DNA of 64,000 bases from Phenylobacterium deserti (GTDB lineage: Bacteria; Pseudomonadota; Alphaproteobacteria; Caulobacterales; Caulobacteraceae), in contig CAMCIK010000003.1 in the NCBI GenBank assembly GCA_945874825.1, positions 62,001-126,000 of the forward strand. Direction: 5' to 3'. The translations under genes and the position numbers were made by a program. This document shows, one piece after another, positions 1 through 64,000 of the stretch. Within the stretch, counting starts at the first letter, position 1. Every line of letters begins with the position of its first letter. The notes below the pieces were generated by a model. It had not been told where the DNA came from and did no database searches. It saw only the letters and a program-made list of their open reading frames with translations.

Positions 1-994
1 CTGCGAGGTTGAACTGGAGCTCCTGGAGGGCGACCGCGCGGACCTGCTCACCCTCGCGCGGCGCCTTGTGGCTGAACTGCCCCTGACCCTCTCGCTCCGC
101 ACCAAGTCCGCCAGGGGCGCGGACCTGGCGGCGGACCGGCCCTGGCCCCGCGCCGCACAGGTCGCCCTGGGCGGGGGGATCACGACGGGCGAGGCCCTGC
201 GGCTGGCCCTGCTCGGAAGCCTGGCCGAAGTGGCGGGCCGGACACGGAATACAGCGAACGACCCCTCTGCCGAGGCGGTCCACCAGATGCGCGTCGCCCT
301 GCGGCGGCTGCGAAGCCTGACATTGGTTTTCCGCAGGCGACTGGACGAGGCCTCGGCGGCGACGGTCCGCGCCGGGCTGCGCGACCTGTCCCGGGCCTGC
401 GGCGAGGTGCGGGAACTGGACGTCCTGATGGCCATGGGCCCCGCCGGCCCGGCCCTCGATGCCGCCCTTTCGGAAGCCCGGCACCGGGCCGCCGCCGGCC
501 TGTCCGCCAACCTGGCGGCAGCGCCTGCGCGGCTGACCCTGCTGGAAGCACTCATACTGACCGAGACAGGTGACTGGCCTGGCCTGGCCCGGAACGCCGC
601 GGACGCCTCGGAGGGCCTGGGCTCTGACCTGGAACGCCGCTGGCGGCGCATCCGCCGGGAGGGCCAGGCGGCGGACGCCCTGGGGCCGGAGGACCTCCAC
701 GCCTTGCGGCTTCGCATCAAGGCCTTTCGCTATGCCCTCGCCGCCTTCGAGGCCCCGGACTGGCGACGGGCCGCTCCGGGTTTCGAGGCCGGGCTCAGGA
801 AGGCCCAGGACGCGCTTGGCCTGCTCAATGACGCGGCGATGGCGGAGGGCATTCTTTCCCGGCTGGACCTCGACGCCGAGGGTCGGAGGGCGGCGAGAAA
901 GCTCGTGTCGGGTCTTCGCCGCCGGGGCGACGCGAGGCGGGCCTTGAAGGCTGTCGACCAGCTGGTGCACGGACCCGCACCGCAGTTCACATAA
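1..994 (+). CDS. CYTH-CHAD domain protein, 5' end cut by window edge
   Basis: The reading frame is open from base 2, so the gene starts outside the window. The first residues, CEVELELLEG, match the VELEL end of a CYTH (triphosphate tunnel) domain. The rest is a CHAD domain: a helical region rich in Arg and His, with the repeated signatures VHQMRVALRRLRS and LHALRLRIKAFRYA. CHAD domains bind inorganic polyphosphate, and CYTH-CHAD fusions are often annotated as inorganic triphosphatases. The CYTH catalytic residues lie outside the window, so activity cannot be judged. A GTG at 68 is in frame but internal to the domain and is unlikely to be the start. Confidence 0.85.
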   Translation, partial: CEVELELLEGDRADLLTLARRLVAELPLTLSLRTKSARGADLAADRPWPRAAQVALGGGITTGEALRLALLGSLAEVAGRTRNTANDPSAEAVHQMRVALRRLRSLTLVFRRRLDEASAATVRAGLRDLSRACGEVRELDVLMAMGPAGPALDAALSEARHRAAAGLSANLAAAPARLTLLEALILTETGDWPGLARNAADASEGLGSDLERRWRRIRREGQAADALGPEDLHALRLRIKAFRYALAAFEAPDWRRAAPGFEAGLRKAQDALGLLNDAAMAEGILSRLDLDAEGRRAARKLVSGLRRRGDARRALKAVDQLVHGPAPQFT

Positions 995-1008
995 AGAAGT
1001 CTTTATGT
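989..1008. promoter_or_regulatory. Palindromic operator-like site upstream of ahcY
   Basis: ACATAAAGAAGTCTTTATGT has perfect 9-bp arms around a 2-bp centre. It is strikingly AT-rich in this GC-rich genome and overlaps the TAA stop of the CHAD gene. It lies 75 bp before the ahcY start. Similar ATAAAG/CTTTAT palindromes are known before methionine-cycle genes in Proteobacteria, attributed to ArsR-family SAH/SAM-responsive regulators. That assignment is from memory and no regulator gene is in the window. Confidence 0.6.
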
Positions 1009-1024
1009 CCCGGTTGCGACCGGG
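1009..1024 (+). promoter_or_regulatory. Hairpin in the ahcY leader
   Basis: CCCGGT-TGCG-ACCGGG forms a 6-bp stem with a 4-nt loop directly after the palindrome. It could be a terminator for the CHAD gene, but no U-tract follows. It could also be a leader structure. I found no convincing match to SAH or SAM-II riboswitch consensus. Confidence 0.3.
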
Positions 1025-1083
1025 CTCAGCCGGGGGTATAGGACCCTGCAGGCGGCGACGGCCCGCGCGACAGGAATCCCGAC

Positions 1084-2475
1084 ATGACCGACTATGTGGT
1101 GAAGGATATTTCCCTGGCCGAGTTCGGCCGCAAGGAAATTGCGATTGCCGAGACCGAGATGCCCGGCCTGATGGCCGTCCGCGCCGAGTTCGGGGCCGCC
1201 CAACCCCTCAAGGGCGCCCGCATTGCCGGCTCCCTGCATATGACCATCCAGACGGCGGTCCTGATCCAGACCCTCGAGGCCCTGGGCGCCGAGGTGCGCT
1301 GGGCCTCCTGCAACATCTTCTCCACCCAGGACCACGCCGCGGCGGCCATCGCCGACGCCGGCACGCCCGTCTTCGCCACCAAGGGCGAGACCCTGATGGA
1401 GTACTGGGACTACGCCCACCGCATCTTCGAGTGGGCGGACGGCGGCTATCCCAACCTCATCCTCGACGATGGCGGCGACGCCACCCTGCTCTGCGTGCTC
1501 GGGCCCAAGGCTGAAGCGGACGCCTCGGTCCTCGACAACCCGGAAAACGAGGAGGAGGAGGCCCTCTACGCGGTGATGAAGCGGTACCTGAAGGAAAAGC
1601 CCGGCTTCTACACCGCCATCCGCAACGCCATCGGCGGCGTCTCGGAGGAGACCACCACGGGGGTCCACCGCCTCTACCAGATGGCCGATCGCGGCGAGCT
1701 GCCCTTCCCCGCCATCAACGTCAATGACAGCGTCACCAAGTCCAAGTTCGACAACCTCTACGGTTGCCGCGAGAGCCTGGTGGACGCGATCCGCCGGGGC
1801 ACGGACGTCATGCTCTCGGGCAAGGTCGCCGTGGTCCTGGGCTATGGCGACGTGGGCAAGGGCTCGGCGGCCAGCCTGCGCAATGGCGGGGCCAGGGTCA
1901 TCGTCACCGAGATCGACCCGATCTGCGCCCTGCAGGCGGCCATGGAGGGCTATGAGGTCCAGACCATGGACGACGTGGCCGACAAGGGCGACATCTTCGT
2001 CACCGCCACCGGTAACAAGGACGTCCTCACCGTCGACCACATGCGGCGGATGAAGAACAACGCCATTGTCGCCAACATCGGCCACTTCGATTCCGAGATC
2101 CAGATCGCGGGCCTGCGCAACTACCGCTGGGACAAGATCAAGGACCAGGTCCACCACGTGGAGTTCCCGGACGGCAAGAAGATCATCGTCCTGTCCGAAG
2201 GCCGGCTGGTGAACCTGGGCAACGCCACGGGCCACCCCAGCTTCGTGATGAGCGCCTCCTTCACCAACCAGACCCTGGCCCAACTCGAGCTGTGGACCAA
2301 CGGCGCGGCCTACGGCAAGCAGGTCTACACCCTGCCCAAGCACCTGGACGAGAAGGTGGCCATGCTGCACCTGGAAAAGCTGGGCGCGAAGCTGACCCAG
2401 CTGACCTCGGACCAGGCCGCCTACATCAACGTTCCGGTCGCCGGGCCGTTCAAGCCCGAGCACTACCGCTACTAG
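1084..2475 (+). CDS. ahcY: Adenosylhomocysteinase
   Basis: Cytosolic S-adenosylhomocysteine hydrolase. It splits SAH into adenosine and homocysteine, recycling the product of SAM-dependent methylation. The 463-residue length fits the bacterial family. The NAD-binding loop [10 protein letters not shown] is at about residues 253-262, and the C-terminus PFKPEHYRY matches the conserved tail that reaches into the partner subunit. The ATG follows a short leader with the palindrome at 989-1008. Pyridoxal kinase follows 21 bp downstream on the same strand. Several SAM-dependent methyltransferases occur in the window, so SAH turnover matters to them. Confidence 0.97.
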
Positions 2476-2496
2476 ACGCCGGCGCGGACCGCACCC

Positions 2497-3309
2497 GTGC
2501 CGGTCGCCCTGATCCTGTCCAGCCATGTCGCCGGATCGGGGGTCGGCGGCGGCCTGCAGAGTGCTGTCCTCACCCGCCTGGGCTTTCGCACGGCCCTTCT
2601 TCCCACCGTCCTCTTCGGGCGCCATCCGGGACTCGGTCCCCCCGGAGGCGGAGCCGTGTCCGATGCGGTCTTCGCCGGACAGGTTGAAGGGCTGATCGCC
2701 TCGGGCCTGGCGGACCGGGCGGACCTGGTGATCACCGGATACTTCGCCTCGCCAGGGCAGGTGATGGCTGCAGCCAGCCTCCTGGACCATGTGGCGGCGC
2801 GCTGCCCGAAGGCCCTGCGCCTGGTGGACCCGATCCTCGGCGACGAGGACCGTGGGCTCTATGTCGCGAGAGCCGTCGCCGAGGCCCTTCCCCGGGAGTT
2901 GGTGCCACGTGCCAGCCTGCTGGCACCCAACGCCTGGGAGCTGGAACGCCTCACGGGAATGCGGATTGCCGATGTCGCAGGGGCCCTCGCCGCTGCCCGC
3001 AGCCTGGGCCGGCCGGTCCTGGTCTCTTCGGTCCCGGCAGGGTCGAAGACCGGCGTTCTCTGGGCCAATGCGACGGACGCCTGGCTGGCAACCCACCCGC
3101 GCCTTCAGCGGGTGACGAAGGGAACCGGCGACCTCCTGGCCGCCCTCTTCGCCGCCGGCCTGGTGGAGGGCGGCGCTCCCGAGGCGGTGCTGGGATCCTC
3201 GGTGGGGGAGCTGGCGGCCCGCCTGGCGAAGGGCCCCGAAGACCTGCTCGACGACGGGCCCGCGACCGGTGACGTCCGAGACGCACCGGTGACGGTACAG
3301 AGACTCTAG
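2497..3309 (+). CDS. pdxY: Pyridoxal kinase
   Basis: ATP-dependent kinase making pyridoxal 5'-phosphate in the B6 salvage pathway, 270 aa, ribokinase fold. Diagnostic features are DLVITGYF (76-83), VDPILGDEDRGLYV (110-123), PNAWELERLTG (144-154) and the anion hole/catalytic GTGD at 209-212. These fit PdxK/PdxY better than ThiD. The start is GTG, since no ATG precedes the conserved N-terminal strand. It sits 21 bp after ahcY and may be co-transcribed. It converges with the monooxygenase gene, only 6 bp apart. Confidence 0.85.
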   Translation: MPVALILSSHVAGSGVGGGLQSAVLTRLGFRTALLPTVLFGRHPGLGPPGGGAVSDAVFAGQVEGLIASGLADRADLVITGYFASPGQVMAAASLLDHVAARCPKALRLVDPILGDEDRGLYVARAVAEALPRELVPRASLLAPNAWELERLTGMRIADVAGALAAARSLGRPVLVSSVPAGSKTGVLWANATDAWLATHPRLQRVTKGTGDLLAALFAAGLVEGGAPEAVLGSSVGELAARLAKGPEDLLDDGPATGDVRDAPVTVQRL

Positions 3310-3315
3310 CCACCC

Positions 3316-4554
3316 CTATTTCAGCTCCTTGGCGGCCTCGTTCAGATCCGGGGCGTTGGGCGAGCGCATGGCCACGCCCGCCTCCATGCCGGCCTTCAGG
3401 GCCGCCGCGGCGCCCTCGTGCGACATGATCTTGCTCATCACCGCCTGGCCGGCGCGGTCGAACCACTCGCGGTTCTCGATCACGAAGTCCCGGGAGTCCC
3501 GGTAGCCATCCAGCAGGCCGTTGATCTCAGGGATCACGTAGCGCCCGACCAGGTCCCAGCTGCGCAGGGTGTTCTCGCGATTGGCCCAGTCATGGACGAA
3601 GCCCAGCACCACGCCGAAGCCGCCGGCATTGGCCTTAAGCTTTCGGATGGCCGCTATGAGGTCGTCCGGTGTGCCGATGACGGCGGATGCGCCCTCGACG
3701 TCCACGGTCTGCTCGAGGGCCTGCTCGGGGCTGATGAAGGGCACGGCACCGGGGCGCATCAGGGTGCCGACCTGGTACTCGTTGTGCCAGTGCATCAGGC
3801 CCTTGGCCGCCTGGGCCCGGGCTTCCTCGCGGGTCTCGGCGATGTGCCAGGACATGAGCACCCGCCAGTTCCTCCGGTCGATCGTCTTGCCCGACTTGGC
3901 GGCGGCCTGTTCGGCGAAACCCCACTGGGTGGGCAGGGCCGCCAGGCCCGCCTCGGAGTTGGAGCCGATGGACAGGACGCCCATGCCGTATTTGCCGGCC
4001 AGGGTCATGCCTGAGGGGCTGATGGATGAGGCGGCCACCATCTCCATCTCCTCCTGGAGGGGCAGGAGCTGGAGCCGGGCGTCGCGCAGGGTGAACCAAT
4101 CGCTCTCGTGGGTGACGCGCTCGCCGGCGAGCAGGCGCCGGATGACGCCGATGGCCTCGTCCTGCCGGTCGCGCTGGGTCATGGGGTCGATGCCCAGGGT
4201 GTGGGCGTCGGAGGGCAGGGCGCCAGGCCCGGTGCCAAGGATGGCCCGGCCACCGGTCATGTAGTCCAGCTGGACCATGCGCTGGGCGACATTGAAGGGA
4301 TGGTGATAGGGCAGGGAGATCACCCCCGTGCCCAGGCGGATCCGGCGGGTGTGCTCACCCACGGCGGCGAGGAAGAGTTCGGGAGAGGCGATCATCTCCC
4401 AGCCGGTGGAGTGATGCTCGCCCACCCAGAATTCGTCGAAACCCAGTTCCTCGAGCCGCACGGCGAACCGGATATCGTTCCGGAACTGAAGCATGGGATG
4501 CTCGCCGATGGGATGGTGGGGGGCCAGGAAGGCGCCAAACTTTGTGCGGGCCAT
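3316..4554 (-). CDS. LLM-class flavin-dependent monooxygenase
   Basis: Luciferase-like TIM-barrel monooxygenase of 412 aa. Features include the N-terminal KFGAFLAPHHP strand, FWVGEHHSTGWE, and RIRLGTGVISLPYHHP, which is typical of the alkanal/limonene monooxygenase group. Such enzymes oxidise small organic substrates with reduced flavin from a separate reductase. The substrate cannot be read from sequence, and no flavin reductase is adjacent. A strong ribosome site, GGAGGAAAT, precedes the ATG. It lies 99 bp downstream of rarD on the same strand, so it may end an asd-rarD transcript. Confidence 0.85.
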   Translation of the reverse strand: MARTKFGAFLAPHHPIGEHPMLQFRNDIRFAVRLEELGFDEFWVGEHHSTGWEMIASPELFLAAVGEHTRRIRLGTGVISLPYHHPFNVAQRMVQLDYMTGGRAILGTGPGALPSDAHTLGIDPMTQRDRQDEAIGVIRRLLAGERVTHESDWFTLRDARLQLLPLQEEMEMVAASSISPSGMTLAGKYGMGVLSIGSNSEAGLAALPTQWGFAEQAAAKSGKTIDRRNWRVLMSWHIAETREEARAQAAKGLMHWHNEYQVGTLMRPGAVPFISPEQALEQTVDVEGASAVIGTPDDLIAAIRKLKANAGGFGVVLGFVHDWANRENTLRSWDLVGRYVIPEINGLLDGYRDSRDFVIENREWFDRAGQAVMSKIMSHEGAAAALKAGMEAGVAMRSPNAPDLNEAAKELK

Positions 4555-4653
4555 GGATTTCCTCCGGAGCTGTCGTCTTCTCGCCGCCGTCCTGCAGACC
4601 GGCGGTCCTTGTCGAACACCGATAGACGCGGATGCGGGATACGCAAGCGCCAG

Positions 4654-5565
4654 TCAGGCGCCGAGGCTCCGGGTCCGGCGCCAGAGGCCATAGATGTAGG
4701 TCGCCGCCCCGGCCCAGATAAAGGCGAAGGACACCCCGCGCAGGGCGGTGAAGGGCTCGCCCTGGGCCAGGCCGATGCTGAAGCCTATGGTCGGGCCGAT
4801 GAACTGCAGAAAGCCCATGGCCGACAGGGGCATCCGGCGGGCCGCCCAGGAAAAGAGGACCAGGGGAATGGCGGTGATCGGCCCCGCCGCCAGAAGCCAG
4901 GCCGCAGCAGCCGGTGAGTCGTCCACATGCCCCTGCCCGGTCAGGGCCAGGTAGGCCATCCAGAGCCCGCCGGGGACCGCCAGGAAGAGGCATTCGACGA
5001 AAAGGCCCGTCTGGGCGTCGGCCTGCACCTGCTTGCGCACGATCCCATAGGCGCCGAAGGTCAGGGCCAGGATCACCGCCATCCAGGGGAAGTGGCCCAG
5101 GGCGAGGCCCTGGAGGGCGACCCCGATCCCAGCCAGGACAATGGCGCCGAGCCCCAGGGCGTCGAAGCGCTCGCGGAAGATCAGGGCCCCCGCCGCCATG
5201 TTCAGCAGGGGCGTCAGATAGTAGCCGAGGCTGCTCTCCAGCACCCTGCCAGCGTTGACCCCCCAGACATAGAGGGCCCAGTTGGCGCCGATCAGAAGGG
5301 CAGACAGGGCGAGCATCCCCAGGAGCCGGGGAGAACGCAGGACCGCCGCCACCTGGGCACCCTGGCGGGCGAGGAGGACAAAGACCCAGGCGGCCAGGGT
5401 TCCCCAGACCGCCCGGTGAGCGAGAATCTCCCAGGAATCGGCACCCAGCCGGCCCATGGCCTGGAAGAACAGGGGCGCAAACCCCCAGATCAGGTAGCAC
5501 AGGACGCCAGCACCGACGGCGGCGCGCGATGAGGCGTCAGCCGGTGAGGCGGCCCCCCCGGCCAC
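4654..5565 (-). CDS. rarD: RarD-type EamA family transporter
   Basis: Inner-membrane protein of the drug/metabolite transporter superfamily, 303 aa with about ten hydrophobic segments. YLIWGFAPLFF, the NWALYVWGVN segment and ESSLGYYLTPL are hallmarks of the RarD subgroup. The physiological substrate is not established for RarD. The gene begins 3 bp after the asd stop, so co-transcription with asd is likely. Confidence 0.85.
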   Translation of the reverse strand: MAGGAASPADASSRAAVGAGVLCYLIWGFAPLFFQAMGRLGADSWEILAHRAVWGTLAAWVFVLLARQGAQVAAVLRSPRLLGMLALSALLIGANWALYVWGVNAGRVLESSLGYYLTPLLNMAAGALIFRERFDALGLGAIVLAGIGVALQGLALGHFPWMAVILALTFGAYGIVRKQVQADAQTGLFVECLFLAVPGGLWMAYLALTGQGHVDDSPAAAAWLLAAGPITAIPLVLFSWAARRMPLSAMGFLQFIGPTIGFSIGLAQGEPFTALRGVSFAFIWAGAATYIYGLWRRTRSLGA

Positions 5566-5568
5566 CCG

Positions 5569-6591
<1,023 letters not shown>

Positions 6592-6755
6592 CTTTGTCTC
6601 TCCTTTACAGAACGGACGGTCCCCCTACGCCCGGCGGGGACGGGGCGCAAGGCGAGGGCCCTTGCTGCGTTGCGGAAAATTCACTGGAACCTGGCACGTC
6701 GAGGACTAGAAGACGCACTGGACGTCCCGAACCAAACCCTGCGAGAGGCCGCTGC

Positions 6756-7409
6756 ATGACGCACCTGGAGCCGACGCGACGCACCCTTCTGGCCGCCGGC
6801 ACCCTGCTCGCGGTGCCCACGCCCCTCCTCGCCGCCACGCCCGTGAACCGGCGACTGGTCTTCTCCGTCCTGCGCAATGGCGAGCGGATCGGCGAACACC
6901 GCATGACCTTTTCCGGCGACGCGAGCGCCCTCACGGTCTCGACCGAGGTCGACATGGCCGTGAAACTCGGCTCGGTCACCGCCTACCGTTACCGGCACAC
7001 AGCGCGGGAGAACTGGGCGGATGGGCGCTTCGAGAGCCTTGAGACGGTGACAGACGCCACCGCCGGGGACCGGAAGGTCTCTGCCCGAAGGACCCCGGAG
7101 GGGGTGCGAATCCGCACGGGCCGGCGCGAGGTCCTGGCGCCTGCCGGAACCGCTCCCCTCACCCACTGGAATTCCAAGGTCCTGACCGGGCGCCTGTTCA
7201 ATCCTCAGGAAGGGGACCTGGTCCGCATCACGGCTACGCAGAAAGGCCTGCGACCCGTGACCCTGGCGGACGGGCGGACGGTGGAGGCCCAGGTCTGGGC
7301 CCTTCGCGGCGAGGCCGACATCGACAACTGGTATGACCGGGCCGGCGTCTGGACAGGCCTGAAGGGCCGCCTCCCGGACGGATCGACCCTGGAATACCGG
7401 CGCGCCTGA
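6756..7409 (+). CDS. DUF6134 family protein, predicted exported
   Basis: A 217-aa protein starting at the ATG at 6756. It has a twin-arginine-like leader (PTRRTLLAAG, then a hydrophobic stretch ending in LLAATP). The mature part is predicted beta-rich (LVFSVLRNGERIGEHRMTF, WADGRFESLETVTDATAG) and matches the DUF6134 families common in Caulobacterales, whose role is unknown. The frame is open upstream to 6498, but that part overlaps asd antisense and lacks protein-like composition. It converges with leuB, 4 bp apart. Confidence 0.75.
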   Translation: MTHLEPTRRTLLAAGTLLAVPTPLLAATPVNRRLVFSVLRNGERIGEHRMTFSGDASALTVSTEVDMAVKLGSVTAYRYRHTARENWADGRFESLETVTDATAGDRKVSARRTPEGVRIRTGRREVLAPAGTAPLTHWNSKVLTGRLFNPQEGDLVRITATQKGLRPVTLADGRTVEAQVWALRGEADIDNWYDRAGVWTGLKGRLPDGSTLEYRRA

Positions 7410-7413
7410 CGGC

Positions 7414-8466
7414 TCAGAGGGCGGCGAGCACCGCGTCGCCCATCTGCACAGTGGTCAGGCTTCCGCCCAGGTCCCGCGTGCGGGCGCCGCCATCCAGGGC
7501 CCGGACCACGGCGGCCAGGATGCGGTCGGCGGCCTCCGGCCGGCCGAGCGACCAGCGGAAGGCCATTTCCAGCGACAGGATGGAGGCCAGGGGATTGGCC
7601 AGGCCCTGGCCGGCGATGTCCGGCGCCGAGCCGTGGATGGGTTCGTAGAGACCGGGCCGGCCGGGGTCGCCCAGGGCCGCCGAGGGCAGCATGCCGAGGG
7701 AGCCGGTCAGCTGGGCCGCGGCGTCGGACAGGATGTCCCCGAACAGGTTGTCGGTGACCAGGACGTCGAACTGGCGCGGGTCGCGGACGATCTGCATGGC
7801 GGCGTTGTCGGCCAGGATGTGCTCGAGGCGGACGTCCGGGAACTCGCGGGCGTGGAGGTCGGTGACCACCTGGCGCCAGAGCAGGCCCGAATCCATGACG
7901 TTCGACTTCTCGGCCGAATGGACGAGGTTGCGACGCCCCCGGGCCAGCTGGAAGGCCACCCGCGCCACCCGCTCGATCTCGGCGGTGGTGTAGACCTGGG
8001 TGTCGACGGCCCGCTTCCCGCCACCGGGCAGCTCCTCGATGAACCGGGGTGTCCCGAAGTAGATACCGCCCGTCAGTTCACGGACGATCATGAAGTCCAG
8101 CCCTTCCACCAGGTGGCGCTTGAGGCTGGAGGCGTCGGCCAGGGCCGGGAAACAGAGGGCGGGGCGGAGGTTGGCGTAGACCTCCATGCCGGCCCGCAGG
8201 TTCAGGAGCCCCGCCTCGGGCCGCCGGTCGCGGGGGGCGCCGGCCCACTGGGGGCCACCGACGGCCCCCATCAGAACGGCGCGGGCGGCCTTGGCGGCGG
8301 CCAGGGTCTCGTCCGTCAGGGGCGTCCCATAGACGTCGAAGCTACAGCCGCCGAACAGGGCCTCGGCGATGGACAGGTCCGGGGCAACCGCCTCGGCGAC
8401 CCGGCGGGCCTGGGCAGTGACTTCGGGGCCGATGCCGTCGCCCGGCAGGAGAAGGAGGTCGGTCAT
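7414..8466 (-). CDS. leuB: 3-isopropylmalate dehydrogenase
   Basis: NAD-dependent oxidative decarboxylase of leucine synthesis, 350 aa. The N-terminus LLLPGDGIGPEV and the signature DNLFGDILSDAAAQLTGSLG, with its metal-binding aspartates, identify it. It is last in the order leuC, VOC gene, leuD, ABM gene, leuB. It lies 69 bp beyond the ABM gene, the only sizeable gap in that operon. Confidence 0.97.
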   Translation of the reverse strand: MTDLLLLPGDGIGPEVTAQARRVAEAVAPDLSIAEALFGGCSFDVYGTPLTDETLAAAKAARAVLMGAVGGPQWAGAPRDRRPEAGLLNLRAGMEVYANLRPALCFPALADASSLKRHLVEGLDFMIVRELTGGIYFGTPRFIEELPGGGKRAVDTQVYTTAEIERVARVAFQLARGRRNLVHSAEKSNVMDSGLLWRQVVTDLHAREFPDVRLEHILADNAAMQIVRDPRQFDVLVTDNLFGDILSDAAAQLTGSLGMLPSAALGDPGRPGLYEPIHGSAPDIAGQGLANPLASILSLEMAFRWSLGRPEAADRILAAVVRALDGGARTRDLGGSLTTVQMGDAVLAAL

Positions 8467-8535
8467 GGAAGAACCTTTTGGAGTCCGGGTGCCGCCACCG
8501 AGTCGCCCCGCTTAAGCCTGTCGGAGCCGGTGCGA

Positions 8536-8838
8536 TCAGAGGGGGCGCTGTGAGGCGATCTCGTAGGCGAACAGCCGACGGTCGGAAACCCCGAAACGGG
8601 GCCAGTGCGATCTCCACTCCGTCATGTGCGGTGTCTGGAAATGGGCGTCGAGCGCCGACGAGTCGCGCCAGACCTCGAACACCCGGATGAGGCCGGGATC
8701 GGCGATATCCTCGGCATAGGTGTACTCGAGGCAGCCCTCCTCGGCCCGGCTGGCAGCGAGCATGACCAGCATGTGCGGCCTGAGCCCCTCCAGGTTTTCG
8801 GGCGGCACCCTCACGACGCCGGCGATGATCAGGGTCAT
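8536..8838 (-). CDS. Antibiotic biosynthesis monooxygenase (ABM) family protein
   Basis: A 100-residue single-domain protein with the dimeric alpha/beta-barrel ABM pattern: [15 protein letters not shown] strand, [35 protein letters not shown]. Related proteins are small cofactor-free monooxygenases, or YgiN/LsrG-like enzymes. The substrate is unknown. Its ATG overlaps the leuD TGA by 4 bp, so it is translationally coupled inside the leucine operon. Confidence 0.8.
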
Positions 8839-9446
8839 GCCCGCTCCAGCCAGGGATGGGTCAGTGTGCGGCCCGCCTCCCAGGCGTCGATGTCGGCGGC
8901 GGCCGACAGGGTCTCGCCGATGGCGTCGAGGCCGTTCAGCATCTTGGTCTTGCGGGACCCATCGATCTCGAAAGCAAAGACCTTGCCGGAGGGCGAGGTC
9001 ACGGTCTGGGCCTCCAGGTCGACGCTGACCATGTGGTTGCCGCCCAGGCACTCGCCCGTCAGAGCCTGGACCTCATCGGGCTTGAGGACCACTGGCAAGA
9101 GGCCGTTCTGGAAGCAGTTGTTGTAGAAGATGTCGGCGAAGGACGAGGCGATCACGCAGGTTATGCCGAAGTCCATCAGGGCCCAGGGGGCGTGCTCGCG
9201 GCTGGAACCACAGCCGAAGTTGTCACCGGTGACCAGGACTCCGGCGCCGGCGTATTCGGGCCGGTTGAGCACGAAGTCCGGGCGCGCGCGCCCATCGCCG
9301 TCGAAGCGCAGGTCATAGAACAGCCCCTGGGACAGGCCCTCGCGCTCCACGGTCTTGAGGAACTGCTTGGGGATGATCTGGTCAGTGTCGATATTGGCCA
9401 TGGGCAGGGGGGCGGCCCGGGCATCCAGTCTGGTGAAGGCTTTCAT
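8835..9446 (-). CDS. leuD: 3-isopropylmalate dehydratase small subunit
   Basis: Small subunit of isopropylmalate isomerase, 203 aa, the swivelling domain that pairs with LeuC. Motifs are [31 protein letters not shown] (the conserved GSSREHAPW) and the C-terminal [15 protein letters not shown]. It overlaps by 4 bp with both neighbours, the VOC gene upstream and the ABM gene downstream. Confidence 0.97.
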
Positions 9447-10237
9447 GCGTCCGCTCCGGCCCCTCCGGCATTCTGCTGCAGCACCACGGTGGGCGAGAAG
9501 GGAACGCCCTCGCGAAGGGTGAAGATGCGGGTCCCGGGCTTGCGGCCGTTGCGGACCTCCGAGACGTTGAAGCCGAGGCCGGAAAGGCGGCCCTGGACGG
9601 CGTCGGCGTCGGCGGCGCCCCAGGCGAGGCCATTGAACGCATCGGGCTGGTCCGTCGTCTCGGCCTCTCCGAGCCTAAGGACGATCTCCATGACAAGGCC
9701 CCCGCAGGCGAAGAACATCTGCCGGGCGCCCCAGGTGGGATTGGACCGGTCGAGCCTCAGGTCGAGGCCGAGGCGAGCGCCCCAGAGTGCCAGGGCCCGG
9801 TCCCCGGAGCGGGCACTGATGACGACATGGTCCAGGGCGCTTACGGCGGAGGCCTCGGACACTGCAGGTGCCCACAGGCCGGGGCCATCGCCCGAGACGA
9901 GGGCCAGGTTGAGGCCGCCCGCCGCGGCGGGGTCCAGGCGGACCAGACGTCGGTCGCCAAAGGTCGACTCCTCGCCCAGGGCGGGCAGGCCCCGGCGTCC
10001 GGCCAGGCGCACAGCGGCGTCGAGGTCGCCGACCTTCAGGACCATCAGCTCGCCGGGGTCGTCCTCGCGGCGGCCCCGCAGGCACAGGGTGGTGTTGGAC
10101 AGGGCGAAGACGCTGGCGCGGACACCATCGACCAGACCCTCCCAGGCCGGCTCCCGGCCCAGGAAGACGCCGTAGCGGGCGGTGGCGTCCTCGACGTCGT
10201 CCACCGGGACGACCACATGGTCCAGGCCGAGGATCAC
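9443..10237 (-). CDS. VOC family protein inserted between leuC and leuD
   Basis: A 264-aa protein with two glyoxalase/bleomycin-resistance (VOC) half-domains. The first begins [18 protein letters not shown] and the second [19 protein letters not shown] near the middle. VOC enzymes use paired domains around a metal. Candidate ligands are the two LDHVV histidines and a late glutamate, but the reaction is unknown. ATGA overlaps link it to leuC and leuD, so it should be co-expressed with leucine synthesis. A role in that pathway is not shown. Confidence 0.75.
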
Positions 10238-11655
10238 CGCAGGTAGTCCCGGACGTCAGCGATGTGGCCAGCGAGGGCGGCGGCGGCGGCCATGGCCGGG
10301 CTCATCAGGTGGGTGCGTCCACCCCGGCCCTGCCGGCCCTCGAAGTTGCGGTTGGAGGTGGAGGCGCAGCGCTCGCCGGGCGCCAGGCGGTCGGGGTTCA
10401 TGCCAAGGCACATGGAGCAGCCTGGCTCGCGCCAGTCGAAGCCAGCGGCGCGGAAGACCTCGTCCAGCCCCTCCTCCTCGGCCTGGGCCTTCACGAGGCC
10501 GGACCCTGGAACGACCATGGCCCGGACGCCGGGCGCCACCGAGCGGCCCCGCACGATGTCGGCGGCGGTGCGGAGGTCCTCGATCCGGCTGTTGGTACAG
10601 GAACCGATGAAGACCACGTCGACCTTGGCCGAGGCGATGGGCTGGCCGGCCTCCAGGCCCATGTACTCGAGGGCCCGGACGACGGCGGCCCGCTTGTCCG
10701 GGCTGGGGAAGGCCTCGGGCGAGGGCGCGACGCCGGTCACCGGGATCACATCCTCAGGGCTGGTGCCCCAGGTGACCAGGGGGGCGATGGCCGAGGCATC
10801 GATCCGGACCTCCCGGTCGAAGACGGCGTCGGGGTCCGAGAACAGGGCCTTCCAGCTGGCGAGGGCGATGTCCCAGGCGCCGCCCTTGGGCGCGGCGGGG
10901 CGACCGCGGAGATAGTCGAAGGTGGTCTCGTCCGGGGCCACCAGCCCCGCCCGGGCGCCGCCCTCGATGGTCAGGTTGCAGAGGGTCATGCGGCCCTCCA
11001 TGGACAGGGCGCGGACAGCGTCGCCGGCGTATTCGATGACATAGCCCGTGCCGCCTGCCGTGCCGATCTCACCGATCACGGCAAGCGCGAAGTCCTTGGC
11101 GCCGACGCCGGGGGCGGGGGTTCCCTCGATCACCACCCGCAGGTTCCTGGCCTTCTTCTGGCGAAGGGTCTGGGTGGCCAGGACATGCTCGACCTCGGAG
11201 GTACCGATGCCGTGCGCCAGGGCCCCGAAGGCACCGTGGGTAGAGGTGTGGGAGTCCCCGCAGACGATGGTCATGCCCGGTTGGGTGCGGCCCTGCTCGG
11301 GCCCGACCACGTGGACGATGCCGTTGCGGACATCCCCCATGGGGAAGAACTCGATGCCATTGTCGGCGACATTGCGCTCGAGGGTGGCGAGCTGGAGGCG
11401 GGCCTCCTCATCGGCGACGGCGGCCACGCCCCGGCCCTGGCCCTCTGTGGGGATGTTGTGGTCGGCCACGGCCAGGGTCCGGTCCGGGCGCCGGACCTTC
11501 CGCCGGTTGGCGCGCAGGCCGGCAAAGGCCTGCGGCGTCGTCACCTCGTGGATCAGGTGCAGGTCGATGTAGAGGATCGCCTCGCCGTCCTGTTCGGCGA
11601 CGAGGTGCGCATCCCAGATCTTGTCGTAAAGGGTCTTGCCAGCCATGGCGCGCAT
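10234..11655 (-). CDS. leuC: 3-isopropylmalate dehydratase large subunit
   Basis: Aconitase-family large subunit of isopropylmalate isomerase. It has [12 protein letters not shown] at the N-terminus, the 4Fe-4S cysteines in [15 protein letters not shown] (about residue 352) and [10 protein letters not shown] (about 412 and 415). The frame gives 473 aa from 11655. An internal ATG at 11646 (MAGKTLYDK) matches the usual LeuC start and may be the true one. It is first of the leu genes and only 50 bp from the preceding dehydrogenase. I see no leucine-rich leader peptide in the gap. Confidence 0.96.
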
Positions 11656-11705
11656 CTAGGGGGCTAGGCCTGCCGGTGTCCAGCGCAGGACGCGCCCGGA
11701 GACGA

Positions 11706-13046
11706 TCAGGCCTTGACCACCCGCTCGCCGGGCAGGCCACGTCGGGCCATGGCGTTGCGGGTGTCCACCACCAGGCGGGCGGCATCGGAGACAAGGGCGT
11801 AGTCCACGGCGTCATGGTCTGTGGCGATGAGAACGGCGTCGTAGCCGGCAAGGACTTCGCGCGTCAGGTCGACGGACCGCCGCCCGGCCAGGCCCGGATG
11901 CTCCCGCGTCGGCGGGATCTCGGCGATCAGCGGGTCATGGAAGTCGCAGGACGCGCCCCGGGCCTCGATGGCCTCGATCAGCACCAGTGACGGCGACTCC
12001 CGGGTGTCATCCACATTCTTCTTGTAGGCGGCACCGATCAGCAGGATGCGGGCCCCCTTGAGGGCCTGGGCCAGATGGTCGCTGAGGGCCCGGGCCAGGC
12101 GGTCGACCACCAGGCCGGGCATGGCGGTGTTGATCTGTCCGGCCAACTCGATGAAGCGGGTCTCCATCCCGAATTCCCGGGCTCGCCAGGTCAGGTAGAA
12201 GGGGTCCACCGGGATACAGTGCCCGCCCAGGCCCGGCCCCGGATAGAACGGCATATAGCCGAAGGGCTTGGTAGCGGCGGCGTCGATCACCTCCCAGACG
12301 TCGATGCCCATGGCGTCGTAGACCAGCTTCAGCTCGTTCACGAGGGCGATGTTCACCGAGCGGAAGATGTTCTCGGTCAGCTTGACGGCCTCGGCGGCGG
12401 CGGCGCTGGAAACCGGCACCACCCGGGTGATCATGGCCTCGTAGAGGGCGACGGCCAGGGCCCGGGAGTGGGGGTCGTCTGCGCCCACCACCTTGGGGAT
12501 GGTCCGGGTGCCAAAGTGCGCATTGCCCGGGTCCTCGCGCTCGGGTGAGAAGGCCAGGAAGACCTCGCGCCCGACCTGCAGGCCTCCGGCCTCCAGAAGG
12601 GGACGGACCACCTCGTCCGTGGTGCCCGGCCATGTCGTCGACTCCAGGACGACCAGCTGGCCCGGCCGCAGGGTAGCGGCGGCCGAGGCGGCGCTGGCGC
12701 GAACGTAGGACAGGTCCGGGTCCCGGTTACGGGTCACCGGGGTCGGAACGCAGATGATGACGGCGTCAGCCTCGGAAAGTCGGCTGAAGTCGGTGGTCGC
12801 CGAGAACCGACCGGCGTCCAGGGCGGTCCGCATCAGCGACGGGTCCAGGTAGTTGATGACCTGGCGACCGGCACCGATGGCCTCCACCCGGGAGGGATTG
12901 ATGTCGAATCCCAGCACCTGGAAGCCGGCCTCCGCTGCAGCCAGGGCGAGGGGCAGGCCCACATAGCCGAGCCCGATCACGCCGACGATGGCGCTTCGCG
13001 CCTGGATCCGGTCCATCAGGACGCGACTGGCGTCAGGCGGGGTCAT
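11706..13046 (-). CDS. Nucleotide-sugar 6-dehydrogenase (UDP-GlcNAc/UDP-glucose dehydrogenase family)
   Basis: Four-electron NAD-dependent oxidation of a nucleotide sugar to its uronic acid, 446 aa. The Rossmann loop GVIGLGYVGLPLA is at about residues 22-34. KLTENIFRSVNIALVNEL and the catalytic cysteine in GPGLGGHCIPVDPFYL are present, the latter resembling WbpA/TviB-type UDP-HexNAc dehydrogenases. It would feed surface polysaccharide synthesis. It is followed by leuC and preceded 21 bp upstream by a universal stress protein gene. A link to the glycan cluster at 36-44 kb is possible but unproven. Confidence 0.9.
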   Translation of the reverse strand: MTPPDASRVLMDRIQARSAIVGVIGLGYVGLPLALAAAEAGFQVLGFDINPSRVEAIGAGRQVINYLDPSLMRTALDAGRFSATTDFSRLSEADAVIICVPTPVTRNRDPDLSYVRASAASAAATLRPGQLVVLESTTWPGTTDEVVRPLLEAGGLQVGREVFLAFSPEREDPGNAHFGTRTIPKVVGADDPHSRALAVALYEAMITRVVPVSSAAAAEAVKLTENIFRSVNIALVNELKLVYDAMGIDVWEVIDAAATKPFGYMPFYPGPGLGGHCIPVDPFYLTWRAREFGMETRFIELAGQINTAMPGLVVDRLARALSDHLAQALKGARILLIGAAYKKNVDDTRESPSLVLIEAIEARGASCDFHDPLIAEIPPTREHPGLAGRRSVDLTREVLAGYDAVLIATDHDAVDYALVSDAARLVVDTRNAMARRGLPGERVVKA

Positions 13047-13067
13047 GCTCGGGCTCCCTTGCCGGGG

Positions 13068-13556
13068 TCAGGCGAGATCATCGATCTCGGCATCAGACAG
13101 ATCGCCGGGAACGATGGTGACAGGAAGGTTTCGGCCGCCCCAGCGGACGCCTTCACGGGCGATTGAGGTGACCAGTGGGCCCGGGCTCCGACCGCCTGTG
13201 GCCGCCGCCAAGACCAGGATCTTGATGTCCTTGTCCGCGCTGATGGCCTTGCGCAAGGCGTCACGAGTGTCGTCGGCCCGCACCAGTATCACTTCGGGAT
13301 CGCGGCCCGTTTCTGCCTGGACCAGGGGGGTGAAGACCGCCGCGGCCTCGAGCGCCGACTCGCGGGCCTGGCGATCGATCTCGTCCCGTACGCCGGACCA
13401 GTGCTCGAAGACGGCGGGGGCGAGGACCTGCAGCACCGCCACCGTCCCGCCGGTCGACCGGGCCCGGCGACAGGCGAAGCGGAGGGCGGCTCCGAACTCG
13501 GCGCTGCCGTCGGCGATCACCAGGAACTTGCGCGAGCGCTCAGGGGTCGGGCTCAT
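13068..13556 (-). CDS. Universal stress protein, UspA family
   Basis: A 162-aa cytosolic Rossmann-like protein. It opens with a FLVIADGS strand and carries a VLAAATGGRSPGPLVTSIA segment, a variant of the ATP-binding G-x2-G-x9-G(S/T) loop. The usual central Gly/Ser spacing is not a perfect fit, so ATP binding is uncertain. It lies 41 bp after trpS on the same strand, a neighbourhood I recall from Caulobacter. Confidence 0.85.
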   Translation of the reverse strand: MSPTPERSRKFLVIADGSAEFGAALRFACRRARSTGGTVAVLQVLAPAVFEHWSGVRDEIDRQARESALEAAAVFTPLVQAETGRDPEVILVRADDTRDALRKAISADKDIKILVLAAATGGRSPGPLVTSIAREGVRWGGRNLPVTIVPGDLSDAEIDDLA

Positions 13557-13597
13557 GACCGGACCGTGGCCCCTGGCCGCTGGGGAGGCAAGGCCTC

Positions 13598-14632
13598 TCA
13601 GCCCGCCCAGTAGCCGACCGTGGCCTTGACCTCGGCCAGGACGGGCGCGCCGACCTCCCGCGCCCGGTCCGCGCCGGCGCCGAGGATGCGGTCGATCTCG
13701 GCGGGGTCGGCCAGGAATCGGCGCATGGCCTCGCCCACGGGTCCCAGCTTCGCCACCGCCAGGTCGGCGAGGCGCGGCTTGAAGGCCCCGAAGCCCTGGC
13801 CGGCGAACTCGGTCAGTACCCCGGCGGAGGTGCGCCCCTCGAGAGCGGCGTAGATGCCCAACAGGTTAAGGGCCTCGGGCCGGTTGGCCAGTTCATCCAG
13901 GGTCTCCGGCAGGGGCTCGGGATCGGTCCGGGCCTTGCGGATCTTCTGGGCGATGGCGTCGGCGTCGTCGGTCAGGTTGATCCGCGAATAGTCCGAAGGA
14001 TCGGACTTGGACATCTTGGCCGCGCCGTCGCGCAGGGACATGATCCGGGCGCCCGGTCCCTCCACCACCGCCTCGGGCAGGGGGAAGAAGCCGGGGACGC
14101 CGAAGTCATGGTTGAACTTGGCGGCGATGTCCCGGGTCAGCTCCAGGTGCTGGCGCTGGTCCTCGCCGACCGGCACATGGGTGGCCCTGTAGAGCAGGAT
14201 GTCGGCGGCCTGGAGCACCGGATAGGTGTAAAGGCCGACGCTCTCGCGTTCCTTGTGCTTGCCCGCCTTGTCCTTGAACTGGGTCATGCGGTCGAGCCAC
14301 CCCAGGCGGGCGACGCAGTTGAACACCCAGGCGAGCTCGGCGTGGGCCGGCACCGCCGACTGCGGGAAGATGGTAGCGACCTTCGGGTCGAGGCCCGAGG
14401 CCAGATAGGCGGCGGCGATTTCCCGCACCTGGTCCTTCAGCTTCTTCGGGTCCTGCCACTGGGTGATGGCGTGCAGGTCAGCGACGAAGATGAAGGTCTC
14501 CATCTCATGCTGCAGCCGGGTGAACTTCACCAGGGCGCCGAGATAGTTGCCCAGGTGCAGGGCCCCTGTCGGCTGGACGCCGGACAGAACGCGGGACGGG
14601 CCGGAATAGGCGGGGGGAGGCGTATCGGTCAT
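13598..14632 (-). CDS. trpS: Tryptophanyl-tRNA synthetase
   Basis: Class I aminoacyl-tRNA synthetase charging tRNA-Trp, 344 aa. The HIGH-type motif is [11 protein letters not shown], after SGVQPTG near residue 20. The KMSKS loop is [13 protein letters not shown] near residue 205. Length and motifs are standard for bacterial TrpRS. It lies between murJ (117 bp upstream) and usp. Confidence 0.97.
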
Positions 14633-14749
14633 GGAGGCTCAGGGCTCCGGAGGGAAGGCGTAAGAAGAAGCGGCGGGTCAGCCGCAGCGCCATCGCAAGT
14701 TCGGTAGGGGCTTCCGGAGCATGGGGGGGCGAATAGCGCCGAACCCGCG

Positions 14750-16447
14750 TCAGGACAAGTCCGGCTCGCCGGCAGGGGTCCCGTCCCGCCGGCGCAGGGC
14801 GGCGCGGATCTCCGCCCGGGTCAGTCCGCCGAGGGCGAACAGCAGGACCCCGTAGACGACCACCCCGGCGAGGCAGACCGCCAGGACGGTCAGCTCCTTG
14901 GCGTGAAGCCCGGCCAGGGACACGTCGCCCAGGAGGCCCTCGAGTTCCGGCCGGCGGCTGGCGGCGAAGGCGAGGAAGGCGCCCATGCCGGCTGCTGCGA
15001 GCCCGATCCGGGCGAGCCGCCCCCAGGCTCCGGCCGAGGGCGAATAGGATTTCCGGCGGTGCAGGGCGACGGCCATCTGGACCACGGTAATCCAGGTGGC
15101 AATGCTGGTTGCCGCCGCAAGGCCCGTAAAGCCCAGGGTGTGGAACAGGGCCACGCCGAGGGCAATGTTCACCACCACCGAGACCAGGGCGAAGATCATC
15201 GGCGTGCGCGTATCCTGCCGAGCGAAGAAGGCGGGCTGGAGGATCTTCACGAGGACGAAGGCGGGCAGGCCCCAACCGTACTGGAACAGGATCAGCCCGG
15301 CAGCGACGGCGTCCTTGTAGATGAACTGGCCCCGGGTGAAGAGGCCGTCCACAAGGTAGACCGGCATGGCCACCAGGGCGGCGGCGGCGGGAAGGCAGAG
15401 GGCCATGCCGAACACCAGGGCCTGGTCCATGACCGCGCGGCCTTCCTGGGGGTTCTGCTGCGTAAAGGCGCGGGAGAGCTGGGGCAGCAGGGCCACGCCG
15501 ATGGCCGTGCCGACCAGGGACAGGGGCAGTTGGTAGAAGCGGTCCGCGACGCTCATCCAGACCCTCAGGCCCGGGACATGCGAGGCCAGCATGGTGGAGA
15601 TGAAGATGTTCACCTGGACGGCGGAGGAGGCCACCGCTCCGGGGATGGTCAGGCGGATGAGCCGGCGGACCTCGGGGGTGAGCCGGGGCAGGGCCAGGCG
15701 GATCCGGGCGCCGGTGCGGCGCACGCCCCACGCGCAGAGACCCGCCTGGGCCACGCCGGAGACGATAGTCGCCCAGGAGGCGGCATAGGCGGCGGCGACG
15801 GGATCCCTCTGGGGCAGGACCGCCGCCAGCATGCCGATGTTCAGGATCACCGGATAGGCGCCGTAGATGATGAACCGGCCGCGGGCGGTCAGGACCCCGG
15901 CCAGCAGAGAGGCCACCACCATGCAGGGCAGGTAGGGCATGGTGATCTGCGTGAGGACCACCGCCAGGCGGAACTTCGCCGGGTCCTGGATGTAGCCGGG
16001 CGAGTAGACCAGCATGATCCAGGGCATGGCCAGCTGGGCGAGGAGGGTCAGGACCAGGGTGGCGGCGGCCATGGCGGCCAGGGCGTCGGTGGCCAGCTGG
16101 TTGGACTCGGCGTCGCCGTCAGCCGCCAGCTTGCGGGCATAGGCCGGGACGAAGGCGGCGGCGAAGGCGCCTTCGGCGAAGACCCTCCGGAATAGGTTGG
16201 AGAAGGCCTGGGCGGTGAAGAAGGCGTCGGCCGCTATGGTCTGGCTGGCGCCCATCCGGGCAGTGATCACCAGGTCCCGGGCGAGGCCGAGGAAGCGACT
16301 GACCAGGGTCAGTCCCGCAAACACCATGGAGGACCGGATCAGGCCGCCGCCCGTGGCCGGCGGCGGGGGGGAAGGGGTCTGCGCAGGCACCTGGGAAGGA
16401 GAAGCGTTCACCCTGCCTGAATGCGCTCGGCCGTGGGGGCGGGTCAA
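14750..16447 (-). CDS. murJ: Lipid II flippase MurJ (MviN)
   Basis: Polytopic inner-membrane protein of the MOP superfamily that flips lipid II for peptidoglycan synthesis. It has about 14 hydrophobic segments and the N-terminal signature SMVFAGLTLVSRFLGLARD. The longest frame gives 565 aa from 16447. A GTG at 16411 (VNASPSQ) gives 553 aa and may be the start. The preceding Pro-rich stretch looks poorly conserved. It follows glnD closely on the same strand. Confidence 0.95.
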   Translation of the reverse strand: MTRPHGRAHSGRVNASPSQVPAQTPSPPPPATGGGLIRSSMVFAGLTLVSRFLGLARDLVITARMGASQTIAADAFFTAQAFSNLFRRVFAEGAFAAAFVPAYARKLAADGDAESNQLATDALAAMAAATLVLTLLAQLAMPWIMLVYSPGYIQDPAKFRLAVVLTQITMPYLPCMVVASLLAGVLTARGRFIIYGAYPVILNIGMLAAVLPQRDPVAAAYAASWATIVSGVAQAGLCAWGVRRTGARIRLALPRLTPEVRRLIRLTIPGAVASSAVQVNIFISTMLASHVPGLRVWMSVADRFYQLPLSLVGTAIGVALLPQLSRAFTQQNPQEGRAVMDQALVFGMALCLPAAAALVAMPVYLVDGLFTRGQFIYKDAVAAGLILFQYGWGLPAFVLVKILQPAFFARQDTRTPMIFALVSVVVNIALGVALFHTLGFTGLAAATSIATWITVVQMAVALHRRKSYSPSAGAWGRLARIGLAAAGMGAFLAFAASRRPELEGLLGDVSLAGLHAKELTVLAVCLAGVVVYGVLLFALGGLTRAEIRAALRRRDGTPAGEPDLS

Positions 16448-16468
16448 GACGGCGGGGACCGGGCGGCC

Positions 16469-19300
16469 TCAGCGGGCGACGCTGGCGCGGGCCCTCTGCA
16501 GGTGGGCGCGGTTACGGCCGGAGCCCTCACCCTCGGCGACCTCGAGGGCCGCGGTGAGGTCCGCACGCAGTCGGGACACCAGGCCGGGATCCTGAAGCTT
16601 CCGGCCCCCGGCGTCGACCACGTAGAAGGCGTCCACCGCCCGCTCGCCGTAGCTGTCGATGTGAGCCGAGACAATGGACAGACCGGCGTCGGCGATGACC
16701 TCGGCCAGGGCTGACAGGAGGCCGGGCCGGTCGCGTCCGGAGGCCTCGACGACGGTCGCCGCCTCGGAGGCCTCGTTGTCGAGCATGACGGTGGGCGTGA
16801 TGGCGAAGGCCGCCGCCCGACCCAGTTCCGGTGCCGGGCGGCCGTCGCGCTTCAGGGGTTCGCCCCGGCCGGCAGCCTCGAGCAGGGTCATCAGCCGGTC
16901 CAGCGCCCGGGGATTGTCGGCCCCGAAGGCCGCCCCCGAGGCGTCCTGCACGAAGAAGACGTCCAGGGCCTCGCCCCGGCGGGAGGTGTGCACCCTCGCC
17001 CCCAGCACGTTGGCACCCGCCTGGGTCAGGGCGCCGGCGAGGTCGGCAAAGAGGCGGGGCCGGTCGGTGGCCGAAACCGAGACCTCGGCGGCGTTCATGT
17101 CGGGTCGGATCCGGCAGGCAGTGGCCGCCCCCGTCTCGGCGGCCCGGCGGACCAGAGCCCCGTGGGCCCGGACCTCGTCGTCGGTGAAGGCGGTGAAGTA
17201 GGCGTCCTCCATGGACTGGGCCCATTCGGTCAGGGCTGGGCTGGATCCGGCCAGGCGCATGCGGGCATCAAAGGCAGCGTTCTCGTGGTAGCGGCGGATG
17301 GCAGCGGCGTCTTCCGCCCCGCGCCCACCCCGGAACAGCGCCTCGGTGGCCCGGTAGAGCTCGCGAAGGAGCTGGCCCTTCCAGCCATTCCAGACTCCGG
17401 GACCCACGGCGCGGATATCCGCCACGGTCAGGACCAAGAGCAGTCTCAGCCGCTCGGGCGTCTCGACGATGCGGGCGAAGTCGACCACGGTGCGGGGGTC
17501 TGAGATGTCGCGTTTCTGGGCATAGTCGCTCATGACGAGATGATGTTCGACCAGCCAGGCGACCAGCTCGATCCGCTTGCGCGTCTGTCCGAGGCGCTCG
17601 CAGGCCTGGCGCGCTGCCCGGGCGCCGGCCTTTTCCTGCCCGCCGGTACCGCCCTTGCCGGTGTCGTGCAGCAGCATGGCCAGGAACAGGGCCTCGCGGT
17701 CACTGATCAGGGGCATGATGGCGGTGGCCAGGGGATGGTCCTCGGCAAAGCGGCCGTCGGCGATCCCGGCGATCACGCCCACCGCCCTGAGGGTGTGCTC
17801 GTCCACGGTGTACGAATGGTACATGTTGAACTGCATCTTGGCGACGATGCGGCCCCACTCGGGCAGGTACCGGCCAAGGACATCGGCCTCGTTCATCAGG
17901 GTCAGGGTCCGCTGCGGGTCGCGGCCGTGGGCGAGAATGTCAAGCATGACCGCGGCCGCTATCGGGTCCCGGCGCACCCTTGGCCCGATCAGGGCGAGGT
18001 GGCGCGAGGCCGCGGTGAAGGCGTCGGGATGCAGGTCCAGGCCTTCGCGGTCGGCGTGCAGGAACAGGCGCAGGAGATTGGCCGGATCGGCCTCGAAGAC
18101 CTCGGGGCCCTCCACATGCAGGCGGCCGCCTTCGGCATAGAAACCCGGCGCCACGGCCCGTCGGCGCGAACGGCTCCGGCCCGGCAGGAGGCGCGACAGG
18201 GGTGCCGGCTGCGACTTGATCCGGTCTTCCTCGAGCTTGGCGGTGAAGACCCGCGTCAGGACACCGACCTCCTTGGCGATCAGGAAGTAGCGGCGCATGA
18301 ATCGTTCCACGGCGGGGGCGTCGCCCCGGTCGCCATAGCCCATTCGCCGGGCGATGGCCGGCTGAAGGTCGAAGGTCAGCCGCTCTTCCGGCCGGCCGGT
18401 GGCGAAGTGCATGTGGCAGCGCACCGCCCACAGGAAGTCGATGGCGCGGATGAATCCGGCGACCTCCCGGCGGTCGAACATGTCCAACTGGATCACACCG
18501 CTGGCCCGGTCGGCGCTGGCTACGGGATTCAGGTAGCGGGCGATCCAGAACAGGGTGTTGAGGTCCCGTAGGCCGCCCTTGCCCTCCTTGATGTTGGGCT
18601 CGACCATGTAGCGGCTGGTACCGGCGCGGACGTGCCGCTCGTCCCTTTCCTTGAGCTTTGCGGCAACGAACTGGGCACCGGTGCCCCGCACCACCTCATC
18701 CCGGAACCGGCGGAGCAGGTCCCCCGCCAGGTCCTCGTCGCCAGTCAGGTGCCGGGCCTCGAGGATAGAGGTGCGGATCGTGAAGTCCTCGCGGGAGAGC
18801 CGCAGGCACTCGTCCACCGTGCGCGAGGCGTGGCCGACCTTGAAGCCCAGATCCCACAGGGCGTAGAGCATGAACTCGATCACGCTCTCGGCGTGCGGCG
18901 TCTGCTTGTAGGGCCGCAGGAACAGGAGATCGAGGTCGGAGAAAGGTGCCAGGGCCCCGCGCCCGTAGCCGCCCACGGCCATCAGGGCCAGACGCTCACC
19001 CTCCGTCGGATTGCTCGCCCGGAAGACGTGGACGGTCGTGAAGTCGTAGAGGGCGCTGACCACCTCGTCGGTGACGCCCGAAAGGAGCCGGGCCGATTCG
19101 ATCCCGCCGGCACCGTTCTCCAGGCGCTCCTTGGCGATCATCCGCCCCCGGAACAGGGCCTGGCGGAGGATCTCAAGGGCACGCCGCCTCTGCTCGGCCT
19201 CGTCCCCGAGGGCGTCGAGTGCCGCCGCCGACAGCCGGGCGCGCAGACTCACCCCGTCCAGGACGTGTTCGATGCGGGTCGGGCGCAGGCGCTTGGACAT
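16469..19300 (-). CDS. glnD: [Protein-PII] uridylyltransferase/uridylyl-removing enzyme
   Basis: Bifunctional nitrogen sensor that uridylylates and deuridylylates PII in response to glutamine. From the ATG at 19300 (MSKRLRPTR) it is 943 aa. Domains in order are a nucleotidyltransferase with GGYGRGALAPFSDLD near 108-122, a central helical region, an HD domain with HDTGKGG near 547, and two C-terminal ACT domains from about 735 and 845. The frame extends to 19432, but that would overlap the divergent ABC gene starting at 19420, and the extra residues are not GlnD-like. The 119-bp gap is then a shared promoter region. Confidence 0.95.
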   Translation of the reverse strand: MSKRLRPTRIEHVLDGVSLRARLSAAALDALGDEAEQRRRALEILRQALFRGRMIAKERLENGAGGIESARLLSGVTDEVVSALYDFTTVHVFRASNPTEGERLALMAVGGYGRGALAPFSDLDLLFLRPYKQTPHAESVIEFMLYALWDLGFKVGHASRTVDECLRLSREDFTIRTSILEARHLTGDEDLAGDLLRRFRDEVVRGTGAQFVAAKLKERDERHVRAGTSRYMVEPNIKEGKGGLRDLNTLFWIARYLNPVASADRASGVIQLDMFDRREVAGFIRAIDFLWAVRCHMHFATGRPEERLTFDLQPAIARRMGYGDRGDAPAVERFMRRYFLIAKEVGVLTRVFTAKLEEDRIKSQPAPLSRLLPGRSRSRRRAVAPGFYAEGGRLHVEGPEVFEADPANLLRLFLHADREGLDLHPDAFTAASRHLALIGPRVRRDPIAAAVMLDILAHGRDPQRTLTLMNEADVLGRYLPEWGRIVAKMQFNMYHSYTVDEHTLRAVGVIAGIADGRFAEDHPLATAIMPLISDREALFLAMLLHDTGKGGTGGQEKAGARAARQACERLGQTRKRIELVAWLVEHHLVMSDYAQKRDISDPRTVVDFARIVETPERLRLLLVLTVADIRAVGPGVWNGWKGQLLRELYRATEALFRGGRGAEDAAAIRRYHENAAFDARMRLAGSSPALTEWAQSMEDAYFTAFTDDEVRAHGALVRRAAETGAATACRIRPDMNAAEVSVSATDRPRLFADLAGALTQAGANVLGARVHTSRRGEALDVFFVQDASGAAFGADNPRALDRLMTLLEAAGRGEPLKRDGRPAPELGRAAAFAITPTVMLDNEASEAATVVEASGRDRPGLLSALAEVIADAGLSIVSAHIDSYGERAVDAFYVVDAGGRKLQDPGLVSRLRADLTAALEVAEGEGSGRNRAHLQRARASVAR

Positions 19301-19419
19301 CAGGCTCAGATATAGGCGCAATTCGTCGGCCGCGTCAGGCTCGTCGGCTGTCAAAGTCCCCCGATTGCCCGGGTCCCCAAGTCGGAGCATGATCGGGGCT
19401 GGACCCGGAGGGACCCTGC

Positions 19420-20364
19420 ATGGCCGCGGCACCCGCCCTGGAGCTGACCGAGGTGACCCGGCGTTTCGGGGACCGGGCCGTGGTCGACGGCCTGGGTTTC
19501 CGGGTAGAGCGAGGGGCCGTCTTCGGATTCCTGGGCCCCAACGGCGCCGGAAAGACCACCACCCTCCGGATGATCCTGGGACTGGTCGCGCCGACCTCGG
19601 GCCGACTGGATGTTCTGGGCGCGGTGGATGGCCGGAGCGTGCGCAATCGCATCGGCTTCCTGCCGGAGGAACGGGGTCTCCACCCCCGGATGACGCCCCT
19701 GCAGGCTGCGGGCTTCCTGGGCTCGCTCAAGGGCGTTCCCCCGCAGGCTGCACGCCAGAAGGCGCGAACCCTCCTGGAGGGACTTGGCCTCGGCGCCTCG
19801 CTCAATACCCAGATCCGACGGCTTTCCAAGGGCATGGCCCAGCAGGTGGCCCTGGTCTGCACCCTGGTCCACGACCCGGACCTCCTGATCCTGGACGAAC
19901 CCTTTTCGGGCCTGGACCCGGTTCACCAGCAGGGGCTCGAGACCCTGATCCGCGAGCGGGCAGCGGCCGGGGCGACCGTGGTCTTCTCCACCCATGTCAT
20001 GTCCCACGCCGAACGGCTCTGCGACCAGGTGGTCCTCCTGGCCCGAGGGCGGAAGGTCTTTGATGGCACTGTCCAGCAGGCGCGGAGCCGGGCACCTGGC
20101 CGCCTGATTCTGGAGGGTGAACTCACCCCCGAAGTCATCGCAGCCCTGCCCGGTGTGGCGGAAGTCGCCGCCTCGGACCTTCCGGAGGGACGGCGCCTGG
20201 AAGTCTGGCTGTCCCCGGGGGTCGAAGCGCACCAGACCCTCTCTGCCGCCTTCCGGGCCGGCCTGCCGATCCGGCGGTTCGAGTCCCGCGAGCCCGGACT
20301 GCATGAGGCCTTCCTCCTGCTCACCGGAACCCGGGCCGACCTGCCGGAGGTCGCCGGGGCATGA
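19420..20364 (+). CDS. ABC transporter ATP-binding protein, NatA-like
   Basis: A 314-aa ABC ATPase. Walker A is GPNGAGKTT (39-47), the signature LSKGMAQQVAL is near 134, and Walker B LLILDEPFSGLDP is near 156-168. The DUF4162-type C-terminal extension seen in NatA/drug-export ATPases (AAFRAGLPIRRFESREPGLHEAFLLLTG) is present. It energises the permease encoded next, whose ATG overlaps its stop by 4 bp. The substrate is unknown. Confidence 0.92.
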   Translation: MAAAPALELTEVTRRFGDRAVVDGLGFRVERGAVFGFLGPNGAGKTTTLRMILGLVAPTSGRLDVLGAVDGRSVRNRIGFLPEERGLHPRMTPLQAAGFLGSLKGVPPQAARQKARTLLEGLGLGASLNTQIRRLSKGMAQQVALVCTLVHDPDLLILDEPFSGLDPVHQQGLETLIRERAAAGATVVFSTHVMSHAERLCDQVVLLARGRKVFDGTVQQARSRAPGRLILEGELTPEVIAALPGVAEVAASDLPEGRRLEVWLSPGVEAHQTLSAAFRAGLPIRRFESREPGLHEAFLLLTGTRADLPEVAGA

Positions 20365-21662
20365 GGCGTCTGCTGATCATCCTGAGGCGGGAGTATCTGG
20401 CCTACCTGCTGACGCCGGGCTTCCTTCTGGCCCTGGTCGCCTTCCCGGTGATCACGCTGGCGAGCCTGGGCGTCCCGGCCCTCGTCGCCCGCCAGGCGCC
20501 AGCAGCGACGGTAGCGGTTCTGGACCTTACCGGACTTGGAGCGGGCTCACCCGGGAATGACCTGAGCGCGCGAATCCGAGAGGGCGACACGCGGAACCTG
20601 CCCAGCGAACGCCCCGCACGCCTCGTGGCCCTGCCGGCCGAGATTGCGGGCGCCCGGACTCCCGAGGCGGCGGGGCGCCTCATAACCGCCTATTACGACG
20701 CAGCGGGAAAAGACGACACGCGACCCGCGATCCTGGTCCTGGCCGGGACAACGGACGACCTCGACGCCCGCCTCTGGACGCCGCGCGCCCGCCTTGTCGA
20801 CCTGTCCGGCGAACTGGAAAACCGACTGACGGATTGGCTGCAGACGGAACGGATGCGCGCAGCAGGCCTGGATGCCGAGCGCATCGGCGACATCGCCTCG
20901 GCGCGGGTTGAGGTCAAAACCTACTCGCCGGAAGCGTCCGGGGGCGTGGTGAAGATGGGAGACCGTATTCCCCAGATAGCCGCTGTGGCCGTGTCCTACC
21001 TCCTTTGCATGATGATCCTGGTAGGATCCGGAATGATCTCCAGCAGCGTGATCGAGGAGAAGTCCAGCCGGGTGATCGAGGTCCTGGTCACCTCGGCCCA
21101 CCCCGCGGAGCTTCTGCTCGGGAAGGTCCTGGGCATACTTCTCCTTTTCCTGACCGTCCTTGGCGCCCTGTTGGGCGCGGGCCTGCTCGCCGCCGGCCAC
21201 CTTCCGCCCGGACTCACTGACGGGCTGTCCAAGGCCCTCTTCGCCCGGGGGCTCCTACCCTGGGCCCTGGTTTTCCTGGTGTCGGGATTCCTGATGTACG
21301 GCTCGCTTTTCGCCGGCCTGGCCGCCTTCTGCGAGACGCCCCGGGAGGCCCAGAGCCTGGCGACACCCCTGAGCATGATGATGGTCATTCCCCTCCTGCT
21401 GGTGATTTCGGCCCTCCAGTCGCCGGACTCCCCCATCATCCGCATCGCGGCCCTGATTCCACCCTTCACGCCCTTCCTCATGCTGCTGAGGGTCGTGGAC
21501 AATGCGCCGGCCTGGGAGGTCCTGACGGGCCTGGCCCTGATGGGGCTGACCACCGCAGCCGCGACAGGGGTCGGAGTCCAGGCCTACCGCACAGGGGCCC
21601 TGTCCCAGGGCCAGACCACGCTCTGGTCCCTTATACGCCGCAGCCTCACCGCCCGGAACTGA
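20361..21662 (+). CDS. ABC-2 type permease, NatB-like
   Basis: A 433-aa membrane subunit with one N-terminal transmembrane segment (about 15-40), a large extracytoplasmic loop, and about five C-terminal segments from near residue 200. GSGMISSSVIEEKSSRVIEVLVTS is the classic ABC2_membrane_3 motif before the second membrane region; the core is EEKSSRVIEVL. It pairs with the preceding ATPase to form an exporter. The family includes sodium and antibiotic efflux pumps. Confidence 0.9.
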   Translation: MRRLLIILRREYLAYLLTPGFLLALVAFPVITLASLGVPALVARQAPAATVAVLDLTGLGAGSPGNDLSARIREGDTRNLPSERPARLVALPAEIAGARTPEAAGRLITAYYDAAGKDDTRPAILVLAGTTDDLDARLWTPRARLVDLSGELENRLTDWLQTERMRAAGLDAERIGDIASARVEVKTYSPEASGGVVKMGDRIPQIAAVAVSYLLCMMILVGSGMISSSVIEEKSSRVIEVLVTSAHPAELLLGKVLGILLLFLTVLGALLGAGLLAAGHLPPGLTDGLSKALFARGLLPWALVFLVSGFLMYGSLFAGLAAFCETPREAQSLATPLSMMMVIPLLLVISALQSPDSPIIRIAALIPPFTPFLMLLRVVDNAPAWEVLTGLALMGLTTAAATGVGVQAYRTGALSQGQTTLWSLIRRSLTARN

Positions 21663-21712
21663 GTCGCAGCCATCCGGCGGCGTATTCCTGGCGCTGTCCC
21701 TGCGACCTCGCC

Positions 21713-22606
21713 CTACCCGCCCCTGATGTCCCCGTTCAGGGCGGCGAGGTCGGCGGCTGAACCCAGGGTGGAGCCTTCCGTCCGGCGGCCGAGGACATAG
21801 TTGGGCGGCACCACCTCAGGATCAGCGCCGGGGGCGGTGGGCGGGGAGTAGTAGCCGAGGGCATAGGAGCCCATGGCATAGCCCAGCAGGTCCTGGAGGA
21901 CGGGATCAAAGGTCCGGGCGATCTCGGGCGGGCAGGCCAGGTACTGGTTCTCCTCCTGCCGAAGCCAGCCCAAGGCGTAGGTGATGTTCAGCCCGACCCG
22001 GTCGGCGTCCGAGGTGTTGGCCCCGCCTCCGTGCACAACACTCCCAGTGTAGATGAGAACCGAGCCCCGACCCATGACGGCCTGGGTGACCTCGGAGGGG
22101 TCGGCCCGCCGGTCGTCGGGCCAGGCGGTCGAGCCCGGGACCACCTGGGTGGCGCCATTCTCCCGGGTGAAGTCGGTCAGGGCCCAGATGGTGTTGAGCT
22201 GGGGCTCGATGTCCCTGAGGTGCGCGCCCCAGGCCCATCGGTCCTTGTGGAGGCTTTGGGCCGTCTCGCCCGGCATTATGCGAATGACCTGGCCGAGATG
22301 GAGCTGGTAGCGCTCGCAGGCGGGCAGCAGGAGCCGATCGCACTGGGCAAGGATCCGGGGGTCCCGGATCAGGTCCCGGCATAGGGCTGACCGGGCGGCC
22401 AGGGCGCCGGTCCGGGTGGTCCTGAAACCCGTGAACCGGTCCCGCCCTGGGGCGGTGGCCTGGACCCAGGGATCCAGCTCCGAGCGGACGGCATCGGCCT
22501 CCCCGGGCGTCAGGACTCCGTCCAGGATCACCGCGCCGTCGGCGACGAGCTGGGCGTGGATCCGATCGGGATCGGCGTCAGCGGGAAGGTGGACAAGTTG
22601 GGACAC
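21713..22606 (-). CDS. Phytanoyl-CoA dioxygenase family protein
   Basis: Fe(II)/2-oxoglutarate-dependent oxygenase, 297 aa. The iron ligands fit the HxD pair in QSLHKDRWAWG and the distal His in SVVHGGGANTS, with a downstream Arg for 2-oxoglutarate. I chose the GTG at 22606 because AGGAGG lies six bases upstream. A GTG at 22624 would overlap the DUF4893 stop by one base. Substrates in this family are mostly unknown small molecules. It is transcribed with the DUF4893 gene. Confidence 0.85.
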   Translation of the reverse strand: MSQLVHLPADADPDRIHAQLVADGAVILDGVLTPGEADAVRSELDPWVQATAPGRDRFTGFRTTRTGALAARSALCRDLIRDPRILAQCDRLLLPACERYQLHLGQVIRIMPGETAQSLHKDRWAWGAHLRDIEPQLNTIWALTDFTRENGATQVVPGSTAWPDDRRADPSEVTQAVMGRGSVLIYTGSVVHGGGANTSDADRVGLNITYALGWLRQEENQYLACPPEIARTFDPVLQDLLGYAMGSYALGYYSPPTAPGADPEVVPPNYVLGRRTEGSTLGSAADLAALNGDIRGG

Positions 22607-22623
22607 GGGCGACCTCCTGATCA

Positions 22624-23220
22624 CTACCCAGCGGAACGTACCCGCTCGAGTTCCATTACATCGAAGGTGGATTCGACTTGTGGCTCGGGAAACTCCAGCC
22701 GGAGCCGGTCCTGGCCCGGCCGCACGGCCATGGCAACCTGGTTCCGGGCGCCTGGGCGTCCGTAGGCTTGGCGGGGCTCGTCGCCCAGGGACTGGGCACC
22801 GGCGAAGATCATCCGGGTTTCACCGTCATCGTAGAAGCGCCCGCTGACCCTCTGGGAACCCGTGAGCTTGTCAAGGCGCCAGCCGGCACCGTCATCGACG
22901 ATCCGGCAGCGGAACCAGCCATAGACCACCAGGCCCGCAGACTTGCCCAGCTTGAGGGTGCGGCATCGCCAGTCTCCCGCCAGGTCCGCCTTGCGAACGG
23001 AGAGGAGGGTTCCGGACATGGCCCGGTCAAGGGTGACAACGTCCGCCGGCGCGCCATGGGCCCGGGCGTCCGCAAGGGCGGCGGCACGGGTGGCGTCAAT
23101 GCGCGCGAGACGGACCTTATCCTCAGGCGTCAGCAGGCCGACCACGGAACCATCGGCAAGGGCCGGGCCGGCGATGCAGGCCACGAGGACGACCAGGGTG
23201 AACGTCCTGGGAAATGTCAC
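22624..23220 (-). CDS. DUF4893 domain protein, exported
   Basis: A 198-aa protein with a Sec signal peptide (TFTLVVLVACIAGPALA, cleavage probably after ALA near residue 22). The mature domain contains WRCRTLKLGKSAGLVVYGWF and RFYDDGETRMIFAGAQSLGD, typical of DUF4893. That family is found in alphaproteobacteria and has no known function. It lies directly upstream of the phytanoyl-CoA dioxygenase gene. Confidence 0.8.
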   Translation of the reverse strand: MTFPRTFTLVVLVACIAGPALADGSVVGLLTPEDKVRLARIDATRAAALADARAHGAPADVVTLDRAMSGTLLSVRKADLAGDWRCRTLKLGKSAGLVVYGWFRCRIVDDGAGWRLDKLTGSQRVSGRFYDDGETRMIFAGAQSLGDEPRQAYGRPGARNQVAMAVRPGQDRLRLEFPEPQVESTFDVMELERVRSAG

Positions 23221-23346
23221 GGCGTCCGCCTCCAGGTTGTCGCTAAGCAGGATCGCGACGGATCATGCCACCGGTTTGGCACAGGGGCGAGTCTGCCGCG
23301 CACGAGCGCGCAACCTGAAGGCCAGGACCGAGGCCCGCAAACCGGC

Positions 23347-23532
23347 TCAGACCCTGATGTCCACCCGACGCTGGGGGTCGCGGGGGCGCCGGTCTTCGTC
23401 GGAGCGCAGTTCTGAACCCGTGGAGGCATCGGCCGGCTTCACAGGCGTGACGGTCAGAGAACCGGGCACAGGCGAGATAGCGACGGGCTGGACGTACATC
23501 CAAGCCATGGGGTCCTGCGGTACAATGTTCAT
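23347..23532 (-). CDS. Small hypothetical protein coupled to the TerB-like gene
   Basis: A 61-residue Pro-rich protein (MNIVPQDPMAWMYVQPVAIS...) with a charged, probably disordered tail (SDEDRRPRDPQRRVDIRV). It has no signal peptide or membrane segment. Its ATG overlaps the TGA of the TerB-like gene by 4 bp, the usual coupling signature here. That is the main evidence that it is real. I do not recognise its family. Confidence 0.55.
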   Translation of the reverse strand: MNIVPQDPMAWMYVQPVAISPVPGSLTVTPVKPADASTGSELRSDEDRRPRDPQRRVDIRV

Positions 23533-23999
23533 ATCGGCCTCCTTCGCGGCGCCACCAGATCCACTTCCTGGGGGGATAGGACCAGCAGCGCGCAGATCCT
23601 TAGGATAGCGGCCCTTTCCTCAGCGTCAAATCCGCCGTCCGCCGATGCCACGGCGCAGGCGGCGGAGGCTACAAGCCGGGCGGCGTCCGGCTTGTCCCGG
23701 AGCCGGCGGATCGTGCCCTCGGACATGACCAGCGCAGCCTCCGGATCCCGGTTGAAATCCTCGATCCGGGCCTCGAAGGCCTCGATGAGGTCGCTGATCC
23801 CGAAGGCGTCGAGCGCAGGCAGGGTGCGCATACGCTCCGTGACACGGTGGGTTTCCTCAGAGGTCACCCAACCGTCAGACTGGGCGACCAGGGCGCAGGC
23901 ACTGACCAGGGCCTCGAACTGGACAAGGTCGCCCGGGGTCCAGGCGTCTTCGAATACCGGCCGGTGGTCATGGGTTTGCAATTGGGAAGTCTTCATCAT
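23529..23999 (-). CDS. TerB-like (tellurite resistance B family) protein
   Basis: A 156-aa all-helical protein. FEALVSACALVAQSDGWVTSEE and SAACAVASADGGFDAEERAAIL are the two acidic, metal-binding-like D-G repeats of the TerB domain. TerB proteins are cytosolic or membrane-associated and are linked to stress and metal responses. No other ter gene is adjacent, so a tellurite role should not be assumed. Two Met codons, 23999 and 23996, could start it. Confidence 0.75.
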   Translation of the reverse strand: MMKTSQLQTHDHRPVFEDAWTPGDLVQFEALVSACALVAQSDGWVTSEETHRVTERMRTLPALDAFGISDLIEAFEARIEDFNRDPEAALVMSEGTIRRLRDKPDAARLVASAACAVASADGGFDAEERAAILRICALLVLSPQEVDLVAPRRRPI

Positions 24000-24305
24000 G
24001 GCACTCCTCTGCTTGGGGGCGCCCGACGCCGGAGCCGGCTGGCTTGGGGGGGAAGGGAAGGCCCCGGACCCGGCATCGAGCGCACCCGATGCGGTCCGAC
24101 ATCATACTTCACTGGAAGCATCAGAGGGGCCCGGGCCGCCCTGATCATCTGGGTTAGCCGCCCAACCCCTTCAAGGGCCGACCCGAAAAAATTCGGTGCC
24201 GGGTCTGCGCCTACTGCCCCTGAGAGCAGTATTCCGGGCCTGGCGGGGAGGTCTTTCCCGCGGCGCGCGTCTGTAGGACAATCTCCCTCCAGCAGGAGGA
24301 TCTTC
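24000..24305. other. Divergent intergenic region without a gene
   Basis: This 306-bp stretch separates the divergent TerB-like and monooxygenase genes. It holds an inverted repeat, GACCCG at 24180-24185 with CGGGTC at 24200-24205, enclosing a second one (CCGAA-AAAA-TTCGG). It also holds the ribosome site AGCAGGAGGA just before 24306. I see no clear -35/-10 pair and no convincing small gene. Confidence 0.5.
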
Positions 24306-25766
24306 ATGGCCAGGACCGGACAGGGACTGAGACTCGCGGTGATCGGCGCCGGCGCCGGCGGAATCGCTGCGGCCATCCGGCTGCGCGAGCGCGGCGTGAG
24401 TGACGTGGTGATCTTCGAGAAGGCCGGGGCGCCGGGCGGGACCTGGCGGGATAACACCTATCCCGGCATCACCTGCGACGTGCCCTCGCACCTCTACCGC
24501 TTTTCCTTCGCTCCCAATCCGGAGTGGAGCCACAAATACTCCCCAGGCCCGGAGATCCAGGCCTACATGTGCAAGGTGGCGGCAGACTACGGGGTCGAGG
24601 CCCGGATCCGGTTCAATAGCGAGGTCCTGTCGGCGGACTGGCGGGACGGCGCCTGGGAGATTCTCACCAACCAGGGGCCCCAGGGGCGGTTCGACGCTGT
24701 CATCACCGCCGTGGGAATCCTGCACCATCCCTCACTCCCGGACATCGAGGGCCTGAAGGCCTTCGCCGGCGCCGCCTTTCATACCGCGCGGTGGGATCAC
24801 TCGGTCGCTCTGGAGGGGAAGCGCATCGGCGTCATCGGCACCGGGTCCACGGCCATCCAGGTCGTCCCGGCCATCGTCGACCGGGCCGAGAAGGTCAGCC
24901 TCTTCCAGCGCACCCCGCAGTGGATCCTGCCCGAGCCGAACCTGCCGATCGCCGACGATAAGCGCGCCGCCTACCGGGCGGACCCGTCCCTCCTTGCGGA
25001 CCAGTACGCCCATCTCGCCCAGGCCTTCAACGGCGCCTTCTGCGCTGCGGTGGCGGGAGAGGCGCCAGACGTCTACGCCCGTATGGCCGAGGCCTGCCTG
25101 GATAACCTGAACACGGTCGCCGACCCCGGCCTGAGGGCCCGGCTGACGCCTGACTACCGGATGGGCTGCAAGCGGCTGATTGTCTCAAGCCTTTTCTATC
25201 CGGCCATCCAGCGGCCCGACGCCGAGCTGGTCACCGAGGCCATTTCCCGGATCGAGGCGGGCGGGGTGCGGACGGCGGACGGGCGGCTCCATGAGCTGGA
25301 TGTCCTCGTCCTGGCCACAGGCTTCGACGCCCATCACCCCTTCGGCGACATGCGGATCACCGGGCGAAGCGGCCGGCCGCTCTCCGAGACTTGGGCGAAG
25401 GGCAATGTCACCTATCGTGGGGTGACGGTGCCTGACCTGCCCAATTGGTTCATGCTGGGCGGCCCCAACAGCCCCCTGGGCAATTTCTCCTTCCTGATGA
25501 CCGCCGAGCGCCAGCTGGATTATGTGCTGCAGCTGGTGGACCTGCTGGTCGGGGGCCAGGCCCGGGAGATCACGCCCCGGGAGGCGCCCACACGGGCCTG
25601 GACCCAGGCGCTCAAGGAAAAGCTGACCGGGTCCATCTGGGCCTCTGGCTGCCGGAGCTGGTACTTCGACGCGCATGGCAATGTCGCCACCTACCCCTGG
25701 TCTTACGAGACGTTCGAGGCCGAGATGAAGGCGCCTGTCCTGGAGGACTACGCCCTTTCGGCCTGA
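24306..25766 (+). CDS. Flavin-containing monooxygenase, Baeyer-Villiger type
   Basis: A 486-aa FAD/NADPH enzyme. The FAD loop VIGAGAGGIAAAIRL is at about 13-27, and the Baeyer-Villiger fingerprint FxGxxxHxxxW is seen as FAGAAFHTARWDHS at 153-166. A second Rossmann loop, GVIGTGSTAIQ, binds NADPH. Such enzymes insert oxygen next to ketones or oxidise heteroatoms. The ATG at 24306 is preceded by AGGAGG. The open frame back to 23847 is antisense to terB and not protein-like. Nearby hydrolases could process an ester product, but this is only suggestive. Confidence 0.92.
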   Translation: MARTGQGLRLAVIGAGAGGIAAAIRLRERGVSDVVIFEKAGAPGGTWRDNTYPGITCDVPSHLYRFSFAPNPEWSHKYSPGPEIQAYMCKVAADYGVEARIRFNSEVLSADWRDGAWEILTNQGPQGRFDAVITAVGILHHPSLPDIEGLKAFAGAAFHTARWDHSVALEGKRIGVIGTGSTAIQVVPAIVDRAEKVSLFQRTPQWILPEPNLPIADDKRAAYRADPSLLADQYAHLAQAFNGAFCAAVAGEAPDVYARMAEACLDNLNTVADPGLRARLTPDYRMGCKRLIVSSLFYPAIQRPDAELVTEAISRIEAGGVRTADGRLHELDVLVLATGFDAHHPFGDMRITGRSGRPLSETWAKGNVTYRGVTVPDLPNWFMLGGPNSPLGNFSFLMTAERQLDYVLQLVDLLVGGQAREITPREAPTRAWTQALKEKLTGSIWASGCRSWYFDAHGNVATYPWSYETFEAEMKAPVLEDYALSA

Positions 25767-25773
25767 GGCGGGA

Positions 25774-26823
25774 TCAGGGCGCGGCGGACAGGATGAGGGC
25801 CCGGGCCTCGCGGATGGGGTCCGCCACCAGGGGCAGCTGGTACCTCAGGAAGAAGAGCCCGTAGAGGCCGGTCCGGCGGTCGATCCAGGGATAGACACCA
25901 AAGGCGCCGGGGCTGGAGGCCAGGACGCAGGCGCCGTCCGTCCCGGCGACCTCGCACCAGTTCCCAAGGTCATAGGCTTCGATATCCGACATCCCCGGGG
26001 GCCTGTAGGCTATCGGCTTGCCTGCCGTCTGGACCATCTCCATCTCGGCGACGGCGGCCTTCGAGAGCACGCGTCGGCCGTCCAGGACGCCCCTTCCCGC
26101 CACCATCCCCAGGAAGCGGCCGTAGTCAGCAGCGGTGGTGTAGACCCCGCCCTGGAGGTTGGGATTGCGGACGCTTGCCGGATCGAGGTCCGGGCGCAGG
26201 GGGTGCGTCCAAGTGGTCGACGTCATGCCGAGCGGCCGGGCGATACGCGCCTCGAAGAGGTCGGCCCACCGCTGACCGGTGGCCTTCTCGACCAGGGCTC
26301 CGGCGACCTGAAGGGACGGCCCGCCGTACCGGAAGATCGCCCCCGGGGGATCCGCCTGGGGACGCCCGGCGATCCGGGCAGCGGACTCGGCCAGGGTAAT
26401 CCCGGAGTCCTGGAAGAGATCGGACATGCCCAGCAGGCTGCCCTGGCCGGCGGTGTAGGAGAGCAGTTGGCGAAGGGTGATCTCGCCGGACGGGCCCTGG
26501 AAATCCGGAAGACGCCGGCCGATCGGCTCATCTAGGGACAGGAGTCCCTCATCGACCACGGTCATGACCAGGGCCGCGGCCATCCACTTGGAGGCCGAGG
26601 CGACCGGAAGGCGCTCGTCCGGAGCGATGCGCCCGCGATCCATCCGGTAGAGCAGGTCGCCATCCCGGTAGACCAGGACGGAGACGCCGGGTGCGCCCCG
26701 GGCGAGGATGGCATCGAGGCCCGCCTCCAGGCCTGCGGGCGGAGACGCCGCCGAGGCGGCCGGACCGAAGACGCCGAGGCCCAGGGTAAAGGCGAGGACG
26801 AGCAGGGATCGGCGGAAAGGCAT
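25774..26823 (-). CDS. Exported beta-lactamase-fold serine hydrolase
   Basis: A 349-aa class C beta-lactamase/esterase-like protein from the ATG at 26823. The signal peptide is MPFRRSLLVLAFTLGLGVFG..., ending in ASA. The catalytic SxxK is in VASASKWMAAALV. LLSYTAGQG and FRYGGPSLQVAGALVEKATG occupy the usual active-site positions, but the second motif has YGG where a typical YxN is expected. It probably acts as an esterase or peptidase in the periplasm. It converges tail to tail with the monooxygenase gene and is divergent from the methyltransferase gene. Confidence 0.85.
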   Translation of the reverse strand: MPFRRSLLVLAFTLGLGVFGPAASAASPPAGLEAGLDAILARGAPGVSVLVYRDGDLLYRMDRGRIAPDERLPVASASKWMAAALVMTVVDEGLLSLDEPIGRRLPDFQGPSGEITLRQLLSYTAGQGSLLGMSDLFQDSGITLAESAARIAGRPQADPPGAIFRYGGPSLQVAGALVEKATGQRWADLFEARIARPLGMTSTTWTHPLRPDLDPASVRNPNLQGGVYTTAADYGRFLGMVAGRGVLDGRRVLSKAAVAEMEMVQTAGKPIAYRPPGMSDIEAYDLGNWCEVAGTDGACVLASSPGAFGVYPWIDRRTGLYGLFFLRYQLPLVADPIREARALILSAAP

Positions 26824-26917
26824 CTGGCGGAGTCCGTCTTGAGGCGGCAGGGTGAGGCACTGGGCGTTACGGGACAAGCCGGGCGCCTGTTCGGCGGTAA
26901 TCGGAAGGAAATTCGGC

Positions 26918-27757
26918 ATGAGTGCGGCGAACGCGACCCAGGTCGCCTATTGGAATGACGCCGCCGGGCGCACCTGGGCCAGCCTGCAGGACCAGATCGA
27001 CCGGCAGATCCGCCCCCTCGGCCTTGCGGCCATGGACCGGCTGGCCACCGCGCCGGGGGAGACCCTGCTGGACGTAGGCTGCGGCTGCGGCGACACCAGC
27101 CTGGAGCTGGCCCGGCGGGTCGGCGCGGAGGGCGAGGTCCTGGGGCTCGACATTTCGGCCCCCATGCTGGACGTCGCCCGCCGCCGGGCAAAAGAGGACG
27201 GGGCCCGGGGCCTGGAGTTCCGTGAGGCCGACGCCCAGACTGCGGCGCTTCCCGGCGGCCGGGACGCGGTCTTCTCCAGGTTCGGCGTGATGTTCTTCGC
27301 TGACCCTGCGGCCGCCTTCGGGAACCTGCGCCGGGCCTTGAGGCCGGGAGGCCGCCTGGTCTTCGTCTGCTGGCGGCCCCTGGCCGAGAACCTCTGGATG
27401 CGCCTGCCCGCCGAGACCGCTGCGGGCCTGGTCCCGCCAGCCCCACCCCCAGAGCCCGGGGCGCCGGGCCCCTTCGCTTTCGCCGACCCTGACCGAGTGC
27501 GGCGAATCCTGGCCGAGGCCGGCTTTGCCGGGATCGAAATCACCCCCCACGACGAGGCGATCGGCGGCCTGGACCTGGAGGGGACGGTGGAGATGAGCTT
27601 CCGAGTCGGGCCCCTGGGGGCGATCCTGCGCGAGCGGCCAGACCTCGCCCCCGTCCTGCGCGACCGCGTCCGCAAGGCGGTGTCGCCCTGGCTTCGGGAC
27701 GAGGCCGTCTACATGCCCTCGGCGACCTGGATGGTGGGCGCCCGCAACCCGGCCTGA
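26918..27757 (+). CDS. Class I SAM-dependent methyltransferase
   Basis: A 279-aa methyltransferase with motif I LLDVGCGCGDTSLELA (about 49-64), the acidic ribose-binding position in VLGLDISAPML, and FREADAQTAALPGG as motif II. It resembles UbiE/Methyltransf_11 proteins; the acceptor is unknown. The ATG at 26918 has AAGGAAAT upstream. The extension to 26852 lies in the divergent promoter region. Confidence 0.88.
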   Translation: MSAANATQVAYWNDAAGRTWASLQDQIDRQIRPLGLAAMDRLATAPGETLLDVGCGCGDTSLELARRVGAEGEVLGLDISAPMLDVARRRAKEDGARGLEFREADAQTAALPGGRDAVFSRFGVMFFADPAAAFGNLRRALRPGGRLVFVCWRPLAENLWMRLPAETAAGLVPPAPPPEPGAPGPFAFADPDRVRRILAEAGFAGIEITPHDEAIGGLDLEGTVEMSFRVGPLGAILRERPDLAPVLRDRVRKAVSPWLRDEAVYMPSATWMVGARNPA

Positions 27758-27772
27758 ACCTGACCCTTGGCC

Positions 27773-28729
27773 TCAGCCGTTCAGGAACCGGCCCAGGGCC
27801 GCGCGGCTGTCGCGCTCGGCCGCCTGGGCCACCCTGGCACCGCGCATGACCTGGAAGGCGTGGAAGGCACCCGGATAGACGTGGACCTCGGTCGGAATCC
27901 CTTCGCGGGTCAGCCGCCGGGCATATTCCAGGTTCTCCTCCAGGAAGAGGTCCAGGGCACCCGTGGCGATGAAGGTCGGGGGCAGGCCCGCCAGGCTCTC
28001 CGCCCGGGCAGCTGCGGCATAGGGCGAGACCCCTTCGATCCCGGGTTCATGCCCGAGCAGGGCCGCCCAGCCGAAACGGTTGTTGTGTGGCGTCCAGATG
28101 AACTCGCCCACCGTCGGATGCGGATCGGGTCGGGTGCAGGTGCGGTCGTCGATCATCGGGTAGATGAGGTGCTGGAAGGCGAGGCGGTGCTCGCCCCGGT
28201 CCCGGACCAGCAGGGCGAGGCCGGCGGCCAGCCCCCCGCCGGCGCTCTCGCCCATCACGCCGACCCGGCCCGGGTCGACCCCCAGCTCAGCGGCGTTGGC
28301 CAGGGTCCAGGCCAGGGCCGCGTAGCAATCCTCGACAGCGCCGGGGAACCGCGTCTCCGGTGCCAGGCGGTATTCCACCGTGACGATGACGCAACCGAGG
28401 TCGGCAGACATGGGGCGGTGCATGGCCTCGCTGCCATCGGCGCGGCCCGAGACATAGCCGCCCCCGTGGATGTGCAGGATACAGGGCAGAGCCCCTTCGA
28501 CGCCCCGGGGCCGGTAGATGAGGACCTCGACGTCCGGATCCCCGGCCCGGCCCGGGATGAGGCGGCGGACCTGATCCGTCCGCTCGGCGTCCTTCGGATC
28601 GGCGGGGAACCAGGAGGCCCGGCCCCGCATGCCCGGCAGCATAGCCTCGGTGAGGACCGCCGTCGGGAAGGCGTCCAGCATCGGCAGGAGCTCAGGGTCG
28701 ACCAGGTGGCGGGAGAAGGACTCGGACAT
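27773..28729 (-). CDS. Alpha/beta hydrolase, hormone-sensitive-lipase family
   Basis: A 318-aa esterase. The oxyanion motif HGGGYVSG (within ILHIHGGGY) and the nucleophile elbow GESAGGGLA define the HSL/bacterial type IV lipase family. The acidic and His residues are seen in TGALDLFLEEN and YPGAFHAFQ. It is cytosolic with no signal peptide. It converges with the methyltransferase gene, 15 bp apart, and is preceded by a sulfatase on the same strand. Confidence 0.9.
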   Translation of the reverse strand: MSESFSRHLVDPELLPMLDAFPTAVLTEAMLPGMRGRASWFPADPKDAERTDQVRRLIPGRAGDPDVEVLIYRPRGVEGALPCILHIHGGGYVSGRADGSEAMHRPMSADLGCVIVTVEYRLAPETRFPGAVEDCYAALAWTLANAAELGVDPGRVGVMGESAGGGLAAGLALLVRDRGEHRLAFQHLIYPMIDDRTCTRPDPHPTVGEFIWTPHNNRFGWAALLGHEPGIEGVSPYAAAARAESLAGLPPTFIATGALDLFLEENLEYARRLTREGIPTEVHVYPGAFHAFQVMRGARVAQAAERDSRAALGRFLNG

Positions 28730-28809
28730 GGCGCTTCCGCAGATTGAGGATCAGGGGAAATCATGGCCGGTCGCCGGCCGGGCGACAAGCCTGCGGCGGC
28801 ATCGGGAGG

Positions 28810-30345
28810 TCAGGGATAGATCTTCAGCATCTGGCCCTCATGGCGGCGCACCGCCTGGCGCATGCTGGTCCACTGGGCCGGGACATTACCCCGGTCCCAT
28901 TCGGTGATCTCGGCCTTCAGGCGGGCGACGACCTCGGGGCGGGTGGCGGCGAGGTTACGGCTCTCGCCGGGGTCCTCGGCCAGGTTGTAGAGCATGTCAT
29001 AGGCACCCTGGGCAGAGACCCTGGCCTGGACGCCATCGGGGGTGATGCCGGCCGAGAGGCTCTCAGTCTCGCCCGGCTCGGCCCGGTTGACGCTCCAAAG
29101 CTTCCAGGCGCCGTCTCGCACGGCATAGTTGGGGCCAGAGCGCCAGAAGAGGCGGCGCGCGAAGCCCTTCGGCTTGGGTCCGGAGAGGTAGGGAACGAGA
29201 TTCTCGCCGTCTGTCCCTTTCGGCAGGGTCGCCCCCGCCAGGGCGGCGGCCGTGGGGAGGATGTCGAGGCTGGAAACCACCTGGTCCTCCACCCCGCCGC
29301 GGCGGAAGCGCCCGGGCGCGGAAATGATGTAGGGCACCCGCACGCCTCCCTCGAGGTGCAGGCCCTTGAAGCCGTTCAGCGGACCGTTGGTGCAGGCCGT
29401 CCCGATGTAGCCGGCGCAGCCGTTGTCTGAGAGAAAGACGATGACTGTGTTCCTCTCCAGGTCCCGCGCCTTGAGCTCCGCACGGATCCGTCCGACCCCG
29501 TCGTCCAGGGCGGTGACCATGGCGGCGTAGACCCTTTGGCCCTTGTCCGGGATGTCGCGGTTGCGTGTGATGTAACGGGCCGGCGCCTGCAGGGGCGTAT
29601 GTGGTGCCGCATGGGCGAGGTAGAGGAAGAAGGGGCGTCCTGCGGCGGCGTCGATGAAGCTGATGGCCTCGCGCGTGAAGGCGTCGGTGAGGTAGGCACC
29701 CTCCTCCACCACCTCGCGGCCCCGATAGACGGGGGCGGCCCTGCGCAGGAGGGCCATCTTTTCCGCCTCGGTTGCGCCGGGGGGAGCCCGGACCCCTTCA
29801 GCGAGGCCGAAGGAGGCTTCGGCACCGGGCGGGGTGATCTCCTCGTCGCCGGCCTGGAAGTCGGTCATGAAGGCCGTGGCACCGGTCATGATGCCGAAGA
29901 AGCTGTCAAAGCCGCGGTCGAGGGGGTGGTAGCCCGAAGGCTGGCCCAGATGCCACTTGCCAACCATGCCGGTCGAGTACCCGGCGCCCTTCAGCACCTG
30001 GGGAAGGAAGACCTCATCCCGGGAAACCCCGCCCGTCCGGTCCCGGCCGACCGGGTTGAACTCATAGCCGAAGCGGGTCTGGTAGCGGCCCGTCAGAAGG
30101 GCGGCGCGAGAGGGCGCGCAGACCGGATGGGCGACATAGCCCTGGGTGAAGCGAACCCCGTCCCGGGCCAGGGCGTCGATGTGGGGGGTCTTCACCTGCG
30201 GCGAGCCGTAGGTGCCCGTGTCACCAAAGCCCAGGTCATCGGCGATGATGACGATGATGTTCGGCCGGGCGGGCGCCGCCAGGGCCGGGGCCTCAGCCAG
30301 GCTTGCGCCCGCCGCCGCTGCAAGGATCAGGCTTCTCGTGAACAT
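28810..30345 (-). CDS. Exported arylsulfatase-type sulfatase
   Basis: A 511-aa sulfatase with signal peptide (SLILAAAAGASLAEAPALA). The formylglycine motif CAPSRAALLTG has Cys76 to be modified. Metal ligands are in IIADDLGFGDTG and VIVFLSDNG. It needs a formylglycine-generating enzyme, and none is encoded in this window. It probably desulfates organic or polysaccharide sulfates in the periplasm. It is divergent from the prolyl oligopeptidase gene across 107 bp. Confidence 0.92.
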   Translation of the reverse strand: MFTRSLILAAAAGASLAEAPALAAPARPNIIVIIADDLGFGDTGTYGSPQVKTPHIDALARDGVRFTQGYVAHPVCAPSRAALLTGRYQTRFGYEFNPVGRDRTGGVSRDEVFLPQVLKGAGYSTGMVGKWHLGQPSGYHPLDRGFDSFFGIMTGATAFMTDFQAGDEEITPPGAEASFGLAEGVRAPPGATEAEKMALLRRAAPVYRGREVVEEGAYLTDAFTREAISFIDAAAGRPFFLYLAHAAPHTPLQAPARYITRNRDIPDKGQRVYAAMVTALDDGVGRIRAELKARDLERNTVIVFLSDNGCAGYIGTACTNGPLNGFKGLHLEGGVRVPYIISAPGRFRRGGVEDQVVSSLDILPTAAALAGATLPKGTDGENLVPYLSGPKPKGFARRLFWRSGPNYAVRDGAWKLWSVNRAEPGETESLSAGITPDGVQARVSAQGAYDMLYNLAEDPGESRNLAATRPEVVARLKAEITEWDRGNVPAQWTSMRQAVRRHEGQMLKIYP

Positions 30346-30452
30346 GTCGGTTTCCTCCCGCCCGGGACTTCCGCCCGGCCCGGGAGAAGGCTAGCACAGA
30401 GGCGGCGGCGCGGCAGGGGCCTCTGTCGAAAACCGCCCCATCCGGAGACGCG

Positions 30453-32564
30453 ATGATACGGAACGTCCTGCGCCCGGCCGCCCTGGCGGCGTCACTCCTC
30501 CTGGGGACCCTTGCGATGACCGAAGCCCGAGCCGGGGATGACCCCTTCACCTGGATGGAGGAGATCGAGGGCGTACGGGCCCTGGACTGGGCGAAGGCCG
30601 AGAATGCCCGGTCCCTGCCCCGGCTGCAGAATGACCCCCGCTATCCTGGCCTCTACGCAGAGGCCCAGGCCATTGCGACGGCCGCCGACCGGATCCCTGG
30701 GGTGGTCTTCGCGGGCGGACACAGGCTTCGGGACTTCTGGCAGGACCGGACCCACGTCCGCGGACTTTGGCGGGAGACCGACCTGGCAGGCTACCGGTCG
30801 GGAAATCCGGCCTGGCGCACCCTCCTGGACGTCGACGCCCTGGCCAAGGCCGAGTCGGCGAACTGGGTCTTCGCCGGCGCCAGCTGCCTGGCCCCCGAAG
30901 ACCGGCTCTGTCTGGTCAGCCTGTCCAACGGTGGCAAGGACGCTGCGACCGTTCGCGAGTTCGACACCCAGGCCGGCCGGTTTGTCGAGGGGGGCTTCCG
31001 CCTGCCCGAGGGCAAGCACCGGTTCGACTGGATCGATCGCGACACCCTGCTGGTCGTGACGGCCCTGTCGCCCGCAGAAAGTACCCTCTCCGGCTATCCT
31101 TATGTGGCGCGCGTCCTGAAGCGCGGTCAGACCCTTGCCCAGGCCCAGGAAGTGTTCCGCGGGGATCGCGGAGACGGCGGCTACGGGGTGAACGGGCAGG
31201 TCTTCCGCGATGCCCGGGGGCGGGTCGAGGCGGTGATCCTGGCCCGGCCCCTCGACACCTTCAGCGCCGAGCATCACCTGCTGGTGGGAGACCGGGCCGT
31301 GAAACTGGCCCTGCCGCTCCGCTCGACTGTGCAGGCCCTCGTCGCGGGCCGGCTTGTGGTCACCCTCGAGGCCGACTGGCGGGAGGCCGGCATGAAGACC
31401 GGAGACCTAGTGGACTTCGACCTTGGCGCGGTCCGCGCGGCGCCCGGGGCCCTGAAGCCGGACCTCGTCCTGCGCCCGACGGAGAGCCAGAGCGTGGAGC
31501 AGGTCGCCTCGACCCGCGACCGGCTGGTCATCGGCCTATTGGACACTGTCCGCGGCCAGGTCCGTAGCCTGAAGCGGACGGGCGGGGCCTGGACCTCCGA
31601 GACCCTGTCCCTGCCGGCGGACTCGACCCTGACCCTGACCTCGGCGTCGGAGGACAGCGACCGGATCCTGGTGAGCGCGTCGAGCTACCTGTCCCCCACC
31701 AGCCAGTGGCTGGCGGACGCCGGGACGGGGGCGACCTCACGCCTGCGCAGCCTGCCGCCCCGGTTCGACGCCTCGAACCTCGTCGCCGAGCAGAACTGGG
31801 CGGTGTCGAAGGACGGCACGCGGATTCCCTATTCCGTGGTGCGCCGCAAGGACGCGCCGATGGACGGCTCCAACCCGACCCTGCTCTACGCCTACGGCGG
31901 CTTCCTCGTTAGCCAGACCCCGGCCTATGCCGCCACCTCCGGAAAGCTCTGGCTCGAGAAGGGCGGGGTCTATGTGGTCGCCAACATCCGGGGCGGGGGA
32001 GAGTTCGGACCGCGATGGCACAATGCCGGTCTGAAGCTCGACCGGATGCGGGTCTACGAGGACTTCTTCGCGGTCTCCGAAGACCTGATCCGTCGGGGCT
32101 ATACCTCACCCCGACGCCTGGGGATCATGGGCGGCTCGAACGGCGGCCTCCTGATGGGCGTGGCCCTGACCAAGCGCCCGGAACTGTACAACGCCGTGGT
32201 CATCCAGGTGCCCCTGTTCGACATGATCCGCTACACGCAGATCGGGGCCGGCGCCTCCTGGGTGGGCGAGTACGGCGACCCGGCCATTCCGGCGGAGCGG
32301 GACATGCTGCTCTCCTACTCGCCGTACCAGAACCTCAAGGCAGGGCAGCCCTATCCGCAGGTGTTCATCGAGACTTCGACCAAGGACGACCGCGTCCACC
32401 CGGCCCATGCGCGCAAGGCGGCGGCCCGGCTGAAGGAACTGGGGTACGACTACATCTACTACGAGAATATCGACGGCGGTCATGCCGCCGCCGCCAACCT
32501 CAACGAGAGAGCCCTGCGCCAGGCCCTGGAATACACCTACCTCATGCAGAGGCTGATGGACTGA
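30453..32564 (+). CDS. Prolyl oligopeptidase family serine peptidase (S9A)
   Basis: A 703-aa peptidase with a Sec signal (MIRNVLRPAALAASLLLGTLAM...ARA). An N-terminal beta-propeller region is followed by a C-terminal alpha/beta hydrolase domain. The triad is Ser in GGSNGGLLMG (about 560), Asp in STKDDRVHPAHA (about 645) and His in DGGHAAAANLNE (about 676). It cleaves short peptides after proline or related bonds, probably in the periplasm. It is followed tail to tail by nrtR. Confidence 0.93.
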   Translation: MIRNVLRPAALAASLLLGTLAMTEARAGDDPFTWMEEIEGVRALDWAKAENARSLPRLQNDPRYPGLYAEAQAIATAADRIPGVVFAGGHRLRDFWQDRTHVRGLWRETDLAGYRSGNPAWRTLLDVDALAKAESANWVFAGASCLAPEDRLCLVSLSNGGKDAATVREFDTQAGRFVEGGFRLPEGKHRFDWIDRDTLLVVTALSPAESTLSGYPYVARVLKRGQTLAQAQEVFRGDRGDGGYGVNGQVFRDARGRVEAVILARPLDTFSAEHHLLVGDRAVKLALPLRSTVQALVAGRLVVTLEADWREAGMKTGDLVDFDLGAVRAAPGALKPDLVLRPTESQSVEQVASTRDRLVIGLLDTVRGQVRSLKRTGGAWTSETLSLPADSTLTLTSASEDSDRILVSASSYLSPTSQWLADAGTGATSRLRSLPPRFDASNLVAEQNWAVSKDGTRIPYSVVRRKDAPMDGSNPTLLYAYGGFLVSQTPAYAATSGKLWLEKGGVYVVANIRGGGEFGPRWHNAGLKLDRMRVYEDFFAVSEDLIRRGYTSPRRLGIMGGSNGGLLMGVALTKRPELYNAVVIQVPLFDMIRYTQIGAGASWVGEYGDPAIPAERDMLLSYSPYQNLKAGQPYPQVFIETSTKDDRVHPAHARKAAARLKELGYDYIYYENIDGGHAAAANLNERALRQALEYTYLMQRLMD

Positions 32565-32593
32565 CCGCTCCCTTCAGTCTTGATCCTGCCGAA

Positions 32594-33238
32594 TCAGCGC
32601 GGTGCATAGAGCCGCGCCGGGCGGTGCGGGCCCCGCTCGAAATCGTCTAGGGCGCGCAGGCTCCCGGATTCCTCGACGAGCTTGCGGAAGTTGCGCTTGT
32701 CGACAGGCCTGCCGATGGTGGCCTCGTAGGCGGCCTGGAGCCGGGCCAGGGTAAAGGCCGGCGGCAGCAGGGGCAGGAGGAAGCCGGGATCTGCCCGGAC
32801 TTCAGTTGCGAGACGGGAAAGGGCGGCGGCCAGAATGTCGCCATGATCGAAGGCCAGGGTCCCGACCTCGGAAAAGGTCCGCCAGTCGGCCTCGGCGGCG
32901 TCCGTCCCCGCCTGCAGCCGGACCTCCCCTGCGCGAACCAGGGCGAGGTAGGCGACGGAGATCACACGGCCGCGGGGGTCGCGGTCAGGATGGCTGAAGT
33001 TGGCGAACTGCAGGATCCGGCCCGGGCGGACCCCGGTCTCCTCCTCCGTCTCCCGGCGGGCGCAGGCGTCGAGGTCCTCGGTCTCCTGCAGGAAGCCCCC
33101 GGGCAGGGCCCACCAGTCGCCAAAGGGGTCGGCCCCCCGTCGGACCAGAAGCAGCCGAAGGGCTCCGTCGTCCAGGGACAGGATGACGATATCGGTGGCG
33201 ACGGCGGGCCGGGGATACGCGTAACAGAAGGTGGTCAT
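32594..33238 (-). CDS. nrtR: NrtR-like Nudix transcriptional regulator
   Basis: A 214-aa protein from the ATG at 33238. An N-terminal Nudix domain (VAIDVILSL-type start, here VATDIVILSLDDGALRLLLV) is followed by a winged-helix C-terminus (AYEATIGRPVDKRNFRKLVEESGSL, quoted in part: RPVDKRNFRKLVEESG), the NrtR layout. The Nudix box G-x5-E-x7-RE-U-x-EE-x-G-U is complete, so hydrolysis cannot be excluded. NrtR proteins repress NAD-metabolism genes and are released by ADP-ribose. There is no ribosome site before this ATG. An upstream GTG at 33280 would run the gene through the operators, so leaderless translation is possible. Confidence 0.85.
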   Translation of the reverse strand: MTTFCYAYPRPAVATDIVILSLDDGALRLLLVRRGADPFGDWWALPGGFLQETEDLDACARRETEEETGVRPGRILQFANFSHPDRDPRGRVISVAYLALVRAGEVRLQAGTDAAEADWRTFSEVGTLAFDHGDILAAALSRLATEVRADPGFLLPLLPPAFTLARLQAAYEATIGRPVDKRNFRKLVEESGSLRALDDFERGPHRPARLYAPR

Positions 33239-33239
33239 G

Positions 33240-33260
33240 TTAGTGTGTTGACAACACGAA
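33240..33260. promoter_or_regulatory. NrtR operator, site 1
   Basis: TTAGTGT-N7-ACACGAA: a 21-bp palindrome with six of seven arm positions paired and a GTGT-N7-ACAC core. It covers the -35 box of the divergent ADP-ribosylglycohydrolase promoter and abuts the nrtR ATG. It fits the GT-N7-AC core I recall for NrtR sites. Confidence 0.7.
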
Positions 33261-33276
33261 GTAGAATGTGTAGTTT
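33248..33276 (+). promoter_or_regulatory. Promoter of the phosphatase-ADP-ribosylglycohydrolase gene
   Basis: A perfect -35 box TTGACA (33248-33253), a 17-nt spacer, and a -10-like TAGTTT (33271-33276). Transcription would start near 33283, about 39 nt before the TTG start codon at 33322. Both boxes lie inside the two operators. Confidence 0.6.
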
Positions 33277-33285
33277 TCACACTAA
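33265..33285. promoter_or_regulatory. NrtR operator, site 2
   Basis: AATGTGT-N7-ACACTAA: the same GTGT-N7-ACAC core as site 1, with centres 25 bp apart. It covers the -10 element. In addition, TGTTAGTGTG (33238-33247) and CACACTAACA (33278-33287) form a perfect 10-bp inverted repeat framing both sites. Confidence 0.65.
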
Positions 33286-33321
33286 CAGTTCAGCCCGTTC
33301 CGTCAACCACAGGAGCCGCCC

Positions 33322-34848
33322 TTGGTCCGAACCAGCCTGTCCCATCCTCTGCGAATTGACTCGGTCAGCGCTGGCACCGGCTGCGTCGGCATGACGTTCT
33401 CGCCGGGCAAGAAGGGGCCGAGTCCCCTCGGCGACCCCTGGGACCGGGACCTGGAGGCGGACCTGGCCGTGATCACCGCCTGGCGTCCGACCGTGGTCGT
33501 CACCCTGATTGAGGCCGAGGAGTTCACGATCCTACAGACGCCCCGGCTGGGCGAGCAGTTCCGGGCCGCCGGCCTGGAATGGCGACACCTTCCGATCCGC
33601 GACCTGCACGCTCCCGACCCGAGGTTCGAAAGAGCCTGGACCTTCGCGGGCGCGGAGATGCGCGACCTCTTGTCCCGGGGAGGCCGGGTCCTGGTTCACT
33701 GCCGCGGTGGGCGGGGGCGGACGGGGCTGGTGGCCTGCCGGCTCCTGACAGAGCTCGGTGAGCCGGCGGAGGCGGCCCTGCGCCGGGTCCGGGCAGCCCG
33801 GGAGGGCGCGGTGGAGACGACGCCCCAGCTCGAGCATGTCCTGGCCCTCCGGCAGGTGCCGGAGGACCCGGACCGCACCTCCCGTCGCCTCGCCTGCCTG
33901 GCCGCCGGCGCGGTAGGCGACGCCCTGGGTTATGCGGTGGAATTCCTGCGGATGCCGGACATCACCCGCCGGTACGGCGACGCAGGGATCCTGGAGCCGC
34001 AGACCGATACATCGGGTCGCCTTGTGGTCAGCGACGACACCCAGATGACGCTGTTCGCGGCCCAGGGCCTGATCGAGGCCGCGGATTCCACCCTCGAGGA
34101 GAGGACAGCCGCCCAGCGGAAGGCATTCCTGGACTGGCTAGAGACCCAGGAGGGCGACTTCCGGCCCGGCCGCCAGGGCCTCCTTGCCCATCCCTCCCTC
34201 TGGGTGCGCCGCGCGCCGGGCAACACCTGCCTGTCCGCCTTGAGGTCCGGAGGCCGGGGGGACCTGGTCCGCCCGATCAACGACTCGAAGGGCTGCGGCG
34301 GGGTGATGCGGGCGGCACCTGCGGGCCTTCTCCCCGCCATCACGCCCGAGGCCGCCTTCGGCCTGGGCGTCCGGGGGGCCGCCCTGACCCACGGCCATCC
34401 CTCCGGACACCTTCCCGCCGGCGTGCTTTCGGCTTTGGTGGCGCACCTGATGGCGGGGGACGGCCTGGACGCGTCGTGGGGGGAAGTTCGCCGCCTCCTG
34501 GCCCTCCGGGAGGGGGCGGAGGAGACCCTGGAGGTCCTGGACCGGGCCGTCGACCTGTCTGGGCGAGAGCGCATTTCCGACGCCGAAGCCATCCGCCGCC
34601 TCGGCGAGGGCTGGACCGGCCATGAAGCCCTGGCCATCGCCCTGTTCGCAGCCCTGCGGGGCGAGGACCTCATCGACACCCTGAGGATCGCCGCCAACCA
34701 TGACGGCGACTCCGACTCCACAGCCGCCATCGCGGGCAACCTCCGGGGGGCGGAGGAGGGCCTCTATGGCCTGCCACTGGAGTGGATCCTGGCCCTCGAC
34801 GTGATCGAGCCGCTGATCGAGATCAACCGCCGCTGGCCGACGGCCTGA
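33322..34848 (+). CDS. Fused dual-specificity phosphatase and ADP-ribosylglycohydrolase
   Basis: A 508-aa two-domain protein. Residues about 10-175 are a cysteine phosphatase: HCRGGRGRTG (126-135; Cys127, Arg133, CX5R) with the general-acid Asp94 in PIRDLHAPD. Residues about 188-505 are an ADP-ribosylglycohydrolase (DraG/ARH family) with AGAVGDALGY, VSDDTQM and NHDGDSDSTAAIAGN, the two acidic clusters that bind metal ions. It should remove ADP-ribose from a modified target. What the phosphatase acts on is unknown. The start is a TTG with AGGAG six bases upstream. It is divergent from nrtR and apparently controlled by the two operators. Confidence 0.88.
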   Translation: MVRTSLSHPLRIDSVSAGTGCVGMTFSPGKKGPSPLGDPWDRDLEADLAVITAWRPTVVVTLIEAEEFTILQTPRLGEQFRAAGLEWRHLPIRDLHAPDPRFERAWTFAGAEMRDLLSRGGRVLVHCRGGRGRTGLVACRLLTELGEPAEAALRRVRAAREGAVETTPQLEHVLALRQVPEDPDRTSRRLACLAAGAVGDALGYAVEFLRMPDITRRYGDAGILEPQTDTSGRLVVSDDTQMTLFAAQGLIEAADSTLEERTAAQRKAFLDWLETQEGDFRPGRQGLLAHPSLWVRRAPGNTCLSALRSGGRGDLVRPINDSKGCGGVMRAAPAGLLPAITPEAAFGLGVRGAALTHGHPSGHLPAGVLSALVAHLMAGDGLDASWGEVRRLLALREGAEETLEVLDRAVDLSGRERISDAEAIRRLGEGWTGHEALAIALFAALRGEDLIDTLRIAANHDGDSDSTAAIAGNLRGAEEGLYGLPLEWILALDVIEPLIEINRRWPTA

Positions 34849-34932
34849 CCCGCTCCTGAATTCCGGTTTCCCCTTCGGCGGAAAGCCGATCTAGGATGGG
34901 CGGGAACCCGCTGGAGCGAGGGAGGAGACAAG

Positions 34933-35730
34933 ATGACGGACATTCTGGACCTTGGGGGCCGCGTGGCCCTGGTGACGGGCGCTGGCCAGGGCGTGGGGCG
35001 GCAGATCGCCCTGCACCTGGGCGGTGCAGCGAATAGTGGCGGCGTGGTGGTGAACGACTTCGTGCTCGAGCGCGCCGAGGCCGTGGCCGAGGAGATCCGC
35101 GCCGCCGGGGGCAAGGCCCTGGCCCTTCAGTGCGACGTCTCCAACCAGGCGGCCGTGAAGGACATGGTGGCCAAGGCCGCCTCGGACCTCGGCGCCATCG
35201 GGGTGCTGGTCAACAACGCAGGCAACGCCGGGGCGACGCCCTCGGCGGACGCCCGCCTTCCCTTCTGGGAGACCGGGCCCGAGGCCTGGCAGACCTTCCT
35301 GGGGGTCAACCTCTACGGCGTCATCAACTGCACCGGGGCGGTCATCCCGGGCATGATCGAGCGCCAGGCGCCCGGGCGGATCGTGACCATCATTTCCGAC
35401 GCTGGACGCTGGGGCGACGCCAACATGGAGATCTACGCCGCCGGCAAGGCCGGTGCGGCCGGTTTCATGCGCTCGGTGGCCCGGACCCTGGGCCGCTACG
35501 GCGTCACCGCCAACTCGGTGGCCATCGCCCTGACCGCCACCCCAGCGGTGGAGCGGACCCTGAACGGCGACCCCGAGCGCCTGAAGCGGCAGATGGAGAA
35601 GTACATCATCCGCCGGCCCGGACGCCCGGATGACGTGGCCAACATGGTGCTCTTTCTGTCGTCGGACGCCTCCAGCTGGATCACCGGCCAGGTCTATCCG
35701 GTGAACGGCGGCTTCACCTTCGCCCTCTGA
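34933..35730 (+). CDS. SDR family oxidoreductase
   Basis: A 265-aa short-chain dehydrogenase with the cofactor loop VTGAGQGVGRQIA (16-28), NNAGNAG, and the Y-x3-K pair in EIYAAGKAGAAGF. The C-terminus SSWITGQVYPVNGGFTFAL is typical of FabG-like enzymes. Substrate unknown. A good ribosome site (GGGAGGAG) precedes the ATG. It follows the ADP-ribosylglycohydrolase gene after 84 bp and converges with the broken DUF4345-like gene. Confidence 0.9.
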   Translation: MTDILDLGGRVALVTGAGQGVGRQIALHLGGAANSGGVVVNDFVLERAEAVAEEIRAAGGKALALQCDVSNQAAVKDMVAKAASDLGAIGVLVNNAGNAGATPSADARLPFWETGPEAWQTFLGVNLYGVINCTGAVIPGMIERQAPGRIVTIISDAGRWGDANMEIYAAGKAGAAGFMRSVARTLGRYGVTANSVAIALTATPAVERTLNGDPERLKRQMEKYIIRRPGRPDDVANMVLFLSSDASSWITGQVYPVNGGFTFAL

Positions 35731-35756
35731 GGACCGACCGCGGACCCGTCCCGGCG

Positions 35757-36134
35757 TCAGCCAGGCAACGCCAGGACGGCCCGCCAGGGGTCGCCGACGA
35801 GGATCAGGGCCGCGAAGACCAGCTCGAACCCCACCGCCTTCAGGTTCTGCGCGTCCAGGGCGTCATCCAGGAGGATGGAGACGATCCGGCCGACGGCGGC
35901 TCCAGCCCAGCACAGACCGCTGACAGCGAAGACGATAGGGTCTTAGGTGAGCAGTGGCATCAGCGCCAGGGGCGCCCAGAGCCCGCCATAGGTCGCCCGG
36001 AACTCCGACCGGCCCGCCGGGGTGAGCGGTTGCAAGCCGACGAACCGCGCCGCGCTCTTCGGTAGCAACAGCCCCAGGAGGCCCATCAGGAGGGTCCCGA
36101 CGGCGCCTCCAAGATTGAGGAGGTCCGTCGTCAT
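35757..36134 (-). pseudogene. DUF4345-like membrane protein interrupted by an in-frame TAA
   Basis: The frame from the ATG at 36134 gives 63 residues (MTTDLLNLGGAVGTLLMGLLG...ALMPLLT), then TAA at 35945-35943. It continues in the same frame for 61 residues (DPIVFAVSGLCWAGAAVGRI...VLALPG) to a TGA at 35757. Together this makes 125 positions with four hydrophobic segments, the size and pattern of DUF4345 proteins. The stop could derive from CAA, GAA or AAA by one base change. The ATG overlaps the glycosyltransferase stop by 4 bp. A sequencing error would look the same. Confidence 0.75.
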
Positions 36135-37603
36135 ATGGCGGCGGCCAGGACGCCCCGCGGCGCGAAGACCGTGTCCGAGAGGCGCGCGCCGCCCTGCCGC
36201 GCCGCATAGCGCTCCCCCGCCAGCCGCACCATCTTCTGGAGGTTGGCAAGGAAAGCCTTCTGGTCGCGCATGCGAGCGTTATGCTGGAACTGCTCGGCCT
36301 TGACGGCGCAGAGGAGTTCGGGGGAGTCGATCAGGAAGCTAAGGTAGCGGAAATACTCCTCTGGTGTTTCCGCGATGAAGCTCTCAGGGATGAGGGCAGA
36401 GACATCCCCGAACTTCAGGGAGAGGACGGCCGCCCCCGCCCCAAGGGCCAGATTGGCGCTGTTCCCACCACCACGCCGGAAGGGGTTGGCGAAGACATCG
36501 ACGGTCGTCATCAGGCGATCGAGGGGGCTTGCATAGGGAATGTGCAGGAAGCGGCGCCCCAGGACCTGGCGGCAGGCTTCGGACAGGTAGTCGGGGAGGC
36601 CGCCGACCACCATCCAGACGCAGTTCGGTTGATCCCTGACCGCGAGCTCCATGCCCGTGATGAAGGCCTCGTCCATCTCTACGCCGAGACGGTTGCCGAC
36701 CGTGGCGATGACGAAGGCGTCCGGGTCGAGGCCCACTTCGGATCTTGGAACCGGTTCCGGGGGCGGCGAATCCAGGCAGGGGCCGGAGAGGCTCTGCACA
36801 TAGTTGCCAGCAAACGCTGGCGGAGCACCCTGGACTTCCCAAAGCCCTCGGATCGTCTCGGGAGTCTGATAGTACCAGTAAACGTCTGCGTACTGGACCG
36901 GCGCCTCGTCCGCACAGGTGAACATCAGTGTCGGGCCTAGCCGGTTGGCCACGCTGATCACCGGCGAAAGGGCGGGCTCGCACCAGACGTGAAAGGTGCA
37001 GGGACCGCGGCTGAGGATGCCGGCCAGGAAGTCCGGATTGTCGACGGTGGAGATTAGGGCGAGACCCCGGCTGGCGGGGAAGCCCCCTAGCCTCTCCCGG
37101 ATGTATGCGCGCATGGGGTCCGTGAGGTCGCCAGAATGCACGATCTCAAGACGATCGACCTTGGGGTCCATAGCGAGGGCCGCCGCATAGTCGATGGCGC
37201 CGCCGGATGGCGAATGCGCCGGGTCCAGCAGGGTCCCGACGAACAGCACATGGGCCCGGCGGAGGCGGGAGGCCGGGAGCTGGCGGGGTGCCAGGTCCAG
37301 GCCATCAGAAATCCGGGTGAGGACCGACCGGGTGAGGCGGCTGAGCCGCGTCCTGACCTCTGGCGGGACGTCGGGTCCCCGCCACCAGGCGAGGGAATTC
37401 AGGTCCGACGCCACCAGAAGCCGCACCGCGTCGTCGATGCCGTCGCCCTCAATCCCGGTCGTCAGGGTGTCGTAGAGGTTCTCATCATTGAGTCTGGCGA
37501 GGTCCTGCGGCGCGAACAGGGCGTTCCAGCGGTCTGCGATCGTCCGAATGGCGTCTGCATACTGGGGCTGGGCGCCCTCCAGCAGGAAGTCCTCGAGGGT
37601 CAC
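36131..37603 (-). CDS. Glycosyltransferase-like protein, GT-B type
   Basis: A 490-aa protein started at the GTG at 37603 (VTLEDFLLEG), since the longer frame to 37795 would overlap the aminotransferase gene. The first 130 residues form a helical region. After that LRRAHVLFVGTLLDPAHSPSGG and a C-terminal half with VIATVGNRLGVEMDEAF, WMVVGGLPDYL, and DVFANPFRRGGGNSANLALG resemble the donor-binding domain of GT4/GT41-like enzymes. Donor and acceptor are unknown. It follows the aminotransferase gene by 19 bp, and the broken DUF4345-like gene overlaps its stop. Confidence 0.75.
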   Translation of the reverse strand: MTLEDFLLEGAQPQYADAIRTIADRWNALFAPQDLARLNDENLYDTLTTGIEGDGIDDAVRLLVASDLNSLAWWRGPDVPPEVRTRLSRLTRSVLTRISDGLDLAPRQLPASRLRRAHVLFVGTLLDPAHSPSGGAIDYAAALAMDPKVDRLEIVHSGDLTDPMRAYIRERLGGFPASRGLALISTVDNPDFLAGILSRGPCTFHVWCEPALSPVISVANRLGPTLMFTCADEAPVQYADVYWYYQTPETIRGLWEVQGAPPAFAGNYVQSLSGPCLDSPPPEPVPRSEVGLDPDAFVIATVGNRLGVEMDEAFITGMELAVRDQPNCVWMVVGGLPDYLSEACRQVLGRRFLHIPYASPLDRLMTTVDVFANPFRRGGGNSANLALGAGAAVLSLKFGDVSALIPESFIAETPEEYFRYLSFLIDSPELLCAVKAEQFQHNARMRDQKAFLANLQKMVRLAGERYAARQGGARLSDTVFAPRGVLAAAI

Positions 37604-37622
37604 GACGGAAAGTCTCCGGGTT

Positions 37623-38780
37623 TCAGGATTGGAGGTCGGCAAGGGCGGACCTGAGGGCCGAGGCGATCTTCTGGATCTGTGCACCGGCGAGGTCAGAGAA
37701 GAAGGGCAGGCCAAGGCTGGAAGCTGCCAGAGCTTCCGTGACCGGCAGGGCCGAGGCCGGACAGTCCGTGAAGGCCGGGGCGACATGGCAGCCACTTCCC
37801 CACCAGCGGCGGGTATCGACGCCGCTGGCGCTCAGGCTGGCCTCGACGGGGTCGGCGGTGCCCGCAGGCAAGCGCACGACACAGGTGCTCGAGATCCAGT
37901 TCGTCCCCCATCCTTCCTGGAAGGTCACTTCCTTCATATCGGCAAGGGCGATCCGGAGGCGGCGGGCCGCGGCGGCGTACCGGTTCCGGATCGTCGGCCA
38001 CTGGTCGAGGGCTGCAAGACCCACGGCGGCAGAGTACTCGCTGAGCTTAGCGTTGGTCGCCACATGCCGCGAGACCCGGTCGCCCATGAAGGCGAAGTTG
38101 GTCATGGCGCGGAGCCGGGTGCTGAATTCCAGATCCTCCGAGGCTATGAAGCCGCCCTCTCCGACTCCAAGGGTCTTGGTGGCGTGGAGACTGATCATAA
38201 CCGGGACTTCCGCCGAGGTGGCCGCGTCGAACCCGGCGGCGGCGTCGATGATGACCTTGACCCCCGTGGCGTCCTGAAAGGCGCGCCAGGCGGCAGGCGA
38301 CATGGGTCGGCCCATCACGGCCACCGGCATGGCCGCCGCCACCGGGCCCGGCGCCTCGGCCAGGGCGGCGAGGAGGCCTTCTGGAGTGAGTTCGCCCGCC
38401 TCTGGATGGACGTCCACGAACCAGGGAACCAGCCCGGCCATGCGGACTGCGTGGGCGGTGGCCACGAAGGTCCAGGACGGCAGGGCGCAGAGCGAACCCC
38501 TCGGCAGGCCGAGGGCCTCAAGGGCCAGGGTCAGGGCCAGGGTCCCGTTCGCCAGCGTGACGACCGTGGCGTCTTTCCCGAAGCGGGCGGCCAGACGAGC
38601 CTCGAACTCCAGAACGAGTGGCCCGAAATTGGAGTACCAGCCCGCCGCGTCGATCCGCTCGAGATAGGGGGCGAGGTCGGAGGCCCTCGGCATGGCGGGC
38701 ACGGCGACCGGAATGCGGGCGGCCCTGTCGACGCCGGGCGCGGGCACTCGGACAGTAGCGGCGGCGCTTGCAGCCAGCAT
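37623..38780 (-). CDS. DegT/DnrJ/EryC1/StrS family aminotransferase
   Basis: PLP-dependent aminotransferase of 385 aa that typically adds an amino group to a keto nucleotide sugar. WYSNFGPLVLEFEARLA, ALPSWTFVATAHAV and the PLP lysine K202 in SLHATKTLGVGEGGF are diagnostic; the latter stretch includes the GEGG loop. The ATG has AGGAG upstream. It is first in the minus-strand arm of the 36-44 kb cluster and divergent from a Gfo/Idh dehydrogenase, a pairing common in amino-sugar pathways such as the WbpB/WbpE pair. Confidence 0.9.
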   Translation of the reverse strand: MLAASAAATVRVPAPGVDRAARIPVAVPAMPRASDLAPYLERIDAAGWYSNFGPLVLEFEARLAARFGKDATVVTLANGTLALTLALEALGLPRGSLCALPSWTFVATAHAVRMAGLVPWFVDVHPEAGELTPEGLLAALAEAPGPVAAAMPVAVMGRPMSPAAWRAFQDATGVKVIIDAAAGFDAATSAEVPVMISLHATKTLGVGEGGFIASEDLEFSTRLRAMTNFAFMGDRVSRHVATNAKLSEYSAAVGLAALDQWPTIRNRYAAAARRLRIALADMKEVTFQEGWGTNWISSTCVVRLPAGTADPVEASLSASGVDTRRWWGSGCHVAPAFTDCPASALPVTEALAASSLGLPFFSDLAGAQIQKIASALRSALADLQS

Positions 38781-38825
38781 GGGCCTGCTCCTGGATTGTT
38801 GTCGGGAAGTGTCCGATTGTCATGG

Positions 38826-38840
38826 TTAATTTCAGGTTAC
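38826..38840. promoter_or_regulatory. CtrA-like site between the divergent cluster arms
   Basis: TTAA-N7-TTAC matches the Caulobacter CtrA consensus TTAA-N7-TTAA at seven of eight positions. A GAGTC (GANTC, CcrM methylation) site lies at 38897-38901 in the same 153-bp intergenic region. One 8-bp match can arise by chance. Confidence 0.3.
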
Positions 38841-38933
38841 GGGTGCAGGTTGGCGCGTCGGGGTATCCGCTCTAGTCTTGCGATCCTGCTGGCGGTGAGT
38901 CGCCATCGGGAAACCGGCGTCAAGGGGAGCGCG

Positions 38934-39986
38934 ATGTCCGTGACTCGGCTGGTCGTCGTCGGCCCTGGCCTGATGGGCATGAAGCATATCGACCTGGTGC
39001 GCGCTGACCCCAGGACGGAGCTCGCCGCCATTGTCCAGCCGGAGCCGATCCACGCCCGACATCTCTCCGAGACCCTGGGTGTACCTGTCTTTGCGGATGT
39101 CGGGGCCTGCCTGGAGACGGTCCGCCCGGACGGCGTGATCCTCGCCTCGCCGAACCCGTTCCATTTCGATCAGGCCAGGACATGCGCCGCCGCGGGTACG
39201 CCCATGTTGATCGAAAAGCCGATCACGGACGACCTTTCGGAGGCCGAGGCCCTTGTGGACCTGATCGCCCGATCGGGGGTCATGGCCATGGTCGGGCACC
39301 ACAGGGCCCATAGCCCCCTGGTTCACGCGGCCCTCAGGGTTGTTCAGTCCGGGCGGCTCGGGCGGCTGGTGGCCTTCCAGGGTAGCGCGGTCTTCCGCAA
39401 GCCCGACGACTATTTCGCAGCGGCACCCTGGCGGACCCAGTCCGGGGGAGGCCCCATCCTGATCAACCTGATCCACGAGATCGGGATGATGCGAACCCTC
39501 TGCGGTGAGATCGATGCCGTCCAGGCCCAGACCTCCTCCCGGGTCCGCGGACACGCGGTGGAGGACACTGCGGCCATCACGTTGTCGTTCTCCGGCGGCG
39601 CCCTCGGGGTCTTCATGCTTTCGGACTCCGGCGCCTCGGCCCGAAGCTGGGAGCAGACGACAGGCGAGAACCCGGCCTTCTTCAACGCGCCGGAGGAGAC
39701 CTGCTACACGCTGACCGGCGAGAAGGGGACCCTGCACTTCCCGACCCTCCGGCTGGAGACCTTCCTGGACGCTGGCGAAGCGTCCTGGATGCGGCCTTTC
39801 TCCACGGAGGCGGTCCCGGTCGAACGCCACGACCCCCTTGCGGCGCAGCTCACCAACTTCATCGACGTCATCCGCGGCGAGGGCGAAGTCGTGGTGACCC
39901 CCCTGGACGGCCTGCGCAACCTGAGGGTCATTGACGCCATCCGGCGTTCCGCGGAATCCGGCCAGATGGTCCGGATCGCTGGCTGA
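38934..39986 (+). CDS. Gfo/Idh/MocA family oxidoreductase
   Basis: A 350-aa NAD(P)-dependent dehydrogenase. The Rossmann loop VVVGPGLMGMKHI is at about 7-19, the active-site lysine motif IEKPITDDL near 94, and SGGGPILINLIHEIGMMR in place of the usual GGG..D.g.H motif. It probably oxidises a sugar or nucleotide sugar. The ATG at 38934 has AAGGGGAG upstream. The frame is open far upstream, but that part is antisense to the aminotransferase gene. The ATP-grasp gene follows 5 bp later. Confidence 0.88.
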   Translation: MSVTRLVVVGPGLMGMKHIDLVRADPRTELAAIVQPEPIHARHLSETLGVPVFADVGACLETVRPDGVILASPNPFHFDQARTCAAAGTPMLIEKPITDDLSEAEALVDLIARSGVMAMVGHHRAHSPLVHAALRVVQSGRLGRLVAFQGSAVFRKPDDYFAAAPWRTQSGGGPILINLIHEIGMMRTLCGEIDAVQAQTSSRVRGHAVEDTAAITLSFSGGALGVFMLSDSGASARSWEQTTGENPAFFNAPEETCYTLTGEKGTLHFPTLRLETFLDAGEASWMRPFSTEAVPVERHDPLAAQLTNFIDVIRGEGEVVVTPLDGLRNLRVIDAIRRSAESGQMVRIAG

Positions 39987-39991
39987 TCGCC

Positions 39992-41158
39992 ATGGCCAGG
40001 GTTCTCCTTCTGGACACCAATGTCGCTGCAGGGCCCCTCCTGGGTGCCCTTCAGAGCCTGGGACACGAGGTAACCCTGGCGGGAGGACAGCCCGCTGACG
40101 TCCTGGCGCGGGCGCACTCCAGCTATGTCCGGCTGGACTACTCTGACACGGCGGCAACGCTGGCCCTGTTCGAGACCGGGGGCTTCGACTTCCTGGTCCC
40201 CGGATGCAACGACAGGTCCTACCAGACCTGCGCCGAGATCGCGGACCTCCGTCCCCTTCCCGGCGTCGACACCTCGGAAGCCACATATACCCTGAACAAC
40301 AAGGCTGCCTTCCGGGCCTGGGCCCAGGCGCGGGGCCTGCCGGTGCCCCGGACCCTGGAGCCGGAAACGGCGGCACCGGGACAGGCGGTGATCGTCAAGC
40401 CCGAGGAGGCCTACAGCGGCAGGGGGGCCACGGTTCTGCGGACGCCCACTGGGTCGGACCTGGCGGAGGCGCTGGCAGTGGCCTGTGCCGAATCTAGGTC
40501 AGGACGCGGGCTCGTGGAGGAGTTCGTGGAAGGCCAGCTCTACAGCCATACCGCCTTCCTGGACCCCTCCGGCGTCTACATGGACGCCGTGGTGGAGGAG
40601 CACGGTTCGGCCAATCCACTCGCAGTCGACACCAGCCATGTGGTCGAGGACTTCCCGGCGAAGGCCCTGGAAGAGGCCCGTACCTTCGCCGTCAGCCTGA
40701 TGCGCGGACTCGACCTGAAGCCGGGCCTGATCCATACCCAGCTCATCCTGGGTCCGTCTGGAATTCGCGTGATCGAGGTGACCCGCCGCTGTCCCGGCGA
40801 CCTCTACAGCCTTCTGATCCAGCTCTCCACGGACATGGACTACGCCCGCGCCTATGTCGGTCCCTTCCTGGGCGAGGACTTCGGCGACCGGCCACGGCCC
40901 GGCCCCGCCACGCCCATACTGCGGCATACCCTGTCCAGCCCGGAGGGCGCGCCCTTCGGAGCCCTCCGGTTCCATCGGCCCCTGGCGATCGAACGCTATG
41001 TTTCCCTCGCCCTGTCCGGAGAGACCCTGTCGCCCAGCCCCCGCTCCAGGATCGGCCTCCTCTTCGCCCGCGCCCGGGACGCCACCGATCTTGCGGAGCT
41101 CAAGGCGGCGGCCCTGGAGCGCCGTCTATATGACATCCTGCCCTCGGAGGCCTGGTGA
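39992..41158 (+). CDS. ATP-grasp domain ligase
   Basis: A 388-aa ATP-grasp protein. The N-terminal preATP-grasp domain opens VLLLDTNVAAGPLLGAL. The ATP-binding VIVKPEEAYSGRGATVL lies near 130, LVEEFVEGQLYSHTAF near 172, and the metal-binding region GIRVIEVTRRCPGDL near 255. Members ligate a carboxylate to an amine or thiol, as in carnosine-synthase-like and peptide-forming enzymes. The residues point to amide formation but not to the substrates. It sits between the oxidoreductase and FkbM genes. Its TGA overlaps the next GTG by 4 bp. Confidence 0.85.
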   Translation: MARVLLLDTNVAAGPLLGALQSLGHEVTLAGGQPADVLARAHSSYVRLDYSDTAATLALFETGGFDFLVPGCNDRSYQTCAEIADLRPLPGVDTSEATYTLNNKAAFRAWAQARGLPVPRTLEPETAAPGQAVIVKPEEAYSGRGATVLRTPTGSDLAEALAVACAESRSGRGLVEEFVEGQLYSHTAFLDPSGVYMDAVVEEHGSANPLAVDTSHVVEDFPAKALEEARTFAVSLMRGLDLKPGLIHTQLILGPSGIRVIEVTRRCPGDLYSLLIQLSTDMDYARAYVGPFLGEDFGDRPRPGPATPILRHTLSSPEGAPFGALRFHRPLAIERYVSLALSGETLSPSPRSRIGLLFARARDATDLAELKAAALERRLYDILPSEAW

Positions 41159-42240
41159 ACGTCGACTTCATCCGGTCCATCGAGGACGCTCTGGCACCCC
41201 GGTCGCCAGACCCCCTCGCCAGGGCGCTCCTGGCCGGCGATGCAGGTCCGTGCTTTCTGATCGGACGCAATGCGGACGCCGCCCGCCTGGCGGGGCCCCT
41301 CCGGGCAGCTGGACTTGTGGACGATGGCGCGCCGGCAGGCTCCACCTGGAACGGGCTCCCGGTGATCGCTTCAACCGACCTCCCGGACGGTGCTGTCCTG
41401 CTGAACACCTCGACGTCGATCCGCCCGGTGGATGTCGTCCGCAGGTTCTCGCAACTCGCGGGTGTCAGGCTCTTGGGTCTACCAGACCTCATGGCTGCGT
41501 CTGGCGGTGTCGAAGCGACACCCGACTTCGTGAGCGAGCAGCGGGCGGACTGGGCCGCCCACACCGGGGCCTGGGCGGCGCTCTACGGGCGGATGGCCGA
41601 CGCGGACTCCCGGCAGATCCTGCTCGATGTCCTCCGATTCCGGCTGACGGCCGACCCCGCCTACATGGCCGCCTACGAGGTAAGGGTCGAGGCGCAGTAC
41701 TTCGAGCCCTTCCTGGATCTCCGGGAGGAGATTTTCGTGGATGCCGGGGGATTTGACGGCGACACGACCGAGGTCTTCTGTGGATGGGACCCGGCCTATC
41801 GCGCGGTCCACCTCTTCGAGCCTTCACCAGCGAACCTTGCGCGGGCCAGAACCCGGCTGGCTGGCCGCCGCGACATCCATTTCCACGGCATCGGCCTGTC
41901 AGATTCAGAGGGGGAACTGGCCTTCGACCCCGATGCCGGCTCCGCCTCCGCTGTCGGGGCGGGTGGGGGGCTGACCATCCGCGTAGAACCCCTCGACGCT
42001 CGGCTGCCCGGGCCAGTCACCCTCATCAAGATGGATCTCGAGGGCTGGGAGACCCGGGCCCTCGCCGGCGCCCGGCGGCTCATCGGCGACTTCCACCCCA
42101 AGCTGGCCCTGGCGGTCTATCATCGGGCGTCAGACTTCCGGGACATCGCCCGCTTCGCCCTGGAGATCCACCCGGACTACCGGGTCTACCTGCGGCACTA
42201 CACCCAGGGCTGGTCGGAAACCGTGATGTTCTTCGTCTGA
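41155..42240 (+). CDS. FkbM family methyltransferase with extra N-terminal domain
   Basis: A 361-aa protein. The C-terminal half carries the FkbM features: EEIFVDAGGFDGDTTEVF (motif I, about 190-207), HLFEPSPANLARA, and LIKMDLEGWETRALAGA. The first ~110 residues include FLIGRNADAARLAGPLRAAG and look like a separate Rossmann-type, possibly nucleotide-sugar-binding, domain. FkbM enzymes O-methylate sugars or polyketides. The GTG start is coupled to the ATP-grasp gene. Confidence 0.85.
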   Translation: MNVDFIRSIEDALAPRSPDPLARALLAGDAGPCFLIGRNADAARLAGPLRAAGLVDDGAPAGSTWNGLPVIASTDLPDGAVLLNTSTSIRPVDVVRRFSQLAGVRLLGLPDLMAASGGVEATPDFVSEQRADWAAHTGAWAALYGRMADADSRQILLDVLRFRLTADPAYMAAYEVRVEAQYFEPFLDLREEIFVDAGGFDGDTTEVFCGWDPAYRAVHLFEPSPANLARARTRLAGRRDIHFHGIGLSDSEGELAFDPDAGSASAVGAGGGLTIRVEPLDARLPGPVTLIKMDLEGWETRALAGARRLIGDFHPKLALAVYHRASDFRDIARFALEIHPDYRVYLRHYTQGWSETVMFFV

Positions 42241-42285
42241 AAACCGGGCCGGAAAGATAGACTGCATGCGAATCAGGAGGCGGTC

Positions 42286-43113
42286 ATGACGGTTCGGGCA
42301 CAGGAACCGGCGGGTACAGATCCCGCCCTCCCCATAGAAACCCCCGAGGGCCTGGCTAAACGTTTCGAGGATAGTCGTCCGGGGGTGGCCTACATCAAGC
42401 CAAAGGTGCTCTTCCTGAAGACCGAGGCGCTTTACCCCGCACCTGTCCCCCTCTCGATCCACCTTCCTCCGAGCGGTATCGGAAGCATAAGCCTGCTCGA
42501 GGCGGCCTGCCTGACGGCTCTGGTCCGGATTGTCCGGCCCCAGCGGATCTTCGAGTTCGGCACCTTCCTCGGCTATTCCACCTCCCTGTTCCTGGCCAAT
42601 TCCGGGCCTGAATGCCATGTGGTGTCGGTCGACCTCGGAGACATCTCCGAGAGCCTCACGGGCGCTGCAGGCTATTCGGACGCCGAACTCCGGAGCGATG
42701 ACCGCAAGAATGACGACCATCTACGGCTGACCCAGGCCAGGACAGGGCCGCTCTATCTCCAGGGCCTGGCGGAAGACGATCGGGCCCGCCTTACGCTTCT
42801 TCAACAGGACAGCCGGACGCTCGATATCAAAGCATTGGGTCTCGAGGGCGCAGTCGACTTCGTCTTCGTTGACGGCGGCCACGACTTCGAGACCATCGCC
42901 TCGGACACCGAACGGGCGCGGGGCATGCTGGGCGGCTCGGGCGTCATCGTCTGGCACGACTTCAACTCGGGCATACACGGCGAGGTCACCCGCTACATGG
43001 CCGGGGAGAGCCAGAGGGATATCATCCTGAGCGTGCCGGGCTCCATGCTCGCCGTCGGCCTCTACGGCGAGGCTCGGGAAACCGCCCTCAACGCCGCGCT
43101 CCGTCCCGGATGA
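42286..43113 (+). CDS. SAM-dependent methyltransferase (Methyltransf_24-like)
   Basis: A 275-aa methyltransferase with motif I RIFEFGTFLGYSTSLFLA near 83-100 and DFVFVDGGHDFETIASD near 190, typical of class I enzymes related to cephalosporin hydroxylase and O-methyltransferases. GVIVWHDFN follows. The acceptor is unknown. The desaturase gene ATG overlaps its stop by 4 bp, so methylation and desaturation are encoded on one transcript. Confidence 0.85.
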   Translation: MTVRAQEPAGTDPALPIETPEGLAKRFEDSRPGVAYIKPKVLFLKTEALYPAPVPLSIHLPPSGIGSISLLEAACLTALVRIVRPQRIFEFGTFLGYSTSLFLANSGPECHVVSVDLGDISESLTGAAGYSDAELRSDDRKNDDHLRLTQARTGPLYLQGLAEDDRARLTLLQQDSRTLDIKALGLEGAVDFVFVDGGHDFETIASDTERARGMLGGSGVIVWHDFNSGIHGEVTRYMAGESQRDIILSVPGSMLAVGLYGEARETALNAALRPG

Positions 43114-44087
43114 CCAACGCCAGCCTCTCCGCCGGCGGGCTCGACCGGGAGACCTATCGCCGGCTCATACGGCCAAGGAACGGCGTCGCCCTGGCCCATC
43201 TCGGCCTCCGCACCGGGTTTCACCTCGGCTTCCTGAGCCTAGCCTCGTACCTGGCCGCGGAGGGGAGGTTGCTTATCGCGCTTGTCGTCCTTACGCCCCA
43301 CTGGGCGGCCTGGTCCTTCCTCGGCTGGGCCGGCCTGGGCCATGAACTTGCCCATCGCAACGTCCTGTCCTGGCGGCAGGCGAATGTCGCCCTCTTCCGG
43401 ATCTGCTCGATCCTGACCTGGAGTAACTTCGCCTTCTTCGAACTTACGCACCCGATCCATCACAGGCACACCCTGGGTCCAGCGGATATCGAAGCCAATG
43501 CGGGGGTCAGGATCTCGGCCCGGCAGGCGCTCGGCCTTGCGGGATTCGATTTCGTGGGACTCGTCCGCCGGATCCGGATCCTCGCCCTGAACGCCGCCGG
43601 CATCGTCCCTGGCGATGAAAGAGTGCAGGCCCTTGCACCCCCGGGAAGCCCGGAGAGGCGCGCCATCCGAAACGGCGCCCGCTGGGTTCTCGCGATCCAG
43701 GCCGGGATGGCCATTGTCTTCCTGGCGGCGGGCCAGCCCATCCTCATCGCCGGGGTCACCCTGGCGCCTTTCTGCCTGTCGGGATTCAATCGGGCCCTCG
43801 CCCTCCTCCAGCACGCCGGCCTGGCGGCGGGGACTCCGGAGACGCGGTTCGAGGACTCTACCCGGACGGTTCGGCTCGGCCCGGTCGGGGGGTTCTTCTA
43901 CGCCAACATGAACCTCCACCTGGCCCACCATGTCTGGCCGTCTATTCCCTTCTACAACCTGCCGGAGGCCGACCGCGCCCTGACAAGGGCAGGACGGCAT
44001 GTCCATGAGACCCGGGGGTTTCTCGAGGGCCTGGGGCTTCTGGCGCGGCTCCGGCGCCCTGCCCCCCGCCTCAAGACTTCGGCGTAA
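43110..44087 (+). CDS. Fatty acid desaturase family protein
   Basis: A 325-aa integral membrane di-iron desaturase/hydroxylase. Three histidine boxes are seen: HELAHRN (near 77), HPIHHRHT (near 114) and HLAHHVWP (near 269). Hydrophobic segments lie between them. The family introduces double bonds or hydroxyls into acyl chains or carotenoids. Its place at the end of a glycan-like cluster suggests a lipid-linked or lipid-like product, which is inference. It converges with the thioesterase gene. Confidence 0.9.
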   Translation: MTNASLSAGGLDRETYRRLIRPRNGVALAHLGLRTGFHLGFLSLASYLAAEGRLLIALVVLTPHWAAWSFLGWAGLGHELAHRNVLSWRQANVALFRICSILTWSNFAFFELTHPIHHRHTLGPADIEANAGVRISARQALGLAGFDFVGLVRRIRILALNAAGIVPGDERVQALAPPGSPERRAIRNGARWVLAIQAGMAIVFLAAGQPILIAGVTLAPFCLSGFNRALALLQHAGLAAGTPETRFEDSTRTVRLGPVGGFFYANMNLHLAHHVWPSIPFYNLPEADRALTRAGRHVHETRGFLEGLGLLARLRRPAPRLKTSA

Positions 44088-44130
44088 TGCGGGCCAGGAA
44101 CTGGAGGTCCGGACCGGCGCTGTCCGTCCC

Positions 44131-44958
44131 CTACTCCGGCGAGCGGGGCGGGACCTTGCGATACCAGACCAACTGCTCGGAGGTGGCCAGCAGCTTGCCG
44201 TCCCGACGCCAGTAGCTGGAGCGCTCATCCGAGGCACCGCCGCCGCCGATCCGGCCCTCGTACTCCACCAGGATGAAGTCGTTTCCGACCTCGGCCACCT
44301 CCGCCTCCGTGGCGTGCAGGTAGACGGTCAGGGACAGGGTGGTGGTCGAGACCCCCATGCCAAAGGCGTACATGGCCCGGGGCGGGGAGTTATCGGTGAT
44401 CATGCCCAGGAGGGCCCTGTCCAGGGGCTCCCGGCGCGAGCGCACCCAGGCCAGGGAGCGCGACCCCGCCGAGGGCTTGGGCGGGAAGCCGTCCAGGGTG
44501 CGGCGCTCCAGGACGGTGGAGCCGAAGTGCTGGCGGGCGTGGGTGACCTCGGACGCCGGAAGGCTGTCCGGATCCGGGGCCTCAGGCATGGTGACGAAGG
44601 CAAAGGGCGGGGTGTCGGGCCGCTTCGCCGTGGTGACGATGGCGTGGACCCCCACCTCCTCCGAGCCCGGCGGGCGCAGCTCCACCTCCCAGACCCCCAC
44701 CGAGCCCCCCTGGCGGATCCGGCGGGTACGCACGTCCAGGTCACCGGCTGGCAGGGCCGCGGCATAGGTCAGGGTCAGGGACAGGACCTCCCCCACCCGC
44801 TCCGGCTCGGCCTCAATGATGCGGGTGGCCAGGCCGATGGCATAGCCGCCCCACAGACCACCCGAGGGGTTGCGCCACTCCTCGCCGGTGGGGACGCGCC
44901 AGCGGCCGGGGCCGAGGCGCTCAAGGATCATCTGGTGGGTGGGGGCGTCTGTCGTCAT
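44131..44958 (-). CDS. Acyl-CoA thioesterase family protein (double hotdog)
   Basis: A 275-aa protein with tandem hotdog-like halves: NPSGGLWGGYAIGLATRIIE near residue 30, and FILVEYEGRIGGGGASDERSSYW near the end (core EYEGRIGGGGASDERSSYW). It matches the TesB-like 4HBT_3 group that hydrolyses acyl-CoA esters. Cytosolic, no signal peptide. It converges with the desaturase gene and is divergent from the APH-like gene. Whether it belongs to the preceding cluster is unclear. Confidence 0.8.
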   Translation of the reverse strand: MTTDAPTHQMILERLGPGRWRVPTGEEWRNPSGGLWGGYAIGLATRIIEAEPERVGEVLSLTLTYAAALPAGDLDVRTRRIRQGGSVGVWEVELRPPGSEEVGVHAIVTTAKRPDTPPFAFVTMPEAPDPDSLPASEVTHARQHFGSTVLERRTLDGFPPKPSAGSRSLAWVRSRREPLDRALLGMITDNSPPRAMYAFGMGVSTTTLSLTVYLHATEAEVAEVGNDFILVEYEGRIGGGGASDERSSYWRRDGKLLATSEQLVWYRKVPPRSPE

Positions 44959-45050
44959 GGCCCGGACCCCTACACCGGCCGGGGCGGGGATTGGAAGGGC
45001 GTGGAGGCATGGTAGGCTTCCCGAAACCTGCCTTCGGGAGCCCGGCGCGG

Positions 45051-45923
45051 ATGGAATCCCCCTTCATGGATGCGGAAGCCCGGGTCCGCAGCCTCGATCC
45101 TTCCGGCCGCCTCCTCTCGGTGGAACCCCTGACCGGCGGCGTTTCATCGCATACCCGGCGCCTGGTGTTCGAGGCCGCCGAGGGTGTTCACGCCGTGGTC
45201 GAACGCAGGCCAAAGGCCATGCCGGGCAAGCCGCCGCCCGCCGAGCGCGCCACCCGGGAGGCCGCCCTGCTGGCCCGCCTGCCGGACCTCGGCATCCCCA
45301 CCCCGCGCCTGCGCCTGTTCGCGCCTCCGGACACCCTGGTCCTGGACTTCCTGGAGGGCGGGACGGACCCGCCCCCGGGGGCGCCTGCCAGCCTTGTGGG
45401 GCCCATGGCTGAGTTGCTCGCCGCCCTGCACCGGCTGGGACCAGAGCACGGCCTGCCGCCCTTGCAGACCTTCACCGATCCCCTGCCGGACCTCAGGACC
45501 TGGCGGCCGGATCTCTTTGCGGCGGACGCCCTCCCGGGACCCCCCTGCCCGCCCTTCACCGGCCCGCCCCGCCTGCTGCATGGTGACTTCTGGATGGGCA
45601 ACCTCCTGTGGCGCGACGGCCATCTGGCCGGCCTGCTGGACTGGGAAGACGCCTGCCTGGGCGATCCCATGGCCGAGCTGGCCGCGGCCCGTTGCGACCT
45701 GCACAGCCGTTTCGGCGTCGGTGCCGCAGACGCCCTGGCACAGGCCTACGCCGCCCGCGCCCCGGTGGACCGGTCACGGCTGGCCTGGTGGGACCTCTAC
45801 ATGCCCACGGCCCAGCTGACCTACATGGACGGCTGGGGCCTGCCCCCCGACGACCTCACCCGCGTGCGCGCAGCCATGACCGAGCGGCGGGACGAGGCCT
45901 TAGGCGCGCTGGGGATGGGATAG
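45051..45923 (+). CDS. APH-family phosphotransferase
   Basis: A 290-aa aminoglycoside-phosphotransferase-like kinase. The catalytic loop HGDFWMGNLLW and the metal-binding GLLDWEDACLGDP are intact. Hanks-type relatives phosphorylate small molecules such as choline or act on acyl-CoA-linked substrates. The name does not imply antibiotic resistance. ATGs at 45051 and 45066 are both possible; the former has GGGAG upstream. The thioesterase lies divergently upstream. Confidence 0.85.
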   Translation: MESPFMDAEARVRSLDPSGRLLSVEPLTGGVSSHTRRLVFEAAEGVHAVVERRPKAMPGKPPPAERATREAALLARLPDLGIPTPRLRLFAPPDTLVLDFLEGGTDPPPGAPASLVGPMAELLAALHRLGPEHGLPPLQTFTDPLPDLRTWRPDLFAADALPGPPCPPFTGPPRLLHGDFWMGNLLWRDGHLAGLLDWEDACLGDPMAELAAARCDLHSRFGVGAADALAQAYAARAPVDRSRLAWWDLYMPTAQLTYMDGWGLPPDDLTRVRAAMTERRDEALGALGMG

Positions 45924-45990
45924 TCCGTCCGGGCGACTGGACCGCCTGGCCGAGGCAGAGCGAGGGCAGTTCCCCGACCAGCGGGCGGGC

Positions 45991-47115
45991 CTATGCCCGT
46001 TTGGTCAGCCAGAAGGATGCGCCATAGAGATTGACCCCCTCCAGGGGCCCTCTTCTCAGCGCGGAATTCGCGCGGGCGGACAGTGCCGGATCGCGGTGCA
46101 CGAACCAGCAGGGAAACAGGATCTCGAAGGCGTCGCCGCCGAACAGCAGCGCGGTTGCCAGGAGATACTGCTCGTTCCACATCCGGGAGACGTGACCGGA
46201 GATGTAGTCGTCCGGCAGGTAGATGTCGTGGATATGGATGATCACGCCGGGCCTCACGCGGGGCAGGATGTCCAGGAAAAAGACGGTGACGTCAGACCCC
46301 TGGAAACTGCGGTGCGAGCTGTCCAGGAACAGGATGTCGCCGGGCTCCAGCGCGTCGAAGATCGCCGGATCGGAGTCTTCCAGCGGTTTGCGGATGACCG
46401 TGTCGCAAAGGGTGTCGATCTGGTTGCGGGGCTGGGGATCGATCGAGGTCAAATGCGTGCGCAGGCCATAGAGTTCGACGGCGCGGCGGGCAAACTTGGT
46501 CGAAACGCCGGAGCCGATCTCGATGAATCGGGCCGGATCGTTGGCACGCAGGAAATGGGTCAGGGCCATCCCGTCCAGCGGTGGGAACCAGGCGTTGAAC
46601 CAGAAGGGCTCGCGCAGGTCGTAGTGGCCGCCCGTCGACAGCGCCGCGAAGTCCGGCTGCAGGGTCGCGAGATCGTCCAGGACGGCTTCGTAGCGGCTCC
46701 GACCCGCGGCAAGGATCCGGGTCAGTTCCGGATGCGCCGGCAGGCCGCCGCCATAGCGCACGGTGGATTTGTATCTGTAGTCGATGACGCCGAAGCTGTG
46801 CTCGGCCCTGTCGGTACTGAAGGCCTCGCCCTTGTCGGTGGCGGCAAGCGCGACTTCGAGATCCGAGCGAACGCCCTCGTCCGATGGGGCGGCCTCAGCG
46901 GCCGACCTGAGCATCGCGATGCCGTCCGCGTTCCGACCGAGCTTGACCAGGGTGATGCCGAGGTAACGCTGGATCGAGGGGTGACCCGGCGCGGCTGCCA
47001 ATGCCCGGCGCAGCATGACCTCGGCGTGGTTCAGAAGGTGGTCGCGAAGCCAGGCGACGCCCTGATCAAACTGTTTCTGAACGGCGTCTTCGAGTTTGGC
47101 TGCCATGCCGCGCAA
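45991..47115 (-). CDS. TPR-containing SAM-dependent methyltransferase
   Basis: A 374-aa protein. Residues about 15-95 hold two to three TPR-like helical repeats (HAEVMLRRALAAAPGHPSIQRYLG; core RALAAAPGHPSIQRYLG). The rest is a class I methyltransferase-like domain with RFIEIGSGVSTKFARRAVE, FLDSSHRSFQGSDV and VIIHIHDIYLPDDY, as in Methyltransf_24. TPR-methyltransferase fusions often sit in glycan clusters. The start may be 47115 or 47106. A 238-bp, somewhat less GC-rich gap with no recognisable gene separates it from the lipoprotein gene upstream. Confidence 0.8.
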   Translation of the reverse strand: MRGMAAKLEDAVQKQFDQGVAWLRDHLLNHAEVMLRRALAAAPGHPSIQRYLGITLVKLGRNADGIAMLRSAAEAAPSDEGVRSDLEVALAATDKGEAFSTDRAEHSFGVIDYRYKSTVRYGGGLPAHPELTRILAAGRSRYEAVLDDLATLQPDFAALSTGGHYDLREPFWFNAWFPPLDGMALTHFLRANDPARFIEIGSGVSTKFARRAVELYGLRTHLTSIDPQPRNQIDTLCDTVIRKPLEDSDPAIFDALEPGDILFLDSSHRSFQGSDVTVFFLDILPRVRPGVIIHIHDIYLPDDYISGHVSRMWNEQYLLATALLFGGDAFEILFPCWFVHRDPALSARANSALRRGPLEGVNLYGASFWLTKRA

Positions 47116-47353
47116 CCTCGTTCAGCCAGGCTGACAGGTCCAGCGCAAATGCGGTGACAGAGCAAGCGGGTCGAGTGCGCCGCTGATCACAGGAGCTATG
47201 ACCGGGTGTAGCCGTCTGCCGTCTCACTGAGGACGCTCCATCCCTCGTGAAGTCTTAGGCCGAGGTTAGCCAGCTGAACCCGTCTTCAATTTCGGCAGGC
47301 TTCAGGTCAAATCGGGGTCCAGGCGCAAGGGTGTTACCTCGAGGGTCGACCAA

Positions 47354-47818
47354 CTACTGCGGTTGGGCGGGCGCCGAGTAACGAAGGATCTCCCGGGCGT
47401 CATAGAGATTGGGCAATGCCATCTCCCGGGTTGGCATCGGCCCCTTGAACATCTTCACCATCATCGTTTGGCCAGGCGTGAAGATAGACGTTGCGGCACC
47501 CTTCGAGTGGTCACCGGCGCTGTCGAACTGAGAGTTGGAAACCACCCCGGAGACCCGGCCCTGATCCGCTGCGGGCGCAATCACGAACAGGTCATAGCCG
47601 TTCGCCACCGTAACCTCAGCGGCCTTCCGTAGGGCATGGCGCTCGATTGTGGCTGGGTTTGTATAGCCGTTGCCAGTTGCGACGATTTGGAATGTGTCGG
47701 CGGTCAGCTGGGTCGCGGTCACGCCACCGGTAAGGCCCATTTCCGGGTGGGGCGTCGCGCAGGCGCCTAGTCCCAGGATGCAAGCGGCAACAACGGCGGA
47801 AGGCGTTCTCTTGCGCAC
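47354..47818 (-). CDS. CC0125/CC1285 family lipoprotein
   Basis: A 154-aa protein with a lipoprotein signal peptide: hydrophobic VVAACILGLGACA, with the lipobox LGAC at the modified Cys near residue 20. The mature part (TFQIVATGNGYTNPATIERHALRKAAEVT) matches the Caulobacter CC0125/CC1285 family of unknown role; the core is GYTNPATIERHALRKAAE. It probably faces the periplasm, anchored to the outer membrane. Confidence 0.8.
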   Translation of the reverse strand: MRKRTPSAVVAACILGLGACATPHPEMGLTGGVTATQLTADTFQIVATGNGYTNPATIERHALRKAAEVTVANGYDLFVIAPAADQGRVSGVVSNSQFDSAGDHSKGAATSIFTPGQTMMVKMFKGPMPTREMALPNLYDAREILRYSAPAQPQ

Positions 47819-47905
47819 AGCCCCTACCTCCTCGCGTGTTTCGACCTGGATCGGCCCCAGGTCCGATAGGACAGTCTCCCGGTGGCCGGCTCATTGGCAA
47901 GGGCT

Positions 47906-48160
47906 ATGCGGCCTAATCCTGGCGGCATCCATCCTGCCATGTGCGGCCCTGGCCGATCCCTGCGACCTGATCCCCGAACGCGGACCCATGCCCGCCGAGG
48001 TCGGGTCTGCTCCGGTTCCGTGGTCTATGTCGGGGACGGTGACAGCCTGTGCGGCACCCTGGGACCTTCACACGCCCAATGGGCCGAGGTCCGACTAGCC
48101 GACTTCTACGCACCCGAGCTGCATGATGCTGGGGACCCAACCACCCTGTTTTCCGCATAG
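47906..48160 (+). pseudogene. Decayed thermonuclease-like (SNase-fold) gene
   Basis: From the ATG at 47906, removing one C near 47910 restores a clean signal peptide: MRLILAASILPCAALADP, then CDLIPERGPMPAEV. A second, compensating shift near 48000-48012 returns to the frame reading SGSVVYVGDGDSLCGTLG and VEVRLADFYAPEL (here AEVRLADFYAPELHDAGD). This is the N-terminal half of an SNase-fold protein. The frame stops at 48160, before the rest of the fold. The two indels plus the truncation indicate a remnant. It ends 44 bp from the 3' end of tRNA-Arg. Confidence 0.65.
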
Positions 48161-48204
48161 TTTACGCACTGGGAGGAGCCGCCAGACCTAAGTCATTGAT
48201 TTAA

Positions 48205-48281
48205 TGGCGCACCCGACACGATTCGAACGTGTGACCTTTGCCTTCGGAGGGCAACGCTCTATCCAGCTGAGCTACGGGTGC
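48205..48281 (-). tRNA. tRNA-Arg(CCG)
   Basis: A 77-nt cloverleaf read on the minus strand: acceptor GCACCCG/CGGGTGC, D-arm GCTC...GAGC, anticodon stem TTGCC/GGCAA with loop CTCCGAA (anticodon CCG), T-arm ACACG-TTCGAAT-CGTGT, and an encoded CCA. Its 3' end points toward the truncated nuclease gene, as in tRNA integration sites. Confidence 0.95.
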
Positions 48282-48324
48282 GTCTTCAGCGGAGGGGCCT
48301 TCTAGCCGAAAGGCGGGCGGCTGG

Positions 48325-50655
48325 CTACTGCGACGAGACGCTGGCGCGGAACTCGCGTTCGGCGAGGGTCTGGCGGTCGGCGGGGGACAGGTCGGAGAGG
48401 CGCTCCAGGGTGACGGTGCGGATCGCAGCCGTGCACGGATAGACGTGGGGATAAGGGCCCACCGGGGCGCCGGTGTCGAGGCCGACGTCGAAGGTCTCGC
48501 CGCTCATGGAGAAGACGACCGGCACCGTCCGCTCGATGCGCGCCTCGCCGGCCGGAGCGCCGTCCACCGACAGGGTGAGGACGCCGCCGGCGCCCAGGCC
48601 GCCGTCGTAGGCGAAGCCGACCGCCAGCAGGTGTGGCCCCGGCGACAGGGGCCCAGCCTCGCCGACCACGGTCAGCTCGCGGCCGAAGTAGTTGTAGATG
48701 AAGCGCGGCGCGCCGGCTGTGTCCAGGTAGAGGCTCCAGCCCGCCATGTTGCCACCCTGGCAGGTGATGACGCCCTGGGCCGGCTCCGGGCCGACCTCGA
48801 TGTCCGCCGTGATCCGGTAGGAGGCGTTCTTCAGGTTGACGACGATGCTCTCGGGGATCCGGACATGGGCCGTCGTGTAGGTCATGGACCGGGCCGACCC
48901 CAGGGCCGTGGGCACGGCCAGGCCCGGGTCCGCCCGGCGGGCCGGGTCACGCATCGGATAGACGCCGTTGCGCCGGGCCTCGGCGTCGAAGACCGCCTTC
49001 AGGGCCTCGAGCTTCTCCGGGAACTGGGCCGACAGGTCCCGGCCCTGGGAGAAGTCCTCGGCGATATTGTAGAGCTCCCAGCGCTCCTGCGGCCCGTCGA
49101 AGGGCGTGGCGAGGAAGCGCATCCAGGGCACGCGGCCGTGGAAGCAGGAGGCCATCCAGCCCTCGTGGTAGATGGCGCGGTTGCCGAGGATCTCGAAGTA
49201 CTGGGTCGTGCGTTGGCCGGGGGCGTCCGCCGAGCCGAAGCTGTAGGCCATGGACACCCCGTCCATGGGGTCCTGGTCCACGCCGTTGACCCGGGTAGGC
49301 GCTTCCACCCCCGCCGCCTGCAGAAGGGTCGGGGCGATGTCGATGACGTGGTGGAACTGCGATCGGAGCCCGCCCGCCTGGGGGATGCTGGCGGGCCAGC
49401 TCAGGGCCATGGCGTTGCGGGTGCCGCCGAAATGGGAGGCCACCTGCTTCATCCACTGGAAGGGGGCGTCGAGGGCCCAGGCCCAGCCGGCGTTGAAATG
49501 GTTCTCGCAGCGGGCGGTGCCGAAGTCATCCATGTGGGCGAGCATCCACTCCGGATCCTCAGGCACGCCGTTCTGGAAGGAGGGTGCGGCCCAGGCGCCG
49601 TTCAGGGTCCCCTCCGCCGAGGCGCCATTGTCGCCGGTAATGTAGACGACGAGGGTGTTGTCGGCCTGGCCCGAGGCCTCGACGAACTGCAGGAGGCGGC
49701 CGATGTGATGGTCGGTGTGGGCGAGGAAGCCGGCGAAGGCCTCCATCAGCCGGCTGGCCATGGGCTTGTAGCGGTCCGGATAGTCCTCCCAGGCCGGGAT
49801 CTCGTCGGGCCGGTCGGTCAGGACCGTGCCCTCAGGGATCACCCCCTGGGCGATCTGGCGCTCGAAGATGGTCCGGCGCAGGGCGTCCCAGCCGTCGTCG
49901 AACTGGCCGGCGAAGCGGTCGATCCAGGCCTTCGGCGCGTGGTGCGGCGTGTGCACCGCCGGCGTCGGGAGATAGAGGAAGTAGGGCTTGCCGGGCGCTG
50001 TTGCCCTCACCCGTTCGATCCAGGCGATGGACTGGTCCACCAGGTCCTCGGTGAGGTGGTAGTCGGGCTTGCCGAGATAGGGAAACACCGGCGTCGTCTG
50101 GTCGTAGACGGGGGGCTCGTACTGCGAGGCCTCGGCGTTGATGATGCCGTAGAACCGCTCGAAGCCCATGCTCGTCGGCCAGCGGTCGAAGGGGCCGGCG
50201 GGCCCCTGCTCCCAGGTCGGGGTCAGGTGCCACTTGCCGAAGCAACCGGTGGCGTAGCCGTTCTGGCGCAGGATCTCCGCCACCGTGGCCGAGGACCCAG
50301 GGATGAGGCTGTCATAGCCGGGGAAGCTGTTGGCCCCCTCGGGAATGCCGCCCATGTGCACGGCGTGGTGGTTGCGCCCCGTGAGCAGGGCCGCCCGGGT
50401 GGGCGAGCATAGGGCCGTGGTGTGGAACTGGTTGTAGCGCAGGCCCTTTGCCGCCACGGCGTCCAGGGCCGGGGTCGGCACGGGCCCGCCGAAGGTCCCG
50501 AAGGAGCCAAAGCCCACATCGTCCAGCATGATGAGGATGATGTTCGGGGCGCCCTCAGGGGCACCGTCCTTGCGCAGGCGCGCGGACTGGGACTCGTCCA
50601 GCAGCCGCTCGATCCGGCCTTCGAAGGGCCTGGGGGGTTTGGGAAGTTCCGTCAT
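48325..50655 (-). CDS. Sulfatase with C-terminal beta-rich extension
   Basis: A 776-aa type I sulfatase. The formylglycine motif CSPTRAALLTGR has Cys83 to be modified. Metal ligands are in LIMLDDVGFGSFG and VVYITGDNGAS. Without a signal peptide it should be cytosolic. The ~150-residue C-terminal extension (VNLKNASYRITADIEV, LTLSVDGAPAGEARIER) looks like a jelly-roll. The closest pattern is the arylsulfatase A group of large soil-bacterial sulfatases. The ATG at 50655 overlaps the stop of the upstream oxidoreductase gene by 4 bp. The frame continues upstream only as antisense-like sequence. Confidence 0.9.
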   Translation of the reverse strand: MTELPKPPRPFEGRIERLLDESQSARLRKDGAPEGAPNIILIMLDDVGFGSFGTFGGPVPTPALDAVAAKGLRYNQFHTTALCSPTRAALLTGRNHHAVHMGGIPEGANSFPGYDSLIPGSSATVAEILRQNGYATGCFGKWHLTPTWEQGPAGPFDRWPTSMGFERFYGIINAEASQYEPPVYDQTTPVFPYLGKPDYHLTEDLVDQSIAWIERVRATAPGKPYFLYLPTPAVHTPHHAPKAWIDRFAGQFDDGWDALRRTIFERQIAQGVIPEGTVLTDRPDEIPAWEDYPDRYKPMASRLMEAFAGFLAHTDHHIGRLLQFVEASGQADNTLVVYITGDNGASAEGTLNGAWAAPSFQNGVPEDPEWMLAHMDDFGTARCENHFNAGWAWALDAPFQWMKQVASHFGGTRNAMALSWPASIPQAGGLRSQFHHVIDIAPTLLQAAGVEAPTRVNGVDQDPMDGVSMAYSFGSADAPGQRTTQYFEILGNRAIYHEGWMASCFHGRVPWMRFLATPFDGPQERWELYNIAEDFSQGRDLSAQFPEKLEALKAVFDAEARRNGVYPMRDPARRADPGLAVPTALGSARSMTYTTAHVRIPESIVVNLKNASYRITADIEVGPEPAQGVITCQGGNMAGWSLYLDTAGAPRFIYNYFGRELTVVGEAGPLSPGPHLLAVGFAYDGGLGAGGVLTLSVDGAPAGEARIERTVPVVFSMSGETFDVGLDTGAPVGPYPHVYPCTAAIRTVTLERLSDLSPADRQTLAEREFRASVSSQ

Positions 50656-51629
50656 GCCCCCGCGCCCACCAGGGTCTTGCCCATCCCCTGGCCGGACAGG
50701 GCGAACTCCAGGGCCTCGCCGTAGGCGGCCAGGGGAAAGCGGCGGCCTTCGGGGGGTGAGAGGCGGCCGTCCTCCACCCAGGCGAGGAGGCGGGCCAGGG
50801 CCTCGGCGGCGCGGGGCGCCTCGAACAGCAGGAACTGGCGCACGTCCACCCCGATGAGGGCGGCGCCCTTCATCAGGGGCAGGTTGGCGGGCAGGGCCGG
50901 GATGGGGCCACCGGCAAAGCCCACCACCAGGTGGCGTCCGCCCCAGGCCAGAGACCGGAAGGCCGGCTCGAACAGGGGCCCGCACACAGGGTCGAAGATG
51001 ACGTCCGGCCCGCGTCCTCCGCACAGGGCCTTGAGCCGGTCGCGCCAACCCTCGGCCTCTGTGTCCAGGACCTCGTCCGCCCCGCAGGCCCGGGCGAAGT
51101 CGCGCTTCTCCGGGGTGGAGGCGCAGGCGAGGACCCGGGCGCCGAGGATCTTCCCCACCTGGACGGCGGCCGTCCCCACGCCCCCGGCGGCGCCGAAGAC
51201 CAGCAGGGTCTCGCCCGGGCGCAGGGCGGCCCGGTGCTCCAGGCCGTGCTGGGCGGTGAGGTGGTTGATGCGGAAGCCCGCAGCCTGGCCGGAGGTCATG
51301 TTGGCGGGCAGGCGCGTGCAGGCCCCGGTCGCGGCCAGGGCCATGTCGGCGAAGCCCCCCGCCACCGTGGCCATCACCCGGTCGCCGGGCGCCAGGCCCT
51401 CCACCCCGTCGCCGAGGGCATCGACCACACCGGCGATCTCCTGGCCCGGGGTATGCGGCAGGGGCGGCTTGACCTGGTAACGGCCCAGGGCAACCAGGGC
51501 GTCCACGTATCCGAGGCCGCAGTCCGTGACGCGCAGTCGCACCTGTCCCGGGCGGGGCTCAGGGACCGGTGCCTCGACGAGGCTGTAGCCGTTCAGGGAG
51601 TCCAGGCTTTCGCCGACGACCTTCTTCAT
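50652..51629 (-). CDS. Quinone oxidoreductase-like MDR family protein
   Basis: A 325-aa medium-chain dehydrogenase/reductase of the zinc-independent quinone oxidoreductase type. VRLRVTDCGLGYVDAL opens the GroES-like domain, and LLVFGAAGGVGTAAVQVGK (about 139-157) is the NADPH loop. No structural or catalytic zinc cysteines are present. It is coupled to the sulfatase gene by ATGA and follows the SDR gene by 12 bp, so the three form one transcription unit. Confidence 0.9.
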   Translation of the reverse strand: MKKVVGESLDSLNGYSLVEAPVPEPRPGQVRLRVTDCGLGYVDALVALGRYQVKPPLPHTPGQEIAGVVDALGDGVEGLAPGDRVMATVAGGFADMALAATGACTRLPANMTSGQAAGFRINHLTAQHGLEHRAALRPGETLLVFGAAGGVGTAAVQVGKILGARVLACASTPEKRDFARACGADEVLDTEAEGWRDRLKALCGGRGPDVIFDPVCGPLFEPAFRSLAWGGRHLVVGFAGGPIPALPANLPLMKGAALIGVDVRQFLLFEAPRAAEALARLLAWVEDGRLSPPEGRRFPLAAYGEALEFALSGQGMGKTLVGAGA

Positions 51630-51641
51630 TCCCTGTCCTCC

Positions 51642-52346
51642 TCAGGCCAGACCCAGCATGCGGGGCAGGTCAGGCTGGCCGGTATGGGCGGTGACTCCGC
51701 CGTCGACGGCCAGGATGGACCCGGTCATGTAGCTGGCGTCGTCCGAGGCCAGGAAGGCGACCACGGCGGCAATCTCCTCGGGCCGGGCGAAGCGGCCCAT
51801 GGGCGCCCGGGCGTCCCAGGCCTCGCGCACCCCCTGCAGGTCGTTGATGCCGGCGATGATGGGGGTATCTACAGGCCCCGGGCAGACGGCGTTGACCCGG
51901 ATGTTCTCCCGGGCGTGGTCGATGGCCACCGAGCGCGTCAGGTTGATCACCCCGGCCTTGGCGGCGTTGTAGGCGGCGAAGTAAAAGTCTCCCGCCAGGC
52001 CCGAGATGGAGGCGGTGTTGATGATGGCACCGCCACCCCGCGCGCGCAGGGCGGGAATCGCCGCCTTGCACCCATAGAAGACCGAGGAGAGGTCCACGTC
52101 GATCACCCGGCACCAGTCCTCGACGGCCAGATCCACGACATTGGCGAAGCTGCCGATGCCGGCATTGTTGAAGAGTTGAAGAGGATGTCGAGGCCGCCGA
52201 AGGCCTGGACGGCGTCGGCCACCAGGGCGTCGACCTCCGGCCAGGAGGACCGAGGCGTCCTCGGCGTGGAACCGGCGGGCGGCGGCGGCGCCAATGCCCG
52301 AGGCCCCGCCCGTAATGACCGCCACCCTGCCTTCGAACCGTCCCAT
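51642..52346 (-). pseudogene. SDR oxidoreductase gene with internal deletion and 8-bp duplication
   Basis: From the ATG at 52346 the frame is open for 234 codons but scrambled in the middle. MGRFEGRVAVITGGASGIG and HAEDASVLLA are normal. Then about 30 residues of Arg/Pro/Gly-rich sequence follow before NNAGIGSFANVVDL, NTASISG, YNAAK and a normal SDR C-terminus. In the shifted frame the middle reads EVDALVADAVQAFGGLDILFN, the expected SDR sequence. An 8-bp tandem repeat at 52167-52182 restores frame after a deletion near 52237. The segment with the cofactor-selecting Asp and the D-V adenine motif is missing. Confidence 0.75.
52167..52182. repeat. 8-bp tandem duplication inside the SDR gene
   Basis: GTTGAAGA occurs twice in direct succession (TCTTCAAC twice on the coding strand). 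Removing one copy restores ILFNNAG, the conserved SDR motif, in one continuous shifted frame. Confidence 0.85.
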
Positions 52347-52512
52347 GGGCGCCTCCGCATCCGTGCCTTGCCACCACCCTGCCCCAGGGTAGCGGGCGAT
52401 GCACCCCTGTGGTTGAGCCGGACATCCAGTTTCATCTGTGTGTCGTGATTCCATCTGGGCTTCTGTCACAGAGGTGTGCGATCAGGCTTCCTCTTTCTTT
52501 GCGGAGGCGATC

Positions 52513-52812
52513 GTGGGGCCCCAGCGGCATCAAGGACACGCAACCCTGACGGATCTGCCGCCGGTCGAGACCCTGCGCGACTGGATTGGCGAAGGCCTGA
52601 GGGCGGCTGGCGGGGAATGCCACCGATCCCTCATCCTGTCCTACATCGCGAGCCGCACGGGCCTGCCCGCCAACCGCGATCTCGAAACCCGGATGGTAAG
52701 GGCTTTCGAAATGGGGGCGTCGGACCTCGGCTCTCCCTTTGAGCGCCGGTTTGGGTCCGGTTCCCATCGTTGGCGGCTACGCTCCCGGGAGACCCACTCC
52801 GGACAGGCCTGA
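52513..52812 (+). CDS. Small hypothetical protein
   Basis: A 99-residue protein. I chose the GTG at 52513 because GGAGG lies five bases upstream; a GTG at 52438 is also in frame but lacks a ribosome site. The sequence (LRDWIGEGLRAAGGECHRSLILSYI, core RDWIGEGLRAAGGECHRSL; ETRMVRAFEMGASDL; RRFGSGSHRWRL) looks like a compact helical domain with a basic C-terminus. I do not recognise its family. It is divergent from the damaged SDR gene. Confidence 0.55.
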   Translation: MGPQRHQGHATLTDLPPVETLRDWIGEGLRAAGGECHRSLILSYIASRTGLPANRDLETRMVRAFEMGASDLGSPFERRFGSGSHRWRLRSRETHSGQA

Positions 52813-52880
52813 AGGCGGTGGCGCATACCGCGGCGGCCTGAGGCCCATCGGAGCGGCCGAGGCGGCGACCGGAAGCGGAC

Positions 52881-53885
52881 TCAGATCTCGAGACAGATCT
52901 TGCCGAAGTGCTTCTGAGAGAGCTGGTGGGCGAAGGCGGCAGCGACGCCGTCCAGGGGGAAGGTGGAATCGATAACCGGACGGATGGTCGAGACCTCCAG
53001 GGCCCGGATCATCTCCTCCTGCTCCTGGCGGGAGCCCACCGTGACGCCCTTCACGGCGATGTTCTTGGACATGATCACGGCCGTGGGCACCTCACCGGCA
53101 AAGCCCGCCAGCACGCCGATCAGCGAGATGTGCCCGCCGATCCGGGTGGCCGTGACGGACTGGCCCAGGGTGCCGGCCCCGCCGATCTCGACCACCACAT
53201 CGACGCCCCGTCCGCCGGTCAGGGCAGCGGCAGCGGCGCCCCATTCCGGGGTCTGGCGATAGTTCACCAGATGGTCCGCCCCCAGGGCCTTCAGCTTTTC
53301 GAGCTTCTCGTCAGAGGACGAGGTCGAGATGACAGTGGCGCCCGCCGCCTTGGCCAGTTGCAGGGCGAAGATGGAGACCCCGCCCGTGCCCTGGGTCAGG
53401 ACCACGTCGCCAGGCTTGATCCGTGCCTCGACCATCAGGGCACGCCAGGCGGTAAGGGCGGCGCAGGGCAGGGTTGCGGCTTCGGCGAAGGACCAGCCGG
53501 CCGGCATTCGCGTGAAGGCCCGGACCGGCATGGCGACGTACTCCGCCGCAAAGCCGTCGGCATGGTCCCCGGGCACGCCCAGCAGGCGCTCCAGGACCGG
53601 ACCGCCGGTCTGCCAGTTGGGGAAAAAGGTCGACAGGACCCGGTCGCCCGGGGCGTAGCCCGTCACCCCTTCGCCGACGGCGACCACTTCGCCGGCACCA
53701 TCGGACATGGGGATGCGGCCGTCGGCGGACGGGATCATGCCCGCCACCACGGCGAAGTCATGGAAGTTGAGCGAACTGGCACGGACCCGGACGAGAAGCT
53801 CGCCGGGGCCGGCGACGGGCTGGGCCCTCTCCTCGATGACCAGCTTGTCCAGCCCGCCCGGGGCGCGGATGGCGGCGACTTTCAT
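52881..53885 (-). CDS. NAD(P)-dependent alcohol dehydrogenase, MDR family
   Basis: A 334-aa zinc-free medium-chain dehydrogenase. LLVRVRASSLNFHDFAVV is in the GroES-like domain and VVLTQGTGGVSIFALQLAKA is the cofactor loop near 160-180. DVVVEIGGAGTLGQSV follows, and the C-terminus ends FGKICLEI. Many relatives reduce enones or oxidise alcohols. It stands alone on the minus strand, with about 115 bp before the next gene. Confidence 0.9.
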   Translation of the reverse strand: MKVAAIRAPGGLDKLVIEERAQPVAGPGELLVRVRASSLNFHDFAVVAGMIPSADGRIPMSDGAGEVVAVGEGVTGYAPGDRVLSTFFPNWQTGGPVLERLLGVPGDHADGFAAEYVAMPVRAFTRMPAGWSFAEAATLPCAALTAWRALMVEARIKPGDVVLTQGTGGVSIFALQLAKAAGATVISTSSSDEKLEKLKALGADHLVNYRQTPEWGAAAAALTGGRGVDVVVEIGGAGTLGQSVTATRIGGHISLIGVLAGFAGEVPTAVIMSKNIAVKGVTVGSRQEQEEMIRALEVSTIRPVIDSTFPLDGVAAAFAHQLSQKHFGKICLEI

Positions 53886-54001
53886 GGGACTCTCCCTGTC
53901 AGGCCACTCGGGGCCGGTGTGCGTTCGCAGAGCACATTGTCCAGTATCGCCGCCGCCGCAAGATCACGCGACGTCAGCCCTCCGTCCCCAGAGTTCAGGA
54001 A

Positions 54002-54901
54002 TCAAGGTCGGCGGGGGATGAAGACCTCGACCCCGGGGCCGACCCCCCGGGTCGCGGCGTAGTTCCCCAGGTTCAGGGCCAGGCTCATGCGGCCCCGGGA
54101 GTCGGGATACAGCAGGACCGCACCCTCGGGCACGTCGCTGAAGGTGCGCACATAGGGCGCGGGCTCAGGCCGGCCGGCCACGGTCAGCGGGACCATGTCC
54201 CCGAGCCTCCAGCCCAGGCCGGCGAAGGCCTCGGCAGGAAGGTCAAGGATCAGGTTTCCATAGGGACCGTCGGTCCCGATGGCGTGGGTGCGCACCCCCT
54301 CAGGGCCGACCCGGGGCGGCGAAAGGTCCAGCCTCACAAGGGACTTCGGATCGATCCCGGGACCCACCCCGGTCCAGTCGTCGCCTCGGGCGAGGCGCCC
54401 GGCGACCGGGGCGAAGATGTCCCGGCCATGGAAGGTCGAGGACCGGCGCGCGCCGATCATCCAGGGCTCCGCGGTGATCTCCCGGGCCGCGACGACCGGG
54501 TCCGTGGCGTCCAGAAGGGTCATCAGTCCGTTGTCCGGCAGGACCAGGCTCTGGCCGCGCCGGGTGCGGGCGACGATGGCCCGGCGCCGGGACCCCACCC
54601 CGGGGTCGACCACCACCATGATGACGGCGTCCGGCGCCAGCCAGTGGGCGGACCCGGCCAGTAGCCGGGCACCGGCGGCGACGTCGTAGGGCGGGACCCG
54701 GTGGCTGATGTCGAGGAGGCGGGCGTCGGGCGCGAGGGACAGGATGACCGCCCGGCAGATGGCCACGGCGTCGTCGATCTCGTCGAAATCCGAGAGAAAG
54801 CCCACCATCCGCCCGGACGCGGCGCGGGAGGCTCCCGGGGCCAGGGAGAGGGCAAGTCCAGCGGCCAGCAAGCCACGTCGGGGCAGGTCTGCGGACGGCA
54901 T
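54002..54901 (-). CDS. SAM hydroxide adenosyltransferase (DUF62) with predicted signal peptide
   Basis: A 299-aa member of the family that hydrolyses SAM to adenosine and methionine, related to SAM chlorinase/fluorinase. The catalytic Asp-Arg-His triad is Asp99 and Arg106 in VDPGVGSRRR and His158 in STFHGRDIFAP. FLSDFDEIDDAV replaces the usual TDFG motif. Unusually the N-terminus, PRRGLLAAGLALSLAPGASRA, looks like a twin-arginine export signal. The gene follows an exported serine hydrolase gene by 5 bp. Confidence 0.85.
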   Translation of the reverse strand: MPSADLPRRGLLAAGLALSLAPGASRAASGRMVGFLSDFDEIDDAVAICRAVILSLAPDARLLDISHRVPPYDVAAGARLLAGSAHWLAPDAVIMVVVDPGVGSRRRAIVARTRRGQSLVLPDNGLMTLLDATDPVVAAREITAEPWMIGARRSSTFHGRDIFAPVAGRLARGDDWTGVGPGIDPKSLVRLDLSPPRVGPEGVRTHAIGTDGPYGNLILDLPAEAFAGLGWRLGDMVPLTVAGRPEPAPYVRTFSDVPEGAVLLYPDSRGRMSLALNLGNYAATRGVGPGVEVFIPRRP

Positions 54902-54906
54902 CCGGC

Positions 54907-56169
54907 TCAGGCCCCGAGGGCGGCGTAGAGGCGCCGGATGCTCAACTCCCGCACCGGGGGGCTCCCGGCGCCGGGGATGCTGCCATTGAGGTTCTGGATC
55001 ATGCCCACGAAGACGATGTCGTTGGTGGGATCGATCCAGAACCAGGTGCCGAAGGCCCCGCCCCAGTAGAAGGTATCGCGACCCTGGGGGGTCCCGGCGG
55101 CGGCAGGGTCCTGGACCACCGCGAAGTCGAGCCCGAAACCCATCCCTGACTGGGAGGGGCCGTAGAGGTCCACCTTCACCCCGGGAGCCAGGACGCTGCG
55201 TCGCATCAGGCGGACGGTCTCGGGCTTCAGGATACGCGCGCCCTCCAGAGCGCCTTCGTTCAGCAGGGCCTGGGAGAACCGGAAATAGTCGGCGGCGGTG
55301 GAAAAGAGGCCCCCGCTTCCCGACAGGAAGACTGGCGGCGTGACCGGTATGGCCTGGGCCGGACCCGCGACGATGCGGCCGTCCCGGTAGGTGTGGATGC
55401 GCGCCACCCGGGGGGCCTTCGCCGCCGGGACGTGGAGTCCCGTGTCGACCATCTTGAGAGGCGAAAAGACGTGGCGGTCGAGGTAGGCGTCCAGCCGCTC
55501 GCCCGAGAGGCGCTCGACCACATGGCCCTGGATGTCGACGCTGGGCCCGTACCGCCAGTCGGTCCCCGGCTGGGCGGCCAGGGGGAGGGCGGCGAGCCGG
55601 CGGATCATTTCCTTCAGGTCGCCGGACCGGAGGCCGGCGTTGGCATATCCGGCGCTGACGTCAAAGCCGCCGGTATGGCTCATCAGCTGGGCCATGGTCA
55701 TGGGCGAGGCCTGGGGGACCAGGGATCCGTCCGGGCCCTTCACCTTGAGGCCGGCGAACTCGGGGATGTGCCGCTCGACGGGGTCCTCCAGTTTCCAGAG
55801 TCCCTTCTCCCAGAGCTGCATCATGGCCACGCCCGCTACCGGCTTGGTCATGGAGGCGATCCGCCAGATCGTGTCCGGCCGGGCCGGGGCACCGGTCTCC
55901 ACATCCGCCAGGCCCCGGGTCTCGAAGTGGACCACCTTCCCCTTTCGCGCGGCCAGGGTGGTGACCCCGGCCAGCTGCCCCTTGTCCACCAGGGCCTGCA
56001 GGTCGTCGGACAGGGCCTTCAGCCGGGCCGGATCGAAGCCGACGGCCCGGGGATCCGCGAGAGGCAGGGCCGGGGCGACGGCGAAGGCCCCTCCCGGGAG
56101 ACTGGCGGCGAGGACAGGTGAGGCGGCGGCGGCGGCGAGAAGCTTGCGGCGGGTCAGGCGCATGGGCAT
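54907..56169 (-). CDS. Exported beta-lactamase-fold serine hydrolase
   Basis: A 420-aa protein from the ATG at 56169; ATGs at 56181 and 56163 are alternatives. The Tat-like leader RLTRRKLLAAAAASPVLAA is followed by a class C beta-lactamase/esterase domain. SxxK is in RIASMTKPVAGVAMM, LMSHTGGF and YGPSVDIQGHVVERLSG follow, and FYWGGAFGTWFWIDP takes the KTG position. Probably a periplasmic esterase. It is divergent from the next hydrolase with starts only about 10-20 bp apart, and co-transcribed with the DUF62 gene. Confidence 0.88.
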   Translation of the reverse strand: MPMRLTRRKLLAAAAASPVLAASLPGGAFAVAPALPLADPRAVGFDPARLKALSDDLQALVDKGQLAGVTTLAARKGKVVHFETRGLADVETGAPARPDTIWRIASMTKPVAGVAMMQLWEKGLWKLEDPVERHIPEFAGLKVKGPDGSLVPQASPMTMAQLMSHTGGFDVSAGYANAGLRSGDLKEMIRRLAALPLAAQPGTDWRYGPSVDIQGHVVERLSGERLDAYLDRHVFSPLKMVDTGLHVPAAKAPRVARIHTYRDGRIVAGPAQAIPVTPPVFLSGSGGLFSTAADYFRFSQALLNEGALEGARILKPETVRLMRRSVLAPGVKVDLYGPSQSGMGFGLDFAVVQDPAAAGTPQGRDTFYWGGAFGTWFWIDPTNDIVFVGMIQNLNGSIPGAGSPPVRELSIRRLYAALGA

Positions 56170-56179
56170 GGTTCCGTTC

Positions 56180-57124
56180 ATGAGGACTGGCGCGTCATCT
56201 GTGATCCTGCACGCTGCAGGCCGACCGGCGCAACCTCCGGTTCGGCGGGGTCTGGGCACCCTGATGGCGGCAGGCCTGATGGCCGCGGCGACCCCGGCCG
56301 CCGCCGCGGGCGCCTGCGCCGGGATCGCGCCGGGCGCGGACCGTCCCGTGCGGGACCTGGCCTATGCCGCGCCTGAGCCCGGCGTGCCTGCAGACGCCCT
56401 CATTCTGGACCTCTGGCCGGGGGCCAGCCCTCTTCCCGCGCCCCTGGTGGTCTTCGTCCACGGCGGAACTTGGATGCACGGCGGCAAGTATGCGGGCACG
56501 CCGGGACAGGCCCGGGCCTTCCGGTCCGCCGGCTTCGCCTACGCCACGGTGAACTACCGCCTGCTCCGGCATGGCCCGCCGCAGGCGGCCGCCCAGGATA
56601 TCGCCCGGGCCGTGGCCTTCCTGAGAGGGGAAGCCAAGGGGTGCGGGCTCGACCCCGACCGCATCATCCTGATGGGTCACTCTGCCGGCGCCCACCTGGC
56701 GGCCCTGGTCACCCTGGACGAATCCTACCTGGCCCAGGCGGGCGTCCCGCCCGAGGTGGTGCGGGCCGCGGTGCTCCTGGACGCCTATGGCCTCGACATC
56801 GCCCGGCATGTCCGCGAGACCGGGGACCCCGTCTACGCCCGGGTCTTCGGCCCCGAACCCATGGGCTGGGCAGCCATGTCGCCCGTCAGCCACGCCGGGC
56901 CCGGGCGCCGCCCGCCCCCGATGATCCTGCACGCCGTGGCTGGCAATCCCGAGACACCGGGCCAGGCCGAGGCCCTGGCGGAAGCCCTCCGCGCCGCCGG
57001 TGGCGAGGTCGAGGTTCATGCGGCGCACGGCGAGAGCCACAATAGCCTCAACTACGGCTTTGGCGCCGAGGGCGACGCGACCACCCGCCTGACCCTGGAC
57101 TTCCTCTCCGCAAGGGTCCGATAG
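56180..57124 (+). CDS. Exported alpha/beta hydrolase (carboxylesterase-like)
   Basis: A 314-aa hydrolase with an apparent Sec signal ending in ATPAAAAG. The oxyanion HGGTWMHG, nucleophile GHSAGAHLAAL (Ser near 175) and late His in HGESHNSLNYG form the triad region. It resembles kynurenine-formamidase-like esterases. Start choice is uncertain: ATG 56180 overlaps the divergent gene's most upstream ATG, and a GTG at 56201 also fits. Confidence 0.85.
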   Translation: MRTGASSVILHAAGRPAQPPVRRGLGTLMAAGLMAAATPAAAAGACAGIAPGADRPVRDLAYAAPEPGVPADALILDLWPGASPLPAPLVVFVHGGTWMHGGKYAGTPGQARAFRSAGFAYATVNYRLLRHGPPQAAAQDIARAVAFLRGEAKGCGLDPDRIILMGHSAGAHLAALVTLDESYLAQAGVPPEVVRAAVLLDAYGLDIARHVRETGDPVYARVFGPEPMGWAAMSPVSHAGPGRRPPPMILHAVAGNPETPGQAEALAEALRAAGGEVEVHAAHGESHNSLNYGFGAEGDATTRLTLDFLSARVR

Positions 57125-57202
57125 CGCGCGGGGCTTGTCAGGAAGGGCCGGGGAGGCCTTAATCTGCCGCGACATACCGATCATTCAGGAAGGACGCCCT
57201 CC

Positions 57203-58528
<1,326 letters not shown>

Positions 58529-58570
58529 TCCCAAGGCGCGGTCCCGGGGCGGCACCCGCCACCTCCGGGA

Positions 58571-59338
58571 TCAGCCGGGGAAGTTGGCCGGGACCACCTC
58601 GGACAGGGTGGGTCCGATCTCGTCGTGGATGACGAGGTGGGCGTAGTCGTCCAGGTCCGTGGAGTCCCGGTTCACGATCACAAGGCGCGCCCCGGACCGC
58701 CGCGCCTGCAGGGGAAAGCCCGCCGCCGGCCAGACGGTGAGGCTGGAGCCCAGCACCAGGAAGAGGTCACAGGACAGGGTTTCTTCCTCGGCCCGGCGCA
58801 TGGGTTCCTCGGGCATGGACTGGCCGAAGGAGATGGTCGCCGTCTTCACGATGCCCGAACAGTCCCGGCAGGCGGGCAAGTCGCCCCTCGCCTCGAAGGC
58901 CGGGCGCAGGTCGTCGATCTCGTGGCGAAGGCCGCAGGACAGACAGGTCGCATAGCTGGCGTTGCCGTGCAGCTCAATCACCCGGTCGGCCGGGATGCCG
59001 GAGTGCTGGTGCAGGTTGTCGACGTTCTGGGTGATGATGGCGGACAGGCGCCCGCTCTCCCACAGGCGGGCCAGGGCGAAGTGGCCGGCGTTGGGCTCCC
59101 GCCCCGTCCAGCCGGCGCGGCCCTGGAAGGCCCGGGTCCAGGATTCCCGGCGCTTTTCCTCGCTGTTCACGAAATCCTGAAACTGGATGGGCTTCATCCG
59201 GCTCCAGACCCCGCCTGGCGAGCGGAAGTCCGGAATTCCCGATTCCGTGGAGATTCCGGCCCCGGTGAAGGCCACAATCCGCTCCGCAGACCGCAGGACC
59301 TGCGCCAGATCGTCCCGCTTTGCCGATTTTCCGGTCAA
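58571..59338 (-). CDS. Sir2 family NAD-dependent deacylase (sirtuin)
   Basis: A 255-aa sirtuin. FTGAGISTESGIPDFRS is the NAD loop, TQNVDNLHQHSG the catalytic core, and IELHGN carries the active-site His. A four-cysteine zinc site is seen as CLSCG and CRDCSG. It removes acyl groups from lysines using NAD. I start it at a TTG at 59338 with GGAG seven bases upstream. The frame continues to 59617, overlapping the ammonium transporter gene on the other strand, and those residues are not sirtuin-like. Confidence 0.9.
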   Translation of the reverse strand: MTGKSAKRDDLAQVLRSAERIVAFTGAGISTESGIPDFRSPGGVWSRMKPIQFQDFVNSEEKRRESWTRAFQGRAGWTGREPNAGHFALARLWESGRLSAIITQNVDNLHQHSGIPADRVIELHGNASYATCLSCGLRHEIDDLRPAFEARGDLPACRDCSGIVKTATISFGQSMPEEPMRRAEEETLSCDLFLVLGSSLTVWPAAGFPLQARRSGARLVIVNRDSTDLDDYAHLVIHDEIGPTLSEVVPANFPG

Positions 59339-59486
59339 CTTTCGACTCCGCCCGTCTGCGCCGCTCCGGGCCTGCCTCAGGGGAAGGCACCCTGAGCCTG
59401 TTCTTTGGGCCTTTTCACCGGCGACCGATCCTGTAGCCAAGGATTTCAGGACAACCGCCGTAATGGCGCAAGGGGGGATGCGAGGC

Positions 59487-60791
59487 ATGAAGCGCAGAAG
59501 ACAAATAGGTGCGGCGCTCGCCACCCTGAGCCTGGGCCTGCTGGCCTCGGGGCCGGCCCTGGCCCAGGCCCCCTCGCAGGTGGACTCCGGGGATACCGCC
59601 TGGCTGCTCACCGCCACCGCCCTGGTCCTGCTGATGAGCCTGCCGGGCCTGGCCCTCTTCTATGGCGGCCTGGTGCGGACCAAGAATGTCCTGTCCGTCC
59701 TCATGCAGTGCACGGCGGTAGCCTGCCTGGCCTCGGTAGTCTGGCTGGTGCTCGGCTACTCCCTGGCCTTCTCCGGGACCGCCCCCTTCATTGGCGACCT
59801 GGGCCGCGTCGGCCTGATGGGCCTTTCCCGCGACGACGCCGTCGGCACGGCGCCCGAGATTATCTTCTTCGCCTTCCAGATGGCCTTCGCCATCATCACG
59901 CCGGCCCTGATGATCGGCGCCGTGGTCGAGCGGGTGAAGTTCGCGGGCCTCCTGGCCTTCTGCGCCGGCTGGCTTGTCCTGGTCTACGCCCCCGTCTGCC
60001 ACTGGATCTGGGGCGGCGGCTGGATGGCGACCCTGGGGATCAAGGACTATGCCGGAGGCCTGGTGGTGCATGCCACGGCCGGTGTCAGCGCCCTTCTGCT
60101 GGCCCGGGCCGTGGGCCCGCGGGACGGCTATCCCCGGGAGCTTTCGCCGCCGCACAATCCGGGCATGACCATGACCGGGGCGGGCCTGCTCTGGGTGGGG
60201 TGGTTCGGATTCAACGGCGGCAGCGCCCTGGCGGCGAACGCCGACGCCGGCGCGGCCCTGACCGCCACCCACATGGCGGCGGCCTCGGCAGGCCTGGTCT
60301 GGGCCCTGATCGAGTACCGCCGCTTTGGCCGGTCCAGCCTGGTCGGCCTGGTCACCGGCGTCGTCGCCGGCCTGGCCACCGTGACCCCGGCCTCGGGCTT
60401 CATCAGCCCCCTGGCCGGCCTCGTCCTGGGGGCGCTCGGCAGCTATGTCTGCTTCGAGGCCGTCACCCTGGTGAAGGCCCGGCTGAAGGTCGACGACAGC
60501 CTGGATGTCTTTGCGGTCCATGGCGTGGGCGGGATCCTCGGGACCCTGATGCTGGCGGTACTGGCCCACCCCCTCCTGGGCGGGACCGGCTATGCCGAGG
60601 GCGTGACCCTGGCGGGCCAGGCCTGGCGGCAGGGGCTGGGCGTCCTGGTGGTCTGCGCCTGGTCGGCGGGCGCCAGCCTGGTGCTGATCGCCATCGTCCG
60701 GCGACTGACGGGACTGAGGGTCAGCGACGAGGTGATCGACGAGGGACTGGACCTGGGTGCCCACGGCGAGCGGGCCTACCACATCTCCTGA
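59487..60791 (+). CDS. amt: Ammonium transporter Amt
   Basis: A 434-aa inner-membrane channel with a signal-peptide-like leader (RRRQIGAALATLSLGLLASG...ALA) and about 11 transmembrane helices. The twin pore histidines are in VVHATAGVSALLLA and FAVHGVGGILG, and WFGFNGGSAL is conserved. It conducts ammonia/ammonium. ATGs at 59463, 59478 and 59487 are candidates; 59487 gives the best leader and spacing from GGGGG. No glnK/PII gene is adjacent, unlike the usual glnK-amt operon, although glnD is in the window at 16-19 kb. Confidence 0.93.
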   Translation: MKRRRQIGAALATLSLGLLASGPALAQAPSQVDSGDTAWLLTATALVLLMSLPGLALFYGGLVRTKNVLSVLMQCTAVACLASVVWLVLGYSLAFSGTAPFIGDLGRVGLMGLSRDDAVGTAPEIIFFAFQMAFAIITPALMIGAVVERVKFAGLLAFCAGWLVLVYAPVCHWIWGGGWMATLGIKDYAGGLVVHATAGVSALLLARAVGPRDGYPRELSPPHNPGMTMTGAGLLWVGWFGFNGGSALAANADAGAALTATHMAAASAGLVWALIEYRRFGRSSLVGLVTGVVAGLATVTPASGFISPLAGLVLGALGSYVCFEAVTLVKARLKVDDSLDVFAVHGVGGILGTLMLAVLAHPLLGGTGYAEGVTLAGQAWRQGLGVLVVCAWSAGASLVLIAIVRRLTGLRVSDEVIDEGLDLGAHGERAYHIS

Positions 60792-60798
60792 GATGCCA

Positions 60799-60885
60799 TT
60801 GACCCCCTCACCGGGCTTCGCTTGGAGCTCCCCCTTGGGAGCGCAATCGGCTTTCTAATTCCTCCCCCCAGGGGGATAGGGTCAA
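60799..60885. terminator. Terminator-like inverted repeats between amt and purU
   Basis: An outer inverted repeat, TTGACCC (60799-60805) and GGGTCAA (60879-60885), encloses the hairpin GCTCCC-CCTT-GGGAGC (60827-60842) and a C6-A-G5 run. It lies between convergent genes, so it could terminate both. The layout also resembles a small dispersed palindromic element. Confidence 0.5.
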
Positions 60886-60891
60886 CGTTCC

Positions 60892-61734
60892 CTAGTCGGT
60901 GAACACCACCGTCTTGCGGCCATTCAGCAGGACCCGGTCCTCCAGCACCCAGCGCACCGCCCGGGCCAGGACCCGGCGCTCGATGTCGCGCCCCTTGCGG
61001 ACCAGGTCCTTGGGTTGGTCGCGGTGGCTGATCCGCTCCACGTCCTGCTCGATGATCGGGCCCTCGTCGAGGTCAGGGGTGACGAAGTGGGCCGTGGCGC
61101 CGATCACCTTCACCCCTCGGGCGTGGGCCTGGTGATAGGGCCGTGCGCCCTTGAACCCTGGCAGGAAGGAGTGGTGGATGTTGATGCACCGCCCGGCCAG
61201 GTGCCGGGCCAGGTCCTCGGACAGGATCTGCATGTAGCGCGCCAGAATGACGAGGTCGGTTCCCGTGGCGGCGATCAGGTCCCGCAGGCGCGCCTCCTGG
61301 TCGGCCTTGGTCTCGGGGCTCACCGGCAGGTGGTGGAAGGCGATCCCCTTCAGATCCGTGTGCGGAAAGCTGGCCTCCGGGTGGTTGGAGACCACGGCCG
61401 AGATGTCCATGGGCAGCTCGCCCTGGCGCCAGCGCCAGATCAGGTCCGCCAGGCAGTGGTCGGTCTGCGAGGCCAGGATCATCACCCGCCGCCTGTCCCT
61501 GGGATCCCGCAGGGTCCAGTCCATGGACAGGTCCGCCGCCAGCATCGCCAGGCCCGGTCGCACAGCCTCCGCCCCGTCGGGGCCCGGGGTGAAGACCACG
61601 CGCATGAAGAAGCGGCCGGTCTCTGCGTCGTCGAACTGCTGGGCGTCGAGGATGTTGGCGCCATGCTCGAACAGGAGGGTCGAGACCCGGGAGACAATGC
61701 CGGGCCGGTCGGGACAGGAAAGGGTGAGGATCAC
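60892..61734 (-). CDS. purU: Formyltetrahydrofolate deformylase
   Basis: A 280-aa enzyme that hydrolyses 10-formyl-THF to formate and THF. An N-terminal ACT domain ([19 protein letters not shown]) is followed by a formyltransferase-like domain with [20 protein letters not shown] (core [16 protein letters not shown]) and [19 protein letters not shown]. The Asn-His-Asp catalytic set is present. It balances one-carbon pools. The YggT gene is 86 bp upstream on the same strand. Confidence 0.95.
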
Positions 61735-61820
61735 GGACAGGCTCCCAGGACGGGGCGGCGCTGACCCCGTATGCCGCAGGCCGGGAAGGCGCGCCGCCTC
61801 AGGCTTGCCGGGGCGGCGGC

Positions 61821-62114
61821 TCAGATGCCGCCAAGCAGGGCAGGCAGGATGTAGCGCTGGACGCCCTGCAGGATCAGCAGGGCGAAGATGGGAGTGACGT
61901 CCAGGCCGCCGATGGGCGGGATGATGCGCTGCAGGGGCGCCAGGACCGGGCCGGTCAGGGTTTCGAGGACCCTTTGGACACTGGCCACGGCGCCGTTGCG
62001 CAGGTTGATGACGTTGAACGCCGTCAGCCAGGACATGATGGCGCTGATGATGATCGCCCAGACCATGAGCGAGATCAGACCATTAAGGATGAAGTGCAGG
62101 AAGCTTCCAATCAT
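61821..62114 (-). CDS. YggT family membrane protein
   Basis: A 97-aa protein with two hydrophobic segments ([20 protein letters not shown] and [15 protein letters not shown]) around [17 protein letters not shown], the YggT signature. The function is unclear; relatives are linked to osmotic stress and to SepF/YlmG-type proteins. The ATG at 62114 is preferred to 62138. Confidence 0.85.
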
Positions 62115-62169
62115 TCCCGCCTCATAATGCCCCCGCACGCCGGCGGCAAGACGGGTCCGCCAAGCCGTC

Positions 62170-62199
62170 TTGACAGCCCTGTCCCAAAACCGCTTATTC
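62170..62199 (+). promoter_or_regulatory. Promoter of tRNA-Ala(CGC)
   Basis: A perfect TTGACA at 62170-62175, an 18-nt spacer, and TTATTC at 62194-62199 (17 nt if CTTATT is used). It ends 12 bp before the tRNA, as expected for a short leader. Confidence 0.65.
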
Positions 62200-62211
62200 C
62201 GCGCCTTCCTT

Positions 62212-62287
62212 GGGGCCGTAGCTCAGTTGGTAGAGCGCATCGTTCGCAATGATGAGGTCAGGGGTTCGATTCCCCTCGGCTCCACCA
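62212..62287 (+). tRNA. tRNA-Ala(CGC)
   Basis: A 76-nt cloverleaf: acceptor GGGGCCG/CGGCTCC, anticodon stem CATCG/TGATG with loop TTCGCAA (anticodon CGC), T-arm AGGGG-TTCGATT-CCCCT, and an encoded CCA end. It has its own promoter-like sequence upstream. Confidence 0.95.
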
Positions 62288-62389
62288 GGAAGTCCCCCTC
62301 ATACCCGTGAAGCTTCCCGGCACCTGCGTTTCCGGGCCGGGGCGCACGTGCTACCAACCTTGGCGTCAGCCTCCGCAAGGACCTTCACC

Positions 62390-63115
62390 ATGGTGGCCAT
62401 TAGCCGCGCCGACTTCCTGCTTCTCATGGTCGGCCTTCGGGATTCCGATCCGGGCAAGGACGAGCAGATCGCCTTCCTGCAGTTCTGCATGGACAACGCC
62501 GCCTGGAGCCACGGCCAGTTCCTGCAGGACCTCTGGGTCGCCTATGAGACGAATATGCGTAACGGCGGCTTCTTCGTGGAGTTCGGGGCGACGGACGGGG
62601 TCAAGTTCTCGAACACCCGGGCCCTGGAGACCCGGCTGGGCTGGAACGGCATCCTCGCCGAGCCGGCGCGCATCTGGTACCCGGCCCTTCGGCGCAACCG
62701 GGCCTGCTTCATCGATGACCGCTGCGTCTGGACGACCACGGGCGAGACCCTGATGTTCAACCAGCCGGCCATCGCCGCCCACTCCACCATCGACGCCTTC
62801 TCCCAGGGCGATAGCCTGGCCGGCACCCGGTCAGAGGGCCAGCGCTACGAGGTGACCACGGTCTCCCTCAATGACCTGCTGGCGCACTGGAGCGCCCCGC
62901 GACGCATCGACTACCTGTCCATCGACACCGAGGGCTCGGAGCTGGACATCCTCAAGGCCCTGGACTTCGCCGCCTGGGAGATCCGGCTGCTGACCGTGGA
63001 GCACAACCACACGTCCAAGCGGCAGGAGATCCACGACTTCCTGGCCTCGAAGGGCTACCGCCGGAAGTTCGAGACCCTGTCCAACGTCGACGACTGGTAC
63101 GTGCGGACCTACTGA
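62390..63115 (+). CDS. FkbM family methyltransferase
   Basis: A 241-aa SAM-dependent methyltransferase. GGFFVEFGATDGVKFSNT is motif I (near 57-74), ILAEPARIWYPALRRNR follows, and RIDYLSIDTEGSELDILKAL is the FkbM hallmark (core YLSIDTEGSELDIL). It probably O-methylates a sugar or other surface glycan group. It differs from the cluster FkbM at 41155 by lacking the N-terminal extension. The ATG at 62390 was chosen; the upstream frame runs through tRNA-Ala. Confidence 0.85.
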   Translation: MVAISRADFLLLMVGLRDSDPGKDEQIAFLQFCMDNAAWSHGQFLQDLWVAYETNMRNGGFFVEFGATDGVKFSNTRALETRLGWNGILAEPARIWYPALRRNRACFIDDRCVWTTTGETLMFNQPAIAAHSTIDAFSQGDSLAGTRSEGQRYEVTTVSLNDLLAHWSAPRRIDYLSIDTEGSELDILKALDFAAWEIRLLTVEHNHTSKRQEIHDFLASKGYRRKFETLSNVDDWYVRTY

Positions 63116-63173
63116 GCCCCGCCCTGACACCCCGCGCCTTGACACCCTCGGCGGGCCGCGCCGAGGATGGCCC

Positions 63174-63503
63174 ATGTTCGGCCCCACCTGGCCCTACCGG
63201 CTCCAGCCGATGATCGATCCCCTTTTCCGGATAGGGCTGGCGCCCGCCGTCGCCCTCTGGGCGGTGAGCCTGGGGACCCCCGTCGGTGCCCATGCGCCGG
63301 GGTGCCTGTTTCGTCTTGTCCTGGGGCAGGACTGCTGGGGGTGCGGGACGCTGAGGGCCCTGGCTGCCCTCCTGCGCCTCGACCTATCCGGCGCCCTGGC
63401 ATTCAACCCCCTCAGCCCTCTGGTGGCGGCGACCCTGGTCGTCCTGTCCGCCTCCGGGCTCCTGGAACTTCACACCCGATACCGGAGAGCTGACCATGGC
63501 TGA
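63174..63503 (+). CDS. DUF2752 membrane protein
   Basis: A 109-aa protein with two hydrophobic segments flanking the DUF2752 core APGCLFRLVLGQDCWGCG-TLRALAALL and FNPLSP (seen here as DCWGCGTLRALAALLRLDL). The family's conserved cysteines and the NPL motif are present; function unknown. The ATG at 63174 or at 63210 may be used. Its end overlaps the TM2 gene by 8 bp. Confidence 0.75.
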   Translation: MFGPTWPYRLQPMIDPLFRIGLAPAVALWAVSLGTPVGAHAPGCLFRLVLGQDCWGCGTLRALAALLRLDLSGALAFNPLSPLVAATLVVLSASGLLELHTRYRRADHG

Positions 63504-63855
63504 ATTCACCTTCATGGAGCAGCAGATGCTGACCCAGGACCTGAGCGATCAGCAGAAGGTCCTGTTCAACGGCCAGTTCCTCTCGGAGAGGAAGGACCGG
63601 ACCCTGATCTTCGTGGTCTCCCTGGTCTTTGGCTATCTCGGCGTCGACCGTTTCCTGGTGGGCGACATCGGCTGGGGGGTCCTGAAGCTGCTCACCTTTG
63701 GCGGCTGCGGCATCCTCTGGCTGGTGGACCTCTTCCTGATCTGGAACCGGGTCGACGACTTCAACCGCCGCAAGGCGCACGAGCTCCTCGACACGATCCG
63801 GATGACGACGCGGGCGACGCCACCACCCCCGCCCCCGGCTGCGACCACGGCCTAG
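63496..63855 (+). CDS. TM2 domain protein
   Basis: A 119-aa protein with a central TM2 domain: two membrane segments (LIFVVSLVFGYLGVDRFLVG and LLTFGGCGILWLVDLFLIW) joined by a short loop. A soluble N-terminal region precedes it and a Pro-rich tail follows. TM2 and DUF2752 genes are often neighbours. The role is unknown. Confidence 0.85.
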   Translation: MAEFTFMEQQMLTQDLSDQQKVLFNGQFLSERKDRTLIFVVSLVFGYLGVDRFLVGDIGWGVLKLLTFGGCGILWLVDLFLIWNRVDDFNRRKAHELLDTIRMTTRATPPPPPPAATTA

Positions 63856-63971
63856 GTCGGTTCGGCGGCGAGGCGCAGCGGCGCGCCAAGCGCGCGCCGG
63901 GCGCAGGCGAAACCTGCGTTTCCGGTCCACCCCTGCTGACCTGTCCGCCCCCGGAGATCAGCTGCCCGAGA

Positions 63972-64000
63972 TCAACTCCCAGCGATGTAGGCCTTCAGAC
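63972..64000 (-). CDS. Possible 3' end of a minus-strand gene cut by the window edge
   Basis: Read on the minus strand from the window edge, the sequence gives LKAYIAGS followed by TGA (TCA at 63972-63974). This looks like a protein C-terminus, but only eight residues are visible and no family can be named. Confidence 0.25.

Follow-up and report, generated by a model that had tools for sequence, protein, structure and literature searches.

The question raised by this locus is how two divergent genes, one for a putative repressor and one for an ADP-ribosylglycohydrolase, are regulated, and by which signal. Both genes lie in a window of 64,000 nucleotides of Phenylobacterium deserti, the whole stretch of DNA that was analysed. 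The first gene, nrtR (32594–33238, minus strand), encodes a protein of 214 aa with a Nudix domain (PF00293 NUDIX, E 1.9e-22) and an NrtR winged-helix domain (PF21906 NrtR_WHD, E 6.9e-18, 65 bits against a cut-off of 27), and its identification as NrtR in the initial annotation holds. The Nudix catalytic box GX5EX7REXXEEXG is complete at residues 48–69, and the recognition helix reads D180-K181-R182-N183-F184-R185-K186. The protein scores 127.9 bits with NCBIfam NF050029 (ADPR responsive transcriptional repressor), under the curated cut-off of 400 bits, and therefore stands outside this narrow equivalog. With a K-R-N-x-x-K helix and a GTGT-N7-ACAC operator, it falls in the GTGT-reading NrtR subgroup of the BtAraR type. 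Most of 60 genomes gave a second NrtR-WHD match, which was rejected as a second NrtR: it is confined to the winged-helix part, where the solved NadQ factor matches as well.

The second gene (33322–34848, plus strand; TTG start kept in relatives) encodes a fusion of 508 aa according to its Pfam domains. Its C-terminus is an ADP-ribosylglycohydrolase of the DraG/ARH family (PF03747 ADP_ribosyl_GH, E 7.7e-61), with SDDTQM from residue 237 and HDGDSDSTAAIAG from residue 460. Its N-terminus is a dual-specificity-type phosphatase, with HCRGGRGRTG from residue 126. The HCRGGRGRTG, SDDTQM and HDGDSDST motifs are presumably catalytic or metal-binding. The earlier name, ADP-ribosylglycohydrolase, is thus correct for the PF03747 domain but has to be extended by the N-terminal phosphatase. 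In the assembly, the fusion is the single PF03747 match found, searches for the Macro domain and for DarT gave no match, and there is one sirtuin-family match. The three scanned neighbours are ordinary metabolic genes (sulfatase, peptidase and short-chain dehydrogenase), and no effector nuclease or chaperone is among these three.

The gap between the nrtR ATG (33238) and the hydrolase TTG (33322) is 83 bp. A motif search found GTGT-N7-ACAC twice in it with centres at 33250 and 33275, 25 bp apart, as annotated at first. Operator 1 (GTGTGTTGACAACAC, 33243–33257) lies just upstream of the nrtR ATG and operator 2 is at 33268–33282 (GTGTAGTTTTCACAC); both are kept in relatives and neither is assigned a strand. 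They had been called identical, which is true for their 4-bp arms but not for the whole sites, whose 7-bp centres differ. The perfect 10-bp inverted repeat said to frame them is also present (left arm TGTTAGTGTG, 33238–33247; right arm CACACTAACA, 33278–33287; no strand), but a separate role for it was ruled out, as its arms are the outer half-sites of operators 1 and 2 with their flanks.

Chance repeats could be ruled out as well. GTGT-N7-ACAC was observed 3 times in the window against 0.19 expected, the tandem pair appeared in 0 of 150 whole-window resamples, and for 83-bp sequences that keep the local dinucleotide content its probability is about 1e-4. In front of 38 NrtR loci, the motif ranked first of 2304 palindromic forms and was found in tandem at 10 of the 38, versus 3 for the runner-up. 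Exact TAGTGT-N7-ACAC occurs in the 2.56 Mb assembly (93.7% complete) at the two operators only; no further exact copy was found there that would point to a wide regulon, and mismatch-bearing sites exist. The third GTGT-N7-ACAC of the window, at 41507, overlaps open reading frames of 154–361 codons.

The promoters of both genes are predicted from their geometry and from conservation. For the hydrolase gene, the predicted −35 TTGACA (33248–33253, plus strand) lies within operator 1 and the predicted −10 TAGTTT (33271–33276, plus strand) within operator 2, with 17 bp between them, and these coordinates agree with the original placement of the operators over a −35 and a −10. TTGACA is perfect (TCGACA in L057), but TAGTTT is weak, matching TATAAT at 3 of 6 positions (TAATTT in L035 and L036, TAAAAT in L057), and a consensus promoter scan at its threshold reported neither the hydrolase nor the nrtR promoter. 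The predicted −35 TTGACG (33301–33306) and −10 TAGTGT (33279–33284) of nrtR, both on the minus strand and 16 bp apart, are invariant in four close loci (the window, L035, L036 and L057), and so are the hydrolase TTG start and its ribosome-binding site AGGAG (33311–33315, plus strand), which was assigned from sequence and conservation. The nrtR ATG and the hydrolase TTG are both kept in the three closest loci. Given the positions of the two predicted −10 elements, operator 2 overlaps both of them, so the operator pair would serve both genes. The hydrolase gene proposed at first as the regulated target stands, and the predicted promoter of nrtR itself has to be added.

The initial annotation had named beforehand the absence of the motif in front of orthologous gene pairs as one possible refutation. 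When searched, the tandem motif was present at 7 of the 8 divergent pairs of orthologues, the window counted among them, with a spacing of 25 bp in the window, L035, L036 and L057 (one of the two copies in L057 with one mismatch) and of 32 bp in L058, L059 and L100. The motif was absent from L052, a divergent pair of orthologues from a different genus within the family; the NrtR of L052 is diverged (helix DRSNLYK), and two GTG-N7-CAC 25 bp apart can be seen there by eye. In another phylum (L037, Akkermansiaceae), nrtR, phosphatase and hydrolase genes are consecutive, and two exact sites occur there with a spacing of 22 bp. Three genomes (L053, L054, L055) have a full-length fusion with no NrtR match or site pair in the 5.4–6.0 kb around it, which suggests that the enzyme can do without the NrtR regulator.

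The distribution of the module is patchy. A full-length NrtR of the window type was found in 4 of 36 same-genus genomes (G000, G002, G031 and G034 among G000–G035), and profile searches at E <= 1e-40 gave matches in 8 genomes out of 385 for the class and in 25 out of 398 for the phylum. In one genome of the genus (G029) the homology to the window ends at 32568, directly after the peptidase gene, and a blastn comparison of the last 1.5 kb of that contig with the window was negative at E 1e-10, so that G029 does not offer a clean empty site. As for a phage origin, none of 24 matching phage-collection records spans 80% of the fusion protein, and scanning viral contigs with the NrtR alignment yielded 27 loci without a full-length match among them.

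A template for how NrtR could read the operators is BtAraR, which was crystallised with DNA containing GTGTTACTTTTACAC; its contacts define GTGT, and both the crystal oligo and the EMSA oligos contain GTGT-N7-ACAC (PMC4666351). The araM promoter of BtAraR has two such sites, 24 bp apart as computed from the published sequence, and its dimer takes up 25 bp of DNA (PMC4666351). Two dimers at a spacing of 25 bp would thus sit edge to edge. By alignment, the BtAraR contacts K179, R180, N181, K184 and R205 correspond to K181, R182, N183, K186 and R206 of the window protein, while the wing contact K204 is replaced by H205. In an alignment of 36 proteins, from which the truncated L036 and the partial L124 and L128 were omitted, 13 of 13 NrtRs with the KRN helix and 1 of 23 others had one or more exact sites within the 280 bp examined. 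These 36 proteins served both to find the rule and to count it, and the site of L102 was counted upstream of the first gene of its operon, a choice made after looking, as the first pass had found none within 250 bp of nrtR. Fisher's test gives p 6e-9 for this co-occurrence, a value that ignores shared descent and biased sampling. The loci are unevenly sampled and not independent of one another, because 6 of the 7 rows of the genome-search profile are KRN proteins. On the tree, the KRN label needs 3 changes versus 10.9 with shuffled labels, and in L107 and L118, inside the KRN clade, Arg is replaced by Pro and the site is absent.

The fit was weaker in a set of 15 further NrtRs from plasmids. 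Within the stretch fetched, the site was found for 1 of 3 KRN proteins (L158) and not for L165 and L167, which lie inside sugar operons. Five proteins have RRN instead: in L162 two sites with a spacing of 25 bp lie between nrtR and the gene that follows, in L161 there is one site beyond nrtR, and L159, L160 and L166 have none. An NRN protein (L172) has no site, and the other six have none near nrtR, with one 2.8 kb away in L164. Because the BtAraR operator is identical, the K, R, N and K contacts are present and KRN helix and site co-occur, the window NrtR very likely binds the operators by homology. The initial assignment of the operators to NrtR is thus supported by conservation, by the motif ranking, by the DNA complex of BtAraR and, by homology, by the KRN helix.

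An ADP-ribose-like ligand is likely for the window NrtR, and we infer that ADP-ribose itself is the inducer here. The most serious alternative keeps the same operator and repressor and replaces the effector by ADP-ribose-1''-phosphate, O-acetyl-ADP-ribose, NAD or a pentose, which we consider unlikely though well worth keeping in mind. With a phosphatase fused to the hydrolase, the substrate may be phosphorylated, and sirtuin-family enzymes could make O-acetyl-ADP-ribose, which the sirtuin-family gene of this genome could supply. BtAraR reads the same operator yet answers L-arabinose, and NdnR of C. glutamicum answers NAD, while ADP-ribose suppresses the DNA binding of SoNrtR and of characterised NrtRs (PMC4666351). 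Two of the four compared ADP-ribose contacts of SoNrtR are kept in the window protein (R41 and R98 as R34 and R89) and two are lost (N43 and K76 as A36 and E67); the residue numbering is shifted by 3 between the paper and the chain, and this shift fits all four residues. R34, together with R86 and H132, also corresponds to arabinose-binding residues of BtAraR. Against another effector, R89, which sets SoNrtR apart from BtAraR (Gly89), is kept and is invariant in 7 of 7 rows of the NrtR alignment A1, and related nrtR genes neighbour NAD or ADP-ribose genes in L102, L158 and L159.

E67 is one of the Nudix catalytic glutamates. The RE..EE glutamates are present in 12 of 13 KRN NrtRs (the exception being L104) versus 1 of 23 others (L052). 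In NAD-type NrtRs the Nudix box is impaired and several proteins are inactive (PMC4666351); NrtR has also been called a dual-function prototype (PMC6800001). With its intact box, the window NrtR may destroy its own inducer, and hydrolysis of ADP-ribose by this protein is possible. In a further reading, NrtR would mainly be an ADP-ribose pyrophosphatase that also binds DNA, its main role being the disposal of ADP-ribose made by the hydrolase. The complete box and the RE..EE counts speak for it, but activity does not follow from a complete box, and the conserved operators, together with a winged-helix domain that is complete and keeps the main contacts, favour regulation, so that this reading is improbable. 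That the repeats are sites of another regulator, or conserved promoter architecture in which NrtR has no part, is very improbable: the pairing of operator and NrtR was drawn from sequence and the sites overlap promoter elements that may be conserved for their own sake, but the operator in the solved BtAraR complex is this same motif, which follows the recognition helix of NrtR through different phyla and gene neighbourhoods.

The preferred reading, to which we give a probability of about 0.78, is an autoregulated repressor–operator module in which NrtR controls the fusion gene and nrtR and is released by ADP-ribose. Binding, repression and ADP-ribose as inducer are proposed by homology, and the enzyme substrate and the catalysis by NrtR are speculative. 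NrtR dimers would bind GTGT-N7-ACAC through the same recognition helix as BtAraR, and two of them side by side on about 50 bp (33238–33287) would block both divergent promoters. The hydrolase promoter would have its −35 under operator 1 and its −10 under operator 2; the nrtR promoter would have its −10 under operator 2, and its leader and start codon would lie beside operator 1. When ADP-ribose or a close relative rises, it would bind the Nudix domain and shift the winged helices out of register, and both genes would be released. The fusion enzyme would then strip ADP-ribose from its substrate, the phosphatase would trim a phosphate, and more ADP-ribose would result. The product-responsive feedback switch suggested at first is plausible by homology, with ADP-ribose as the presumed ligand, but it would not be simple negative feedback: if ADP-ribose lifts repression and the enzyme makes ADP-ribose, the hydrolase would induce itself in a positive loop. 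Such a loop would need an ADP-ribose sink for shut-off, and it is speculated that ADP-ribose is broken down by the Nudix site of NrtR or by another pyrophosphatase, which would reset the switch.

The same site is found at other nrtR loci too; over these and the orthologous loci it comes mostly in pairs with a spacing of 22–32 bp. Two exact sites with a spacing of 23 bp were found upstream of the first gene of a NadM-Nudix/NAMPT salvage operon (L102), at an nrtR beside an SPFH gene (L101) and at an Argonaute-SIR2 pair on a Leptolyngbya plasmid (L075). One exact site was found where nrtR lies beside a gene for a queuosine-salvage protein (L122) or a MoCF-domain protein (L104). The latter was read as COG1058-like by our own assignment, and ADP-ribose pyrophosphatase activity is described for this family (PMC3680494). 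Beside a gene for a TIR-WD40 protein (L103) there are two exact sites, but 243 bp apart. The defence-type contexts, Argonaute-SIR2 and TIR-WD40, are one case each. It is a tentative and rather doubtful proposal that the NrtRs with KRN helix and tandem GTGT-N7-ACAC form a cross-phylum subgroup of self-resetting ADP-ribose switches that retain an intact Nudix active site, hydrolyse their own inducer and are used at NAD salvage genes, ADP-ribosyl hydrolase genes and NAD-consuming defence genes (single cases, Argonaute-SIR2 and TIR-WD40). If the link between KRN helix and GTGT-N7-ACAC is true on an even sample, the NrtR targets of distant bacteria could be predicted from sequence. With the intact Nudix box comes the question whether such repressors clear their own signal.

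Parts of this module are already known: a prediction of the gene set with its ADP-ribose logic dates from 2022 (PMC9503650), and the structural work on BtAraR showed the operator type in 2015 (PMC4666351). MsNrtR of Mycobacterium smegmatis is likewise an auto-repressor on the opposite strand to its target operon with the site between them, its palindrome has an N7 centre and ADP-ribose antagonises its binding; in contrast to the window, its half-site is GTTTTCGA and its target is nadABC (PMC6800001). SoNrtR of Shewanella oneidensis (PDB 3gz5, 3gz6, 3gz8) shares the Nudix and winged-helix domains and two ADP-ribose-contacting arginines (PMC4666351), but differs in its helix (QGKSFRR versus DKRNFRK in the window), its lost catalytic glutamates and its NAD regulon. 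BtAraR of Bacteroides thetaiotaomicron (PDB 5bs6, 5dd4, 5ddg, 5deq) shares the NrtR family, the tandem GTGT-N7-ACAC (24 bp) and the main DNA contacts, but has L-arabinose as effector, a degraded Nudix box, a sugar regulon and Gly for R89 (PMC4666351).

The closest relatives are the ARG-centred systems of Iyer et al. 2022, which are proposed to protect against phage ADP-ribosylation (PMC9503650). Section 3.8 of that paper predicts a gene set of ARG, phosphatase and Nudix repressor with induction by ADP-ribose, for which a positive loop is proposed, and the systems include a Nudix or WYL repressor and a rhodanese-superfamily phosphatase (PMC9503650). Common to these systems and the window are hydrolase and phosphatase in one polypeptide, a Nudix-HTH repressor, no adjoining ADP-ribosyltransferase and the proposed derepression by ADP-ribose (PMC9503650). 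The window thus has the ARG, the phosphatase and the Nudix repressor with no coupled transferase, as judged by a search for DarT only. It differs in that its three scanned neighbours include no effector nuclease or chaperone. No report of an operator for these hydrolase systems was found in the open-access papers searched, and the founding NrtR paper (Rodionov et al. 2008) may contain the motif. Section 3.8 gives no operator (PMC9503650), whereas the window has a concrete operator pair. The systems predicted by Iyer et al. thereby gain a concrete operator and a structural template for its recognition.

NrtR-type repressor genes were also found beside NAD-consuming defence-type genes. On the Leptolyngbya sp. 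NIES-3755 plasmid AP017309 (L075:984-4684), an nrtR of the KRN type, named after its K-R-N recognition helix, is divergent from a gene pair assigned by PADLOC as class II Argonaute and SIR2, and has two GTGT-N7-ACAC sites at a spacing of 23 bp. In this single case, a putative ADP-ribose-sensing repressor would adjoin an NAD-consuming defence system. A second KRN-type nrtR (L103:4048-7538) is divergent from the gene of a TIR-WD40 protein, and the gap between them carries two exact GTGT-N7-ACAC sites 243 bp apart. In the window itself, a sirtuin-family match (PF02146) locates at about 58727-59263, ~25 kb from the NrtR operators. Its gene product could supply O-acetyl-ADP-ribose.

The C-terminal winged-helix part of NrtR alone was matched by proteins in most of the 60 genomes examined (for example G000:C23:23865-24185), with open frames of mostly 317–571 codons. 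NadQ, whose structure has been solved (7q91), aligns with this region of NrtR too, so these winged-helix-only proteins are probably NadQ.

The nrtR-hydrolase module is absent from locus L203 of the close relative G029 when this is compared with the window beyond the peptidase gene. The peptidase and the sulfatase are 88% and 94% identical at the protein level, and the homology ends at window position 32568, 4 bp past the peptidase stop codon.

Other NrtR-type genes stand near ADP-ribosylglycohydrolase genes. On the Prevotella sp. E2-28 plasmid NZ_CP091789 (L159), the gene annotated as ADP-ribosylglycohydrolase is directly followed by an NrtR-type gene, one further gene and two DUF1810 genes. 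The NrtR-type protein has the helix DRRNF and an intact Nudix box, and GTGT-N7-ACAC was not found within the fetched stretch. In another genus (G336, L052:2335-7952), the nrtR-hydrolase pair is diverged, and behind nrtR lies a gene for a 182-aa protein without Pfam match. GIY-YIG is matched weakly in the surroundings, which also include an SNF2-type helicase; this neighbourhood is nearer to the conflict-system neighbourhoods described by Iyer et al. 2022 (PMC9503650).
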